Shown one piece after another: positions 1 to 40,260 of a stretch of DNA of 40,260 bases. This stretch comes from Candidatus Moraniibacteriota bacterium (GTDB lineage: Bacteria > Patescibacteriota > Minisyncoccia > Moranbacterales > JAPLXC01). The position numbers and the translations under genes are program-made. How positions within the stretch are numbered: the first letter of the stretch is position 1; each line of letters begins with the position of its first letter. Below the pieces are notes generated by a model, which was given only the letters and a program-made list of their open reading frames with translations, made no database searches and had not been told where the DNA came from. Location of the stretch: contig JAPLXC010000003.1 of the NCBI GenBank assembly GCA_026396275.1, forward strand, positions 1 to 40,260. Reading direction: 5' to 3'.

Positions 1-42
1 AGAACTAATTCGTATATTCGTATTCAATTCGTAATTAGTAGA
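1..42. repeat. Short-word AT-rich repeat before ychF
   Basis: This stretch repeats the word ATTCGTA three or four times and ends in GTAATTAGTAG. It closely resembles the right arm (1232-1261) of the imperfect hairpin before groEL, so it is probably the right half of a similar element whose left arm lies outside the window. No promoter or Shine-Dalgarno stands out before ychF. Confidence 0.5.
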
Positions 43-49
43 GAAATCC

Positions 50-1108
50 ATGAAGATTGGCATCATTGGACTTCCCAATGTGGGAAAATCAACATTATTT
101 AAAGCCCTCACTAAAAATCCGGTAGATATCAGCAATTATCCCTTTTGCACCATTGAACCTAATGTCGGCGTTGTGCGTGTGCCCGATGATAGACTCGCGA
201 AACTCGCCGGGATATCAAAAAGCAAAAAAATCGTGCCGACGGTAATCGAATTTGTTGATATTGCGGGACTGGTGCGTGGAGCTTCGGAAGGAGAAGGGCT
301 AGGAAACAAATTTTTGGCCTACATCCGGGAAGTAGATGCTATCATCCAGGTAGTGCGCGCTTTTTCTAATCCTAAAATTACCCATGTTTATAATAAAATT
401 GATCCCAAGAGCGATATTGAAACGGTGAATACCGAGCTTATCCTGGCCGATCTTGAAACGGTGGAAAAAACTATATTAAGGCTTGAAAAAGATATAAAAG
501 GAGGCAGAAAAAATGCGGCAGCGCAGCTAGAAATAGTCAAAAAAATCAAAAAAAATCTGGAAGGAGGAAAAATAGCCAGAAGCTCTGAAATTAATTTCGA
601 TGATGAAAACGTAAAAGCAATAATCCGGGAAATATCGCTGCTTACAATGAAACCGTTCATTTATGTTTATAATGTATCAGATGCTGGAAGTGATAATTTG
701 GAAGTGGGAGATGAGAAAGACAATGCCATAAAACTAGATGTAAAAATCGAGGAAGAATTGGGGGAAATGCCTGTAGAGGCAGCTCGCGAGCTGTCTTCAC
801 AAGGAATAAAATCCAACCTTAATCAGCTGGTCATTAAAGCTTATGAAATTTTAGGTTTAATAACTTTTTTAACCACCGGCGAAGATGAAACCCGGGCTTG
901 GACTATCAAGAAAAGTTCAACCGCTCCCGAAGCCGGCGCGGCCATCCACACTGATTTCAAAGATAAATTTATCAGGGCTGATATTATTAACTGGCAAAAA
1001 CTGCTCGAAGCCGGCTCATGGTCAAAAGCGCGCGAACTTGGGTGGTTACGAACGGAAGGAAAGGAATATGTGGTGCAGGACGGTGATGTGATAGAATTTA
1101 AGATTTAG
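50..1108 (+). CDS. ychF: YchF/OLA1-family P-loop ATPase/GTPase
   Basis: The protein is a ribosome-associated nucleotidase of the Obg-related YchF/OLA1 family. The 352 residues are slightly shorter than the usual 360 or so. The P-loop GLPNVGKST lies at residues 7-15, the switch region DIAGLVRGASEGEGLGN at about 70-86, and the position of the fourth G motif reads NVSD rather than NKxD, in line with the relaxed base specificity (ATP use) known for the family. The C-terminal third, with the DVIEF ending, is the TGS domain. The start at 50 gives the exact N-terminus expected (MKIGIIGLPNVGKS). There is no clear Shine-Dalgarno. The gene is separated from groEL by a groEL promoter and operator, so it is probably its own unit. 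Confidence 0.95.
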   Translation: MKIGIIGLPNVGKSTLFKALTKNPVDISNYPFCTIEPNVGVVRVPDDRLAKLAGISKSKKIVPTVIEFVDIAGLVRGASEGEGLGNKFLAYIREVDAIIQVVRAFSNPKITHVYNKIDPKSDIETVNTELILADLETVEKTILRLEKDIKGGRKNAAAQLEIVKKIKKNLEGGKIARSSEINFDDENVKAIIREISLLTMKPFIYVYNVSDAGSDNLEVGDEKDNAIKLDVKIEEELGEMPVEAARELSSQGIKSNLNQLVIKAYEILGLITFLTTGEDETRAWTIKKSSTAPEAGAAIHTDFKDKFIRADIINWQKLLEAGSWSKARELGWLRTEGKEYVVQDGDVIEFKI

Positions 1109-1110
1109 TA

Positions 1111-1140
1111 TTGACATCAGCAACTAATTTTTTATACAAT
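1111..1140 (+). promoter_or_regulatory. groEL promoter
   Basis: A perfect -35 box TTGACA (1111-1116) is followed after 16 bases by TATACA (1133-1138), or after 18 bases by TACAAT (1135-1140). It starts just after the ychF stop codon. Transcription would begin near 1145-1147, inside the CIRCE-like element, and leave a leader of about 127 bases before groEL. Confidence 0.7.
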
Positions 1141-1143
1141 ATA

Positions 1144-1170
1144 TTAGCAGTCAAACACATTAATTGCTAA
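1144..1170 (+). promoter_or_regulatory. CIRCE-like HrcA operator upstream of groEL
   Basis: TTAGCAGTC, 9 bases, AATTGCTAA. The CIRCE consensus is TTAGCACTC-N9-GAGTGCTAA; 15 of the 18 arm bases match (8 of 9 left, 7 of 9 right) and the spacer has exactly the canonical length. Its place over the expected transcription start of a chaperonin gene is where HrcA operators are found. HrcA itself is not encoded in this window. Confidence 0.75.
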
Positions 1171-1177
1171 TTAATAG

Positions 1178-1261
1178 CTACGAAATACGAATCACATACG
1201 AATATAACTAATGAAATAAGAATACATATTATTATATTCGTAAGAAATTCGTAATCAGTAG
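1178..1261. repeat. Imperfect hairpin of TACGAAT words before groEL
   Basis: The left arm (1178-1207) and right arm (1232-1261) are inverted copies matching at 24 of 30 positions, with a 24-base loop. Both arms are built from the word TACGAAT and its variants. The element lies inside the groEL leader, so it would fold in the mRNA. It belongs to a set of similar gap-filling hairpins at 6274-6345, 11155-11273, 24684-24729, 35853-35913 and 37088-37199. Confidence 0.65.
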
Positions 1262-2917
<1,656 letters not shown>

Positions 2918-2950
2918 TCTAAACGGCTCATTGCCGACTTTTTAAAAGAG

Positions 2951-2978
2951 AAAGCCCGATTGCAGGATCGGGCTTTTT
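2951..2978 (+). terminator. Rho-independent terminator after groEL
   Basis: A ten-base-pair stem AAAGCCCGAT / ATCGGGCTTT with loop TGCAGG is followed by a T run. It isolates groEL from the kinase gene. Confidence 0.9.
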
Positions 2979-2992
2979 AAAATTTGGTTTTG

Positions 2993-3001
2993 TGGTATAA
3001 T
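2993..3001 (+). promoter_or_regulatory. Extended -10 promoter of the histidine kinase
   Basis: TGG plus TATAAT forms an extended -10 box with no good -35 box. The -10 ends 5 bases before the ATG at 3007, so transcription should start at about the first codon. The same word TGTGGTATAAT occurs before tRNA-Arg(TCG) on the minus strand. Confidence 0.7.
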
Positions 3002-3006
3002 TTAAG

Positions 3007-4017
3007 ATGTTAAGAAGAAAATCTAGAATAGGGAAAATGAAAAAGGAATTGGCGAATATTTTTGGCGATTTGAACATTAAAAAACAGGCGGAAGATCTAG
3101 GCGTAAGCGTCTGGGAAACCCCCAGTTTTCTGTTTATTCTGATGGGAATGATCATTATGGTGGTAATGGCGGTGATTTATTTTATTTCCCGGCATTACGA
3201 ATCACCCGAACTTCTGATAGTTAGCGAATCGTTGGTGGTAATTTTTATCTTTACCGTCGGCAATGTCATTATTCGGGGTGTGGAAAACGTGGCCAGGATA
3301 AATAAAATGAAGTCGGAGTTCGTTTCCATTGCTTCACACCAACTGAAAACTCCTCTGACGCAATTGAATTGGGAAATTGAACTGCTGCTTTCCCGCTATG
3401 CCGAAGGGCTAACAAAAAAGCAGTTAGATATTATAAAAGACGTTTCTCACTCGCATTTAAGGATGGCCAAATTAACCAATGACCTTCTGGATGTAGCCAG
3501 AATTGATCAGGGAAAAATGGTCCTTCTGGAAGAAAAATTTGATTTACTAAAATTAGTTGAAGACGTGATTCAAAGCGAAAAAAATCTGGCCGAGGAGCAT
3601 AATGTAAAAGTCAAAGTGAATATTCCAGCGGCGCTTCCGGAAATTAAAGGAGACAAAAGAAGGACTGGAGTAGTTGTTGATAATTTGCTTTCCAACGCCA
3701 TTAAGTATACTGATCGCCAAGGAGAAGTAGAAGTATCAGTAGAACGAAAAGACGCCACCGTTACCGCCTGTATCAAAGATAACGGCGTAGGGATTCCCAA
3801 GTATCAGCAGGATCAAGTTTTCCAGAAATTTTTCCGTAGTGATAACGCCGCACGTTATCAGGAAGAAGGAACCGGACTGGGATTATACATTGCCAAAAAC
3901 ATTATAGAACAGTCGGGAGGCAAATTGTGGTTTCAATCAGAGGAAAATATCGGATCGACTTTTTGTCTTTCTCTTCCACTGGAGCCGACGAAGGCAAAGG
4001 GTAAATTTAAAATATAA
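3007..4017 (+). CDS. Membrane-bound sensor histidine kinase
   Basis: This is a two-component sensor kinase of 336 residues. Two membrane helices lie at about residues 40-60 and 69-90, joined by a very short loop, so there is almost no external sensor domain. The HisKA dimerisation box SHQLKTPLT carries the phosphorylated His at residue 111. The HATPase_c domain follows with the N box (DNLLSNAIKYTD), G1 box (DNGVGIP) and G2 box (EGTGLGLYIAKNII). It probably senses the membrane or an associated protein. The ATG at 3007 sits just after the -10 box, so the mRNA would be leaderless; an ATG at 3037 is the alternative start. It is paired with the receiver gene downstream and leads into the pilus operon. 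Confidence 0.93.
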   Translation: MLRRKSRIGKMKKELANIFGDLNIKKQAEDLGVSVWETPSFLFILMGMIIMVVMAVIYFISRHYESPELLIVSESLVVIFIFTVGNVIIRGVENVARINKMKSEFVSIASHQLKTPLTQLNWEIELLLSRYAEGLTKKQLDIIKDVSHSHLRMAKLTNDLLDVARIDQGKMVLLEEKFDLLKLVEDVIQSEKNLAEEHNVKVKVNIPAALPEIKGDKRRTGVVVDNLLSNAIKYTDRQGEVEVSVERKDATVTACIKDNGVGIPKYQQDQVFQKFFRSDNAARYQEEGTGLGLYIAKNIIEQSGGKLWFQSEENIGSTFCLSLPLEPTKAKGKFKI

Positions 4018-4114
4018 TAAATAAATTCCAAGCGGCGTGCCGGGAAAGAGCAGCGAAACAGAATCCAAAAAGATTTTCGCCAGCCGGCGCGTTGAGAGGA
4101 ATAATTCCAACTTT

Positions 4115-4492
4115 ATGAAAACCAAAAAAATATTAATCGTTGAAGATGATTCCATTCTTCAAAAAACACTCCAGGAGTTTTTGTCCACCGAAGGATTCGA
4201 AACAACTAGCGCTTCCGATGGAGAAAAGGCAGTGGAATTAGCGCGGTCGGGAAAGCCCGATCTCATTCTTCTGGATATCATTCTTCCCAAAAAAGACGGC
4301 TATGAAGTGATTAAGGATCTGAAAAGCGACCAGGGAACACGGTCAATTCCTATCATCCTCCTTACTAATTTAGGAAGCATGCACGATGTGGAAAAAGCCC
4401 TCAATCTGGGAGCGACAACTTATTTAGTGAAAGCTGATTACAAACTGGAAGAAGTGGTGGCTAAAATAAAAGAGGTCTTAAGTATTAATTAG
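4115..4492 (+). CDS. Single-domain response regulator (CheY-like)
   Basis: The 125-residue protein is only a receiver domain. The acidic pair EDD is at residues 10-12, the phosphoacceptor Asp at 54 (LLDIILP), the switch Thr in ILLTN and the conserved Lys in YLVKAD. There is no DNA-binding output domain, so it must act by protein contact, as CheY or PilG/PilH-type regulators do. I chose the ATG at 4115 because MKTKKILIVEDD is the normal receiver start; a GTG at 4037 would add 26 residues with no homology. A GAGAGGA lies 14 bases upstream of the ATG, far for a Shine-Dalgarno. Its position between a kinase and pilB suggests control of pilus assembly (inference). Confidence 0.9.
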   Translation: MKTKKILIVEDDSILQKTLQEFLSTEGFETTSASDGEKAVELARSGKPDLILLDIILPKKDGYEVIKDLKSDQGTRSIPIILLTNLGSMHDVEKALNLGATTYLVKADYKLEEVVAKIKEVLSIN

Positions 4493-4522
4493 TGTTACTT
4501 CTTGGTAAAACAAAAATAAATC

Positions 4523-6274
4523 ATGCGAATTGAAAACAAACAACTCAAAGAGTTTTTGCTTGACGCCAATACCATAGACAAAGAAAAAGTAAACCAAGCG
4601 TTTACCGAAGCCACTCAAGCCCGCCAGTCTCTAGGGGATATTCTTTTGAAGAAAGGGCTGATCAGTGAGGTGGACTTGAGAAAACTTTATGCCTACATTC
4701 TCGGTATCCCCTTTGTGGACCTGACTAAGGAAGTTATTTCATCGGATATTCTTCAGATCATTCCCGAGCCGATTGCCCGCAAATACAACATTATTGCTTT
4801 TGAAAAGAGCGGACGGGATCTGAAAGTGGCGATGATCAATCCCGAAGATCTTCAGACCATTGACTTTATCAAAAAGAAAACGGGACTCAAAATTGTTCCG
4901 TGCCTCACTTCCGAAGAAAGCATCAGAGCCATTCTTCGCCAGTATGAAAAAAGTTTAAAGGCGGAATTCGGAGATATTATTGACCGAAGCTCGCAGGAAA
5001 TAACGGAGGGGAAAGAGCCAGATGAGGACTTGGAGAAAGTGGCCCAGGATCTTCCAGTCATTCGGATTGTGGACACACTTTTAAAGCACGCCATTCTCCA
5101 GTCAGCCAGTGACATTCATATTGAGCCGGAAGAACACGAAGTGAGGGTTCGCTATCGTATTGATGGCATTCTCCATGATGCGATGAGCTTGCCCAAACAG
5201 ATCCTTCTCGGAATTGTCGCCAGAATCAAAGTGCTTTCCAATCTAAAACTTGATGAACACCGCCTTCCTCAGGACGGACGCTTTAAAATTGAAAAAGACG
5301 ACTATAAAATTTCTTTTCGGGTGAGTATTTTGCCGGTTTTTGACGGAGAAAAAATCGCAATGCGGCTCCTTGATGAATCGGCCAAAGGTCTCACCTTGGA
5401 AAAAATGGGCTTATGGGGAAAAGCGCTTGAGATTATTCATAGGGAAATAAAGAGACCCAATGGAATGATTTTAGTGACAGGTCCCACCGGGTCCGGCAAG
5501 ACCACGACGCTCTACACCATTATGGATATTCTTAATACTCCCGAGGTCAACATTAGCACAGTGGAAGATCCAATAGAATATCGAATGCCGAGAATTAACC
5601 AGACCCAGATAAATCCCAAAATAGGATTGACCTTTGCTTCTTCACTGCGGTCTCTTCTCCGGCAGGATCCCGATATTCTGATGATAGGCGAGATCCGCGA
5701 CAAGGAAACCCTGGAAATTGCTATTCACTCCGCAATGACGGGACACCTAGTTTTATCAACCCTTCACACTAACAGTGCCGCCGGAGCGCTTCCCCGGATG
5801 CTTGATATGGGCGCCGAACCATTTTTAGTGGCTTCGACTGTTAATGTTATTGCCGCCCAGCGTCTGGTGCGGCGGCTCTGTGGCGATTGCCGAACAGAGT
5901 ACAATCTTACTGACAAAGAAATAAAACTTCTGGCCAGCCGTTTTAATATTGATGAAATTCTGGATTTTTTTAAAAAATCAGAACAGCTTAAAGGAATGAT
6001 CAGGTCAGGCGACAAGTGGAACACCGTAAAATTTCATCGGGCCAAAGGGTGCGACCAGTGCAATCACGAAGGGTATCACGGAAGAATAGGCATTTACGAA
6101 GTTTTTGAAATTGATGATGAGATTCAGAAATTGATCACCGGACTGTCCTCGTCTGACGTGATAGAAAAAAAGGCAAGGGAAAAGGGAATGGCCACCATGA
6201 CGGAGGACGGTTTTGCCAAAGCCGTTCAGGGGATAACTTCGATAGAGGAAATACTGCGGGTTACGAAGGAATAA
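4523..6274 (+). CDS. pilB: Type IV pilus assembly ATPase PilB (GspE family)
   Basis: This is the hexameric cytoplasmic motor that drives pilin polymerisation, 583 residues. The N-terminal MshEN/T2SSE_N domain covers about residues 10-145. The Walker A motif GPTGSGKTT is at about residue 319, the Asp-box and His-box region follows, and Walker B reads DILMIGEIRD at about 383. A zinc-binding tetracysteine is present as CGDC (about 453) and CDQC (about 510), as in PilB and GspE. PilT-type retraction ATPases are shorter and lack the N-domain, so this is the extension motor. It directly follows the receiver gene with 30 bases between. Confidence 0.95.
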   Translation: MRIENKQLKEFLLDANTIDKEKVNQAFTEATQARQSLGDILLKKGLISEVDLRKLYAYILGIPFVDLTKEVISSDILQIIPEPIARKYNIIAFEKSGRDLKVAMINPEDLQTIDFIKKKTGLKIVPCLTSEESIRAILRQYEKSLKAEFGDIIDRSSQEITEGKEPDEDLEKVAQDLPVIRIVDTLLKHAILQSASDIHIEPEEHEVRVRYRIDGILHDAMSLPKQILLGIVARIKVLSNLKLDEHRLPQDGRFKIEKDDYKISFRVSILPVFDGEKIAMRLLDESAKGLTLEKMGLWGKALEIIHREIKRPNGMILVTGPTGSGKTTTLYTIMDILNTPEVNISTVEDPIEYRMPRINQTQINPKIGLTFASSLRSLLRQDPDILMIGEIRDKETLEIAIHSAMTGHLVLSTLHTNSAAGALPRMLDMGAEPFLVASTVNVIAAQRLVRRLCGDCRTEYNLTDKEIKLLASRFNIDEILDFFKKSEQLKGMIRSGDKWNTVKFHRAKGCDQCNHEGYHGRIGIYEVFEIDDEIQKLITGLSSSDVIEKKAREKGMATMTEDGFAKAVQGITSIEEILRVTKE

Positions 6275-6345
6275 ACTTAACCACTAACCACTCATATTTT
6301 AATTAGTCATAATTTGAATTGTTATTAGTTGTTAGTTGTCAAGTT
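6274..6345. repeat. Imperfect hairpin of TAACCAC / GTTAGTT words, pilB-pilC gap
   Basis: The left arm (6274-6297) and right arm (6322-6345) are inverted copies matching at 19 of 24 positions. The left arm is built from TAACCAC and the right from TTAGTTG words. It fills nearly the whole gap between two genes that are otherwise operon-like. Confidence 0.6.
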
Positions 6346-6361
6346 GTAAGTTTGTAAGATT

Positions 6362-7582
6362 ATGGCTAAATTTATCTACACTGCCAAAAGCGGAAGCGGC
6401 GAGTCCAAAGGGGGAGAGATAGTGGCTCCAGATGAACGAGCGTTAGCTCAACAGCTCCGCTCGGAGGGCTTTTTGGTAACTTCGGTAAAAATGGTTGAGG
6501 AAAGAAAAAAAGGAATAGAGGTGAAGCTGCTGGACCGGTTTCTGACAGTTCCGCTAAAGGAAAAAATGATTTTTGCCCGGAACCTTGCCGTGATGATTGC
6601 TTCCGGCCTCACTGTTTCCCGAGCCATTAATAATCTTTCCGGCCAAACAAGAAACAAGCGGTTTAAGAAAATTCTCTCTGATATTTACGAGCAGCTGCAG
6701 CAAGGAAAAACATTAAGCGAGGGATTAGCCAAATATCCGGCGGTGTTCAGCGAGCTTTTTGTTAACATGGTGCGAGTGGGGGAAACAGGGGGAAACCTGG
6801 AAGAAATTTTACAGATTATTGCCGTCCAGCTGGAAAAAGAGCACGATCTTATCAGTAAAATACGGGGAGCGATGGTTTACCCCTCAGTCATTATTGTGGC
6901 AATGATTGGAATCGCCATTCTCATGCTGACATACATCCTGCCCAAGATAACCGGGGTTTTCAAGGATATGGATGTTCAGCTTCCCGCTTCCACCCGTTTT
7001 GTTATCGCCGTCAGCGATTTTCTAAGAGATCACACCATCTTGGTAACGTTTATGTTTGTATTTTTTGCCTTTTTTTTAAAGGTCTTTCTCCAGACCAAAG
7101 CGGGAAAGAAAATAGTGAGTTTTTTGGTAATTCATCTCCCAATTGTCAGGAACATAGTGATAAAAGTTAACTGCGCCAGATTCGCTAGGATCTTCAGCTC
7201 TCTTCTCAAAAGCGGCATTCCAGTAATAGATGCCTTGAAAATTGTCTCCAACACCCTGACGAATTACTACTACAAGAAGGTGATTGAAGAAAGTATCGAA
7301 CAAGTCCAAAAAGGGGTAAGTATCAGCACTGTTATTACCAAGCATCCTGGAATTTTTCCGGTATTAGTCCCGCAAATGCTGGAAGTAGGCGAAGAAACCG
7401 GAAAAACGGAAGCGGTTTTAATGAAATTGGCCGAATTTTACGAGCAGGAAGTAGATCAGATCACCAAGAATATGTCCTCAATAATAGAGCCAGTGCTGAT
7501 GATTATCATCGGAGGAGCGGTTGGATTCTTTGCTGTTTCCATGCTCCAGCCGATGTACAGTTTAATGGAAAATATAAAATGA
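6362..7582 (+). CDS. pilC: Type IV pilus inner-membrane platform protein PilC
   Basis: This is the polytopic platform on which PilB works, 406 residues. It has the two tandem T2SSF domains: the first at about 65-190 (FARNLAVMIASGLTVSRAINNL, then VRVGETGGNLEEIL) and the second at about 270-390 (FARIFSSLLKSGIPVIDALKIV, then LEVGEETGKTEAVL). Membrane segments lie at about 175-195, 225-245 and 373-395. The start follows the usual MAKFIYTAKSGSGESKGG N-terminus. The stop overlaps the next gene by four bases (ATGA), showing translational coupling to the pilin gene. Confidence 0.95.
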   Translation: MAKFIYTAKSGSGESKGGEIVAPDERALAQQLRSEGFLVTSVKMVEERKKGIEVKLLDRFLTVPLKEKMIFARNLAVMIASGLTVSRAINNLSGQTRNKRFKKILSDIYEQLQQGKTLSEGLAKYPAVFSELFVNMVRVGETGGNLEEILQIIAVQLEKEHDLISKIRGAMVYPSVIIVAMIGIAILMLTYILPKITGVFKDMDVQLPASTRFVIAVSDFLRDHTILVTFMFVFFAFFLKVFLQTKAGKKIVSFLVIHLPIVRNIVIKVNCARFARIFSSLLKSGIPVIDALKIVSNTLTNYYYKKVIEESIEQVQKGVSISTVITKHPGIFPVLVPQMLEVGEETGKTEAVLMKLAEFYEQEVDQITKNMSSIIEPVLMIIIGGAVGFFAVSMLQPMYSLMENIK

Positions 7583-8991
7583 AAGCTCAAAGCTTAAAGC
7601 TCAAAGCTCAAAGTTTAGAAGGTTTCACCCTTATTGAAGCCCTAGTATTGCTTTTCATTTTTTCTCTCATTACAGTAACTTTTTACTCCTTGTTTTCTTT
7701 TGGAATTAGATATATCCAGGACTCAAAAAACCGTCTGGGAGCTCTTGCCGTAGCCAATGAGAAAATGGAAATTGTAAGGAACCTTAAGTATGATGACATC
7801 GGAACAGTTGATGGTGAGGTTGAGGGAAACATTCCTCAGGATGAAACGGTTATTGAAAACGGTCGACAATACAATGTCCATACGCTAGTTGAGTATGTAC
7901 AAGATTCATTTGATGGAATGTATCCGAATGATACCGCCTTTGAGGATTATAAAAGAGTGACCGTCACCGCTTCTTGGAATACCGGCGGAGTTAGTCAGAG
8001 AGAAGTTAAACTTGTTAGCCGGTTTGTTCCGCCGGGATTGGAGGTAGCTAATCCGGGGAATGGGATTTTGTCTGTCAATGTTTTCAGTGACCAGCCAGGA
8101 GGAACAGGAATTCCTAACTCTGTTGTTCACATATCCAATCCTGATACGGGACTTAACACCCAAAAGGAAACCGATGCTTCCGGCAATGCGACATTTATGG
8201 GAGATAAGGTCACGGAATCCATTCAAAAATATGAAATTACGGTTACTAAGACAGACTACGAAACAGTGAATACCCTGCCACCCTATTCAATCAGCCCCTT
8301 CAATCCTGTTGATGTACATGCCTCGGTAGTAATCGGATCAATCAATGTGACTAATATTGTTCAAAATAAATTGGCCAGTTTAGAAATTGCAACGGTTGAT
8401 TATCTTGATCAGTCAATTGACGACATCAGTTTCCATTTAACCGGCGGAAGAAAAATTGGAACCGAAGTTGAAATGCCCAACGATCCAATTTATAATCTTA
8501 ACACTGATAGCAGTACTGATTCCAGCGGTGAAAAGGATTTTGATAGAATAAGTCCCGGGCAGTATAAGTTTTATCTTGCTTCTTCGGTTACTGACGATTA
8601 TGAACTTATCGCGACTGATCCATCTTCTTCATACGAAATCATCGACGGCAAGGAAATTTATTCTACTTCTCTATATTCTGATCAATCTCTGACTTGGAAG
8701 GTTAAATTAGCGGACAAAAACATCACTTCAATAATAATCTCAATTTTAAGAAGTGATGATGACTCTCCTATATCGGGAGCACAGGTTAATTTAAAAAATT
8801 CTTTCGGTTATGATCGAACACAAACAACTTCTGCTAACGGAAAAGTTTTTTTCCCGACAACATCCGATCCCTTTCAGGCCGAAACATATGATATCAAGGT
8901 TACTGCCGATGGCTTTAAGGAAAATAATTCCCAATCAACAGTAAACACCAATGAGTTGAAAGTAGAAACAATCAAATTGACAGCCCAATAA
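7579..8991 (+). CDS. Large pilin-like protein with carboxypeptidase-regulatory-like repeats
   Basis: The 470-residue protein begins with a class III prepilin signal, cleaved between Gly14 and Phe15 of GFTLIEA, with Glu at mature position 5. A hydrophobic helix follows (LVLLFIFSLITVTFYSLFSF). The large remainder holds about three beta-rich domains like CarboxypepD_reg/Cna-B units, at roughly 160-240, 260-355 and 380-468, each with an SG or NG turn such as TDASGNATF, TDSSGEKDF and TSANGKVFF. It is far larger than a standard PilV-type minor pilin and may be a tip protein or adhesin (inference). It overlaps pilC by four bases. Its charged leader peptide is encoded by a 7-base tandem repeat at 7582-7616. 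Confidence 0.85.
   Translation: MKAQSLKLKAQSLEGFTLIEALVLLFIFSLITVTFYSLFSFGIRYIQDSKNRLGALAVANEKMEIVRNLKYDDIGTVDGEVEGNIPQDETVIENGRQYNVHTLVEYVQDSFDGMYPNDTAFEDYKRVTVTASWNTGGVSQREVKLVSRFVPPGLEVANPGNGILSVNVFSDQPGGTGIPNSVVHISNPDTGLNTQKETDASGNATFMGDKVTESIQKYEITVTKTDYETVNTLPPYSISPFNPVDVHASVVIGSINVTNIVQNKLASLEIATVDYLDQSIDDISFHLTGGRKIGTEVEMPNDPIYNLNTDSSTDSSGEKDFDRISPGQYKFYLASSVTDDYELIATDPSSSYEIIDGKEIYSTSLYSDQSLTWKVKLADKNITSIIISILRSDDDSPISGAQVNLKNSFGYDRTQTTSANGKVFFPTTSDPFQAETYDIKVTADGFKENNSQSTVNTNELKVETIKLTAQ
7582..7616 (+). repeat. Five 7-base repeats encoding the prepilin leader peptide
   Basis: Five consecutive heptamers of the form AAAGCTC (variants AAAGCTT and AAAGTTT) begin right after the start codon. 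They encode most of the leader that precedes the prepilin cleavage site. The same word AAAGCTC occurs in the intergenic hairpin at 37088-37121. Confidence 0.85.
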
Positions 8992-9002
8992 AAAGGAAAA
9001 AT

Positions 9003-9632
9003 ATGAAGTTTAAAAAGCATTCAGGGCTAACTTTAATAGAAACTCTTGTAGCCATAGCTATTTTTGTTATTGGCGTGGAGGGTTTTTCTCTGCTTTTCGC
9101 TCGCGCTTGGAAAAGTAATTCCTATACCTTAGAAATGGGACAAGCCTCTCTGATAGTTTCTCAAGGCGTAGGGAAGATGGTAAATTATATCCGCGGAGCA
9201 AGGCAAGCTGATAACGGGTCTTATCCGGTGCAGTCAGCCAATAACAATGATCTGGTGCTTTATTCTGACTATGACAAGGATGGAACAACAGAGAGAATAC
9301 ATTTTTATAAGAGCGGGCAAAATATTTTGATGGGCGTAAGAAACCCTACGGGCGGGATGCCTAAAACCTATCCCGCCGGGGATCAGGAAACGATATCCAT
9401 TGCGAATTATATTGTCAATGATGCTGACACACCTATATTTTATTACTACAACAAAGATTACCCGGGTGACACCGCACATAATCCTTTGGACACCCCGGCG
9501 ACCGTAGCCGATATACGGCTGGTAAAAATATATCTTAAAATAAATATTACTCCTAGCCGAGCTCCAGATGATATTGAAATGCAATCTTTCGTAGAAATGA
9601 GAAATTTAAACGATTACGATAGGATAAAATAG
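9003..9632 (+). CDS. Minor pilin-like protein
   Basis: The 209-residue protein has a class III signal, KKHSG followed by LTLIETLVAIAIFVIGVEGFSLLF, with Glu at mature position 5 and a prepilin cleavage site after Gly8. The rest is soluble and unrecognised beyond a general resemblance to PilV/PilW/GspJ-type pseudopilins. The gene begins 11 bases after the previous stop with a weak AAAAGGAAAA before the ATG, so it is part of the pilus operon. It is probably a priming or tip subunit. Confidence 0.85.
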   Translation: MKFKKHSGLTLIETLVAIAIFVIGVEGFSLLFARAWKSNSYTLEMGQASLIVSQGVGKMVNYIRGARQADNGSYPVQSANNNDLVLYSDYDKDGTTERIHFYKSGQNILMGVRNPTGGMPKTYPAGDQETISIANYIVNDADTPIFYYYNKDYPGDTAHNPLDTPATVADIRLVKIYLKINITPSRAPDDIEMQSFVEMRNLNDYDRIK

Positions 9633-9680
9633 TAGCCCGTGTAATTCGGTTCCTGTTTAAATAGCTCCAATAAAAATTAC

Positions 9681-11150
9681 ATGAGTTTTAGTCGATACAA
9701 TTTAAGATCTTCAAAGAGAAACCAAAAAGGTTCGGCTCTGGTTTATGCCCTGGTAATTTTGGCTATTGTTATGATTATCTTGGTCTCAATGTTGACCTAT
9801 ATCTCAGCACAACTTAAATTTAGCTTCAATCGGGTAGAAAAAGAAAGGGCCTTCCAGACAGCCGAAGCCGGGATTTATTATTACCGCTGGTACTTGGCTC
9901 ATGAAACTTCGGGGAAAACTGCTCAGCAAATCAGTGATTTCTGGGAAGGAGGAACTGCTATCGGGGTATCTTCACCTTATGAAAGTGAATACGAAGGTAT
10001 CGGAAAATACAAAGTTGAGGTAGATGCGCCTGATTCAGGATCAACTATCGTGACTGTTAAATCAACCGGTTGGACGTATAAGATGCCTAACATCACAAGG
10101 ACAGTCCAAGTGCGGTTTCGACGGCCTTCTTGGAGTGAATATATGTGGGTAGTAAATGATTTTATCAATTTTGGCACAGGCGCTGAAGTGTATGGAAAAG
10201 TTCATTCTAATATTGGAATCCTATTTAATGGATTAGCTCATAATGTTGTTTCCTGTCTGGTTCCTTCTTTTAACGATCCAACTCACGGGGGCAGTTATCT
10301 TGATTTTGGCGTACATACTCATCAGGTTCCGGCCGATCCCGCCGCACCCGCTTATCCCTGGCCTGACGGCACTGTTCCTGATCGGCCGGATATTTTTATG
10401 GGCGGCCGCCAGTTTCCCATTCCCGAAGTTAGTTTTAGCGGCATTTTGTCTGATCTGGGTAATATGAAAAGTGAAGCCCAAGGCGGCCACGGAAAATATT
10501 TTGACGCAACGGGAGCAGGAAGAAGAATTATTCTCAAAAGCGATGGCACTTACGATATCTGCACCGTTGATTCTTATCATCACACTGCTTATTACATTAC
10601 AAGTTATTTAAAAAACAGTGGAACAGGAACATGCAGCAGTTGCAGCGAGGACTGCCTTAGCAATTATCCCATTCTTAATGACAGGATTATTTTTGTTGAA
10701 AATAATGCTTGGGTAGAAGGAACAGTGAATAATAAAAGAGTAACCATTGCCGCCGCTAATCTGTCCGGGGGACCGTTAGCCAATATTTATATCGGATTGA
10801 ATGACAGAGGAACAGGCAATATCCGCTATACTAATTATGATTGTAACAATATCATCGGGCTGGTTGCCCAGCAAAATATTTCCATTGTGAGAGATTGTCC
10901 AGACAATTTCGTTGTGGACGCTGCACTTCTAGCCCAGTCCGGACGAATAAGCCGGGGAAACTATGCAATCAATAGAAGTACATTGACGTTCAACGGGGCA
11001 CTTGCATCGTATCTTCAGCCGTATTTTAACACTGGTAATAATGGATTTGGCATTCGTACTTATAACTTTGACAACAATCTCCTCTATTGCCCGCCTCCGT
11101 ATTTTCCAACCGGGACGGAGTATTCCATAGATCTTTGGGAAGAACTGTAA
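9681..11150 (+). CDS. PilX-like pilus assembly protein, large
   Basis: The 489-residue protein begins with a basic stretch, QKGSALVYALVILAIVMIIL and a continuing helix, then EKERAFQTAEAGIYYYRWYL, the hallmark of the PilX N-terminal region. It lacks the Glu5 of classical pilins. The large C-terminal part (about 150-489) is rich in Gly, Asn and aromatic residues and contains a Cys cluster CSSCSEDC near residue 317, which suggests disulfides outside the cell. Its Gly/Asn-rich repeats resemble a beta-helix, but I cannot prove this. It closes the pilin-type block of the operon; 48 bases separate it from the previous gene. Confidence 0.8.
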   Translation: MSFSRYNLRSSKRNQKGSALVYALVILAIVMIILVSMLTYISAQLKFSFNRVEKERAFQTAEAGIYYYRWYLAHETSGKTAQQISDFWEGGTAIGVSSPYESEYEGIGKYKVEVDAPDSGSTIVTVKSTGWTYKMPNITRTVQVRFRRPSWSEYMWVVNDFINFGTGAEVYGKVHSNIGILFNGLAHNVVSCLVPSFNDPTHGGSYLDFGVHTHQVPADPAAPAYPWPDGTVPDRPDIFMGGRQFPIPEVSFSGILSDLGNMKSEAQGGHGKYFDATGAGRRIILKSDGTYDICTVDSYHHTAYYITSYLKNSGTGTCSSCSEDCLSNYPILNDRIIFVENNAWVEGTVNNKRVTIAAANLSGGPLANIYIGLNDRGTGNIRYTNYDCNNIIGLVAQQNISIVRDCPDNFVVDAALLAQSGRISRGNYAINRSTLTFNGALASYLQPYFNTGNNGFGIRTYNFDNNLLYCPPPYFPTGTEYSIDLWEEL

Positions 11151-11154
11151 TATA

Positions 11155-11273
11155 ATTTACTTACAATAAACAACTGACTACTGACAACTAAAAAATATTT
11201 CAATTTATTGTTGTAAGTCGTATATCGCCCGCCTGCCACTGCGAGGCACGAGCGGGCAGGTAAGTTGTAAGTT
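11155..11273. repeat. Composite gap between PilX-like gene and pilM
   Basis: The AT-rich part holds ACTTACAA (11159-11166) and two inverted copies TTGTAAGT (11211-11218 and 11266-11273), so it belongs to the gap-filling hairpin set. A GC-rich palindromic element at 11228-11260 has been inserted between the two right-hand copies. Confidence 0.55.
11228..11260 (-). repeat. GC-rich palindromic element, intergenic copy
   Basis: Read on the minus strand it starts CCTGCCCGC and ends GCAGGCGGG, the same termini as the 36-base copies inside ileS (38023-38058 and 39578-39613). The middle differs. Base composition contrasts sharply with the AT-rich sequence around it. Confidence 0.75.
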
Positions 11274-11280
11274 AATTTTG

Positions 11281-12372
11281 ATGAGTTTTCTCAATAAAAA
11301 AGTTTTGAATTTCACTCACAGTCCTTTCGGACTGGATTTGAGCGACCTTTCGGTTAAAGTGGTTCAGCTGGAGCGGGAAGGGAAAAAGGACAAAATCGTC
11401 AGTTTTGGCACTTCAGCCATTCCGATAGGCAGTATTGTTGATGGGGAAATCATGAAAAAGGAGAATGTTATTTCTGCTATTAAAGAGGCAGTTAAAAAAG
11501 CCGGACCGAAAAAGATCAGGACGAAAAAAGTTATTTGCTCTCTCCCGGAAACCAAGGCCTTTTTGCGAATTATTAGCATTCCCAAGATGGAACAGGAAGA
11601 AATCAAGGAAGCCATAAAATGGGAAATGGAAGCCAATATTCCTCTTCCCATTGATCAGGTATATTATGACTGGCAAATGCTTGAGAAAAAACTTAGCAAA
11701 GAAGCTAACAAAATAGACATACTGGTAGTGGCAGTAGCAAAAAAAGTCGTTGACCAGTTTGTTGAAGTACTGGAACTTTCCGGACTGGCGGTGGAAGGGC
11801 TGGAAATAGAATCCATTGCTCAAACGCGGAGCTTTCTGGATGAAAGAGATGACAAGAAAACGACTCTCATCATTGATTTAGGGGACAGAAGAACAAGTTT
11901 TTCAATTTCCACCGGCACAATTCCTTGTTTTACCTGCAGCATTCCTCTTTCGGCTCAATCAATGACCGATGCTATTTCCAAAGGTCTGAGTATTTCTTTT
12001 GAGGAGGCGGAGAAAACAAAACTAACTTATGGAATCGGATCAGCAGTAAAAAGTGATCCCATTTTCCAGGCGGTAAAACCGGTACTGGAAAACCTGGTTT
12101 CCGAGTTGGAAAAGTCAATTGACTTTTATCTCACCGGATTGCAATACTCTGCTTCTATTGACCAAATAATTATCTGTGGAGGAGGAGCCAATGCTAAGGG
12201 AATCATTCCTTATTTATCTCAAAGGATGAGCAAAACGATAGAACTGGGAAATCCCTGGGTAAGCGTCCATATAGGAAGCAAACTGCCCCTTATTGATAGA
12301 AATAAGTCAGTGCAGTACTCTACCGCCATTGGACTCGCTTTAAAAGGAATTTACTATGAAGATTTATCTTGA
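11281..12372 (+). CDS. pilM: Type IV pilus assembly protein PilM
   Basis: This is the actin-like ATPase of the pilus alignment complex, 363 residues. The phosphate-1 region GLDLSDLSVKVVQL lies at about residues 17-30, the phosphate-2 region LIIDLGDRRTSFSI at about 196-209, and the adenosine-binding segment IICGGGANAKGI at about 299-310. I chose the ATG at 11281; a TTG one codon earlier is the only alternative nearby. The C-terminus overlaps pilN by 17 bases, so the two are translationally coupled. In the known system PilM binds the short cytoplasmic N-terminus of PilN. Confidence 0.92.
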   Translation: MSFLNKKVLNFTHSPFGLDLSDLSVKVVQLEREGKKDKIVSFGTSAIPIGSIVDGEIMKKENVISAIKEAVKKAGPKKIRTKKVICSLPETKAFLRIISIPKMEQEEIKEAIKWEMEANIPLPIDQVYYDWQMLEKKLSKEANKIDILVVAVAKKVVDQFVEVLELSGLAVEGLEIESIAQTRSFLDERDDKKTTLIIDLGDRRTSFSISTGTIPCFTCSIPLSAQSMTDAISKGLSISFEEAEKTKLTYGIGSAVKSDPIFQAVKPVLENLVSELEKSIDFYLTGLQYSASIDQIIICGGGANAKGIIPYLSQRMSKTIELGNPWVSVHIGSKLPLIDRNKSVQYSTAIGLALKGIYYEDLS

Positions 12373-12910
12373 TCTTCTTCCTGAGGAAAAAAAGGAAGAA
12401 ATAAAAAAGAAAAAAGCGTTTTGGATGATTATTCGGCAGGAATTGCGCTTTCTTATTCCGATAATTGTTTTTATTTCCATTTTATTTTCCATCAATTTGA
12501 TTCTGAAAATACAGAGCGACAGTTGGAACGGCATCTATTCCCTTGAGCAATCGCAAAAAGAATATCAGGAACTGAAAACATATGAAGAAGAATTCCGCCA
12601 GGTAAACTCTAAAATATCTTCATTCTCCCGCCTTCAGGAGGGACACTTGTATTGGTCTAATGTTTTTTATCAACTTAGCGATCTCGTTCCCGAAGAAATT
12701 TCAATTAACGGTTTAATAACTAAAGATTATCAGGTTTCTCTTTCGGGAAAAGCGAAAAATCGAAATAATCTCCTGGCGCTGCAGGAAAAAATTCAAAGTT
12801 CCGAGTGCTTTTCCAATGTGAATGTCCCCCTCTCTAATTTAGTGAATAAAGAAAACGTTGATTTTCAGATAGATTTTGAAGTGGCAATTAACTGCTTAAA
12901 AAACAAATGA
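12356..12910 (+). CDS. pilN: Type IV pilus assembly protein PilN
   Basis: The 184-residue protein starts MKIYLDLLPEEKKEE, the PilM-binding motif family (I/V-N-L-LP in classical PilN). A single membrane helix follows at about 33-51 and then a coiled-coil and a small periplasmic ferredoxin-like fold (FYQLSDLVPEEISINGLI is the typical segment). It links PilM to PilO in the inner membrane. It overlaps pilM by 17 bases and pilO by 4 bases. Confidence 0.9.
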   Translation: MKIYLDLLPEEKKEEIKKKKAFWMIIRQELRFLIPIIVFISILFSINLILKIQSDSWNGIYSLEQSQKEYQELKTYEEEFRQVNSKISSFSRLQEGHLYWSNVFYQLSDLVPEEISINGLITKDYQVSLSGKAKNRNNLLALQEKIQSSECFSNVNVPLSNLVNKENVDFQIDFEVAINCLKNK

Positions 12911-13605
12911 AACCGTTCTGGAAAAAATACAGGACCCATCTAATCATTCCGCTTTATCTTGCGTTTATCGGACTGGTATTTTATTTTTCCGTCAGACCGC
13001 TAATTGGGAAAATAAATGAGACCACCAACAGGATCCAGGAGGGAATTGCAAACCAGGAGAACAGGAAAAAGCGACTTGAAGAACTGCCGAAACTGCGAGA
13101 GCAATTCGAGATGATAAAAAATGAAGAAGAAAATTTTTTTCCTCTTTTGACGGAAGACAGGGTCGTAGAGCTGATAGAAAAAATAGAAATGCTTGCTGAA
13201 AATACTGGAAATACAATAATTATTGAAGTTCAGGAATTCAAAGGCAAGGATGCGGCTGGAGCAAAAAAAGGAGGAAAAACGACCGGTCAGGAAGAAAAAT
13301 TACGTTCGGAACTGCCGGGCAGTGATTATCTTGAGATGAAAATCAAACTTGCCGGAAATTATAATAATTTAGTTGATTTCACAAGAAAAATAGAAACAAT
13401 GGAATATCACGCTGACATTGTCTCTTTTGAAATATCTGTCAAGCCGGATACAATCGAAAGTCAGCAGCGGACTCCTGACATATTTTCCACAACAGATTCT
13501 GCCTTGGATAAAAAAATAACCAGCCAGGAAGCTGAAAATATCACTGAAAAAAAAGAGATTGCGCTAAATTCCGTCATCAATGCCGTTTTTTATCTAAAGA
13601 AATAA
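12907..13605 (+). CDS. pilO: Type IV pilus assembly protein PilO
   Basis: The 232-residue protein has a short cytoplasmic N-terminus, one membrane helix at about 13-31, a coiled coil at about 35-75 (NRIQEGIANQENRKKRLEEL) and a C-terminal domain containing YLEMKIKLAGNYNNLVDFTRKIETM, the typical PilO motif. It forms heterodimers with PilN. A Lys/Gly-rich linker at about 115-130 (GAKKGGKTTGQEEKL) is low complexity. The start overlaps the pilN stop (ATGA). Confidence 0.88.
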   Translation: MKPFWKKYRTHLIIPLYLAFIGLVFYFSVRPLIGKINETTNRIQEGIANQENRKKRLEELPKLREQFEMIKNEEENFFPLLTEDRVVELIEKIEMLAENTGNTIIIEVQEFKGKDAAGAKKGGKTTGQEEKLRSELPGSDYLEMKIKLAGNYNNLVDFTRKIETMEYHADIVSFEISVKPDTIESQQRTPDIFSTTDSALDKKITSQEAENITEKKEIALNSVINAVFYLKK

Positions 13606-13609
13606 AAAT

Positions 13610-13942
13610 ATGGACGTAAAAAAAATATTGAAGTTCAATAAAGCGGACTGGAATTTCAAAAAAGCCGGGAAAACTGCGGCAGCTTTTTGGATGCGCCATC
13701 ACCAAATTATTTTCATCTCTTTTTTCCTGTTTGTGGCGGGAGCGGGATTATTTTTGTGGTATCAGAATTTATATAAAGCTGGATGGAGCGAAGAAAGGAA
13801 AAGACAGCATGCTCTTTCCCAAAATCAGGAAGTAAATCTTAAAGAAGGAGAATTCCGGAAAGTGCTTGAAGAAATAACCAGAAGAAAAACTGCTTTCAAT
13901 TCGGAGTATCAGACCATAAAGGATATTTTTAGGCCGTATTAG
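13610..13942 (+). CDS. Small single-pass membrane protein ending the pilus operon
   Basis: The 110-residue protein has a basic N-terminus, one membrane helix at about 33-50 (IIFISFFLFVAGAGLFLW) and a charged, probably helical C-terminal region. I do not recognise a family. It begins 4 bases after pilO, where pilP sits in Gram-negative operons, but it lacks a lipobox and the PilP beta domain. With no outer-membrane secretin in view, it may be a lineage-specific partner of PilN/PilO (inference). Confidence 0.75.
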   Translation: MDVKKILKFNKADWNFKKAGKTAAAFWMRHHQIIFISFFLFVAGAGLFLWYQNLYKAGWSEERKRQHALSQNQEVNLKEGEFRKVLEEITRRKTAFNSEYQTIKDIFRPY

Positions 13943-13956
13943 AATTTGAAAATAGT

Positions 13957-14008
13957 AAAACCCCATCTCTTTATTTCAAGTTTCTTGAAGCGAGATGGGG
14001 TTTTTTTT
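13957..14008. terminator. Bidirectional terminator between pilus operon and minus-strand gene
   Basis: AAAACCCCATCTC (13957-13969) pairs with GAGATGGGGTTTT (13992-14004), with an inner TTCAAG/CTTGAA stem, and T runs follow on both strands. It serves the pilus operon and the convergent small gene at 14018-14275. Confidence 0.9.
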
Positions 14009-14017
14009 GATTCCGGC

Positions 14018-14275
14018 TTATTGGGAAATAGGTGCACCTTTTCCTCCTTTCTTTTCATTCAATATTTCCTGTTCTACTTCCTCGGCTGTCACGATGCCTG
14101 TTCTGTTTTTGCGATTGTCGCGAAATTTAAGAAAGAGCGGCACGATCTTGTTTTTAATTGTTTCGTCAGAAAAACCGCGGATTCTTAGTTCTTTTTCAAT
14201 CTCCTGAATGTTAGGACTTCCTATTCCCCCAGACCGGAATCCTGCGAGAAGGGAACGAATTTTAGTTCTGGCCAC
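14018..14275 (-). CDS. Small basic protein of unknown function
   Basis: The 85-residue product starts MARTKIRSLLAGF when GTG at 14275 is used. I chose this GTG because AAGGAGG lies eight bases upstream; a GTG at 14284 would abut the Shine-Dalgarno and cannot be used well. The protein is mostly helical and charged, with segments NIQEIEKELRIRGFSDETI and TAEEVEQEILNEKKGGKGA. No family is recognised. A consensus-like promoter (14313-14340) and strong Shine-Dalgarno suggest high expression. Confidence 0.75.
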   Translation of the reverse strand: MARTKIRSLLAGFRSGGIGSPNIQEIEKELRIRGFSDETIKNKIVPLFLKFRDNRKNRTGIVTAEEVEQEILNEKKGGKGAPISQ

Positions 14276-14312
14276 TTCTTTCACCTCCTTACTGAAATTT
14301 TTCAGCTTCTAG

Positions 14313-14340
14313 ATGATAGCAGTTTGGGGGTGTTTGTCAA
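14313..14340 (-). promoter_or_regulatory. Sigma70-type promoter of the small gene at 14018
   Basis: On the minus strand TTGACA (14335-14340) is followed after 16 bases by TATCAT (14313-14318). The Shine-Dalgarno AAGGAGG follows about 25 bases later. Confidence 0.8.
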
Positions 14341-14503
14341 TGAGTAAGAATAAAAATGAAAAATGGCTTAAATAAAATAAAAAATTCCGCCATAAGCAGA
14401 CGGCACAAGTGTAAAATAAAAAATTTTTCGCTAGTGCTTCTTCCAGGATTATTCCTTTCAAAATTTTTGGTGCCCCTGCTAGGACTCCCTACCTGCCATG
14501 CTG

Positions 14504-14576
14504 CGTCCCCTGAAGGATTCGAACCCTCAACCTCTTGGTCCGAAGCCAAGCGCTCTATCCATTGAGCTAAGGGGAC
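14504..14576 (-). tRNA. tRNA-Arg (anticodon TCG)
   Basis: The acceptor GTCCCCT pairs with AGGGGAC, the D stem is GCTC/GAGC, the anticodon stem CTTGG/CCAAG encloses loop CTTCGGA with anticodon TCG, and the T arm contains GGTTCGAATCC. The discriminator is G. No CCA is encoded (the next bases are CA), so a CCA-adding enzyme is required. It has a promoter separate from the three tRNAs upstream. Confidence 0.95.
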
Positions 14577-14594
14577 ATATATTCGGCGGGCAGT

Positions 14595-14628
14595 GAAGCT
14601 AGACGCTCTGTTTATTAAACTATGGGCG
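14595..14628 (-). pseudogene. tRNA-like 5' half remnant in the leader of tRNA-Arg(TCG)
   Basis: Minus-strand ATAGTTTAATAAACAGAGCG followed by TCTAGCTTC aligns with the matching part of tRNA-Arg(TCG) at about 20 of 29 positions, and most differences are transitions. A D stem GTTT/GAGC can still pair with wobbles, but the anticodon stem (TCTAG against GCCCG) cannot form and no T arm follows. It looks like a decayed tRNA duplicate. Confidence 0.45.
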
Positions 14629-14667
14629 CGCGCTATGCAGAATAAACTCCGCCCAGCGTGATACTTG

Positions 14668-14694
14668 CCCCGCACTTTGTAAATAGTGCCGGGG
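14668..14694 (-). other. Stable hairpin at the 5' end of the tRNA-Arg(TCG) precursor
   Basis: CCCCGGCACT pairs with AGTGCGGGG across an 8-base loop, with one bulged G. It begins within a few bases of the predicted transcription start from the promoter at 14698-14706, so the pre-tRNA would begin with a capped-off stem, followed by about 90 further leader bases. Confidence 0.55.
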
Positions 14695-14697
14695 TCC

Positions 14698-14706
14698 ATT
14701 ATACCA
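14698..14706 (-). promoter_or_regulatory. Extended -10 promoter for tRNA-Arg(TCG)
   Basis: TGG plus TATAAT on the minus strand, within the word TGTGGTATAAT that is also found before the histidine kinase. No -35 box is evident. It lies between tRNA-His and tRNA-Arg(TCG). Confidence 0.6.
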
Positions 14707-14721
14707 CAGGGGCAATTTTTG

Positions 14722-14793
14722 GGTGGCTAGAGGGAATCGGACCCTCATACCTGGTACCACAAACCAGTGTTCTACCATTGAACTATAGCCACC
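14722..14793 (-). tRNA. tRNA-His (anticodon GTG)
   Basis: The extra 5' G (position -1, at 14793) faces discriminator C, the identity signature of tRNA-His. The acceptor is GTGGCTA/TAGCCAC, the D stem GTTC/GAAC, and the anticodon stem CTGGT/ACCAG encloses TTGTGGT with anticodon GTG. The T loop reads CCGATTC, slightly off TTCGANTC. No full CCA is encoded. Confidence 0.95.
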
Positions 14794-14810
14794 ATAAAAA
14801 AATTTTATTG

Positions 14811-14882
14811 CGCCCTCGGCAGGAATCGAACCCGCATCAATGCCTTAGAAGAGCACCGCTCTATCCATTGAGCTACGAGGGC
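14811..14882 (-). tRNA. tRNA-Arg (anticodon TCT)
   Basis: The acceptor GCCCTCG pairs with CGAGGGC, the D arm is GCTCAATGGATAGAGC, the anticodon loop CTTCTAA gives TCT, and the T arm contains GCGGGTTCGATTCCTGC. The discriminator is G and no CCA is encoded. It is co-transcribed with tRNA-Lys and tRNA-His. Confidence 0.95.
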
Positions 14883-14888
14883 TTAAAG

Positions 14889-14961
14889 TGCGCTGTGCAG
14901 GGATCGAACCTGCGACCTTGGGCTTAAGAGGCCCCTGCTCTACCGGCTGAGCTAACAGCGC
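14889..14961 (-). tRNA. tRNA-Lys (anticodon CTT)
   Basis: The acceptor GCGCTGT pairs with ACAGCGC, the D arm is GCTCAGCCGGTAGAGC, the anticodon loop CTCTTAA gives CTT, and the T arm contains GCAGGTTCGATCCCTGC. The discriminator is A and no CCA is encoded. It is first in the cluster, 15 bases after the promoter's -10 box. Confidence 0.95.
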
Positions 14962-14976
14962 GTTTAAAACAAAAAA

Positions 14977-15005
14977 ATAATACCAGATTAACGAATCAAA
15001 GTCAA
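14977..15005 (-). promoter_or_regulatory. Promoter of the tRNA Lys-Arg-His cluster
   Basis: On the minus strand TTGACT (15000-15005), 17 bases, then TATTAT (14977-14982), preceded by TGG as an extended -10. The word CTGGTATTATT is identical to that of the tRNA-Glu promoter at 22989-23017. Confidence 0.85.
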
Positions 15006-15012
15006 CAAAAAC

Positions 15013-16329
15013 CTACATCCCATGCTCTTCTTTGTACTTCTTCCATTCTTTATTTGACCAGTCATCCGGTTTTTCAGTGAGTTTTTCTTCTCCGGGATGA
15101 GGATATTTAGCCGGGGAGTCGTAAGAGCTGTTAAAGACATCCTTGAGAATTACATTGCCATCCTTGTCTTTCACGATCTGGGTGAACGTAGTTTTCATTG
15201 ACCCGTCCGGGTTACGTTCCAGGACTTTAGGGCCTTCGATTTCTACCGTTCGGCCGTCGCTGACTCCGTAAAACTGGAAAATAAGTTCCGTTCCCTCGAT
15301 TTTTGTCTGAATCAAAATATAGCCGGGAGTATTGTTAATAAACCGCAGGTCAGGACGGGGAATATAAACAGTGGCGTCTATTCCTTGGGGATTATAGTAA
15401 GCGACAGGATAGGCGTGATTTCTCCGGGCGGTAATCTCCAGTCCGGAGTAAATGGCTGCCCGGAAAGCAGTAGTGGAGATCTGACAAATTCCGCCTCCAA
15501 ATTCCGGTTCGGTCTTGTCTTTTTTAATGACTAATTCCGGTGTATATCCGTGCTCGCTGTCAACCGGTCCAAGGGTTTTCACAAAAGAAAATTCCTCTTC
15601 GGGCTTGATTAAAATTCCATTGAAACGACTGGACCCTATCTTAATGTTGTGAATTCTGTTTTTAGGCGATCCCCTAAAATTAGATCTTCCTTCGCCGATC
15701 AAAGTTGTTATGCCTAAGGTATCAATGGCATCGGATTTTATTTCTGACTCCAGAATATTATAAAACAATTCAATCTCTCTTGTCTCCTGAGCGGGAATAC
15801 TGATTACCAGTAAACTTTTAAGTAGCGCCTCATGGCTTTTAGACACGTCGAGTTTAAAACCATTTTCACTTAGGGAAAATGCCGACACCTTGTTATTTTC
15901 AACCTGAAATTTGGCGTTCATCGGGTCTTTGTTCACTTTTCGCTCCAGGTCTTTCAGAAAAGATTGTATTTCCTCCTTTTTAAGTTCTAAGTGAGTCGTT
16001 TTTTTAGTAAACGAGCGCTCTCGTTCGGCAACGGAAAAATCGCACATCAGATGATCACCAGGACAGTAGCTGGTATTTTCTATTTCGGACTTTGAGGAGG
16101 CGGGAAAATAAAGTGCTGATTTTATTCCTATCCACTGGGGAAAAACGTTCTCTGATACAATTTCCTCGTAAGGTCCTATTTTAAGAACCAATTTCTTAAA
16201 GGGGAAATTTTCTTCACTGGAACCAGGCGATTCATTCGCTTTCGCAATGCCGTCAGGCGGAAAAACAGCGGCAGTTGTTAAAAGCAAAAAAATTAGCAGA
16301 AACTTCAATAAAAGCTTTATGCTGCTCAT
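15013..16329 (-). CDS. Exported VanW-family protein
   Basis: The 438-residue protein has a signal peptide (hydrophobic core KLLLKFLLIFLLLTTAAV, cleavage near AKA at about 31). A middle region resembles the PG_binding_4 peptidoglycan-binding domain. The VanW core follows at about 250-370, with RSNFRGSPKNRIHNIKIGS, the segment PGEEFSFVKTLGPV-like, GGGICQISTTAFRAAIYSGLEI and RRNHAYPVAYYNPQGIDATVY. Its enzymatic role is not known; a cell-wall function outside the membrane is likely. I chose ATG at 16329 because a promoter -10 box ends six bases upstream of it; a longer frame beginning at 16374 starts upstream of that promoter and adds non-signal sequence. Confidence 0.88.
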   Translation of the reverse strand: MSSIKLLLKFLLIFLLLTTAAVFPPDGIAKANESPGSSEENFPFKKLVLKIGPYEEIVSENVFPQWIGIKSALYFPASSKSEIENTSYCPGDHLMCDFSVAERERSFTKKTTHLELKKEEIQSFLKDLERKVNKDPMNAKFQVENNKVSAFSLSENGFKLDVSKSHEALLKSLLVISIPAQETREIELFYNILESEIKSDAIDTLGITTLIGEGRSNFRGSPKNRIHNIKIGSSRFNGILIKPEEEFSFVKTLGPVDSEHGYTPELVIKKDKTEPEFGGGICQISTTAFRAAIYSGLEITARRNHAYPVAYYNPQGIDATVYIPRPDLRFINNTPGYILIQTKIEGTELIFQFYGVSDGRTVEIEGPKVLERNPDGSMKTTFTQIVKDKDGNVILKDVFNSSYDSPAKYPHPGEEKLTEKPDDWSNKEWKKYKEEHGM

Positions 16330-16335
16330 AAAATA

Positions 16336-16364
16336 AGCATACTTTAATTTTTGATTTCTAACAA
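16336..16364 (-). promoter_or_regulatory. Promoter of the VanW gene (leaderless)
   Basis: On the minus strand TTGTTA (16359-16364), 17 bases, TATGCT (16336-16341), and then ATG six bases later. The transcription start should coincide with the start codon. Confidence 0.7.
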
Positions 16365-16373
16365 GAATGTCCA

Positions 16374-16409
16374 AAAATAAAAGAGATTTTATGTAATCTC
16401 TTTTATTTT
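16374..16409. terminator. Terminator after hsp20
   Basis: A perfect 15-base-pair stem AAAATAAAAGAGATT / AATCTCTTTTATTTT with loop TTATGT (plus strand). The minus-strand copy ends in a T-rich arm, suiting the hsp20 transcript. It sits just upstream of the VanW promoter. Confidence 0.75.
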
Positions 16410-16445
16410 AGAAAAGATATGGCGTCAAAATGCCGCGGCGGCTTA

Positions 16446-16943
16446 CTAGAAGCCCCGCACCTGAATCTTTTTTAATTTGGTGGTATCGGCTTTGGGCAAG
16501 CGCACAGTCAGTATTCCATTCTTAAGAGACGCTTCGGCTTTTTCGGGAAGAACATCTACCGGTAGAACAACCGAGCGAGAAAAAGGACCCCAATAGCATT
16601 CCTGATAATAGTAATTTTCCGGAGTGACTTCTTCTTCGTTTTTTCTTTCTCCCCGGATAGTAACCATATCGTTGTTGATGGAAACATCAAGATCTTCCGG
16701 CTTTACTCCCGCGATGGTGGATTTAATGACGATGTCATTCTCGGTCTGATATACGTCAATTGTCAGCTGCCCTTCAGTTTCGCCTCCCCAGCTTTCATCC
16801 CGGACAGCTGGAGAAGAGTTGGTCCGCATGACCATTTCTGTTTCTTCCTCCTCGGAAAATACTGGCGCTGATTCTCCTTGATTATTCTCAACCTTCCTGG
16901 CGCCGGTTATTCGTTCCAGGAATGATATTTTTGTCTTTGCCAT
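16446..16943 (-). CDS. Small heat-shock protein (Hsp20/alpha-crystallin)
   Basis: This is an ATP-independent holdase of 165 residues. A disordered acidic N-terminal region (about 1-58) precedes the alpha-crystallin domain (about 60-155): QLTIDVYQTENDIVIKSTIAGVKPEDLDVSI, then MVTIRGERK and the signature ASLKNGILTVRLPKA. The tail is short and lacks a clear IXI motif. No Shine-Dalgarno precedes the ATG. A promoter lies 85 bases upstream inside the end of the PrsW-like gene. I found no CIRCE element here, unlike groEL. Confidence 0.95.
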   Translation of the reverse strand: MAKTKISFLERITGARKVENNQGESAPVFSEEEETEMVMRTNSSPAVRDESWGGETEGQLTIDVYQTENDIVIKSTIAGVKPEDLDVSINNDMVTIRGERKNEEEVTPENYYYQECYWGPFSRSVVLPVDVLPEKAEASLKNGILTVRLPKADTTKLKKIQVRGF

Positions 16944-17027
16944 ATTGTTTAATTGATTTTTTGACCACTTGTCGGATGTTTTAGCGGTCAGTTTTATCCT
17001 AGCTTAAGAATTATATCTGACTTTCTT

Positions 17028-17056
17028 ATTATAAAATGGAATTGTCTATGATGCAA
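17028..17056 (-). promoter_or_regulatory. hsp20 promoter
   Basis: On the minus strand TTGCAT (17051-17056), 17 bases, TATAAT (17028-17033). A second TATAAT lies about 16 bases downstream. The predicted leader is about 78 bases and contains GTCAG/CTGAC arms that could form a weak hairpin, a possible place for a thermosensor. Confidence 0.75.
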
Positions 17057-17627
17057 GTTTTTTGGGAATTCGCAGAACATTGAAAACATTAACGGCGACA
17101 AGAAAAAGCAAAAGAAGAAAAATAAGATAGTCGAAAAAATAGCTCCGATAGAAGGCCAAGATATTAAAAACAAGATGAGCAATAGCGGCCAAGCCGAAGG
17201 CCTTTATTATCGTTCCCGACCGCTTTGGATTTCCTGTTGCGATGAAGTATCCCATAAGGCCGGCAGTTGAGGTATGAAGAAGGATAATCTCCACGAGATA
17301 GCGGTAGTGCATTTTCCATTCCGCTCCAATTTGCCATCCAATGAGTGCAATCTCCACCAGAGAAAAACTTAAACCGACTAAAAAAGAAATGAGGAGAAGC
17401 GGCCGGTTCCAGAAGAGCTCTTCGATTCTTTTGGCGATCACGATGTATTTCAGTGTTTCCTCGACTCCAGCGGAAATAATAACAAAAGCAAAAGAGGAAA
17501 TAAAAAGTTCAAGGGTAATGTTTTTGTTTGAAGGGAACAAAAGAAAAACATTGGCGATAATGAATTCCAGCGCCAGTGCTCCCAGCGCCGCAATAATTCC
17601 CCAGAAAAATGATTCAAGATATCTCAT
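17046..17627 (-). CDS. PrsW-like intramembrane protease
   Basis: The 193-residue protein has about six membrane helices. It shows the conserved motifs of the PrsW/CPBP-like metalloprotease superfamily: EETLK at about residue 55, SLVEI at about 88, LLHTSTAGLMGY at about 116 and AHLVFNIL at about 150. The paired Glu and two His-containing helices would bind zinc in the membrane. PrsW cleaves an anti-sigma factor in Bacillus subtilis; the substrate here is unknown, though an ECF sigma factor is encoded 5 kb away. The start codon directly follows the valS stop, so it is co-transcribed with valS. Confidence 0.75.
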   Translation of the reverse strand: MRYLESFFWGIIAALGALALEFIIANVFLLFPSNKNITLELFISSFAFVIISAGVEETLKYIVIAKRIEELFWNRPLLLISFLVGLSFSLVEIALIGWQIGAEWKMHYRYLVEIILLHTSTAGLMGYFIATGNPKRSGTIIKAFGLAAIAHLVFNILAFYRSYFFDYLIFLLLLFLVAVNVFNVLRIPKKLAS

Positions 17628-20305
17628 TTAACCTAAATCTTCTATATGTTTTTTTATCTCGGAAAACTTGGTCTTGGCTTTTCGCAAAGATTCTTTTTGT
17701 CCCTCTATGACTTTTTGAGGAGCTTTTTCAAGAAATTGTTTATTTTTCATCCGGCTTTCAATTCCGGATATGAATTTTTTTAGATTTTCTAATTCTTTCT
17801 TAGCTTTATCCCTTTCTTTCTTAATGTCAACCAATCCTTTGGTAGGTATGTAAATATTTATTCCGGCTACGGTCCTATGAATAGCACTTTTAATTCTTTT
17901 TCCTTCGCTAGTTATTTTGAGCTCTTTTATTCCTGTACGCAAGCTTCTAATGAGATTTTCTTGGGAATGAATCAATGCATAAGTGTTGATTCCTAGATAT
18001 TGCTGGTGGCTTCTGGTATCAATGATAACACTGATTTTTCTGTGGGGCTCAATTTTACTTTCCAGGCGAGCACGGCGGATGGCCTTGATGATTTCTTTTA
18101 CGAGTTCAAAATTTAAAAAATCGGTTTGCGAAGCAGAAGCAATGTTCCAATAATTTTCCTCGGTTGGCCATTTCGTTACCATAAGCAGGTTCTTCTCTCC
18201 GAATTGTTTCCAGACATGCTCGGTAACGAAAGGCATAAAGGGATGCCAAAGCTTTAAGAGGTCCTTTAATACCAGTATTAGAATTTTATTTTTTTCTGGA
18301 GTTTTCTCAAATTTGCTGGCCTCAATGTACCAGTCAGCAAAATCGTTCCAGGTAAATTCCCGCAATTTCTCCCCAGCTTGAGAAAAGCGAAAATTCTCAA
18401 TGTCCTCCCTTGTCTCTTGAATTAAAACAGACATTTTTTGCAATATCCAAAAATCAGCCAAGGTAAGATTGTTTTTTATTATCTTTTCTTGGACACTCTT
18501 TTTATCTGCTAGTCGAAGAACATAACGGCTAATATTCCAAAGCTTATTTGTAAAATTACGAAAGCTTCCAATTTTTTCTTCACTTAATCGAATATCATTT
18601 CCAGGAGTGTTTCCTATAAGAAGCGATAATCTTACTGCATCTGTTCCAAATTTTTCGATTACGTCAGAGTATCAATGCCAGTGCCCTTTGATTTGATCAT
18701 TTTTTTCCCTGATTTATCTAAGACCATTCCATGAAGATAAACTTTTTCAAAGGGAATCTCATTGAGAGCAAATAAGGACATCATAATCATTCGGGAAACC
18801 CAGAGGGTTATAATCTCATAGCCAGTTTCCAGAACCTGGGTAGGATGAAAGCGGAGTAAATCCCCTGATTTTTTTCCATTCCTGAAAAAACCTGGCCAAC
18901 CTAGAGTTGAAAAAGTCCACATTCCAGAAGAAAACCATGTGTCCAACGTATCAGTGTCCTGCTTCCAATTCTTGCCTTTTGGCTTTTTCTCTCCAACATA
19001 AATCTTTTCATTTTTGTACCAAACAGGAATTTGATGTCCAAACCATATTTGGCGACTTATGCACCAGTCGTGCAAATTAGCCATCCAGTTTATATATGTT
19101 CTGAAAAACCTATCCGGGATGAATTTAATTTTTCCTTGCTCGGCCACCTCAATAGCCTTCTCTTTAAGCGATTTGTTCCCTAATCTTTTTATTTTTTTGT
19201 CTACCGCAATAAACCATTGCTTGGATGGTAAGGGTTCAATGGGTGTGCCACACCGGTAGCAAACCGACAAATTATGTTCTATTTCTCTCTCGTTTTTCAA
19301 AAGACCTTGTTTTTTTAGTTTTTTAACTATCATTTCTCTTGCTTCCCGCGCGCTTTTACCCAAGTATTCGCTAAATCCTTCGCGAACTTTTCCATCCTCG
19401 TTAATAACCTTGACTATTTCAAGTTTGTTCCTCTGGGCTAATTGCCAGTCAGCCATAGAATGAGCAGGAGTAACACCTACTGCTCCTGTTCCGAATTTTG
19501 GATCAACACTTTTGTCGGTTACAACTTTTAGCTTAAGAGGAACTCCACAGAAATTGACGGAGTAAACTTTACCAACGTAATCTTTATATCTTTTATCTTT
19601 AGGGTTTACTGCTATCGCCGTGTCTCCGAGTTTTGTCTCCGGTCGGGTGGTGGCGATTGAAATAGGAAAATCTCTGCTATATCTAAAGGTGTAAAGTTTA
19701 GTCTTTTGTGCTTTATAGTCGACCTCGTCATCGGCTAGTGTTGACTGACATCTTGGACACCAGTTAACGATTCTTTCGCCGCGGTAGATTATTCCTGCCT
19801 TATACATATCGACAAACATTCCTTGGACAGCTACTTTTCTTTGCTCATCGAGCGTAAAAGCTTCCCTTGACCAATCCAGGGAAGCTCCCATTTTTCTAGT
19901 CTGGTAAAGGATGGTTTCTTGAGTTTTTCTTAAAAAATCCCAAACTCTTTCAAGAAATTTTTCTTTGCCTAGGTCATAACGCGTTAAACCCTCTTCTTTT
20001 AGCAAGTTTCTTTCCACCACATTTTGAGTGGCGATGGCTGCATGGTCAGTGCCTGGAATCCAAAGAGTTCGAAAGCCCTTCATCCGGTGATAACGAATTA
20101 AAAGATCCTCAATAGCTAACGTGGAAGAATGTCCCAAGTGGAGCTTGTCAGTAATATTAGGAGGGGGCAAAACAATGGTAAATGAAGTAGCATTCCTGGA
20201 TATGTCTAAATTATCTGGGTTGAAATATCCCGATTTTTCCCACTCTTCGTAGATTTTATCCTCCACCTTTTTAGGATCGTAAGTTTTCGGAAGTTCTTTT
20301 TTCAT
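17628..20305 (-). CDS. valS: Valyl-tRNA synthetase, interrupted by a frameshift
   Basis: This enzyme charges tRNA-Val, and about 892 residues are encoded across two frames. The N-terminal part (20305 to 18659) holds the class I HIGH motif as HLGH (about residue 57), the editing domain, the anticodon-approach segment CISRQIWFGHQIPVWY and the KMSKS loop as KMIKS. After GTGIDTL the frame reaches TAA at 18662-18660. Reading continues in another frame as VIEKFGTDAVRLSLLIGNTPGND, through the anticodon-binding domain to the C-terminal coiled coil ending at 17628. One base appears to be missing near 18665. A homopolymer or slippery site is not evident, so sequencing error or a real mutation is likelier than programmed frameshifting. 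KMIKS instead of KMSKS is also unusual. Confidence 0.9.
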
Positions 20306-20399
20306 CCCGGTAGTAGAAATTTGACTAATTATTCCGGTAGTTTTTTGATTTTTCTTCCAGAAAAATCGGTCAAATTTTCACTACCGGGCATGCTTTAAT
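20306..20399 (-). promoter_or_regulatory. Structured valS leader with mutually exclusive stems
   Basis: On the minus strand the 5' arm CCCGGTAGT (20380-20388) plus AAATTTGAC (20369-20377) can pair with GTCAAATTT (20317-20325) plus ACTACCGGG (20306-20314), the last directly abutting the valS ATG. The same 5' arm can instead pair with a second ACTACCGG (20334-20341). A nested 8-base-pair hairpin GATTTTTC/GAAAAATC (20347-20367) brings the arms together in both folds. One fold buries the valS start region and the other frees it. No T-box motif is present. Confidence 0.7.
20329..20391 (-). CDS. Upstream ORF in the valS leader, 20 codons
   Basis: The ORF runs from ATG at 20391 to TAA at 20329-20331 and encodes MPGSENLTDF then SGRKIKKLPE. 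It begins about 8 bases after the predicted transcription start. A ribosome on it would cover the 5' arm and the nested hairpin, and its stop lies between the two competing ACTACCGG copies. It contains no valine codons, so classical attenuation by valyl-tRNA supply is not indicated. Whether it is translated cannot be told from sequence. Confidence 0.4.
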   Translation of the reverse strand: MPGSENLTDFSGRKIKKLPE

Positions 20400-20405
20400 C
20401 GTAGC

Positions 20406-20411
20406 ATTATA
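20406..20411 (-). promoter_or_regulatory. valS -10 box
   Basis: A perfect TATAAT on the minus strand, directly after the terminator of the preceding gene. The -35 region is weak (TTTTTC or similar). It predicts transcription from about 20399. Confidence 0.6.
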
Positions 20412-20433
20412 GAAGGATTTTTTCAAATGAAAA

Positions 20434-20460
20434 AAGGCAGATGGAGCAATCACCTGCCTT
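20434..20460 (-). terminator. Terminator after the gene at 20471
   Basis: AAGGCAGGTG pairs with CATCTGCCTT (minus strand) across a 7-base loop and is followed by TTTTC. Confidence 0.85.
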
Positions 20461-20470
20461 ATAAAGTTTT

Positions 20471-20902
20471 TTATTCGTAGTAGCCCATTTTTAATAATTC
20501 CTTGTATGTATGGACTCGCTCAATAGGATAAACAAGTATGGGACTTCTATCAAGCTCGCTTGTTTTTAAAATACTTTTATACAAGCCAGTCCTCTTTTTC
20601 ACATAGTAATTCCATTTTTTCGGATCCAGTAACGCGCAGAATATCCCTTCTATTTTAACTCCTTTACCATAAGCAGTTCTACCCGGCATCTTTATGAATC
20701 CGGCTATTAATTGTTTTCCAATTCTAGGTCCTTTTATAACATCCCCTATTGACAAGCCGTTAACTTTAAGAGTATCGACCAGAATGGCTGCTTCTTTCTC
20801 AATAAATTTCCCCCCGTGTTTTATTAAAGTTTCCGCTATCCTTATCCTCTTAGATTTTTCAAATGCCTCAATAAGATAATTTAAAAAGGATTCTTTTCTC
20901 AT
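20471..20902 (-). CDS. Conserved-looking protein of unknown function
   Basis: The 143-residue basic protein has an N-terminal helical part (FLNYLIEAFEKSKRIRIAETLIKHGG) and a C-terminal alpha/beta-like part (KVNGLSIGDVIKGPRIGKQLIAGFIKMPGRTAYGKG). It has no signal peptide or membrane helix. I do not recognise the family. The start is fixed by AAAGGAGGTC just before the ATG. A near-consensus promoter lies 115 bases upstream, giving a long leader, and a terminator follows, so it is a well-expressed single-gene unit. Confidence 0.8.
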   Translation of the reverse strand: MRKESFLNYLIEAFEKSKRIRIAETLIKHGGKFIEKEAAILVDTLKVNGLSIGDVIKGPRIGKQLIAGFIKMPGRTAYGKGVKIEGIFCALLDPKKWNYYVKKRTGLYKSILKTSELDRSPILVYPIERVHTYKELLKMGYYE

Positions 20903-21015
20903 TCTGACCTCCTTTTATTACTGAAGAATTGCCCATAATGGGTTGTTTCCTTCTCATTGTTTATAAAAGAACTATCCCAATCTAACAACTGCCCCGCCCT
21001 CGCAATTATCAAGTC

Positions 21016-21043
21016 ATTATAGAAAATTTAGACATTTTGTCAA
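21016..21043 (-). promoter_or_regulatory. Strong promoter of the gene at 20471
   Basis: On the minus strand TTGACA (21038-21043), 16 bases, TATAAT (21016-21021). The leader from about 21009 to 20903 is roughly 107 bases, contains a GC-rich patch (GCGAGGGCGGGGC) and CCCATTATGGG, and ends in a strong Shine-Dalgarno. Confidence 0.85.
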
Positions 21044-21077
21044 TATTTAAAATTTAAAACAGACCCGAATCAATCGT

Positions 21078-21107
21078 TTCATTATACTGCGGCCGCAGTA
21101 TAATGAA
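21078..21107. repeat. Perfect 30-bp palindrome after tsaD
   Basis: TTCATTATACTGCGG followed at once by its exact reverse complement. It contains TATAAT on both strands and a central GCGGCCGC. It lies between the tsaD stop and the next promoter. It could end tsaD transcripts as a hairpin or be a dimer-binding site; there is no T run. Confidence 0.9.
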
Positions 21108-21119
21108 TTATTGCCTGAA

Positions 21120-22259
21120 CTATTTCAACTTTAAATTGGCGTCCGGTTGGAGGGTTTTCCAGCTTGAAAGCGCTTTTTTCTTTTGGGTTACGGTCATATA
21201 TTTCCAGCGATAATATCCGGCGGCGGCGATCATGGCGGCGTTGTCGATGGAGTATCTGATATCTGGTATTTTGTATATGGTATTCGGATAGTATCTACGT
21301 AGATTGTTACGTAACTGGTTACGTAACTCGATGTTTGCTGACACTCCGCCAGCAAGCATTATGGTTTTAGGGCAGTAGATTTTGGCAGCTTTCAGGGTTT
21401 TGGAAATTAAAACATCAACCACTGCTTGCTGGAATTCGGCGCACAATATAGCTTTTAGTTTATAGTTTATAGTTTTTAGTTTTTTAGTTTCATACAAAAC
21501 CGCGGTTTTGAGGCCGGAGAAGGAAAAGTTTAGATTATTTGAATTAATCATTGGGCGGGGCAAGCGAAAGAATTTTGAATTTTGAATTTTGAATTTTGAA
21601 TTTGTTTCAGATTTAGGATTTATAACTTGAGATTTCCATTGCGAAGCAAACTTTGCAATGGCTGGTCCTCCCGGATAACCCAATCCCAAAATCCTTGCTA
21701 CCTTGTCAAACGCTTCTCCAGCAGCGTCGTCCAGTGTCTCGCCGATAATTTCGTAGTCCAAATGTTTTTTCATCAAAATCAATTGCGTATGCCCGCCGGA
21801 GACGACCAGACATAAAATTGGAAATTTTATGTCTGAGCTTCTAAGCTTCTTAGCTTTATTAGATTTTGAATTTACGCTAATAAAATTGGCGTAAATGTGC
21901 CCTTCAATATGATGAATTCCCAGAAGCGGTTTTTTCCAAACGTAAGCCAGAGTTTTGGCAACATTTGTTCCGATAAGAAGCGCCGGTATAAGGCCGGGTC
22001 CTCGGGTGACGGTGATTAAATCAATGTCATGCGGTTTGATGCCCGCCTCTTTAAAGGCAAGATTTATAACCAGGATGATGTTTTTCAGATGTTCTCGGGC
22101 AGCAAGATTAGGCACCACGCCGCCCCAGCGGGCATGAATTTTAGTTTGCGATGAAACAATATTAGACAGGACTTTCAATTTACCTTTGCCGGCTTTTATC
22201 ACTGAAGCAGCTGTCTCGTCGCAGGAGGTCTCAATGCCAAGAATGGTAGTAATGGACAT
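21120..22259 (-). CDS. tsaD: tRNA N6-adenosine threonylcarbamoyltransferase TsaD
   Basis: TsaD transfers threonylcarbamoyl to A37 of ANN-decoding tRNAs. The 379 residues exceed the usual 335-345. The N-terminus ILGIETSCDETAASV, the metal-binding HHIEGH at about residue 119, the SGGHTQL segment, the GEAFDKVARILGLGYPGGP segment and the final DNAAMIAAAGYYR are all present. The extra length comes from inserts encoded by short-word repeats: near residues 126-140, near 208-230 (NPKSETNSKFKIQNSKF) and near 257-270 (KKLKTINYKLKA). Each lies between conserved blocks. A TATAAT ends eight bases before the ATG, predicting a leaderless or nearly leaderless mRNA. Confidence 0.95.
   Translation of the reverse strand: MSITTILGIETSCDETAASVIKAGKGKLKVLSNIVSSQTKIHARWGGVVPNLAAREHLKNIILVINLAFKEAGIKPHDIDLITVTRGPGLIPALLIGTNVAKTLAYVWKKPLLGIHHIEGHIYANFISVNSKSNKAKKLRSSDIKFPILCLVVSGGHTQLILMKKHLDYEIIGETLDDAAGEAFDKVARILGLGYPGGPAIAKFASQWKSQVINPKSETNSKFKIQNSKFFRLPRPMINSNNLNFSFSGLKTAVLYETKKLKTINYKLKAILCAEFQQAVVDVLISKTLKAAKIYCPKTIMLAGGVSANIELRNQLRNNLRRYYPNTIYKIPDIRYSIDNAAMIAAAGYYRWKYMTVTQKKKALSSWKTLQPDANLKLK
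21451..21491. repeat. TTTAGTT/TTTATAG word repeat inside tsaD
   Basis: Repeated words TTTTAGT and TTTATAG encode the Lys-rich loop near residues 257-270 of TsaD. The repeat is not seen in conserved TsaD regions on either side. Confidence 0.65.
21571..21640. repeat. TTTTGAA heptamer array inside tsaD
   Basis: Four tandem TTTTGAA units (21573-21600) followed by looser words (GATTTAGGATTTATAACTTG). On the coding strand they specify NPKSETNSKFKIQNSKF, an insert absent from the conserved TsaD core. Confidence 0.8.
21824..21890. repeat. AGCTTCT/TTAGCTT word repeat inside tsaD
   Basis: Words such as AGCTTCTAAGCTTCTTAGC (also used in the intergenic hairpin at 24684-24729) plus a GATTTTGAATTTACG stretch. 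They encode a variable loop (NSKSNKAKKLRSSD) just after the HIEGH metal-binding motif region. Confidence 0.6.
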
Positions 22260-22267
22260 TTTTTTGG

Positions 22268-22273
22268 ATTATA
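22268..22273 (-). promoter_or_regulatory. tsaD -10 box
   Basis: TATAAT on the minus strand, eight bases before the tsaD ATG. A second TATAAT at 22285-22290 would give a leader of about 18 bases. No strong -35 box accompanies either. Confidence 0.55.
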
Positions 22274-22340
22274 ATAACATTGATATTATAACACGCTGAA
22301 GATATTTGAACGCAAGAAATACCTGCTGATTGGCAAAGTG

Positions 22341-22346
22341 TAAAAT
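22341..22346 (+). promoter_or_regulatory. Sigma factor gene -10 box
   Basis: TAAAAT ends nine bases before the ATG at 22356. No clear -35 box was seen. It predicts a leader of only two or three bases. Confidence 0.45.
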
Positions 22347-22355
22347 CACAACTAT

Positions 22356-22985
22356 ATGGCAAAAAGGAAAAAAAGTCAAAAATTATCTTTTTCTTGGAAA
22401 ACGGACGAGCGAGAAAACCTGGAGGAGCTAAGCGACAGCAAGCTGGTGGCGCTGGCGCTCAAGAAAATTCCTCCGGCCTCTCAAGAAATTGTCAGGAGGT
22501 ACCAGAAAAAGCTTTTCGCGTACCTTTATCATCTGGTAGGTAATAAAGAAGAGGTCGAGGATATCCTGCAAAACGTTTTTATTAAAGTTTACGGAAATCT
22601 CTCCCACTTTGACAAGAGTAAGAAATTTTCTTCCTGGATATACAGAATTGCCCATAATGAGGCGGTTAATATTCTAAAAAAAAGAGGAAGAAGACGCCTT
22701 GTTTCTCTGGAAGATATTTCTACCAGCAAAGATAAATTGGAAACCAGTAGCAGCGAGAAATCACCCATTGACTCCTGGATAAATAAAGAATTAAAAAAAG
22801 AAGTGCAGATTGCTATTGATAGATTGCCCAGCAAATACAAAGAGGTTTTAATTTTGCGCTATTTCCTTGACAAATCATACGAAGAAATGAGCGAGATTTT
22901 GGGAAAGCCGGTAAATACTGTCGGCACGCTTTTAAACCGCGCGCGCAAAAAACTCTTGCAGATTATAAGGGCGTCATGGAAGTGA
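22356..22985 (+). CDS. RNA polymerase ECF-type sigma factor
   Basis: The 209-residue protein has sigma region 2 at about 50-115 (YLYHLVGNKEEVEDILQNVFIKVYGNL, then FSSWIYRIAHNEAVNILKK) and region 4 at about 148-205 (LPSKYKEVLILRYFLDKSYEEMSEILGKPVNTVGTLLNRARKKL). The N-terminal 45 residues are a Lys/Glu-rich extension. The C-terminus ends with region 4, so it is not one of the long ECF types. No anti-sigma gene is adjacent. A PrsW-like protease, a class known to activate ECF sigmas by cleaving anti-sigma factors, is encoded at 17046, but any link is speculation. Confidence 0.93.
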   Translation: MAKRKKSQKLSFSWKTDERENLEELSDSKLVALALKKIPPASQEIVRRYQKKLFAYLYHLVGNKEEVEDILQNVFIKVYGNLSHFDKSKKFSSWIYRIAHNEAVNILKKRGRRRLVSLEDISTSKDKLETSSSEKSPIDSWINKELKKEVQIAIDRLPSKYKEVLILRYFLDKSYEEMSEILGKPVNTVGTLLNRARKKLLQIIRASWK

Positions 22986-22988
22986 TAC

Positions 22989-23017
22989 TTGAATAACAAG
23001 GAAATTACTGGTATTAT
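22989..23017 (+). promoter_or_regulatory. tRNA-Glu (and DedA) promoter
   Basis: TTGAAT (22989-22994), 17 bases, TATTAT (23012-23017), with TGG before the -10 as an extended element. The word CTGGTATTATT is shared with the tRNA-Lys cluster promoter. Transcription should start near 23024. Confidence 0.85.
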
Positions 23018-23035
23018 TACTCATACTCAAAAAAC

Positions 23036-23111
23036 GCCGCGTTCGTCTAGTCCGGCCTAGGACGCCAGGTTTTCATCCTGGAAATCATGGGTTCGAATCC
23101 CATACGCGGTA
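23036..23111 (+). tRNA. tRNA-Glu (anticodon TTC)
   Basis: The acceptor GCCGCGT pairs with ACGCGGT (one G-U pair). The anticodon stem CCAGG/CCTGG encloses TTTTCAT with anticodon TTC, and the T arm is ATGGGTTCGAATCCCAT. The discriminator is A at 23111 and CCA is not encoded. The DedA start codon begins at 23114, only two bases later. Confidence 0.95.
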
Positions 23112-23113
23112 CA

Positions 23114-23731
23114 ATGGAACAAACGGGACAACAAATCTTTCAATTTCTCTCCCACTATGGCTACTGGATAATGCTTCCCTTGATGATTATTGAAGGACCA
23201 GTGGCAACTTTAATCGCGGCGATGCTAGCGTCACTCGGCGCTTTTAATGCTTTTGTCGTTTTAATATTATCCATCGCCGGAGATATGATTGGGGATGTCA
23301 TATTGTACGGCTTAGGATACAAATACGGAATGGGTTTCGTTAAACGGGCCGGAAAGTATATTGGGATAACGGAAAACTTGGTATTGCGAATGGAGAAATA
23401 TTTTACGCGCCACGGCGGGAAAACCATTTTTGCCGTGAAGTCCACCACTGGCCTCTGCTGGGCGACTTTCACCGCAGCCGGAATTGTTAAAATGAATTTT
23501 AAAAAATTCGTGCTTTATTCATTTCTGGGCGGAGTTGTCTGGAGCGGTTTTTTAGTGGCGGTGGGATATTTTTATGGTTACCTCTGGCGGGAAATCGCCA
23601 AATCAATCAAATGGATCGGATGGGCGGTAACAATCATCGCGATCATTACTTTTGCACTCATTACTTTCTATAAAAAATGGCGGGCAAAAAAATTGCTGAC
23701 CGAAAATAATAATAGCGAGAATAAAAGTTAA
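23114..23731 (+). CDS. DedA-family membrane protein
   Basis: The 205-residue protein has about five hydrophobic segments and the DedA/SNARE-associated (VTT) pattern: an early re-entrant region with IEGPVATLIAAMLASLGAF, a central GDMIGDVILYGLGYKYG and FTRHGGKTIFAVKSTTGLCWATFTAAG. DedA proteins act as lipid or undecaprenyl-phosphate scramblases. I chose ATG at 23114 (MEQTGQQIFQF); an in-frame ATG at 23087 lies inside tRNA-Glu and would translate tRNA sequence. There is no room for a Shine-Dalgarno outside the tRNA. RNase Z cleavage of the shared transcript would free an mRNA with a two-base leader. Confidence 0.88.
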   Translation: MEQTGQQIFQFLSHYGYWIMLPLMIIEGPVATLIAAMLASLGAFNAFVVLILSIAGDMIGDVILYGLGYKYGMGFVKRAGKYIGITENLVLRMEKYFTRHGGKTIFAVKSTTGLCWATFTAAGIVKMNFKKFVLYSFLGGVVWSGFLVAVGYFYGYLWREIAKSIKWIGWAVTIIAIITFALITFYKKWRAKKLLTENNNSENKS

Positions 23732-23808
23732 ATCTTCCGTTATAATATGTCAAATTTCCGCATATGCAGAAAATGATATATTTTTATTTTGGTCAGTACC
23801 TTGCTTTC

Positions 23809-23837
23809 TTGCCCAAAATCGCGGAAAGCACTAAAAT
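23809..23837 (+). promoter_or_regulatory. Promoter of the alpha/beta hydrolase gene
   Basis: TTGCCC (23809-23814), 17 bases, TAAAAT (23832-23837), then ATG nine bases later. The leader would be two or three bases. A near-palindrome TTTCCGCAT/ATGCAGAAA lies upstream at 23755-23772 and might be an operator. Confidence 0.65.
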
Positions 23838-23846
23838 TCCTATTGT

Positions 23847-24677
23847 ATGGAAGAAAAGATAAAAAAAGCCATTAGGACCATAAAGGAAACTCTTTTTGTT
23901 GATCCGAAACTTTTATACGAAAAGGAGCGGCATTTAGTTAATCAGCCGTTTTACTTTGAAGGTATCAATGGCAAGGCAGTGCTTTTAATTCATGGCTGGA
24001 GCTCGGTTCCTTATGAAGTGAGGCGTTTGGGAAAATATCTGAATGAAAACGGCTACACGGCCTCCGGACCAATGCTTCGCGGCCACGGGACAGTACCCAA
24101 AGATTTGGAGAATGTGAAGTGGGCTGATTGGCTGGAGGATGTCGAAAAGTCATACCTAGAACTTAGAAATAAGTTTGACAAGGTGTATGTTGGAGGAACT
24201 TCAATTGGCGCGAACTTAGCAATTTTTTTGGCTTCCAGACACCCGGAAATTTCAGGACTTGTCCTTATGGCGACGCCCTATAAATTGCGAATCGAAAAAA
24301 TTTCGCTTTTCTTCGCCAAGATCCTTCGCAAATTCAGGCGTTACAATAAGAAATTTTATCCGCCTACCTTTGGCGTCTCGACGACTCTGACAAGAATAAT
24401 TTCCTATCAAACTTATCCAGTTGATAGCGCACTGGAAACGTTTAACTTGGTGAAAGCATCACGAGAAAAAATTCCTCTCGTTACCCAGCCCTGTTTTTTG
24501 CTCCAGTCATCAAGCGATCATATTGTTTCCAGAAACAATATGGATTCCATTTACAACAAAATCGCTTCTAAAATTAAAAAGAAACAGTACATTCACCGAG
24601 CCTATCACACTTTCATTTCGGACATTAAGAATGAGCATGTGTTTGAGGACATACTCAATTTTCTCAACGAAAATTGA
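23847..24677 (+). CDS. Alpha/beta hydrolase, carboxylesterase/monoacylglycerol lipase type
   Basis: The 276-residue cytosolic serine hydrolase has the oxyanion segment LLIHGWSS (about 46-53), the nucleophile elbow GGTSIGA with Ser119, Asp224 in SSSDHIV and His254 in AYHTF. The fold and the lid sequence after MATPY resemble the Est30/monoacylglycerol lipase group. The substrate is not predictable. It precedes a glycosyltransferase by a word-repeat hairpin rather than being tightly coupled to it. Confidence 0.88.
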   Translation: MEEKIKKAIRTIKETLFVDPKLLYEKERHLVNQPFYFEGINGKAVLLIHGWSSVPYEVRRLGKYLNENGYTASGPMLRGHGTVPKDLENVKWADWLEDVEKSYLELRNKFDKVYVGGTSIGANLAIFLASRHPEISGLVLMATPYKLRIEKISLFFAKILRKFRRYNKKFYPPTFGVSTTLTRIISYQTYPVDSALETFNLVKASREKIPLVTQPCFLLQSSSDHIVSRNNMDSIYNKIASKIKKKQYIHRAYHTFISDIKNEHVFEDILNFLNEN

Positions 24678-24683
24678 GAAGCT

Positions 24684-24729
24684 TATTAGCTTCTTAGGTT
24701 TTTAGTCCTAATGAGCTAAAAAGCTAATT
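24684..24729. repeat. Imperfect hairpin of AGCTTATTAG words
   Basis: The left arm (24684-24705) and right arm (24708-24729) are inverted and match at 17 of 22 positions with a 2-base loop. Words TTAGCTT and CTAAAAAGC recur. It fills the gap between the hydrolase and the glycosyltransferase. Confidence 0.65.
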
Positions 24730-24745
24730 CCTAAAAAGCCAAGCT

Positions 24746-25927
24746 ATGAAAATTGGTATCTTCACCAATAACTATCTTCCTAATCCTTACGGTGTAGCCA
24801 ACTCCATTGAGAGTTTTCGCAGACAGTTTGAGAAGCTTGGCCACACTGTTTATATTTTTGCTCCGCGCACCAAGGGATACACAGACCAAAATCCCAATGT
24901 GTTTCGCTATCCTTCAATTGATATAAAATACAAAATCAGCTTTCCACTGGCTATTCCATATTCCAGAAGAATAAGCAAGATTTTAGAAAAATTAGATCTT
25001 GATATTATCCACTCGCAACACCCGACGCTTCTGGGGAAAACAGCTATGAAATGGGCGCGCCGCAAAAAAATTCCTCTTGTTTTAACTTGGCACACACTTC
25101 ACGAGCATTACGTCCATTTTGCTCCACTGGTTCCTAAAAAATTGGCAATTTGGTGGATAAATAGAAAAGCCGTAAAATACGCCAATCGATGCGATGCGGT
25201 TGTCACCCCGACTGAATCGGTGAAAAAAATTATTCAAGATTTGGGAGTGATAAATGAGAATATAATTCCTATTCCCACAGGCGTGGAAGAAGAATTTTAT
25301 CAGAACACGAACAGAAATTTGATTAGAAAAAAATATAATATTAGCGATGACGAGATTTTATTGCTTCTAGTTTCTCGGTTGACAGCGGAAAAGAATATAG
25401 AATTTCTTTTTCGAGCAATTATCAGAGTGTTAAAATTGGCGAATAACTCAAAATTTTTAGTGGCCGGAGAAGGACATCTAGTGCCGAAATTAAAATCCAT
25501 GGTTAAAGATAATGACATGAAGAATAGAGTAATATTTGTCGGTGTTGTTGATAAAAAAGAAATCAAAAATTATTACGCGGCAGCGGATATTTTCGTTTAT
25601 GCCTCCAAATCAGAAACGCAAGGAATGATTATAAGCGAGGCGATGTATGCGGGACTGCCAATTGTGGCAGTAAATGCTACGGGATCTAAAGATCTTGTTG
25701 AAGATAGCGTTAACGGTTTTTTGGTTCCGGAAGACGAAAATAAATTTGCCGAAGCAGTAAGTAAACTGGTAGGAAATGCGGAATTAAGAAGAAAATTTGG
25801 TGAAAATTCAGCCGGAATTGCTAGAGAAAAATACACCGATAAAGTTTGCGCACAAAGGATGCTGGAAATCTATGCAGCAGCGCTTAAGCATAAAAAAAAG
25901 CCACATACATTTCGTAGTGGCTTATGA
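24746..25927 (+). CDS. Glycosyltransferase family 4
   Basis: This is a GT-B fold retaining transferase of 393 residues. The N-terminal acceptor domain begins MKIGIFTNNYLPNPYGVANSIESF, with the glycine/asparagine loop typical of lipid glycosyltransferases. The donor domain has LLLVSRLTAEKNIEFLF (about 210-226), VGVVDKKEIKNYYAAADIFVYAS and the E-x7-E motif ETQGMIISEAMYAG. It resembles enzymes that add hexose to diacylglycerol or phosphatidylinositol, so a glycolipid or surface polysaccharide role is likely. The last codons (KKKPHTFRSGL) are encoded by the terminator of the convergent small gene. Confidence 0.9.
   Translation: MKIGIFTNNYLPNPYGVANSIESFRRQFEKLGHTVYIFAPRTKGYTDQNPNVFRYPSIDIKYKISFPLAIPYSRRISKILEKLDLDIIHSQHPTLLGKTAMKWARRKKIPLVLTWHTLHEHYVHFAPLVPKKLAIWWINRKAVKYANRCDAVVTPTESVKKIIQDLGVINENIIPIPTGVEEEFYQNTNRNLIRKKYNISDDEILLLLVSRLTAEKNIEFLFRAIIRVLKLANNSKFLVAGEGHLVPKLKSMVKDNDMKNRVIFVGVVDKKEIKNYYAAADIFVYASKSETQGMIISEAMYAGLPIVAVNATGSKDLVEDSVNGFLVPEDENKFAEAVSKLVGNAELRRKFGENSAGIAREKYTDKVCAQRMLEIYAAALKHKKKPHTFRSGL
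25892..25921 (-). terminator. Terminator of the small gene at 25942, inside a coding end
   Basis: GCCACTACG...GTGGC on the minus strand, followed by eight T. On the plus strand the same bases encode the last residues of the glycosyltransferase. Confidence 0.85.
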
Positions 25928-25941
25928 ATATATTCTTCATC

Positions 25942-26133
25942 TTATCCAAATGGTTTATCAAGCGCAGCAGCAGAAGTCCTGGCGACAAAATTATGATGAT
26001 CCTCAATCTTTTTTCTTGTAGCATTATATAATGCCTCTGAAAACTTTAAATATTGATCTTCTTTTGAAAGATCGGGTAACGGCATACCTTCAAATTTTTT
26101 CCTAAATTTTTCAAGAATATCATTTCCTTTCAT
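25942..26133 (-). CDS. Small protein of unknown function, strongly expressed
   Basis: The 63-residue protein is charged and helical, with KGNDILEKFRKKFEGMPLPDLSKEDQYLKFSEALYNATRKK split by a Pro turn at about 18-21. No family is recognised and there is no membrane segment. The start is fixed by AAAAGGAG seven bases upstream. A perfect consensus promoter and a good terminator bracket it, so it is a real single-gene unit, possibly a small regulatory or nucleoid protein (guess only). Confidence 0.8.
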   Translation of the reverse strand: MKGNDILEKFRKKFEGMPLPDLSKEDQYLKFSEALYNATRKKIEDHHNFVARTSAAALDKPFG

Positions 26134-26162
26134 TATATCTCCTTTTTGAAAGAACTTTACTA

Positions 26163-26191
26163 ATTATAAACCGTTATAAAAAAGCTGTCAA
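26163..26191 (-). promoter_or_regulatory. Perfect consensus promoter of the small gene at 25942
   Basis: On the minus strand TTGACA (26186-26191), 17 bases, TATAAT (26163-26168). This is the only promoter in the window matching both consensus hexamers at ideal spacing. Confidence 0.92.
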
Positions 26192-26203
26192 TTGAATTTT
26201 GTA

Positions 26204-26773
26204 ATGATTCTTAGAAAAAAATTTTACCAGAAAAATACTTTGAAAGTGGCCCGAAATTTAATTGGCTGTTTTTTAGTACGAAAAATTGGCAAGAAAATTA
26301 TCAGAGGTGTCATTACTGAAACTGAAGCGTATATTGGCGAAAAAGATTTGGCCTGTCACGCCAGCCGCGGAAAAACGCCGCGGACGGAAATTATGTACGG
26401 CGAAGCCGGTCATGCGTATATTTATCTCATTTACGGAATGTACCATTGTCTCAATATCGTCACGGAAAAGAAAAATTTTCCCGCCGCTGTTCTTATCCGA
26501 GGCATAAAACCACTAGGAACCTTTCGCGCGAAAGATTCCACAAAGAGAAGCAATCTTGATAGCATAGTGCTGGATGGACCGGGAAAAGTTTGCCGATTCT
26601 TTAAAATTGATAAGAAATTAAACGGCTGTGATATAACCAAGGGCAAGAAATTGTGGATAGAGAAAGGAATTAAATTTAAAGAGAAAGATATAAAAAAATC
26701 AAAGAGAATCGGCATTGATTATGCCGGACACTCGCGGCATTATCTTTGGAGGCTTTATTTGCCTTTGGCTTGA
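26204..26773 (+). CDS. 3-methyladenine DNA glycosylase (AAG/MPG family)
   Basis: The base-excision repair enzyme removes alkylated purines; 189 residues match the family. Conserved blocks are ARNLIGCFLVRK, the catalytic region ITETEAYIGEKDLACHASRGKTPRTEIMYGEAGHAYIYLIYGMYHCLNIVT-like, split here as TETEAYIGEKDLACH and YIYLIYGMYHCLNIV, then AVLIRGIKP and LDGPGKVC. The general base is the Glu of ETEAY. I chose ATG at 26204; a TTG at 26192 would add four residues. The promoter is unclear because the upstream bases belong to the divergent gene. Confidence 0.92.
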   Translation: MILRKKFYQKNTLKVARNLIGCFLVRKIGKKIIRGVITETEAYIGEKDLACHASRGKTPRTEIMYGEAGHAYIYLIYGMYHCLNIVTEKKNFPAAVLIRGIKPLGTFRAKDSTKRSNLDSIVLDGPGKVCRFFKIDKKLNGCDITKGKKLWIEKGIKFKEKDIKKSKRIGIDYAGHSRHYLWRLYLPLA

Positions 26774-26798
26774 CAATAACGATAATTCTTTCTATACT
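26770..26798 (+). promoter_or_regulatory. Promoter of pgeF
   Basis: TTGACA (26770-26775), 17 bases, TATACT (26793-26798). It overlaps the stop codon of the glycosylase gene. A leader of about 40 bases contains AAAGGAGG before the ATG. Confidence 0.9.
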
Positions 26799-26844
26799 GA
26801 CGAGAAAATATTTTTAAATAAATCAACTCTAAAGGAGGAACAGA

Positions 26845-27618
26845 ATGATTAAGTTATTTAAAAATTTTCCGGAAATTGTGGCGTTGATATCTCAACGCGA
26901 AGACGGCGATTTAAGTGTCTTGTATGATTACGAGAGGAGAAAAAGCCAGAATCCTAACCGAAGAGTTTTTGTTCAAAAGAATGGAATTCCTGAAAACAAT
27001 GTTGTCAGTGCCTTATTGAACCACGGAAATGAAATTGCAATAGTGGATTGCCATTCTCCTTTATTTATCCCCCGGACTGATGCGCTTCTCGCCAAAGAAA
27101 AAGGAATTTATCTTTCTGTAACGTCAAGGGATTGTTATCCCGTATTGGCTTATGATCCCCGTGAAAAAATTATAGCTATAATCCACGCCGGCTGGAGAGG
27201 TATAGCCAGAAACATAGTTCCATCGGTTTTAGACGCTATGATGAAGCTTGGCTCAAGCAGTCATAACATTCATATCGCAATAGGGCCGGGAATCTGCCAA
27301 GCCCATTTTGAATTTGATGAGAAGGATATGAAGCAACACTTTGGAAAATATGATGACGGTAAACATGTTATTAGGGCAGGTGATTTCAAAGTTCATATTG
27401 ACCTAGAGGGAATTATTCTAGACCAATTACTGGAAAGCAAGGTGAAAGAAGATAATATTGAAGTTATAGGCGAATGCACTTTTTGCAGTTACAAAAAGTA
27501 TTTTTCCGCCCGGAGGGACAAAAGTCCCGAAAGCATGATTGCTATCATTGGAATGAGAGAGAATTTTCGGAAGGGGGAAGTTTTAGCCGGCAAATTCTGC
27601 CAACCAGCTTACGCTTGA
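26845..27618 (+). CDS. pgeF: Purine nucleoside phosphorylase-type multicopper-oxidase-like protein (YfiH/YlmD, PgeF)
   Basis: The 257-residue protein belongs to the DUF152/Cu-oxidase_4 family. Members act as adenosine/inosine phosphorylases or deaminases, and one has been linked to correcting a peptidoglycan editing fault (PgeF). Metal-site motifs are SRDCYPVLAYDP (Cys97), IIHAGWRGI (His114) and GPGICQAHFEF; GECTFCSYKKYFSARRD is the conserved C-terminal block. Two Cys in the latter block are typical. It has a near-perfect promoter, a strong Shine-Dalgarno and its own terminator, so it is one of the better-expressed units here. Confidence 0.9.
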   Translation: MIKLFKNFPEIVALISQREDGDLSVLYDYERRKSQNPNRRVFVQKNGIPENNVVSALLNHGNEIAIVDCHSPLFIPRTDALLAKEKGIYLSVTSRDCYPVLAYDPREKIIAIIHAGWRGIARNIVPSVLDAMMKLGSSSHNIHIAIGPGICQAHFEFDEKDMKQHFGKYDDGKHVIRAGDFKVHIDLEGIILDQLLESKVKEDNIEVIGECTFCSYKKYFSARRDKSPESMIAIIGMRENFRKGEVLAGKFCQPAYA

Positions 27619-27627
27619 AAAAACTAG

Positions 27628-27662
27628 GTCCTTCTTTGTTAACAGCAGAGAAGGACTTTTTG
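27628..27662 (+). terminator. Terminator after pgeF
   Basis: GTCCTTCT (27628-27635) pairs with AGAAGGAC (27649-27656), followed by TTTTT. Confidence 0.88.
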
Positions 27663-27663
27663 T

Positions 27664-27692
27664 TTGACTAAAGGGAAAATAAAGGGTAGTAT
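27664..27692 (+). promoter_or_regulatory. glyS promoter
   Basis: TTGACT (27664-27669), 17 bases, TAGTAT (27687-27692). The leader is about 31 bases with AAAAGGA ten bases before the ATG. It lies directly after the pgeF terminator. Confidence 0.75.
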
Positions 27693-27729
27693 TAAGGAAG
27701 ATAAGCGATAATAAAAAGGAAAACCAAAT

Positions 27730-29121
27730 ATGAAAAATGTTGTGACCATAGACAAAATCATCTCTCTTTGCAAGCGTAGAGGTTTCGTATTTCCCGGATC
27801 AGAAATCTACGGCGGGCTGGCCAACAGCTGGGATTATGGCTCCTACGGAGTGGAACTACTCAACAATATCCGCAATCACTGGTGGGATTTCTTTGTCAGC
27901 CGCCGGCCGGATATGGTGGGAATTGAATCGACGGTGATTATGAACCCGAAAGTATGGGAAGCTAGTGGACACCTAATCCAATTTCATGATTTGATGGTCG
28001 AGGATAAAGTAACCCACGAAAGGCACCGCGCTGATCATCTTCTTGAAGAGCACGGCGTAAAAGTAGAAGGAATGAAGCCGGAACAAATGTGGGACGCGAT
28101 TAAAAAAGATAAAATTAAAAGTCCTTCCGGCAATGAGCTTGCCGAACCCAAGCAATTTAATTTAATGTTTAGAACTTTCATTGGCCCGACAGAGGATAAT
28201 TCAGCGCTAACTTATCTCAGGCCGGAGACCGCGCAAGGAATGTTTGTTGATTTTCAACAAGTGCTTCAAACAACGCGGAAAAAAATACCTTTCGGAATCG
28301 CTCAAATGGGAAAATGCTTTCGCAATGAAATCACCACTGGCCAATTTCTTTTTCGCCTGCGAGAGTTTAACTTAATGGAATTTGAATATTTCATTCATCC
28401 CGAAAAATGGGAAAAGTTGTTTGATATGTGGGTAACGGAAATTAAAAAATACCATAAAGAGCTGGGATTTAAAGAAAAAGATGTGATCTGGCATGAAATT
28501 CCGGATGGAGAACGGGCCCACTATTCAAAGAGGACAATTGATATTGAATATAAATTTCCCTTCGGCACCAAAGAACTCCACGCCATTGCCTATCGGACCG
28601 ATTATGATCTTCGTGCTCACGAGAAAGCCAGCGGAAAAGATATGAGTTATGTTGATTCTGAAACCGGCGAAAAGTTTATTCCCCATGTTATTGAGCCGAC
28701 ATTCGGAGCCGATCGGACATTATTGGCGGTTTTATGTTCCGCTTACCAGGAAGAACAAGCTCCAACGGCTGCTGGCGGGAAGGAAATAAGGATCGTGCTA
28801 AAAATTCCCAAACATCTCGCTCCCATTAAGGTGGCCGTTCTTCCTCTTTCTAAAAAAGAAGAATTGTGCCAGAAAGCCCGCGAGGTGTGGGATATCGTCC
28901 GGCCTCATTTTCGCAGTGAATATGACGAAACCCAGTCCATCGGCCGGCGCTACCGTCGCCAGGATGAAATTGGGACCCCTTATTGCGTGACGATTGACTT
29001 CGAAACCTTGAATGACAATGCAGTTACTATAAGAGACAGGGACACAATGAAGCAGGATAGGGTAAAAATCGAAAAATTGCAAGATTATTTAGATAGCAAG
29101 TTAAATAAAAATAGGCAATAA
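27730..29121 (+). CDS. glyS: Glycyl-tRNA synthetase, alpha2 (single-chain) type
   Basis: This class II synthetase charges tRNA-Gly; 463 residues. The N-terminus KIISLCKRRGFVFPGSEIYGG is typical of the dimeric, archaeal/eukaryotic-like form also found in Mycoplasma and Thermus, not the alpha2beta2 form. Motif 2 reads FGIAQMGKCFRNEITTGQFLFRLREF and motif 3 EPTFGADRTLLAVL. The C-terminal anticodon-binding domain begins at about 360 (APIKVAVLPLSKK). The next gene follows after 17 bases, suggesting co-transcription. Confidence 0.95.
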   Translation: MKNVVTIDKIISLCKRRGFVFPGSEIYGGLANSWDYGSYGVELLNNIRNHWWDFFVSRRPDMVGIESTVIMNPKVWEASGHLIQFHDLMVEDKVTHERHRADHLLEEHGVKVEGMKPEQMWDAIKKDKIKSPSGNELAEPKQFNLMFRTFIGPTEDNSALTYLRPETAQGMFVDFQQVLQTTRKKIPFGIAQMGKCFRNEITTGQFLFRLREFNLMEFEYFIHPEKWEKLFDMWVTEIKKYHKELGFKEKDVIWHEIPDGERAHYSKRTIDIEYKFPFGTKELHAIAYRTDYDLRAHEKASGKDMSYVDSETGEKFIPHVIEPTFGADRTLLAVLCSAYQEEQAPTAAGGKEIRIVLKIPKHLAPIKVAVLPLSKKEELCQKAREVWDIVRPHFRSEYDETQSIGRRYRRQDEIGTPYCVTIDFETLNDNAVTIRDRDTMKQDRVKIEKLQDYLDSKLNKNRQ

Positions 29122-29138
29122 ACAACCAATTTAAACCT

Positions 29139-30173
29139 ATGAATATCCGACAAATCTACGAACTAGCTATCGATCTGGGAATCAAAAGCGACTTCCGCCC
29201 GAAAGAAAGAATAAACAAACAATTAAAGCGCATTAAGGAAAAGTATAAAAAACTCTCTAAAGATGAGAAGACGCTTTTTGATGTTGAAAAACTTACCAGC
29301 CCTTACATCGACTCCCGTATTCATTTTGACAACGGCGCAAAAAACATCCGCCGAGTGATGGCCGGAATTGACATTGATAGCGCGGAAATTTTAGCGGCTC
29401 GTTATCTTTCCGATAAAGATCCAAAAAAGCCGATAGATCTTATTATTGCTCATCATCCAATAGGAAAGGGACTGGCGGACTTAAGCGAAGTGATGCATCT
29501 TCAAGCGGACGTTTTAGCGGGATACGGCGTGCCGATCAATATTGCGGAAAGCGTTCTCAAAACAAAGATCAGTGAAGTAAGCCGAAGCGTTAATCCGATA
29601 AACCACTTCAAAGCGGTTGATACGGCACGGCTTCTAGGGATAAGCTTGATGAATGTTCACACACCGGCGGACAATCTTGTCGCCCATTTTGTGGAAAAGA
29701 AGATAAGAAAAGATAAGCCGGAATATGTCGGGGATGTTTTGAAATCCCTCCTGGAAATTTCCGAATACAAAGAAGCGGCCAAAAGAGGGTTCGGACCAGT
29801 GCTTTTTACCGGATCGGAAGACAACCGGGTGGGGAAAATAGTTATTACTGAAATAACCGGCGGAACGGAAGGCAGTCCGAAAATATATGAAAAAATGTCC
29901 CAAGCCGGAATTGGAACGGTGATTTCTATGCACCAAAGCGAAGAGCATCGCAAGGAAGCCGAAAAAGCGCACATTAATGTCGTTATTGCCGGGCATATTT
30001 CTTCGGACTCCATTGGAATGAACTTGCTTTTAGATGAATTGGAGAAAAGAGGAATAGAAATTATGCCGTGTTCAGGTTTAATCCGTATTAGTAGGGTAAA
30101 ATCAAAAATTAAAATGAAAAATGACAAATCAAAATTCAAAAAGAATAAAATAATGTTAAAATTATCATTTTAA
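29139..30173 (+). CDS. NIF3-like (DUF34) metal-binding protein
   Basis: The 344-residue protein has the NIF3 metal-site segments: LIIAHHPIGKG (about 104-114), MNVHTPADNL (about 172-181) and the C-terminal EEHRKEAEKAHINVVIAGHISSDSIGMN with the second His/Glu set. The first 60 residues form a helical extension not found in all members. The biochemical role of the family is unsettled. The last 25 or so residues (from VKSKIKMKNDKS onward) are Lys/Asn/Phe-rich and encoded by short-word AT-rich repeats at 30097-30170; the conserved fold ends before them. Confidence 0.88.
   Translation: MNIRQIYELAIDLGIKSDFRPKERINKQLKRIKEKYKKLSKDEKTLFDVEKLTSPYIDSRIHFDNGAKNIRRVMAGIDIDSAEILAARYLSDKDPKKPIDLIIAHHPIGKGLADLSEVMHLQADVLAGYGVPINIAESVLKTKISEVSRSVNPINHFKAVDTARLLGISLMNVHTPADNLVAHFVEKKIRKDKPEYVGDVLKSLLEISEYKEAAKRGFGPVLFTGSEDNRVGKIVITEITGGTEGSPKIYEKMSQAGIGTVISMHQSEEHRKEAEKAHINVVIAGHISSDSIGMNLLLDELEKRGIEIMPCSGLIRISRVKSKIKMKNDKSKFKKNKIMLKLSF
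30097..30170. repeat. AAAATCA/AAATTAAA word repeat extending the NIF3-like gene
   Basis: Words AAAATCAAAAATT, AAAATGAAAAATG and CAAATCAAAATTC run on from the conserved coding region and are translated as a Lys/Asn-rich tail. They resemble the intergenic word repeats elsewhere in the window. Confidence 0.7.
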
Positions 30174-30204
30174 TATTTGCATTATGTTTTTATAAAGGAT
30201 TAGT

Positions 30205-31482
30205 ATGGAAAATCGGTATAAAAAAACAGTTTTATCAAATGGGTTGCGTATTTTAACCGTTCCTATGAAAAACACCCAAACAGTGACAGTAGTGGTGATG
30301 GTTAGTGTCGGTTCGCGCTACGAATCCGAAAAAGAAGCAGGACTTTCGCACTTCATTGAGCATATGTTTTTCAAGGGAACACAAAAAAGGCCGACTTTCT
30401 TGGATATTTCATCCACTTTGGATTCCATCGGAGGAGAATTCAATGCTTTTACCGGAAAAGAAATAACAGGATACTACGTAAAAGTTGATTACAAACATGC
30501 GGAATTAGCTCTTGATGTTGTTTCGGATATTTTTCTTGATTCTAAAATTGACGCAGCGGAAATTGAAAAAGAAAAAGGAACGATTATCCAGGAAATAAAT
30601 ATGTATGAGGACTCACCAATGAATAATATTGGAAATATTTTTGAAAGACTACTCTATCAAGGCAGTTCGCTGGGCCGAGACACGATTGGAAATAAAAAGA
30701 CGGTGAACGCTTTCAAGAGGCGTGATTTTATCCGTTACATGAATAAATCATATATAGCAAGTGATTCCGTTGTTTGCGTTGCTGGTAATTTTGATGAAAA
30801 AAAATTGTATCCAAAAATAGAAAAGTATTTTTTTATGATGAAAAAAGGAAAAAAGCCCAGGCTTGATAAAATCAGGGAAAAACAAGTAAAGCCGCAGATT
30901 AAGATTCATTTCAAGAAAACTGATCAGACGCATTTAGTTATTGGTAATCGGGCCTATCACCAAAACCACAAAGATAGATTTGCCCTTGGCCTGCTTTCTG
31001 TAATTTTAGGGGGATCAATGAGCAGCCGATTATTTTCTGAAGTCCGGGAAAAAAGAGGCCTGGCATATTATGTTCGAACAGAAACAGAAGCGCATAAAGA
31101 CTGTGGCTATATCGCTACCCAAGCCGGAGTGGAACATAAAAATCTTGAAAATACCATCGATGTAATCCTTGCTGAATGCAAAAAAATATCCAAACAAAAA
31201 GTCAGTTTTCAAGAACTGAAGAAAGCCAAGGACTATATAAAAGGCAAAAGCGTCATGAATTTCGAGTCCTCTGATGAAGTGGCAATGTTTCATATTAACC
31301 AGGAAGTACACAAGCGAAAAATAATGACCCTCCCGGAAATTTTTAAAAAAATTGATAAAGTAACTGAAGCTGATGTGCTTAAAGTAGCAAAAGACATTTT
31401 CACTAACAGCAAGCTTGATTTAGCTGTGATCGGGCCGCACAAGGACGAAAAGAAATTGCAAAAATTGCTAACGCTATCATAA
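30205..31482 (+). CDS. M16-family zinc metalloprotease (processing peptidase type)
   Basis: The 425-residue protein carries the inverted zinc motif HFIEH (His49, Glu52, His53) in LSHFIEHMFFKGT, with the third ligand Glu in EKEKGTIIQEINMYEDSP near residue 129. The second, non-catalytic M16 domain has GGSMSSRLFSEVREKRGLAYYV, the family's Arg/Tyr substrate-binding segment. There is no signal peptide, so it is cytosolic. Like the Bacillus YmxG/MlpA type, it probably degrades peptides. AAAGGA lies 7 bases before the ATG. The transporter gene follows after 21 bases. Confidence 0.93.
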   Translation: MENRYKKTVLSNGLRILTVPMKNTQTVTVVVMVSVGSRYESEKEAGLSHFIEHMFFKGTQKRPTFLDISSTLDSIGGEFNAFTGKEITGYYVKVDYKHAELALDVVSDIFLDSKIDAAEIEKEKGTIIQEINMYEDSPMNNIGNIFERLLYQGSSLGRDTIGNKKTVNAFKRRDFIRYMNKSYIASDSVVCVAGNFDEKKLYPKIEKYFFMMKKGKKPRLDKIREKQVKPQIKIHFKKTDQTHLVIGNRAYHQNHKDRFALGLLSVILGGSMSSRLFSEVREKRGLAYYVRTETEAHKDCGYIATQAGVEHKNLENTIDVILAECKKISKQKVSFQELKKAKDYIKGKSVMNFESSDEVAMFHINQEVHKRKIMTLPEIFKKIDKVTEADVLKVAKDIFTNSKLDLAVIGPHKDEKKLQKLLTLS

Positions 31483-31503
31483 AAATTAAAAATACAAAAC
31501 TAT

Positions 31504-32556
31504 ATGGTCGACAAACGCACTATTGATGTCTCCACTGGAATAATTTTTCGGACCATTGTGATTTTGCTGGGAATCTGGCTTCTTTATTTGGTTCGTGGCG
31601 TTATTGCTATTTTCTTTATTGCGCTGATTTTCGCGGCGGCGATAGACCCGCTGGTGGTCTGGATGAGACGCAAAGGAATTCCACGGACGTTTGCTGTGCT
31701 CTTCATCTATCTTCTCCTGTTTTTTATAATCGGAATGCTGGTTTCCTTTTTAGTTCCTCCTCTGGTAAGCCAGTTTAAAAGCTTTACTCAAGAGATGCCA
31801 ATGTATATGGAACAATTAACCAAAGCATTTGGCGGAATAGAAAATTATTTTCAATCCTACAGCATCACTTTTAGCGGACAGGATTTTGCAAAGGATTTAG
31901 GCAGCAAAATTATTCAGTCATCAGGCGAGATCTTTTCTACTACAGTCAGTGTGTTCACGAGCATAATCGCGGCCATCGCCATTTTGTCCATGACGTTTTA
32001 TCTTTCAGTAAAAGAGGAAGGAATGAAAAAATTTCTGGCCCTTGTTACTCCTCCTGACCATCAAGATTACGTGGTGTCGCTGGCGGAAAGAATAAAAGAC
32101 AAAATCGGAAAGTGGCTGCAGGGGCAGTTATTTCTAATGCTAGTAATTTTTGTCCTCGATTTTGTCGCCTTGTATTTTTTGGGAGTTCCCTACGCTTTAA
32201 TTCTTGCCATTCTTGGTGGTGTGCTTGAAATTATTCCATATTTGGGTCCCATAATCTCCGCTATTCCCGGCGTAATTTTGGGTTTTCTTATTTCTCCTTT
32301 GACGGGACTGCTTATTTTGACGGCTTACATTGTCATTCAGCAGTTTGAAAACCATGTGATCGTTCCTCAAGTGATGAAAAAGGCAGTGGGATTAAATCCG
32401 GTGGCAGTTATTCTGGCTCTCTTAATCGGAGCTAAGTTGGGCGGAGTGCCCGGCGCGATTTTGGCTATTCCTTTAACCGCGGCTCTTAGTGTGTTTGTAG
32501 GGGATCTGGTCAAAAAAGATAAAACGGACCCTGTAGCCAGTATGGTAGAAAACTAA
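31504..32556 (+). CDS. AI-2E family transporter (PerM/YdiK-like)
   Basis: The 350-residue polytopic membrane protein has paired helices at the N-terminus (about 12-50 and 65-88), a soluble helical middle (about 90-150) and a C-terminal block with LGVPYALILAILGGVLEIIPYLGPIIS and VAVILALLIGAKLGGVPGAILAIPL, the family signature. Members export autoinducer-2, ions or other small molecules; the substrate cannot be inferred. It closes the unit that starts with the M16 gene and ends at a good terminator. Confidence 0.92.
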   Translation: MVDKRTIDVSTGIIFRTIVILLGIWLLYLVRGVIAIFFIALIFAAAIDPLVVWMRRKGIPRTFAVLFIYLLLFFIIGMLVSFLVPPLVSQFKSFTQEMPMYMEQLTKAFGGIENYFQSYSITFSGQDFAKDLGSKIIQSSGEIFSTTVSVFTSIIAAIAILSMTFYLSVKEEGMKKFLALVTPPDHQDYVVSLAERIKDKIGKWLQGQLFLMLVIFVLDFVALYFLGVPYALILAILGGVLEIIPYLGPIISAIPGVILGFLISPLTGLLILTAYIVIQQFENHVIVPQVMKKAVGLNPVAVILALLIGAKLGGVPGAILAIPLTAALSVFVGDLVKKDKTDPVASMVEN

Positions 32557-32588
32557 AAACAAACCCCTGTCTTAGTAGGTTTGTTTTT
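32557..32588 (+). terminator. Terminator after the AI-2E-type gene
   Basis: AAACAAACC (32557-32565) pairs with GGTTTGTTT (32578-32586) across a 12-base loop, with T's following. Confidence 0.85.
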
Positions 32589-32668
32589 AATATAATTTCT
32601 ATACCTTCTGTTGCGGCAGGTGATGAAAGCCACGTCTGATTGAAAAAATTGCAGAACTTTTTACCACT

Positions 32669-33028
32669 TTAGCGCTGGATTTCTTTCCTGCGTACGTCGG
32701 AAGCTCCAAACAGCGTGACGATCTCTTTAAACATTTTTCTGGTTAATTCCGTGTTATCGTTTTGGTAATTGCAGGTGTAGACATCCATATTAACCACACC
32801 TATCTCCGGCCAGGTATGCATGGAAACATGAGATTCCGAAAGAGCCACAATTCCGGTAAATGAGTTATTATCAAAACGATAATAATAACTCCCCAGCTCC
32901 GTGAGATTATTCTTTCTGATAATCTCAGAAACTTTCTTTTTAATCTCTTCCATGTCAAGATTAAAAAGATAATCTGGATCGCAACCTCGGAGGTCTCCGA
33001 TAATATGCGTCCCAATGGGATTAGCCAT
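32669..33028 (-). CDS. speD: S-adenosylmethionine decarboxylase-family proenzyme (SpeD/SpeH)
   Basis: The 119-residue prokaryotic class 1B proenzyme self-cleaves between Glu65 and Ser66 in SESHVSMHTWPE, leaving a pyruvoyl group on Ser66. His71 and Cys86 (DVYTCNY) are the expected processing and catalytic residues. Family members make decarboxylated AdoMet for spermidine, but some homologues in reduced genomes and phages have been reported to act on arginine or ornithine instead. No spermidine synthase is in the window, so the substrate is open. The gene is transcribed alone, from a promoter with a hairpin in the leader. Confidence 0.9.
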   Translation of the reverse strand: MANPIGTHIIGDLRGCDPDYLFNLDMEEIKKKVSEIIRKNNLTELGSYYYRFDNNSFTGIVALSESHVSMHTWPEIGVVNMDVYTCNYQNDNTELTRKMFKEIVTLFGASDVRRKEIQR

Positions 33029-33039
33029 CTCTTAATTTT

Positions 33040-33078
33040 CCGAAGGCAGGTTGCAGAATAATTTCTCATTACCTTCGG
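33040..33078 (-). promoter_or_regulatory. Hairpin in the speD leader
   Basis: CCGAAGG and CCTTCGG (33072-33078 and 33040-33046 on the minus strand) form a perfect seven-base-pair stem across a long AT-rich loop, within the roughly 73-base leader and a dozen bases before the start codon. Confidence 0.45.
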
Positions 33079-33108
33079 GTTAAGGATAATTTGAATAGTA
33101 TACAAGGG

Positions 33109-33137
33109 ATTATATCAAAGTTTTAAAATATCGTAAA
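33109..33137 (-). promoter_or_regulatory. speD promoter
   Basis: On the minus strand TTTACG (33132-33137), 17 bases, TATAAT (33109-33114) with TGA before it as an extended -10. Confidence 0.75.
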
Positions 33138-33148
33138 TAGTTTTTTCT

Positions 33149-34087
33149 ATGTTGTCAAGACCTGCCAAAGACATTATCGCGACACTGGCTTACTACGACG
33201 GGCTGGATTATCCACTCACCCTTTTTGAAATTTGGAAGTATCTGATGTGGGCTGACCAAACAGCTGATCATTCCAGCCTGGATAATACGACTCTAGCTAT
33301 AATAACTGAAGCGCTGAAGGATCCGGAATTGAAAAAGCACATAGAAGAGTCCGGGGGATTTTACTTCCTGCGAGGGAGAAAAGAACTGGTAGAAAAAAGA
33401 ATTGCCGCAAGCAAAATAGCCAATGAAAAAACAAAACGGCTGCGCCGAGTGGTTAGCATCCTTCGCTTTGTTCCCTATGTCCGAATGATCGGCGTTACAG
33501 GGAAACTGGCTATGAAGATGGCGAATCAAAAAAGCGACTGGGATCTGCTCGTAGTTCTCAAGAAAGGAAAAATCTGGACAGGAAGAACTTTGGTAACCGG
33601 CATTACTCATCTTATGGGAAAGAGAAGACATGGAGCATTTGTTACTGACCGGGTGTGTTTAAACTATTTCATTACTGATCAATCCCTAAAACTGTCCACC
33701 AGGGATCTTTTCTCCGCCAGCGAATATTTTTTTCTTTTTCCTTTGTTTGATGCCGGGGTTTTTAAAAGTTTTCAACTAAAGAATGCCTGGATAAGAAAAT
33801 ATAAACCCAACTACACTGTTTCCGAGGAAGGAAACTTAAAAATTATTCCTGATACTGGGGTTTCTCGCGGCATCCGTACTTTGGGAGAAAAAGTACTTTC
33901 AAGTGATATTTTGGAGCGATGGCTTAAAAAGTGGCAAAAGAAAAAAATTATGGAGAATCCCAAGACGCGCCAAAAAGGAAGTTTTATCCAGGCCTCTGAT
34001 GAGGCGCTCATTTTTCTGCCAGAGCCGCAAGGACCGGAACTGTTTGAAAAGTTTAGGAATAGAATGACGTGGTTGGGAATAGAATAA
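33149..34087 (+). CDS. Putative nucleotidyltransferase-like protein
   Basis: The 312-residue protein starts with a winged-helix-like region (about 1-80, YYDGLDYPLTLFEIWKYLMW, then GFYFLRGRKELVEKRI). A domain from about 85 contains IGVTGKLAMKMANQKSDWDLLVV, resembling the G-S-x(n)-D-x-D signature of polymerase-beta-type nucleotidyltransferases, with Asp130 and Asp132 as the metal-binding pair; the Ser after the Gly is replaced. The C-terminal third is basic and unrecognised. I cannot name a substrate. It is divergent from speD and followed by a terminator-like hairpin. Confidence 0.6.
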   Translation: MLSRPAKDIIATLAYYDGLDYPLTLFEIWKYLMWADQTADHSSLDNTTLAIITEALKDPELKKHIEESGGFYFLRGRKELVEKRIAASKIANEKTKRLRRVVSILRFVPYVRMIGVTGKLAMKMANQKSDWDLLVVLKKGKIWTGRTLVTGITHLMGKRRHGAFVTDRVCLNYFITDQSLKLSTRDLFSASEYFFLFPLFDAGVFKSFQLKNAWIRKYKPNYTVSEEGNLKIIPDTGVSRGIRTLGEKVLSSDILERWLKKWQKKKIMENPKTRQKGSFIQASDEALIFLPEPQGPELFEKFRNRMTWLGIE

Positions 34088-34107
34088 TTGATAAAACATG
34101 ATTGTCA

Positions 34108-34134
34108 CCTAGCCGAGTTAAGCTGGGATTTTTT
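34108..34134 (+). terminator. Likely terminator after the nucleotidyltransferase-like gene
   Basis: CCTAGC pairs with GCTGGG (one G-U pair) and is followed by ATTTTTT. Confidence 0.6.
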
Positions 34135-34183
34135 GTTGGCAACACTTTAGTGCGGCCGCGGGAAAACGTTACTGACATTTTTA

Positions 34184-34212
34184 TTGATCAAAGCCATTGG
34201 TTACAGTATAAT
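34184..34212 (+). promoter_or_regulatory. argS promoter (leaderless)
   Basis: TTGATC (34184-34189), 17 bases, TATAAT (34207-34212), and ATG eight bases later at 34221. The mRNA should have a leader of zero to two bases. Confidence 0.8.
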
Positions 34213-34220
34213 AACCCTGT

Positions 34221-35837
34221 ATGAAGGAAAAGGTGGAAAATATCATAAAAGAAGCTATTCTGAACTTGCAAAGAGAAAGCAAATTTCTTGATTTTAATAT
34301 GTCGGAGATTGAAGTAAATTATCCCAAAGAAGAAAAGTTCGGCGATTATAGCACTAATGCGGCAATGGTTTTGGCAAAAAAATTAATGAAAAACCCGATA
34401 GAAATAGCTGAAGAAATCAAAAATCAAATACCTGCCTCGCCGGCAGGCGGGTCAAAAATCAAAAATAATAGTTTTGATAAAATTAAGATTGCAAAGCCAG
34501 GGTATATTAATTTTTACCTCTCGGAAAAATATTTACAGGAAAAAGTTGCCGAAATTAATGAGCAAAAAGAAAACTTCGGAAATAGTGAAATTGGCAGGGG
34601 GATAAAAATAAATAATGAATTTATTTCTGCCAATCCGACTGGGCCGCTACATCTTGGAAACGGACGCGGGGGATTTTATGGCGATTTAATTGGCAGAGTT
34701 TGCAAGAAAGCTGGATTTGGAGTTGTGAATGAATATTACAAAAATGATGCCGGCGAACAGGCATTGAAATTCGCTCACAGTTTTCATAAAGATGATCAGG
34801 CTGTTTATATCGGAGAGTATATTGATGAATTACGCAATAAACACAAAGAAATTCTCGATAAATCCATTCAAATGTCTGTGGCTCCATCAGCAGCAGCGGT
34901 CATGGATGATTACATAAATCCTGCTATCGAGAAAATGCAAATAGAATTTGATGTGTTTATATCCGAGAAGTCCTTATATGACGATGGTTTTGTGGATCGT
35001 GCCATTGAAATGTTGAAAAACAAAAAATTAACCTACAAAAAAGATAATGCTTTATGGCTGAAAACGACAGAATTTGGCGATGATAAAGATAGAGTTCTAG
35101 TGAAAAGCAATGGGGAAAAAACATATTTTGCTTCTGACTGCGGATACATTTTAAATAAAATCGAAAGAGGATTCCATAAAATTATTGAAATTTGGGGAGC
35201 GGATCATCATGGATACATGAGACGTTTTGAATCAGCGGCCAGAGCACTCGGATTTACTGGAGAATTAAAATTCATTATCGCTCAGCTTGTAAGATTGGTT
35301 AAGGACGGCAAAGAGGTAAAGATGAGCAAACGCGCGGGTAATGTGGTCTATATTGACGAGCTTATCGATAAAGTCGGGCATGATGTGGCAAGATTTTTCT
35401 TTCTACTGTATTCTCCGGACACGCATATGAATTTTGACTTGGGACTGGCTGAAGAACGTTCAGAAAAAAATCCTGTCTTTTACGTACAATATGCACATGC
35501 CAGAATTTGCAGTATATTAAGAAAATCCGAAATCCTAAATCTGAAATCCGAAAATTTACATTTACTAACTTACGAAAAAGAATTAAGCTTGATTAAAGAA
35601 CTGAATAAATTCCCTGAACTAATTGAAGAAATATCTCAAACTTATGAAGTCCATAAATTGCCTCATTACGCGATAAAAATAGCTGACAAATTTCATGATT
35701 TTTACGAATCCTGCCGGGTTATTGACGAAAAAAATTCAGGACTTTCAGGGGCTCGACTAAATCTGGTAAATGCTGTTAGAATAATATTAGCAGAAACGTT
35801 GCGGCTGATGGGGATAAGCGCGCCCAATAAAATGTGA
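34221..35837 (+). CDS. argS: Arginyl-tRNA synthetase
   Basis: This class I synthetase charges tRNA-Arg, of which two species are encoded at 14.5-14.9 kb. The 538 residues include an N-terminal Add-1 domain (about 1-110), the HIGH motif as HLGN in ANPTGPLHLGNGRGG (about 141), the KMSK loop VKMSKRAGNVV (about 370) and the DALR anticodon domain (about 420-538, ending LRLMGISAPNKM). Two foreign-looking inserts are read through: PASPAGG, encoded by a GC-rich palindromic element (34431-34451) in the Add-1 domain, and a heptamer-encoded KSEILNLKSENL near residue 437. Both lie between conserved blocks. Translation probably begins on a leaderless mRNA. Confidence 0.95.
   Translation: MKEKVENIIKEAILNLQRESKFLDFNMSEIEVNYPKEEKFGDYSTNAAMVLAKKLMKNPIEIAEEIKNQIPASPAGGSKIKNNSFDKIKIAKPGYINFYLSEKYLQEKVAEINEQKENFGNSEIGRGIKINNEFISANPTGPLHLGNGRGGFYGDLIGRVCKKAGFGVVNEYYKNDAGEQALKFAHSFHKDDQAVYIGEYIDELRNKHKEILDKSIQMSVAPSAAAVMDDYINPAIEKMQIEFDVFISEKSLYDDGFVDRAIEMLKNKKLTYKKDNALWLKTTEFGDDKDRVLVKSNGEKTYFASDCGYILNKIERGFHKIIEIWGADHHGYMRRFESAARALGFTGELKFIIAQLVRLVKDGKEVKMSKRAGNVVYIDELIDKVGHDVARFFFLLYSPDTHMNFDLGLAEERSEKNPVFYVQYAHARICSILRKSEILNLKSENLHLLTYEKELSLIKELNKFPELIEEISQTYEVHKLPHYAIKIADKFHDFYESCRVIDEKNSGLSGARLNLVNAVRIILAETLRLMGISAPNKM
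34431..34451 (+). repeat. GC-rich palindromic element, argS copy
   Basis: CCTGCCTCGC followed by CGGCAGGCGGG, a short member of the family ending in GCAGGCGGG. It is read in frame as PASPAGG and is flanked by AAATCAAAAATC words on both sides. Confidence 0.75.
35525..35552 (+). repeat. Four ATCCGAA heptamers inside argS
   Basis: ATCCGAA, ATCCTAA, ATCTGAA, ATCCGAA in direct succession, encoding part of a variable loop just before the anticodon-binding domain. Confidence 0.75.
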
Positions 35838-35852
35838 TTATTTATTATTTTA

Positions 35853-35913
35853 TTAACGAGTTAACGTGTTAAAGAGTTAAAATTTCCAACCCGTTAACTT
35901 GTGAACTCGTTAA
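35853..35913. repeat. Imperfect hairpin of TTAACGAG words
   Basis: The left arm (35853-35878) is built of TTAACGAG, TTAACGTG and TTAAAGAG octamers. The right arm (35888-35913) is its inverted copy at 21 of 26 positions. It fills the argS-glycosyltransferase gap. Confidence 0.75.
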
Positions 35914-35931
35914 CTGGTCAATAATGCAATT

Positions 35932-37089
35932 ATGCGTATCGGTATTGACGCCCGGACAATTTTAAATCCAGAGAAAGGCGAAGCGATCGGAGTAGGACAT
36001 TACACCTACCAGCTCATTCGCCATTTGCTTGACATTGACAAAGAAAACGAGTACGTCCTGTTTTTTGATTTTCGGGTTCGCGAAAAGGACGTGAAAAAAT
36101 TCACCCGGCCGAATACTAAAGTAAAATTTTATCCTTTCTCGGATTACAAAAAATATCTCCCCGGTGCCTATAGCGAGATTTTGGGAACAGCGACACTGCA
36201 AAAAGAAAAACTGGATATTCTTCACTCTACCTCTCCTTTGAGTCGCATTCCAATCAGCTACCGGGGAAAATGCGTGGTTACTTTTCATGATCTGGCGCTC
36301 TATCGGATTCCTCAATGTTTTCCCAAAGTTAAACGCACTCGGGATAAGGCAGTGTATTCCCTGATGGCAAAGAAGGCAGACAAGGTTATCGCGGTATCTG
36401 AATCAACAAAAAATGACCTAAACACTTTTCTTGGTATTCCTCCCGGAAAAGTTAAAGTCATTTACAGCGGTTTGGACAAGAGGTTTTTTGAAACTCCCTC
36501 CATTGATACTCAGAAAGTTTTGGGCAAATACGGCATTACTAAAAAGTACATTCTTTTTTTAGGAACGCTCGAGCCGGCAAAGAATATCAGCCGACTGCTG
36601 GAGGCCTTTGCGCTCTACAAGGAAAAGTATAAAAAACTGAACAAGAAATTTGATTATCAGCTGGTTTTAGCAGGGAAGCGAGGGTGGTTGTCTCAAGAAT
36701 ATTCCCAAATTGCTAAGGATTTGGGAATTAACCGAGACGTGGTCTTTACCGGTTATATTATCGGCGATGAGCTTGTTCCGCTTTTCAAAAATTCCCAGTT
36801 TTTCATTATGCCCTCTCTCTACGAGGGCTTCGGGATGACGGTACTGGAAGCGTTTGCTACCGGAACACCGGCGATTATCTCGCGCGTTTCTTCGCTTCCG
36901 GAAATTGCAGAAGACGCCGCTTATTTTGTAAATCCCATTGATAAAGAGGAAATCGCCGATGTAATGATTAAATTTGCGACTGATGAAAATTTGCGTAATG
37001 TATATAGGCAGAAAGGATTGGAACAGGTGAAGAAATTTGATTGGGAAAAAACAGCACAGGAAACGCTGGAAGTTTATAAATCAATTTAA
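35932..37089 (+). CDS. Glycosyltransferase family 4
   Basis: The 385-residue GT-B enzyme begins MRIGIDARTILNPEKGEAIGVGHYTYQLI, the typical mannosyltransferase-like N-terminus. The donor domain contains ILFLGTLEPAKNISRLLEAF (about 203-222) and the E-x7-E motif as SLYEGFGMTVLEAFATGTP. It resembles mannosyl/rhamnosyl transferases of polysaccharide assembly. It is not closely similar to the other GT4 enzyme in the window and is not in a surface-sugar cluster. No Shine-Dalgarno is visible; the gap upstream is mostly repeat hairpin. Confidence 0.9.
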   Translation: MRIGIDARTILNPEKGEAIGVGHYTYQLIRHLLDIDKENEYVLFFDFRVREKDVKKFTRPNTKVKFYPFSDYKKYLPGAYSEILGTATLQKEKLDILHSTSPLSRIPISYRGKCVVTFHDLALYRIPQCFPKVKRTRDKAVYSLMAKKADKVIAVSESTKNDLNTFLGIPPGKVKVIYSGLDKRFFETPSIDTQKVLGKYGITKKYILFLGTLEPAKNISRLLEAFALYKEKYKKLNKKFDYQLVLAGKRGWLSQEYSQIAKDLGINRDVVFTGYIIGDELVPLFKNSQFFIMPSLYEGFGMTVLEAFATGTPAIISRVSSLPEIAEDAAYFVNPIDKEEIADVMIKFATDENLRNVYRQKGLEQVKKFDWEKTAQETLEVYKSI

Positions 37090-37199
37090 ATCCAAATTTC
37101 AAAGCTCAAATGTCAAATCAAATCCAAAATCCAATGTTTAAATTTTTGGATTTTGCGCTTTGAACTTGATTTGATATTTGAATTTTGGCATTTGGGTTT
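37088..37199. repeat. Large imperfect hairpin of CAAATCC words before ileS
   Basis: The left arm (37088-37121) and right arm (37166-37199) are inverted copies matching at 28 of 34 positions. Both are built from about 7-base words (AAATTTC, AAAGCTC, AAATGTC). It occupies essentially the whole gap before ileS. Confidence 0.8.
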
Positions 37200-37207
37200 T
37201 TAAATTT

Positions 37208-40200
37208 ATGTTTAAAAAAGTCGATCCAAAACAGAGTTTGCCCAAAATGGAAGAAGAAATTTTGAAGTTTTGGGAGGACAATAAAATTTTTGAGAAGTCG
37301 GTGGAGATTCGAAAAAATAACCCCGCCTACGTTTTTTATGACGGGCCGCCTTTTGCTACGGGAATGCCTCACTATGGACATATCCTGACCGGTGTTATAA
37401 AGGATGCCATTCCTCGTTACTGGACGATGAGAGGACGATACGTTGAGCGAAAGTGGGGATGGGATTGTCATGGCTTGCCCATAGAAAATATTGTGGAAAA
37501 GAGCTTGGGTATCAAGAGAAAGAAAGACATTAAAAAGATAGGCATAGACAAGTTTAATGAAACCTGCCGTTCCAAAGTTTCCAAGTACGTTGAGGATTGG
37601 AAATCAGTGATAAAACGGTTGGGAAGATGGGCGGACATGGAAAATAGTTACAAAACCATGGACTTGAGTTTCATGGAGTCCGTGTGGTGGGTTTTCAAGG
37701 AACTTTGGAACAAAGGATTAATCTATGAGGGTTACCGCTCGATGTATATCTGCACGCGTTGTGAGACCACTCTTTCCCAGCAGGACGTTGCGGATGGATA
37801 TAAAGATATAAAAGACCTTGCGGTCACGGTTAAGTTTAAATTAGAAAACGAGCCGGATACATATTTACTCGTCTGGACAACTACACCTTGGACGCTTATT
37901 GGAAACACAGCGGTGGTGGTTGGAGAAAAAATTGCTTATGTGAAAGTAAAATTGAAATGTCATTCCGGACTTCCTACCCGTCCGGCAGGCGGGGATCCGG
38001 AATCTAATAAGATCCTGAAACACCTGCCCGCATCGCTATGCGAAGCATTGCAGGCGGGAGTTCAGGATGACAATTATTATATCTTGGCTAAAGAAAGAAT
38101 AAAGGAAGTTCTAAAAGATAAAGAATTTGAAGTGATTAACGAATTTAAAGGCAGAGATTTAATTGGCAAAGAATATAAACCACTTTTTGACTATTATATT
38201 AATAAAGGTTTAGATAATGAAGAAAATGGGTGGAAAGTTTACCCGGCTGACTTTTTGAATACTGAAGAGGGAACGGGAATAGTGCATATAGCACCAGCTT
38301 TTGGAGAAGACGACCTGGATTTAAGCTATAAGCATAATTTGCCCTTTATTCAGCATGTTGGCATGGATGGATTGATCAAAAAAGAAGCCGTTGATTTTGC
38401 CGGAATGAGCGTGAAACCAATGGAGAATCATCAAAAAACCGATATTGAGGTCATTAAATTTCTGGAAAAAAACAATTGTCTTTTTTCCAAGGAGGAATAT
38501 TTGCATAGTTATCCCCATTGCTGGAGATGTGAAACTCCTCTTATTAACTATGCTACTTCCTCTTGGTTTGTGAATGTCACAAAGATTAAAGGAAAGGCAT
38601 TGGAGCTGGCCAAGGATATTAACTGGGTGCCAAGTCATATAAAGGAAGGAAGATTCGGCAATTGGCTGGAAGGAGCGCGTGACTGGTCGATTAGTCGGCA
38701 GAGATTTTGGGCCTCGGTTATTCCTATCTGGAAGTGCAACGGTCAAACCGAAATCAAAAATCAAAAATCAAAAATCAAAGGTGAGTGCGAAAATATAAAA
38801 GTTATAGGGTCAGTGAAAGAATTAGAAAAACTTAGCGGACAAAAAGTTACAGATTTGCATAAACACATTATCGACAAAATTATATTTAAATGCGAAAAGT
38901 GTGGTGGAATAATGAAAAGAATTCCTGATGTTCTGGATACCTGGTTTGATTCAGGATCAATGCCTTATGCTCAAGTACACTATCCTTTTGAAAACAAGGA
39001 AAAATTCGAAGCCAATTTTCCAGCTGAATTTATTGGCGAAGGCATAGATCAAACGCGTGCCTGGTTTTATTATCTTCATATTATTTCCACTGCGATAAAA
39101 GAAAAACCAGCTTATAAGAATGTTGTCGTAAACGGCATAGTTTTGGATGAGCAAGGAAAAAAAATGTCAAAGCGCCTTCAAAATTATCCTGATCCAGCTG
39201 AAATTTTTCGAAAATACGGCGCTGACATTCTTCGATTTTATCTTTTGTCTTCTCCGGTAATGGCAGCCGAGGATCTTAGCCTCAAAGAGACAGAAATGAC
39301 GGAATTTTATCGCGGAATGTTTAGAATGCTCTGGAATTCTTATTATTTCTTTGTAATGTACGCCAATGTTGATAAATTTAAACCAACAGCACGCAGTCAA
39401 CAGCCAACAACTAACCTGCTGGACAAATGGATAATTTCGGAATTAAACGTTCTTATTCGCGAAGTGAACGAGAATATGGAAAAGTATGAACTTAATCGGA
39501 CCGCTCGGCTCTTTCCAAAATTCGTCGACAATCTTTCCAACTGGTACATCCGCCGCAGCCGAAGAAGATTTTGGAAACCTGCCCGCATCGCTACACGAAG
39601 CGTTGCAGGCGGGTCGGAAAGCGATGAGGATAAAAAACTGGCTTATGAAACATTGCATTATGTATTGGTAACGCTTGCGAAACTAATGGCGCCATTTACG
39701 CCGTTTATCGCGGAGGAAATTTACAAGAATTTAACCGGTGAAGAGTCAGTGCATCTGGCTGATTTTCCAATAGCGGATGAGAAATTGATTGATAAGAAGT
39801 TAAATAGAAATATGAACGACTTACGAGAAATAATTAGTTTGGGATTACAGGAACGTGCAAGGCATGGTAAAAAAGTGCGTCAACCATTAGCAAAAGTTAT
39901 TCTCGGACAAAAATTTAAAGGGGTTTTTGATGAACTTATAAATAAACTGGAGTGGAGTCAAATTTTGACAGAAGAGCTCAACGTTAAAGGAGCTGAATTA
40001 GGAACGGCGGTAGAAACACTAGCACTTGATACTAGAATTACTAAAGATCTCAAACTTGAAGGCCAAGCCCGCGAAATTATCCGCCATATTCAAGAGATGA
40101 GAAAAGAAGCGGGTTATGAAGTTGACAATCATATTAAAGTGGGCTATATTGGGGCATCGGAGGTCTTTGAAAAATTTGGCGAAATGATTGGCAAAGAAGT

Positions 40201-40260
40201 GCTGGCGGACGAATTAAAATCAGAAAAATTAGAAAAGTTTGATCTCGAAAAAGAGTTTGA
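37208..40260 (+). CDS. ileS: Isoleucyl-tRNA synthetase (3' end beyond the window)
   Basis: This class I synthetase charges tRNA-Ile; 1017 codons are visible and the frame is open at the window end. The HIGH motif is HYGH in GMPHYGHIL (about residue 57), the editing domain is at about 190-400, and the KMSKS loop reads KKMSKRLQNYPDP (about 655). The sequence resembles type 2 (eukaryote-like) IleRS. A zinc knuckle has Cys510 and Cys527 as its first half and CEKC as its second. Three inserts encoded by repeats interrupt it: about residues 251-287 (double palindromic), 513-525 (heptamers, between the two zinc Cys) and 791-802 (GC-rich element). All keep the frame open, so the gene appears functional. 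Confidence 0.93.
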   Translation, partial: MFKKVDPKQSLPKMEEEILKFWEDNKIFEKSVEIRKNNPAYVFYDGPPFATGMPHYGHILTGVIKDAIPRYWTMRGRYVERKWGWDCHGLPIENIVEKSLGIKRKKDIKKIGIDKFNETCRSKVSKYVEDWKSVIKRLGRWADMENSYKTMDLSFMESVWWVFKELWNKGLIYEGYRSMYICTRCETTLSQQDVADGYKDIKDLAVTVKFKLENEPDTYLLVWTTTPWTLIGNTAVVVGEKIAYVKVKLKCHSGLPTRPAGGDPESNKILKHLPASLCEALQAGVQDDNYYILAKERIKEVLKDKEFEVINEFKGRDLIGKEYKPLFDYYINKGLDNEENGWKVYPADFLNTEEGTGIVHIAPAFGEDDLDLSYKHNLPFIQHVGMDGLIKKEAVDFAGMSVKPMENHQKTDIEVIKFLEKNNCLFSKEEYLHSYPHCWRCETPLINYATSSWFVNVTKIKGKALELAKDINWVPSHIKEGRFGNWLEGARDWSISRQRFWASVIPIWKCNGQTEIKNQKSKIKGECENIKVIGSVKELEKLSGQKVTDLHKHIIDKIIFKCEKCGGIMKRIPDVLDTWFDSGSMPYAQVHYPFENKEKFEANFPAEFIGEGIDQTRAWFYYLHIISTAIKEKPAYKNVVVNGIVLDEQGKKMSKRLQNYPDPAEIFRKYGADILRFYLLSSPVMAAEDLSLKETEMTEFYRGMFRMLWNSYYFFVMYANVDKFKPTARSQQPTTNLLDKWIISELNVLIREVNENMEKYELNRTARLFPKFVDNLSNWYIRRSRRRFWKPARIATRSVAGGSESDEDKKLAYETLHYVLVTLAKLMAPFTPFIAEEIYKNLTGEESVHLADFPIADEKLIDKKLNRNMNDLREIISLGLQERARHGKKVRQPLAKVILGQKFKGVFDELINKLEWSQILTEELNVKGAELGTAVETLALDTRITKDLKLEGQAREIIRHIQEMRKEAGYEVDNHIKVGYIGASEVFEKFGEMIGKEVLADELKSEKLEKFDLEKEF
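37961..38068 (+). repeat. Nested palindromic insert in ileS editing domain
   Basis: Two outer hairpins, ATTCCGGA/TCCGGAAT and ATCCTGAA/TTCAGGAT, each carry a GC-rich element in the loop: CCTACCCG...GGCAGGCGGG (37973-37993) and the 36-base CCTGCCCGC...GCAGGCGGG (38023-38058). The segment codes for about 36 extra residues between YVKVKLK and DDNYYILA. Confidence 0.8.
38741..38780 (+). repeat. TCAAAAA heptamer array in ileS zinc knuckle
   Basis: About four units of AAATCAA/TCAAAAA encode KNQKSKIK between Cys510 and Cys527, widening a knuckle that is normally C-x2-C or C-x3-C. Confidence 0.8.
39578..39613 (+). repeat. GC-rich palindromic element, second long ileS copy
   Basis: This 36-base copy differs from the one at 38023-38058 at only three positions, all transitions. 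Here it is read in another frame, as PARIATRSVAGG. Confidence 0.85.

Follow-up and report, generated by a model that had tools for sequence, protein, structure and literature searches.

Short palindromes in bacterial protein genes are best known from Rickettsia and its relatives. Two of the Rickettsia palindromic elements (RPE), RPE-4 and RPE-6, belong with dRS3 of Neisseria to the CGTC/TGTC-tagged REPs, which have been listed from five phyla (Di Nocera et al., 2013; PMC3733652). Nesting has been described as well, REP dimers being found inside other palindromes in the cases of Anabaena GTAG-15, T. roseum GTAG-23 and H. neapolitanus CGTC-1 (PMC3733652). REP palindromes are also targeted by insertion sequences (PMC1525189), and in REP/Y1 systems TnpA-REP cuts single-stranded DNA next to a hairpin that carries a tag (PMC8266576). 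The present work concerns a locus in which two families of non-autonomous mobile palindromes appear to be stacked within ileS, a reading to which we assign a probability of about 0.8.

The window, i.e., the whole stretch of 40,260 nt analyzed here, is contig C3 of a genome of 810 kb (22 contigs, 99.7% complete), which was surveyed through pattern searches and fetched stretches. The host gene, ileS (isoleucyl-tRNA synthetase, 37178..40258, + strand), was recognized from the ORF list, from the Pfam domain tRNA-synt_1 (E 5.5e-139) and from solved IleRS chains. It probably starts at ATG 37208 rather than at TTG 37178, and it runs off the contig end, no 3' end lying within the window. A variant ileS 3' end, with 88% protein identity, opens contig C4 (G000:C4:1-192, L101) and matches the last bases of the window (40070-40258), an overlap which probably reflects an assembly break combined with strain variation.

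The compound insert in ileS (37958..38072, + strand) reads CHSGLPTRPAGGDPESNKILKHLPASLCEALQAGVQDD and measures 115 nt, or 58 nt once its two GC-rich elements, hereafter GC elements, are removed. Supported by the sequence itself, by empty copies in the genome and by residues absent in relatives, it comprises a TGTC-tagged REP dimer and both GC elements, arranged as TGTCAT-TCCGGA-CTT^GA-TCCGGA-ATCTAATAAGAT-CCTGAA-ACA^AG-TTCAGG-ATGACA, where carets mark the GC elements, exactly in the loops. GC element 1 (37973..37993, + strand, 21 nt, CCTACCCGTCCGGCAGGCGGG) occupies loop CTT^GA of hairpin 1, with a near-identical filled half at G000:C18:18559 (L099), and GC element 2 (38023..38058, + strand, 36 nt, CCTGCCCGCATCGCTATGCGAAGCATTGCAGGCGGG) occupies loop ACA^AG of hairpin 2, with an identical filled half in recG (G000:C7:28377). 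DNA folding yielded z = -5.1 for the 58-nt outer element without its GC parts, and the same value for the filled insert. The two hairpins and the two inner elements lie where an earlier note on this DNA had placed them; the limits it gave, 37961-38068 (108 nt), designated the right site but missed the TGTC...GACA ends. Its description of two palindrome families, one in the loops of the other and in frame in ileS, is supported by the abundance of empty outer copies and solo inner copies found on searching the genome, and by relatives' ileS, where the inserted residues are absent at this first site. The successive insertion that it proposed is likewise suggested by empty versus filled copies, with the reservation that the half filled by the 36-mer occurs twice in the genome (ileS and recG), so that the compound itself may have been copied. 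No intermediate allele, empty or half-filled, of this site was found among relatives' ileS. The filled dimers of ileS (115 nt) and recG (97 nt, L005) are both 1 mod 3 long yet in frame, which implies that integration must have added two bases or removed one; no clear target duplication was found at either. In the homology alignment to solved IleRS chains, the first insert maps to the turn that links 'yvkv' to 'yyilake', and the ileS inserts in general are predicted to fall in loops.

The outer element closely resembles the CGTC/TGTC-tagged REPs. It bears TGTC at 37958-37961 and the complement GACA at 38069-38072, GTCAT being present in all pattern copies. Its 8-bp stems and 5-nt loop agree with the stem of 8-9 bp beginning with AT and the loop of 4-5 nt of such REPs, and it is found, like them, in multiple copies and as dimers, here with the tags at the outer ends. 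A strict pattern for the half-element retrieved 22 exact copies in the genome versus 0 for the control, and was present in 53 of the 113 genomes of the order, with no control hits. Empty-loop copies with the same plan are numerous in the genome (e.g., TGTCATCCTGAACTTGATTCAGGATCTATTTAGATTCCGGATCAAGTCCGGAATGACA), many of them 58-nt dimers. The stems vary between copies yet pair in 97.7% of cells, with a covariation of 0.480 vs. 0.174 after shuffling; in some rows of this alignment, the T and CT at the flanks were filled from the consensus and, lying outside the stem, were not counted. These features support the assignment of the outer element, on sequence grounds, to the CGTC/TGTC-tagged REPs, for which this would be a new host group. 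The earlier note's remark that the sequence is another one than in the Rickettsia elements needs refinement here, since the outer element shares its REP features with RPE-4 and RPE-6.

The inner element forms a second family. Within the window, CCTGCCCGC occurs three times vs. 0.14 expected, and genome-wide GCAGGCGGG was found 33 times vs. 3 for the reversed control. The two-ended pattern CCTGCC...GCAGGCGGG is present in 14 copies in this genome and in 305 copies across the order, in 64 of 113 genomes, against about 6 reversed-pattern hits. The most common lengths are 36, 21, 39 and 33 nt, within a range of 21-43 nt. One intergenic element in the window (11228..11260, - strand, 33 nt, CCTGCCCGCTCGTGCCTCGCAGTGGCAGGCGGG) has the same or near-identical 33-mers in Desulfobacterales records. 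More broadly, identical or near-identical 32-, 33- and 36-mers were retrieved from Verrucomicrobia, Lentisphaerae, Desulfobacterales and other records, the 32- and 36-mers recurring identically in other phyla, and named Patescibacteria records carry GC elements too, which, together with the size and gene content of the genome, points to a Patescibacterium as its likely owner. In one stretch (L224, match 1501-1520), a 20-nt GC element immediately precedes GGAAAGTCCGAGCACC, which resembles RNase P RNA and has no Rfam match at gathering score.

Two competing folds are available to the 36-mer: one leaves the 5' CCTG unpaired and forms the stem CCCGC/GCGGG, while the other forms a CCTGC/GCAGG stem, with CGGG unpaired. 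Stem covariation in the 36-mer amounted to 0.160 vs. 0.070 shuffled, with columns 16 and 26 of the inner stem covarying as A-T (9), T-A (8) and G-C (3). Such compensatory changes convert PARNATHSVAGG to PARNASHSDAGG or PARNAAHSAAGG; as stem covariation alters the encoded peptide, coding copies themselves reveal that the hairpin is constrained. A literature search, run without subscription papers and hence not proof of absence, found no such elements in Patescibacteria/CPR, and the inner family appears to be undescribed in the literature searched, as do its occurrence in frame within genes and its nesting in REP loops. A broader view, which we advance tentatively and at somewhat less than even odds, is that the CCTGCC...GCAGGCGGG palindromes constitute an undescribed REP-like mobile superfamily that crosses phyla, has older palindromes among its landing sites, is shaped for harmless translation (length, stop-free main frame, polar peptide PARNASHSDAGG) and lives in essential genes of gene-dense genomes.

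Insertion in frame was observed in several genes. A third GC element in ileS (39578..39613, + strand, 36 nt) lies outside any outer palindrome and adds PARIATRSVAGG between RRRFWK and SESDEDK; exactly these 12 residues are missing in 27 of 28 relatives, and the remaining one, G006, carries 12 different residues. Forty residues beyond (window ~39750), the loop between KNLTGEE and SVHL is uninterrupted in the window gene and receives PARNATHSVAGG (12 residues) in G002, PARNASRSDAGG in G016 and the outer element's CHSGLDPESKN in G056. This IleRS loop holds different palindromes in different genera, others including SPYPNPLPEGEG. The filled half in recG (G000:C7:28377, L005) is in frame, as in ileS, and the recG insert takes the place of a short segment whose flanking residues align to 453 and 465 of a solved RecG chain. 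In argS (34221-35837), confirmed by Pfam Arg_tRNA_synt_N and DALR_1, a 21-nt GC element (34431..34451, + strand) reads PASPAGG. Further in-frame hosts in the genome are proS, rpmE (L31), yebC, a capA-like gene and an ATP-grasp gene, these five being named by eye from translated ORFs. In a wider sample, lengths divisible by three were found for 48 of 51 genic GC copies vs. 43 of 69 elsewhere (p = 3e-5), a comparison which is partly circular, as "genic" denotes an ORF running through the element and an out-of-frame insert breaks such an ORF. The element is read from the coding strand in codon phase 0 (PARNASHSDAGG-type) in 35 of 48 genic copies, vs. 9.9 expected from the non-genic target profile, and most of its other frames are also usually stop-free. 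This skew is most simply read as the result of selection acting on the peptide; alternatively, insertion may be biased in genes specifically. The GC element corresponds to the description of RPE as in-frame palindromic inserts in protein genes.

Nesting was far more frequent than chance would allow. Of some 15 GC elements in the genome, four lie inside outer-element loops (two in ileS, one in recG and one at C18:18559), vs. about 0.002 expected (15 x 110/810038), an expectation that counts 22 exact half-elements with 5-nt loops and that imperfect halves would raise a few fold; the four cases are moreover partly dependent, as they comprise the 36-mer half twice (ileS, recG) and the 21-mer half twice (ileS, L099). 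Filled loops of strong palindromes were also seen elsewhere, i.e., in L272 (a genome of another family, with the same loop filled as in ileS), L241/L276, L221, L229, L212 and L109, a Desulfobacteraceae record in which the filled loop is REP-like. Thirteen of 197 GC junctions fell in a helix of at least 7 bp vs. 2.6% of shifted controls (p = 0.003), and an earlier round of this test had given 9 of 129 junctions with a stem of at least 7 vs. 1.3% at random. Weak hairpins displayed no excess over controls among the 197 junctions. General targeting of hairpin loops was rejected, the enrichment being restricted to strong palindromes in both tests; GC elements land repeatedly in the loops of strong palindromes, but such loops account for a minor share of their sites.

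Other settings were noted in passing. Partial tRNA copies just upstream of intact tRNAs carry a GC element in the D loop (L020:1440-1641, L111:4480-4736 and L118:5200-5478), with a second one in the anticodon loop in L118; insertion within intact tRNAs was discarded, the Rfam hits being the intact tRNAs that adjoin these partial copies. AT-rich TCAAAAATC repeats are read in frame in ileS, argS and proS (window 38751-38780 and 34440-34475; proS in L024), and in argS and proS a 21-nt GC element lies within such a repeat. The ATP-grasp gene (G000:C2:15603-15644, L001) contains a 42-nt GC element in whose loop there is seemingly a 15-nt palindrome, CCTACCCCGGACAGG, which would seem to be a third level of nesting.

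From a mechanistic point of view, comparison of G002 with the window revealed exact GC element ends without target duplication (GAA^TCG in G002, GAG TCA in the window), and no canonical 4-nt target was seen beside the element. In its exact ends, in the lack of duplication and in a hairpin that leaves 4 nt unpaired at one end, the element recalls REP/Y1 systems. Y1 genes were detected in 59 of the 113 genomes of the order and co-occurred with the GC family, being present in 43 of the 64 genomes that have it and in 16 of the 49 that lack it (odds ratio 4.2, p = 3e-4); their presence also correlated with GC copy number (rho 0.41). However, no GC element was present within about 1.5 kb at 31 of 32 Y1 loci, and no Y1 gene was detected in 21 GC-positive genomes, including G082 with 20 copies. 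A dedicated RAYT was ruled out for the GC element, as the Y1 loci lack flanking GC elements. Two Y1/RAYT-like genes were located in the present genome (L066:1171-1970, G000:C18 near 3480; L067:1234-1986, G000:C5 near 68358), each ORF with its own palindromes around and inside it, GAGGACCGTCCTCG in one and TTTGGAGGTTGAACCTCCAAA in the other. Given co-occurrence without flanking, and positive genomes without Y1, mobilization in trans by a Y1 (IS200/RAYT-like) transposase via single-stranded DNA may be regarded as plausible, at slightly under an even chance, and its main rival is copying without any transposase.

In this rival, palindromes would spread through template switching during replication or recombination between repeats. 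It fits the high-copy genomes devoid of Y1 and the Y1 genes that do not flank elements, and template-directed correction of imperfect palindromes could generate the compensatory stem changes; but an enzymatic process is suggested by the precision with which the ends recur, by the exact insertion of 36 nt at sites unrelated to one another and by identical elements in different phyla, and Y1 presence correlates with copy number. We consider this rival rather unlikely. We are equally doubtful that the filled dimer is one composite moving as a unit, the GC part being a loop variant of the outer REP. The halves filled twice by the 36-mer, with the same loop junction, and twice by the 21-mer speak for such a unit, whereas most GC elements stand alone, be it in genes, in tRNA-like copies, in intergenic repeats or within other palindromes, most outer copies have empty loops, and the ileS dimer is unlike its recG counterpart in the first half and in stem bases. 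That inner and outer elements always occur together is already contradicted by these empty and solo copies. A widespread composite was excluded, as the 36-mer compound half, sought in 380 genomes of the phylum, was found in the present one only, twice.

Two further explanations concern the nature of the sequences themselves. The region of the first ileS site varies in length among relatives, as it would if the 36-38 extra residues were an ordinary variable loop of IleRS with palindromic DNA by accident; the same DNA nevertheless occurs in recG and between genes, with fold and covariation at the nucleic-acid level, which leaves this explanation hardly any credit. The GC element, palindromic and found inside genes, might also be a DNA-uptake sequence or another short functional signal. 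Known uptake sequences number hundreds to thousands of copies. A genome with the GC element contains from a few up to 26 copies of it, and 49 of the 113 genomes of the order have none, so that an uptake sequence is ruled out on copy number and a signal of this kind is very improbable. We favor two stacked mobile families. According to this scenario, an older TGTC-tagged REP dimer would have entered, in frame, a surface turn of the IleRS editing domain, and GC elements of 21 and 36 nt would then have filled both hairpin loops, by insertion or through duplication of a half that was filled beforehand, the latter being considered because the 36-mer half is also present in recG. The GC element inserts exactly, end to end, without visible target duplication; it may move through single-stranded DNA under catalysis in trans by a Y1 transposase, and would survive in genes through common lengths that are multiples of three and a main frame encoding a small, polar, stop-free peptide.

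Here, in an order that probably belongs to the Patescibacteria, an apparently undescribed family enters protein genes in many bacterial families, as the palindromes of Rickettsia do in theirs. Its presence inside another palindrome family allows insertions to be ordered in time, compensatory changes in coding copies allow constraint on the DNA to be told apart from constraint on the protein, and the frame bias opens a direct test of selection on the peptide. Annotators who meet 12-residue PARNASHSDAGG-like stretches in these proteins should take them as likely mobile DNA rather than as protein function.

Compared with known systems, the GC elements recall RPE as palindromic DNA in frame in housekeeping genes, but they are shorter (21-43 nt) and apparently unrelated in sequence, with ends and length unlike those described (PMC3733652); they also extend to many families and other phyla, with a strong bias to one reading frame. 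With the GTAG REPs and their RAYT/TnpA-REP they share a short, imperfectly paired hairpin in which four terminal nucleotides stay unpaired (CCTG in one fold, CGGG in the other) and a setting where Y1 genes are common in the order. However, the GTAG tag is absent, the ends being CCTGCC and GCAGGCGGG, and the Y1 genes are seen without flanking GC family, two of them, in this genome, with different palindromes of their own. In contrast with insertion sequences that target REPs (PMC1525189), the incoming element in ileS is a palindrome of 21-36 nt without a gene. The nested REP dimers (PMC3733652) are likewise palindromes within palindromes, but there the REP is the inner partner, whereas in ileS the TGTC REP encloses the other palindromes and the whole lies in frame in a gene. 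The outer element shares with CGTC/TGTC-tagged REPs (PMC3733652) the 4-nt TGTC tag, the 8-bp stem starting with AT, the 5-nt loop, dimers with unlike stems and an occasional location within genes, including those of tRNA synthetases. It differs from them by its host, Patescibacteria not being among their five phyla, and by loops which, in the present genome, are in some cases filled by a second palindrome.
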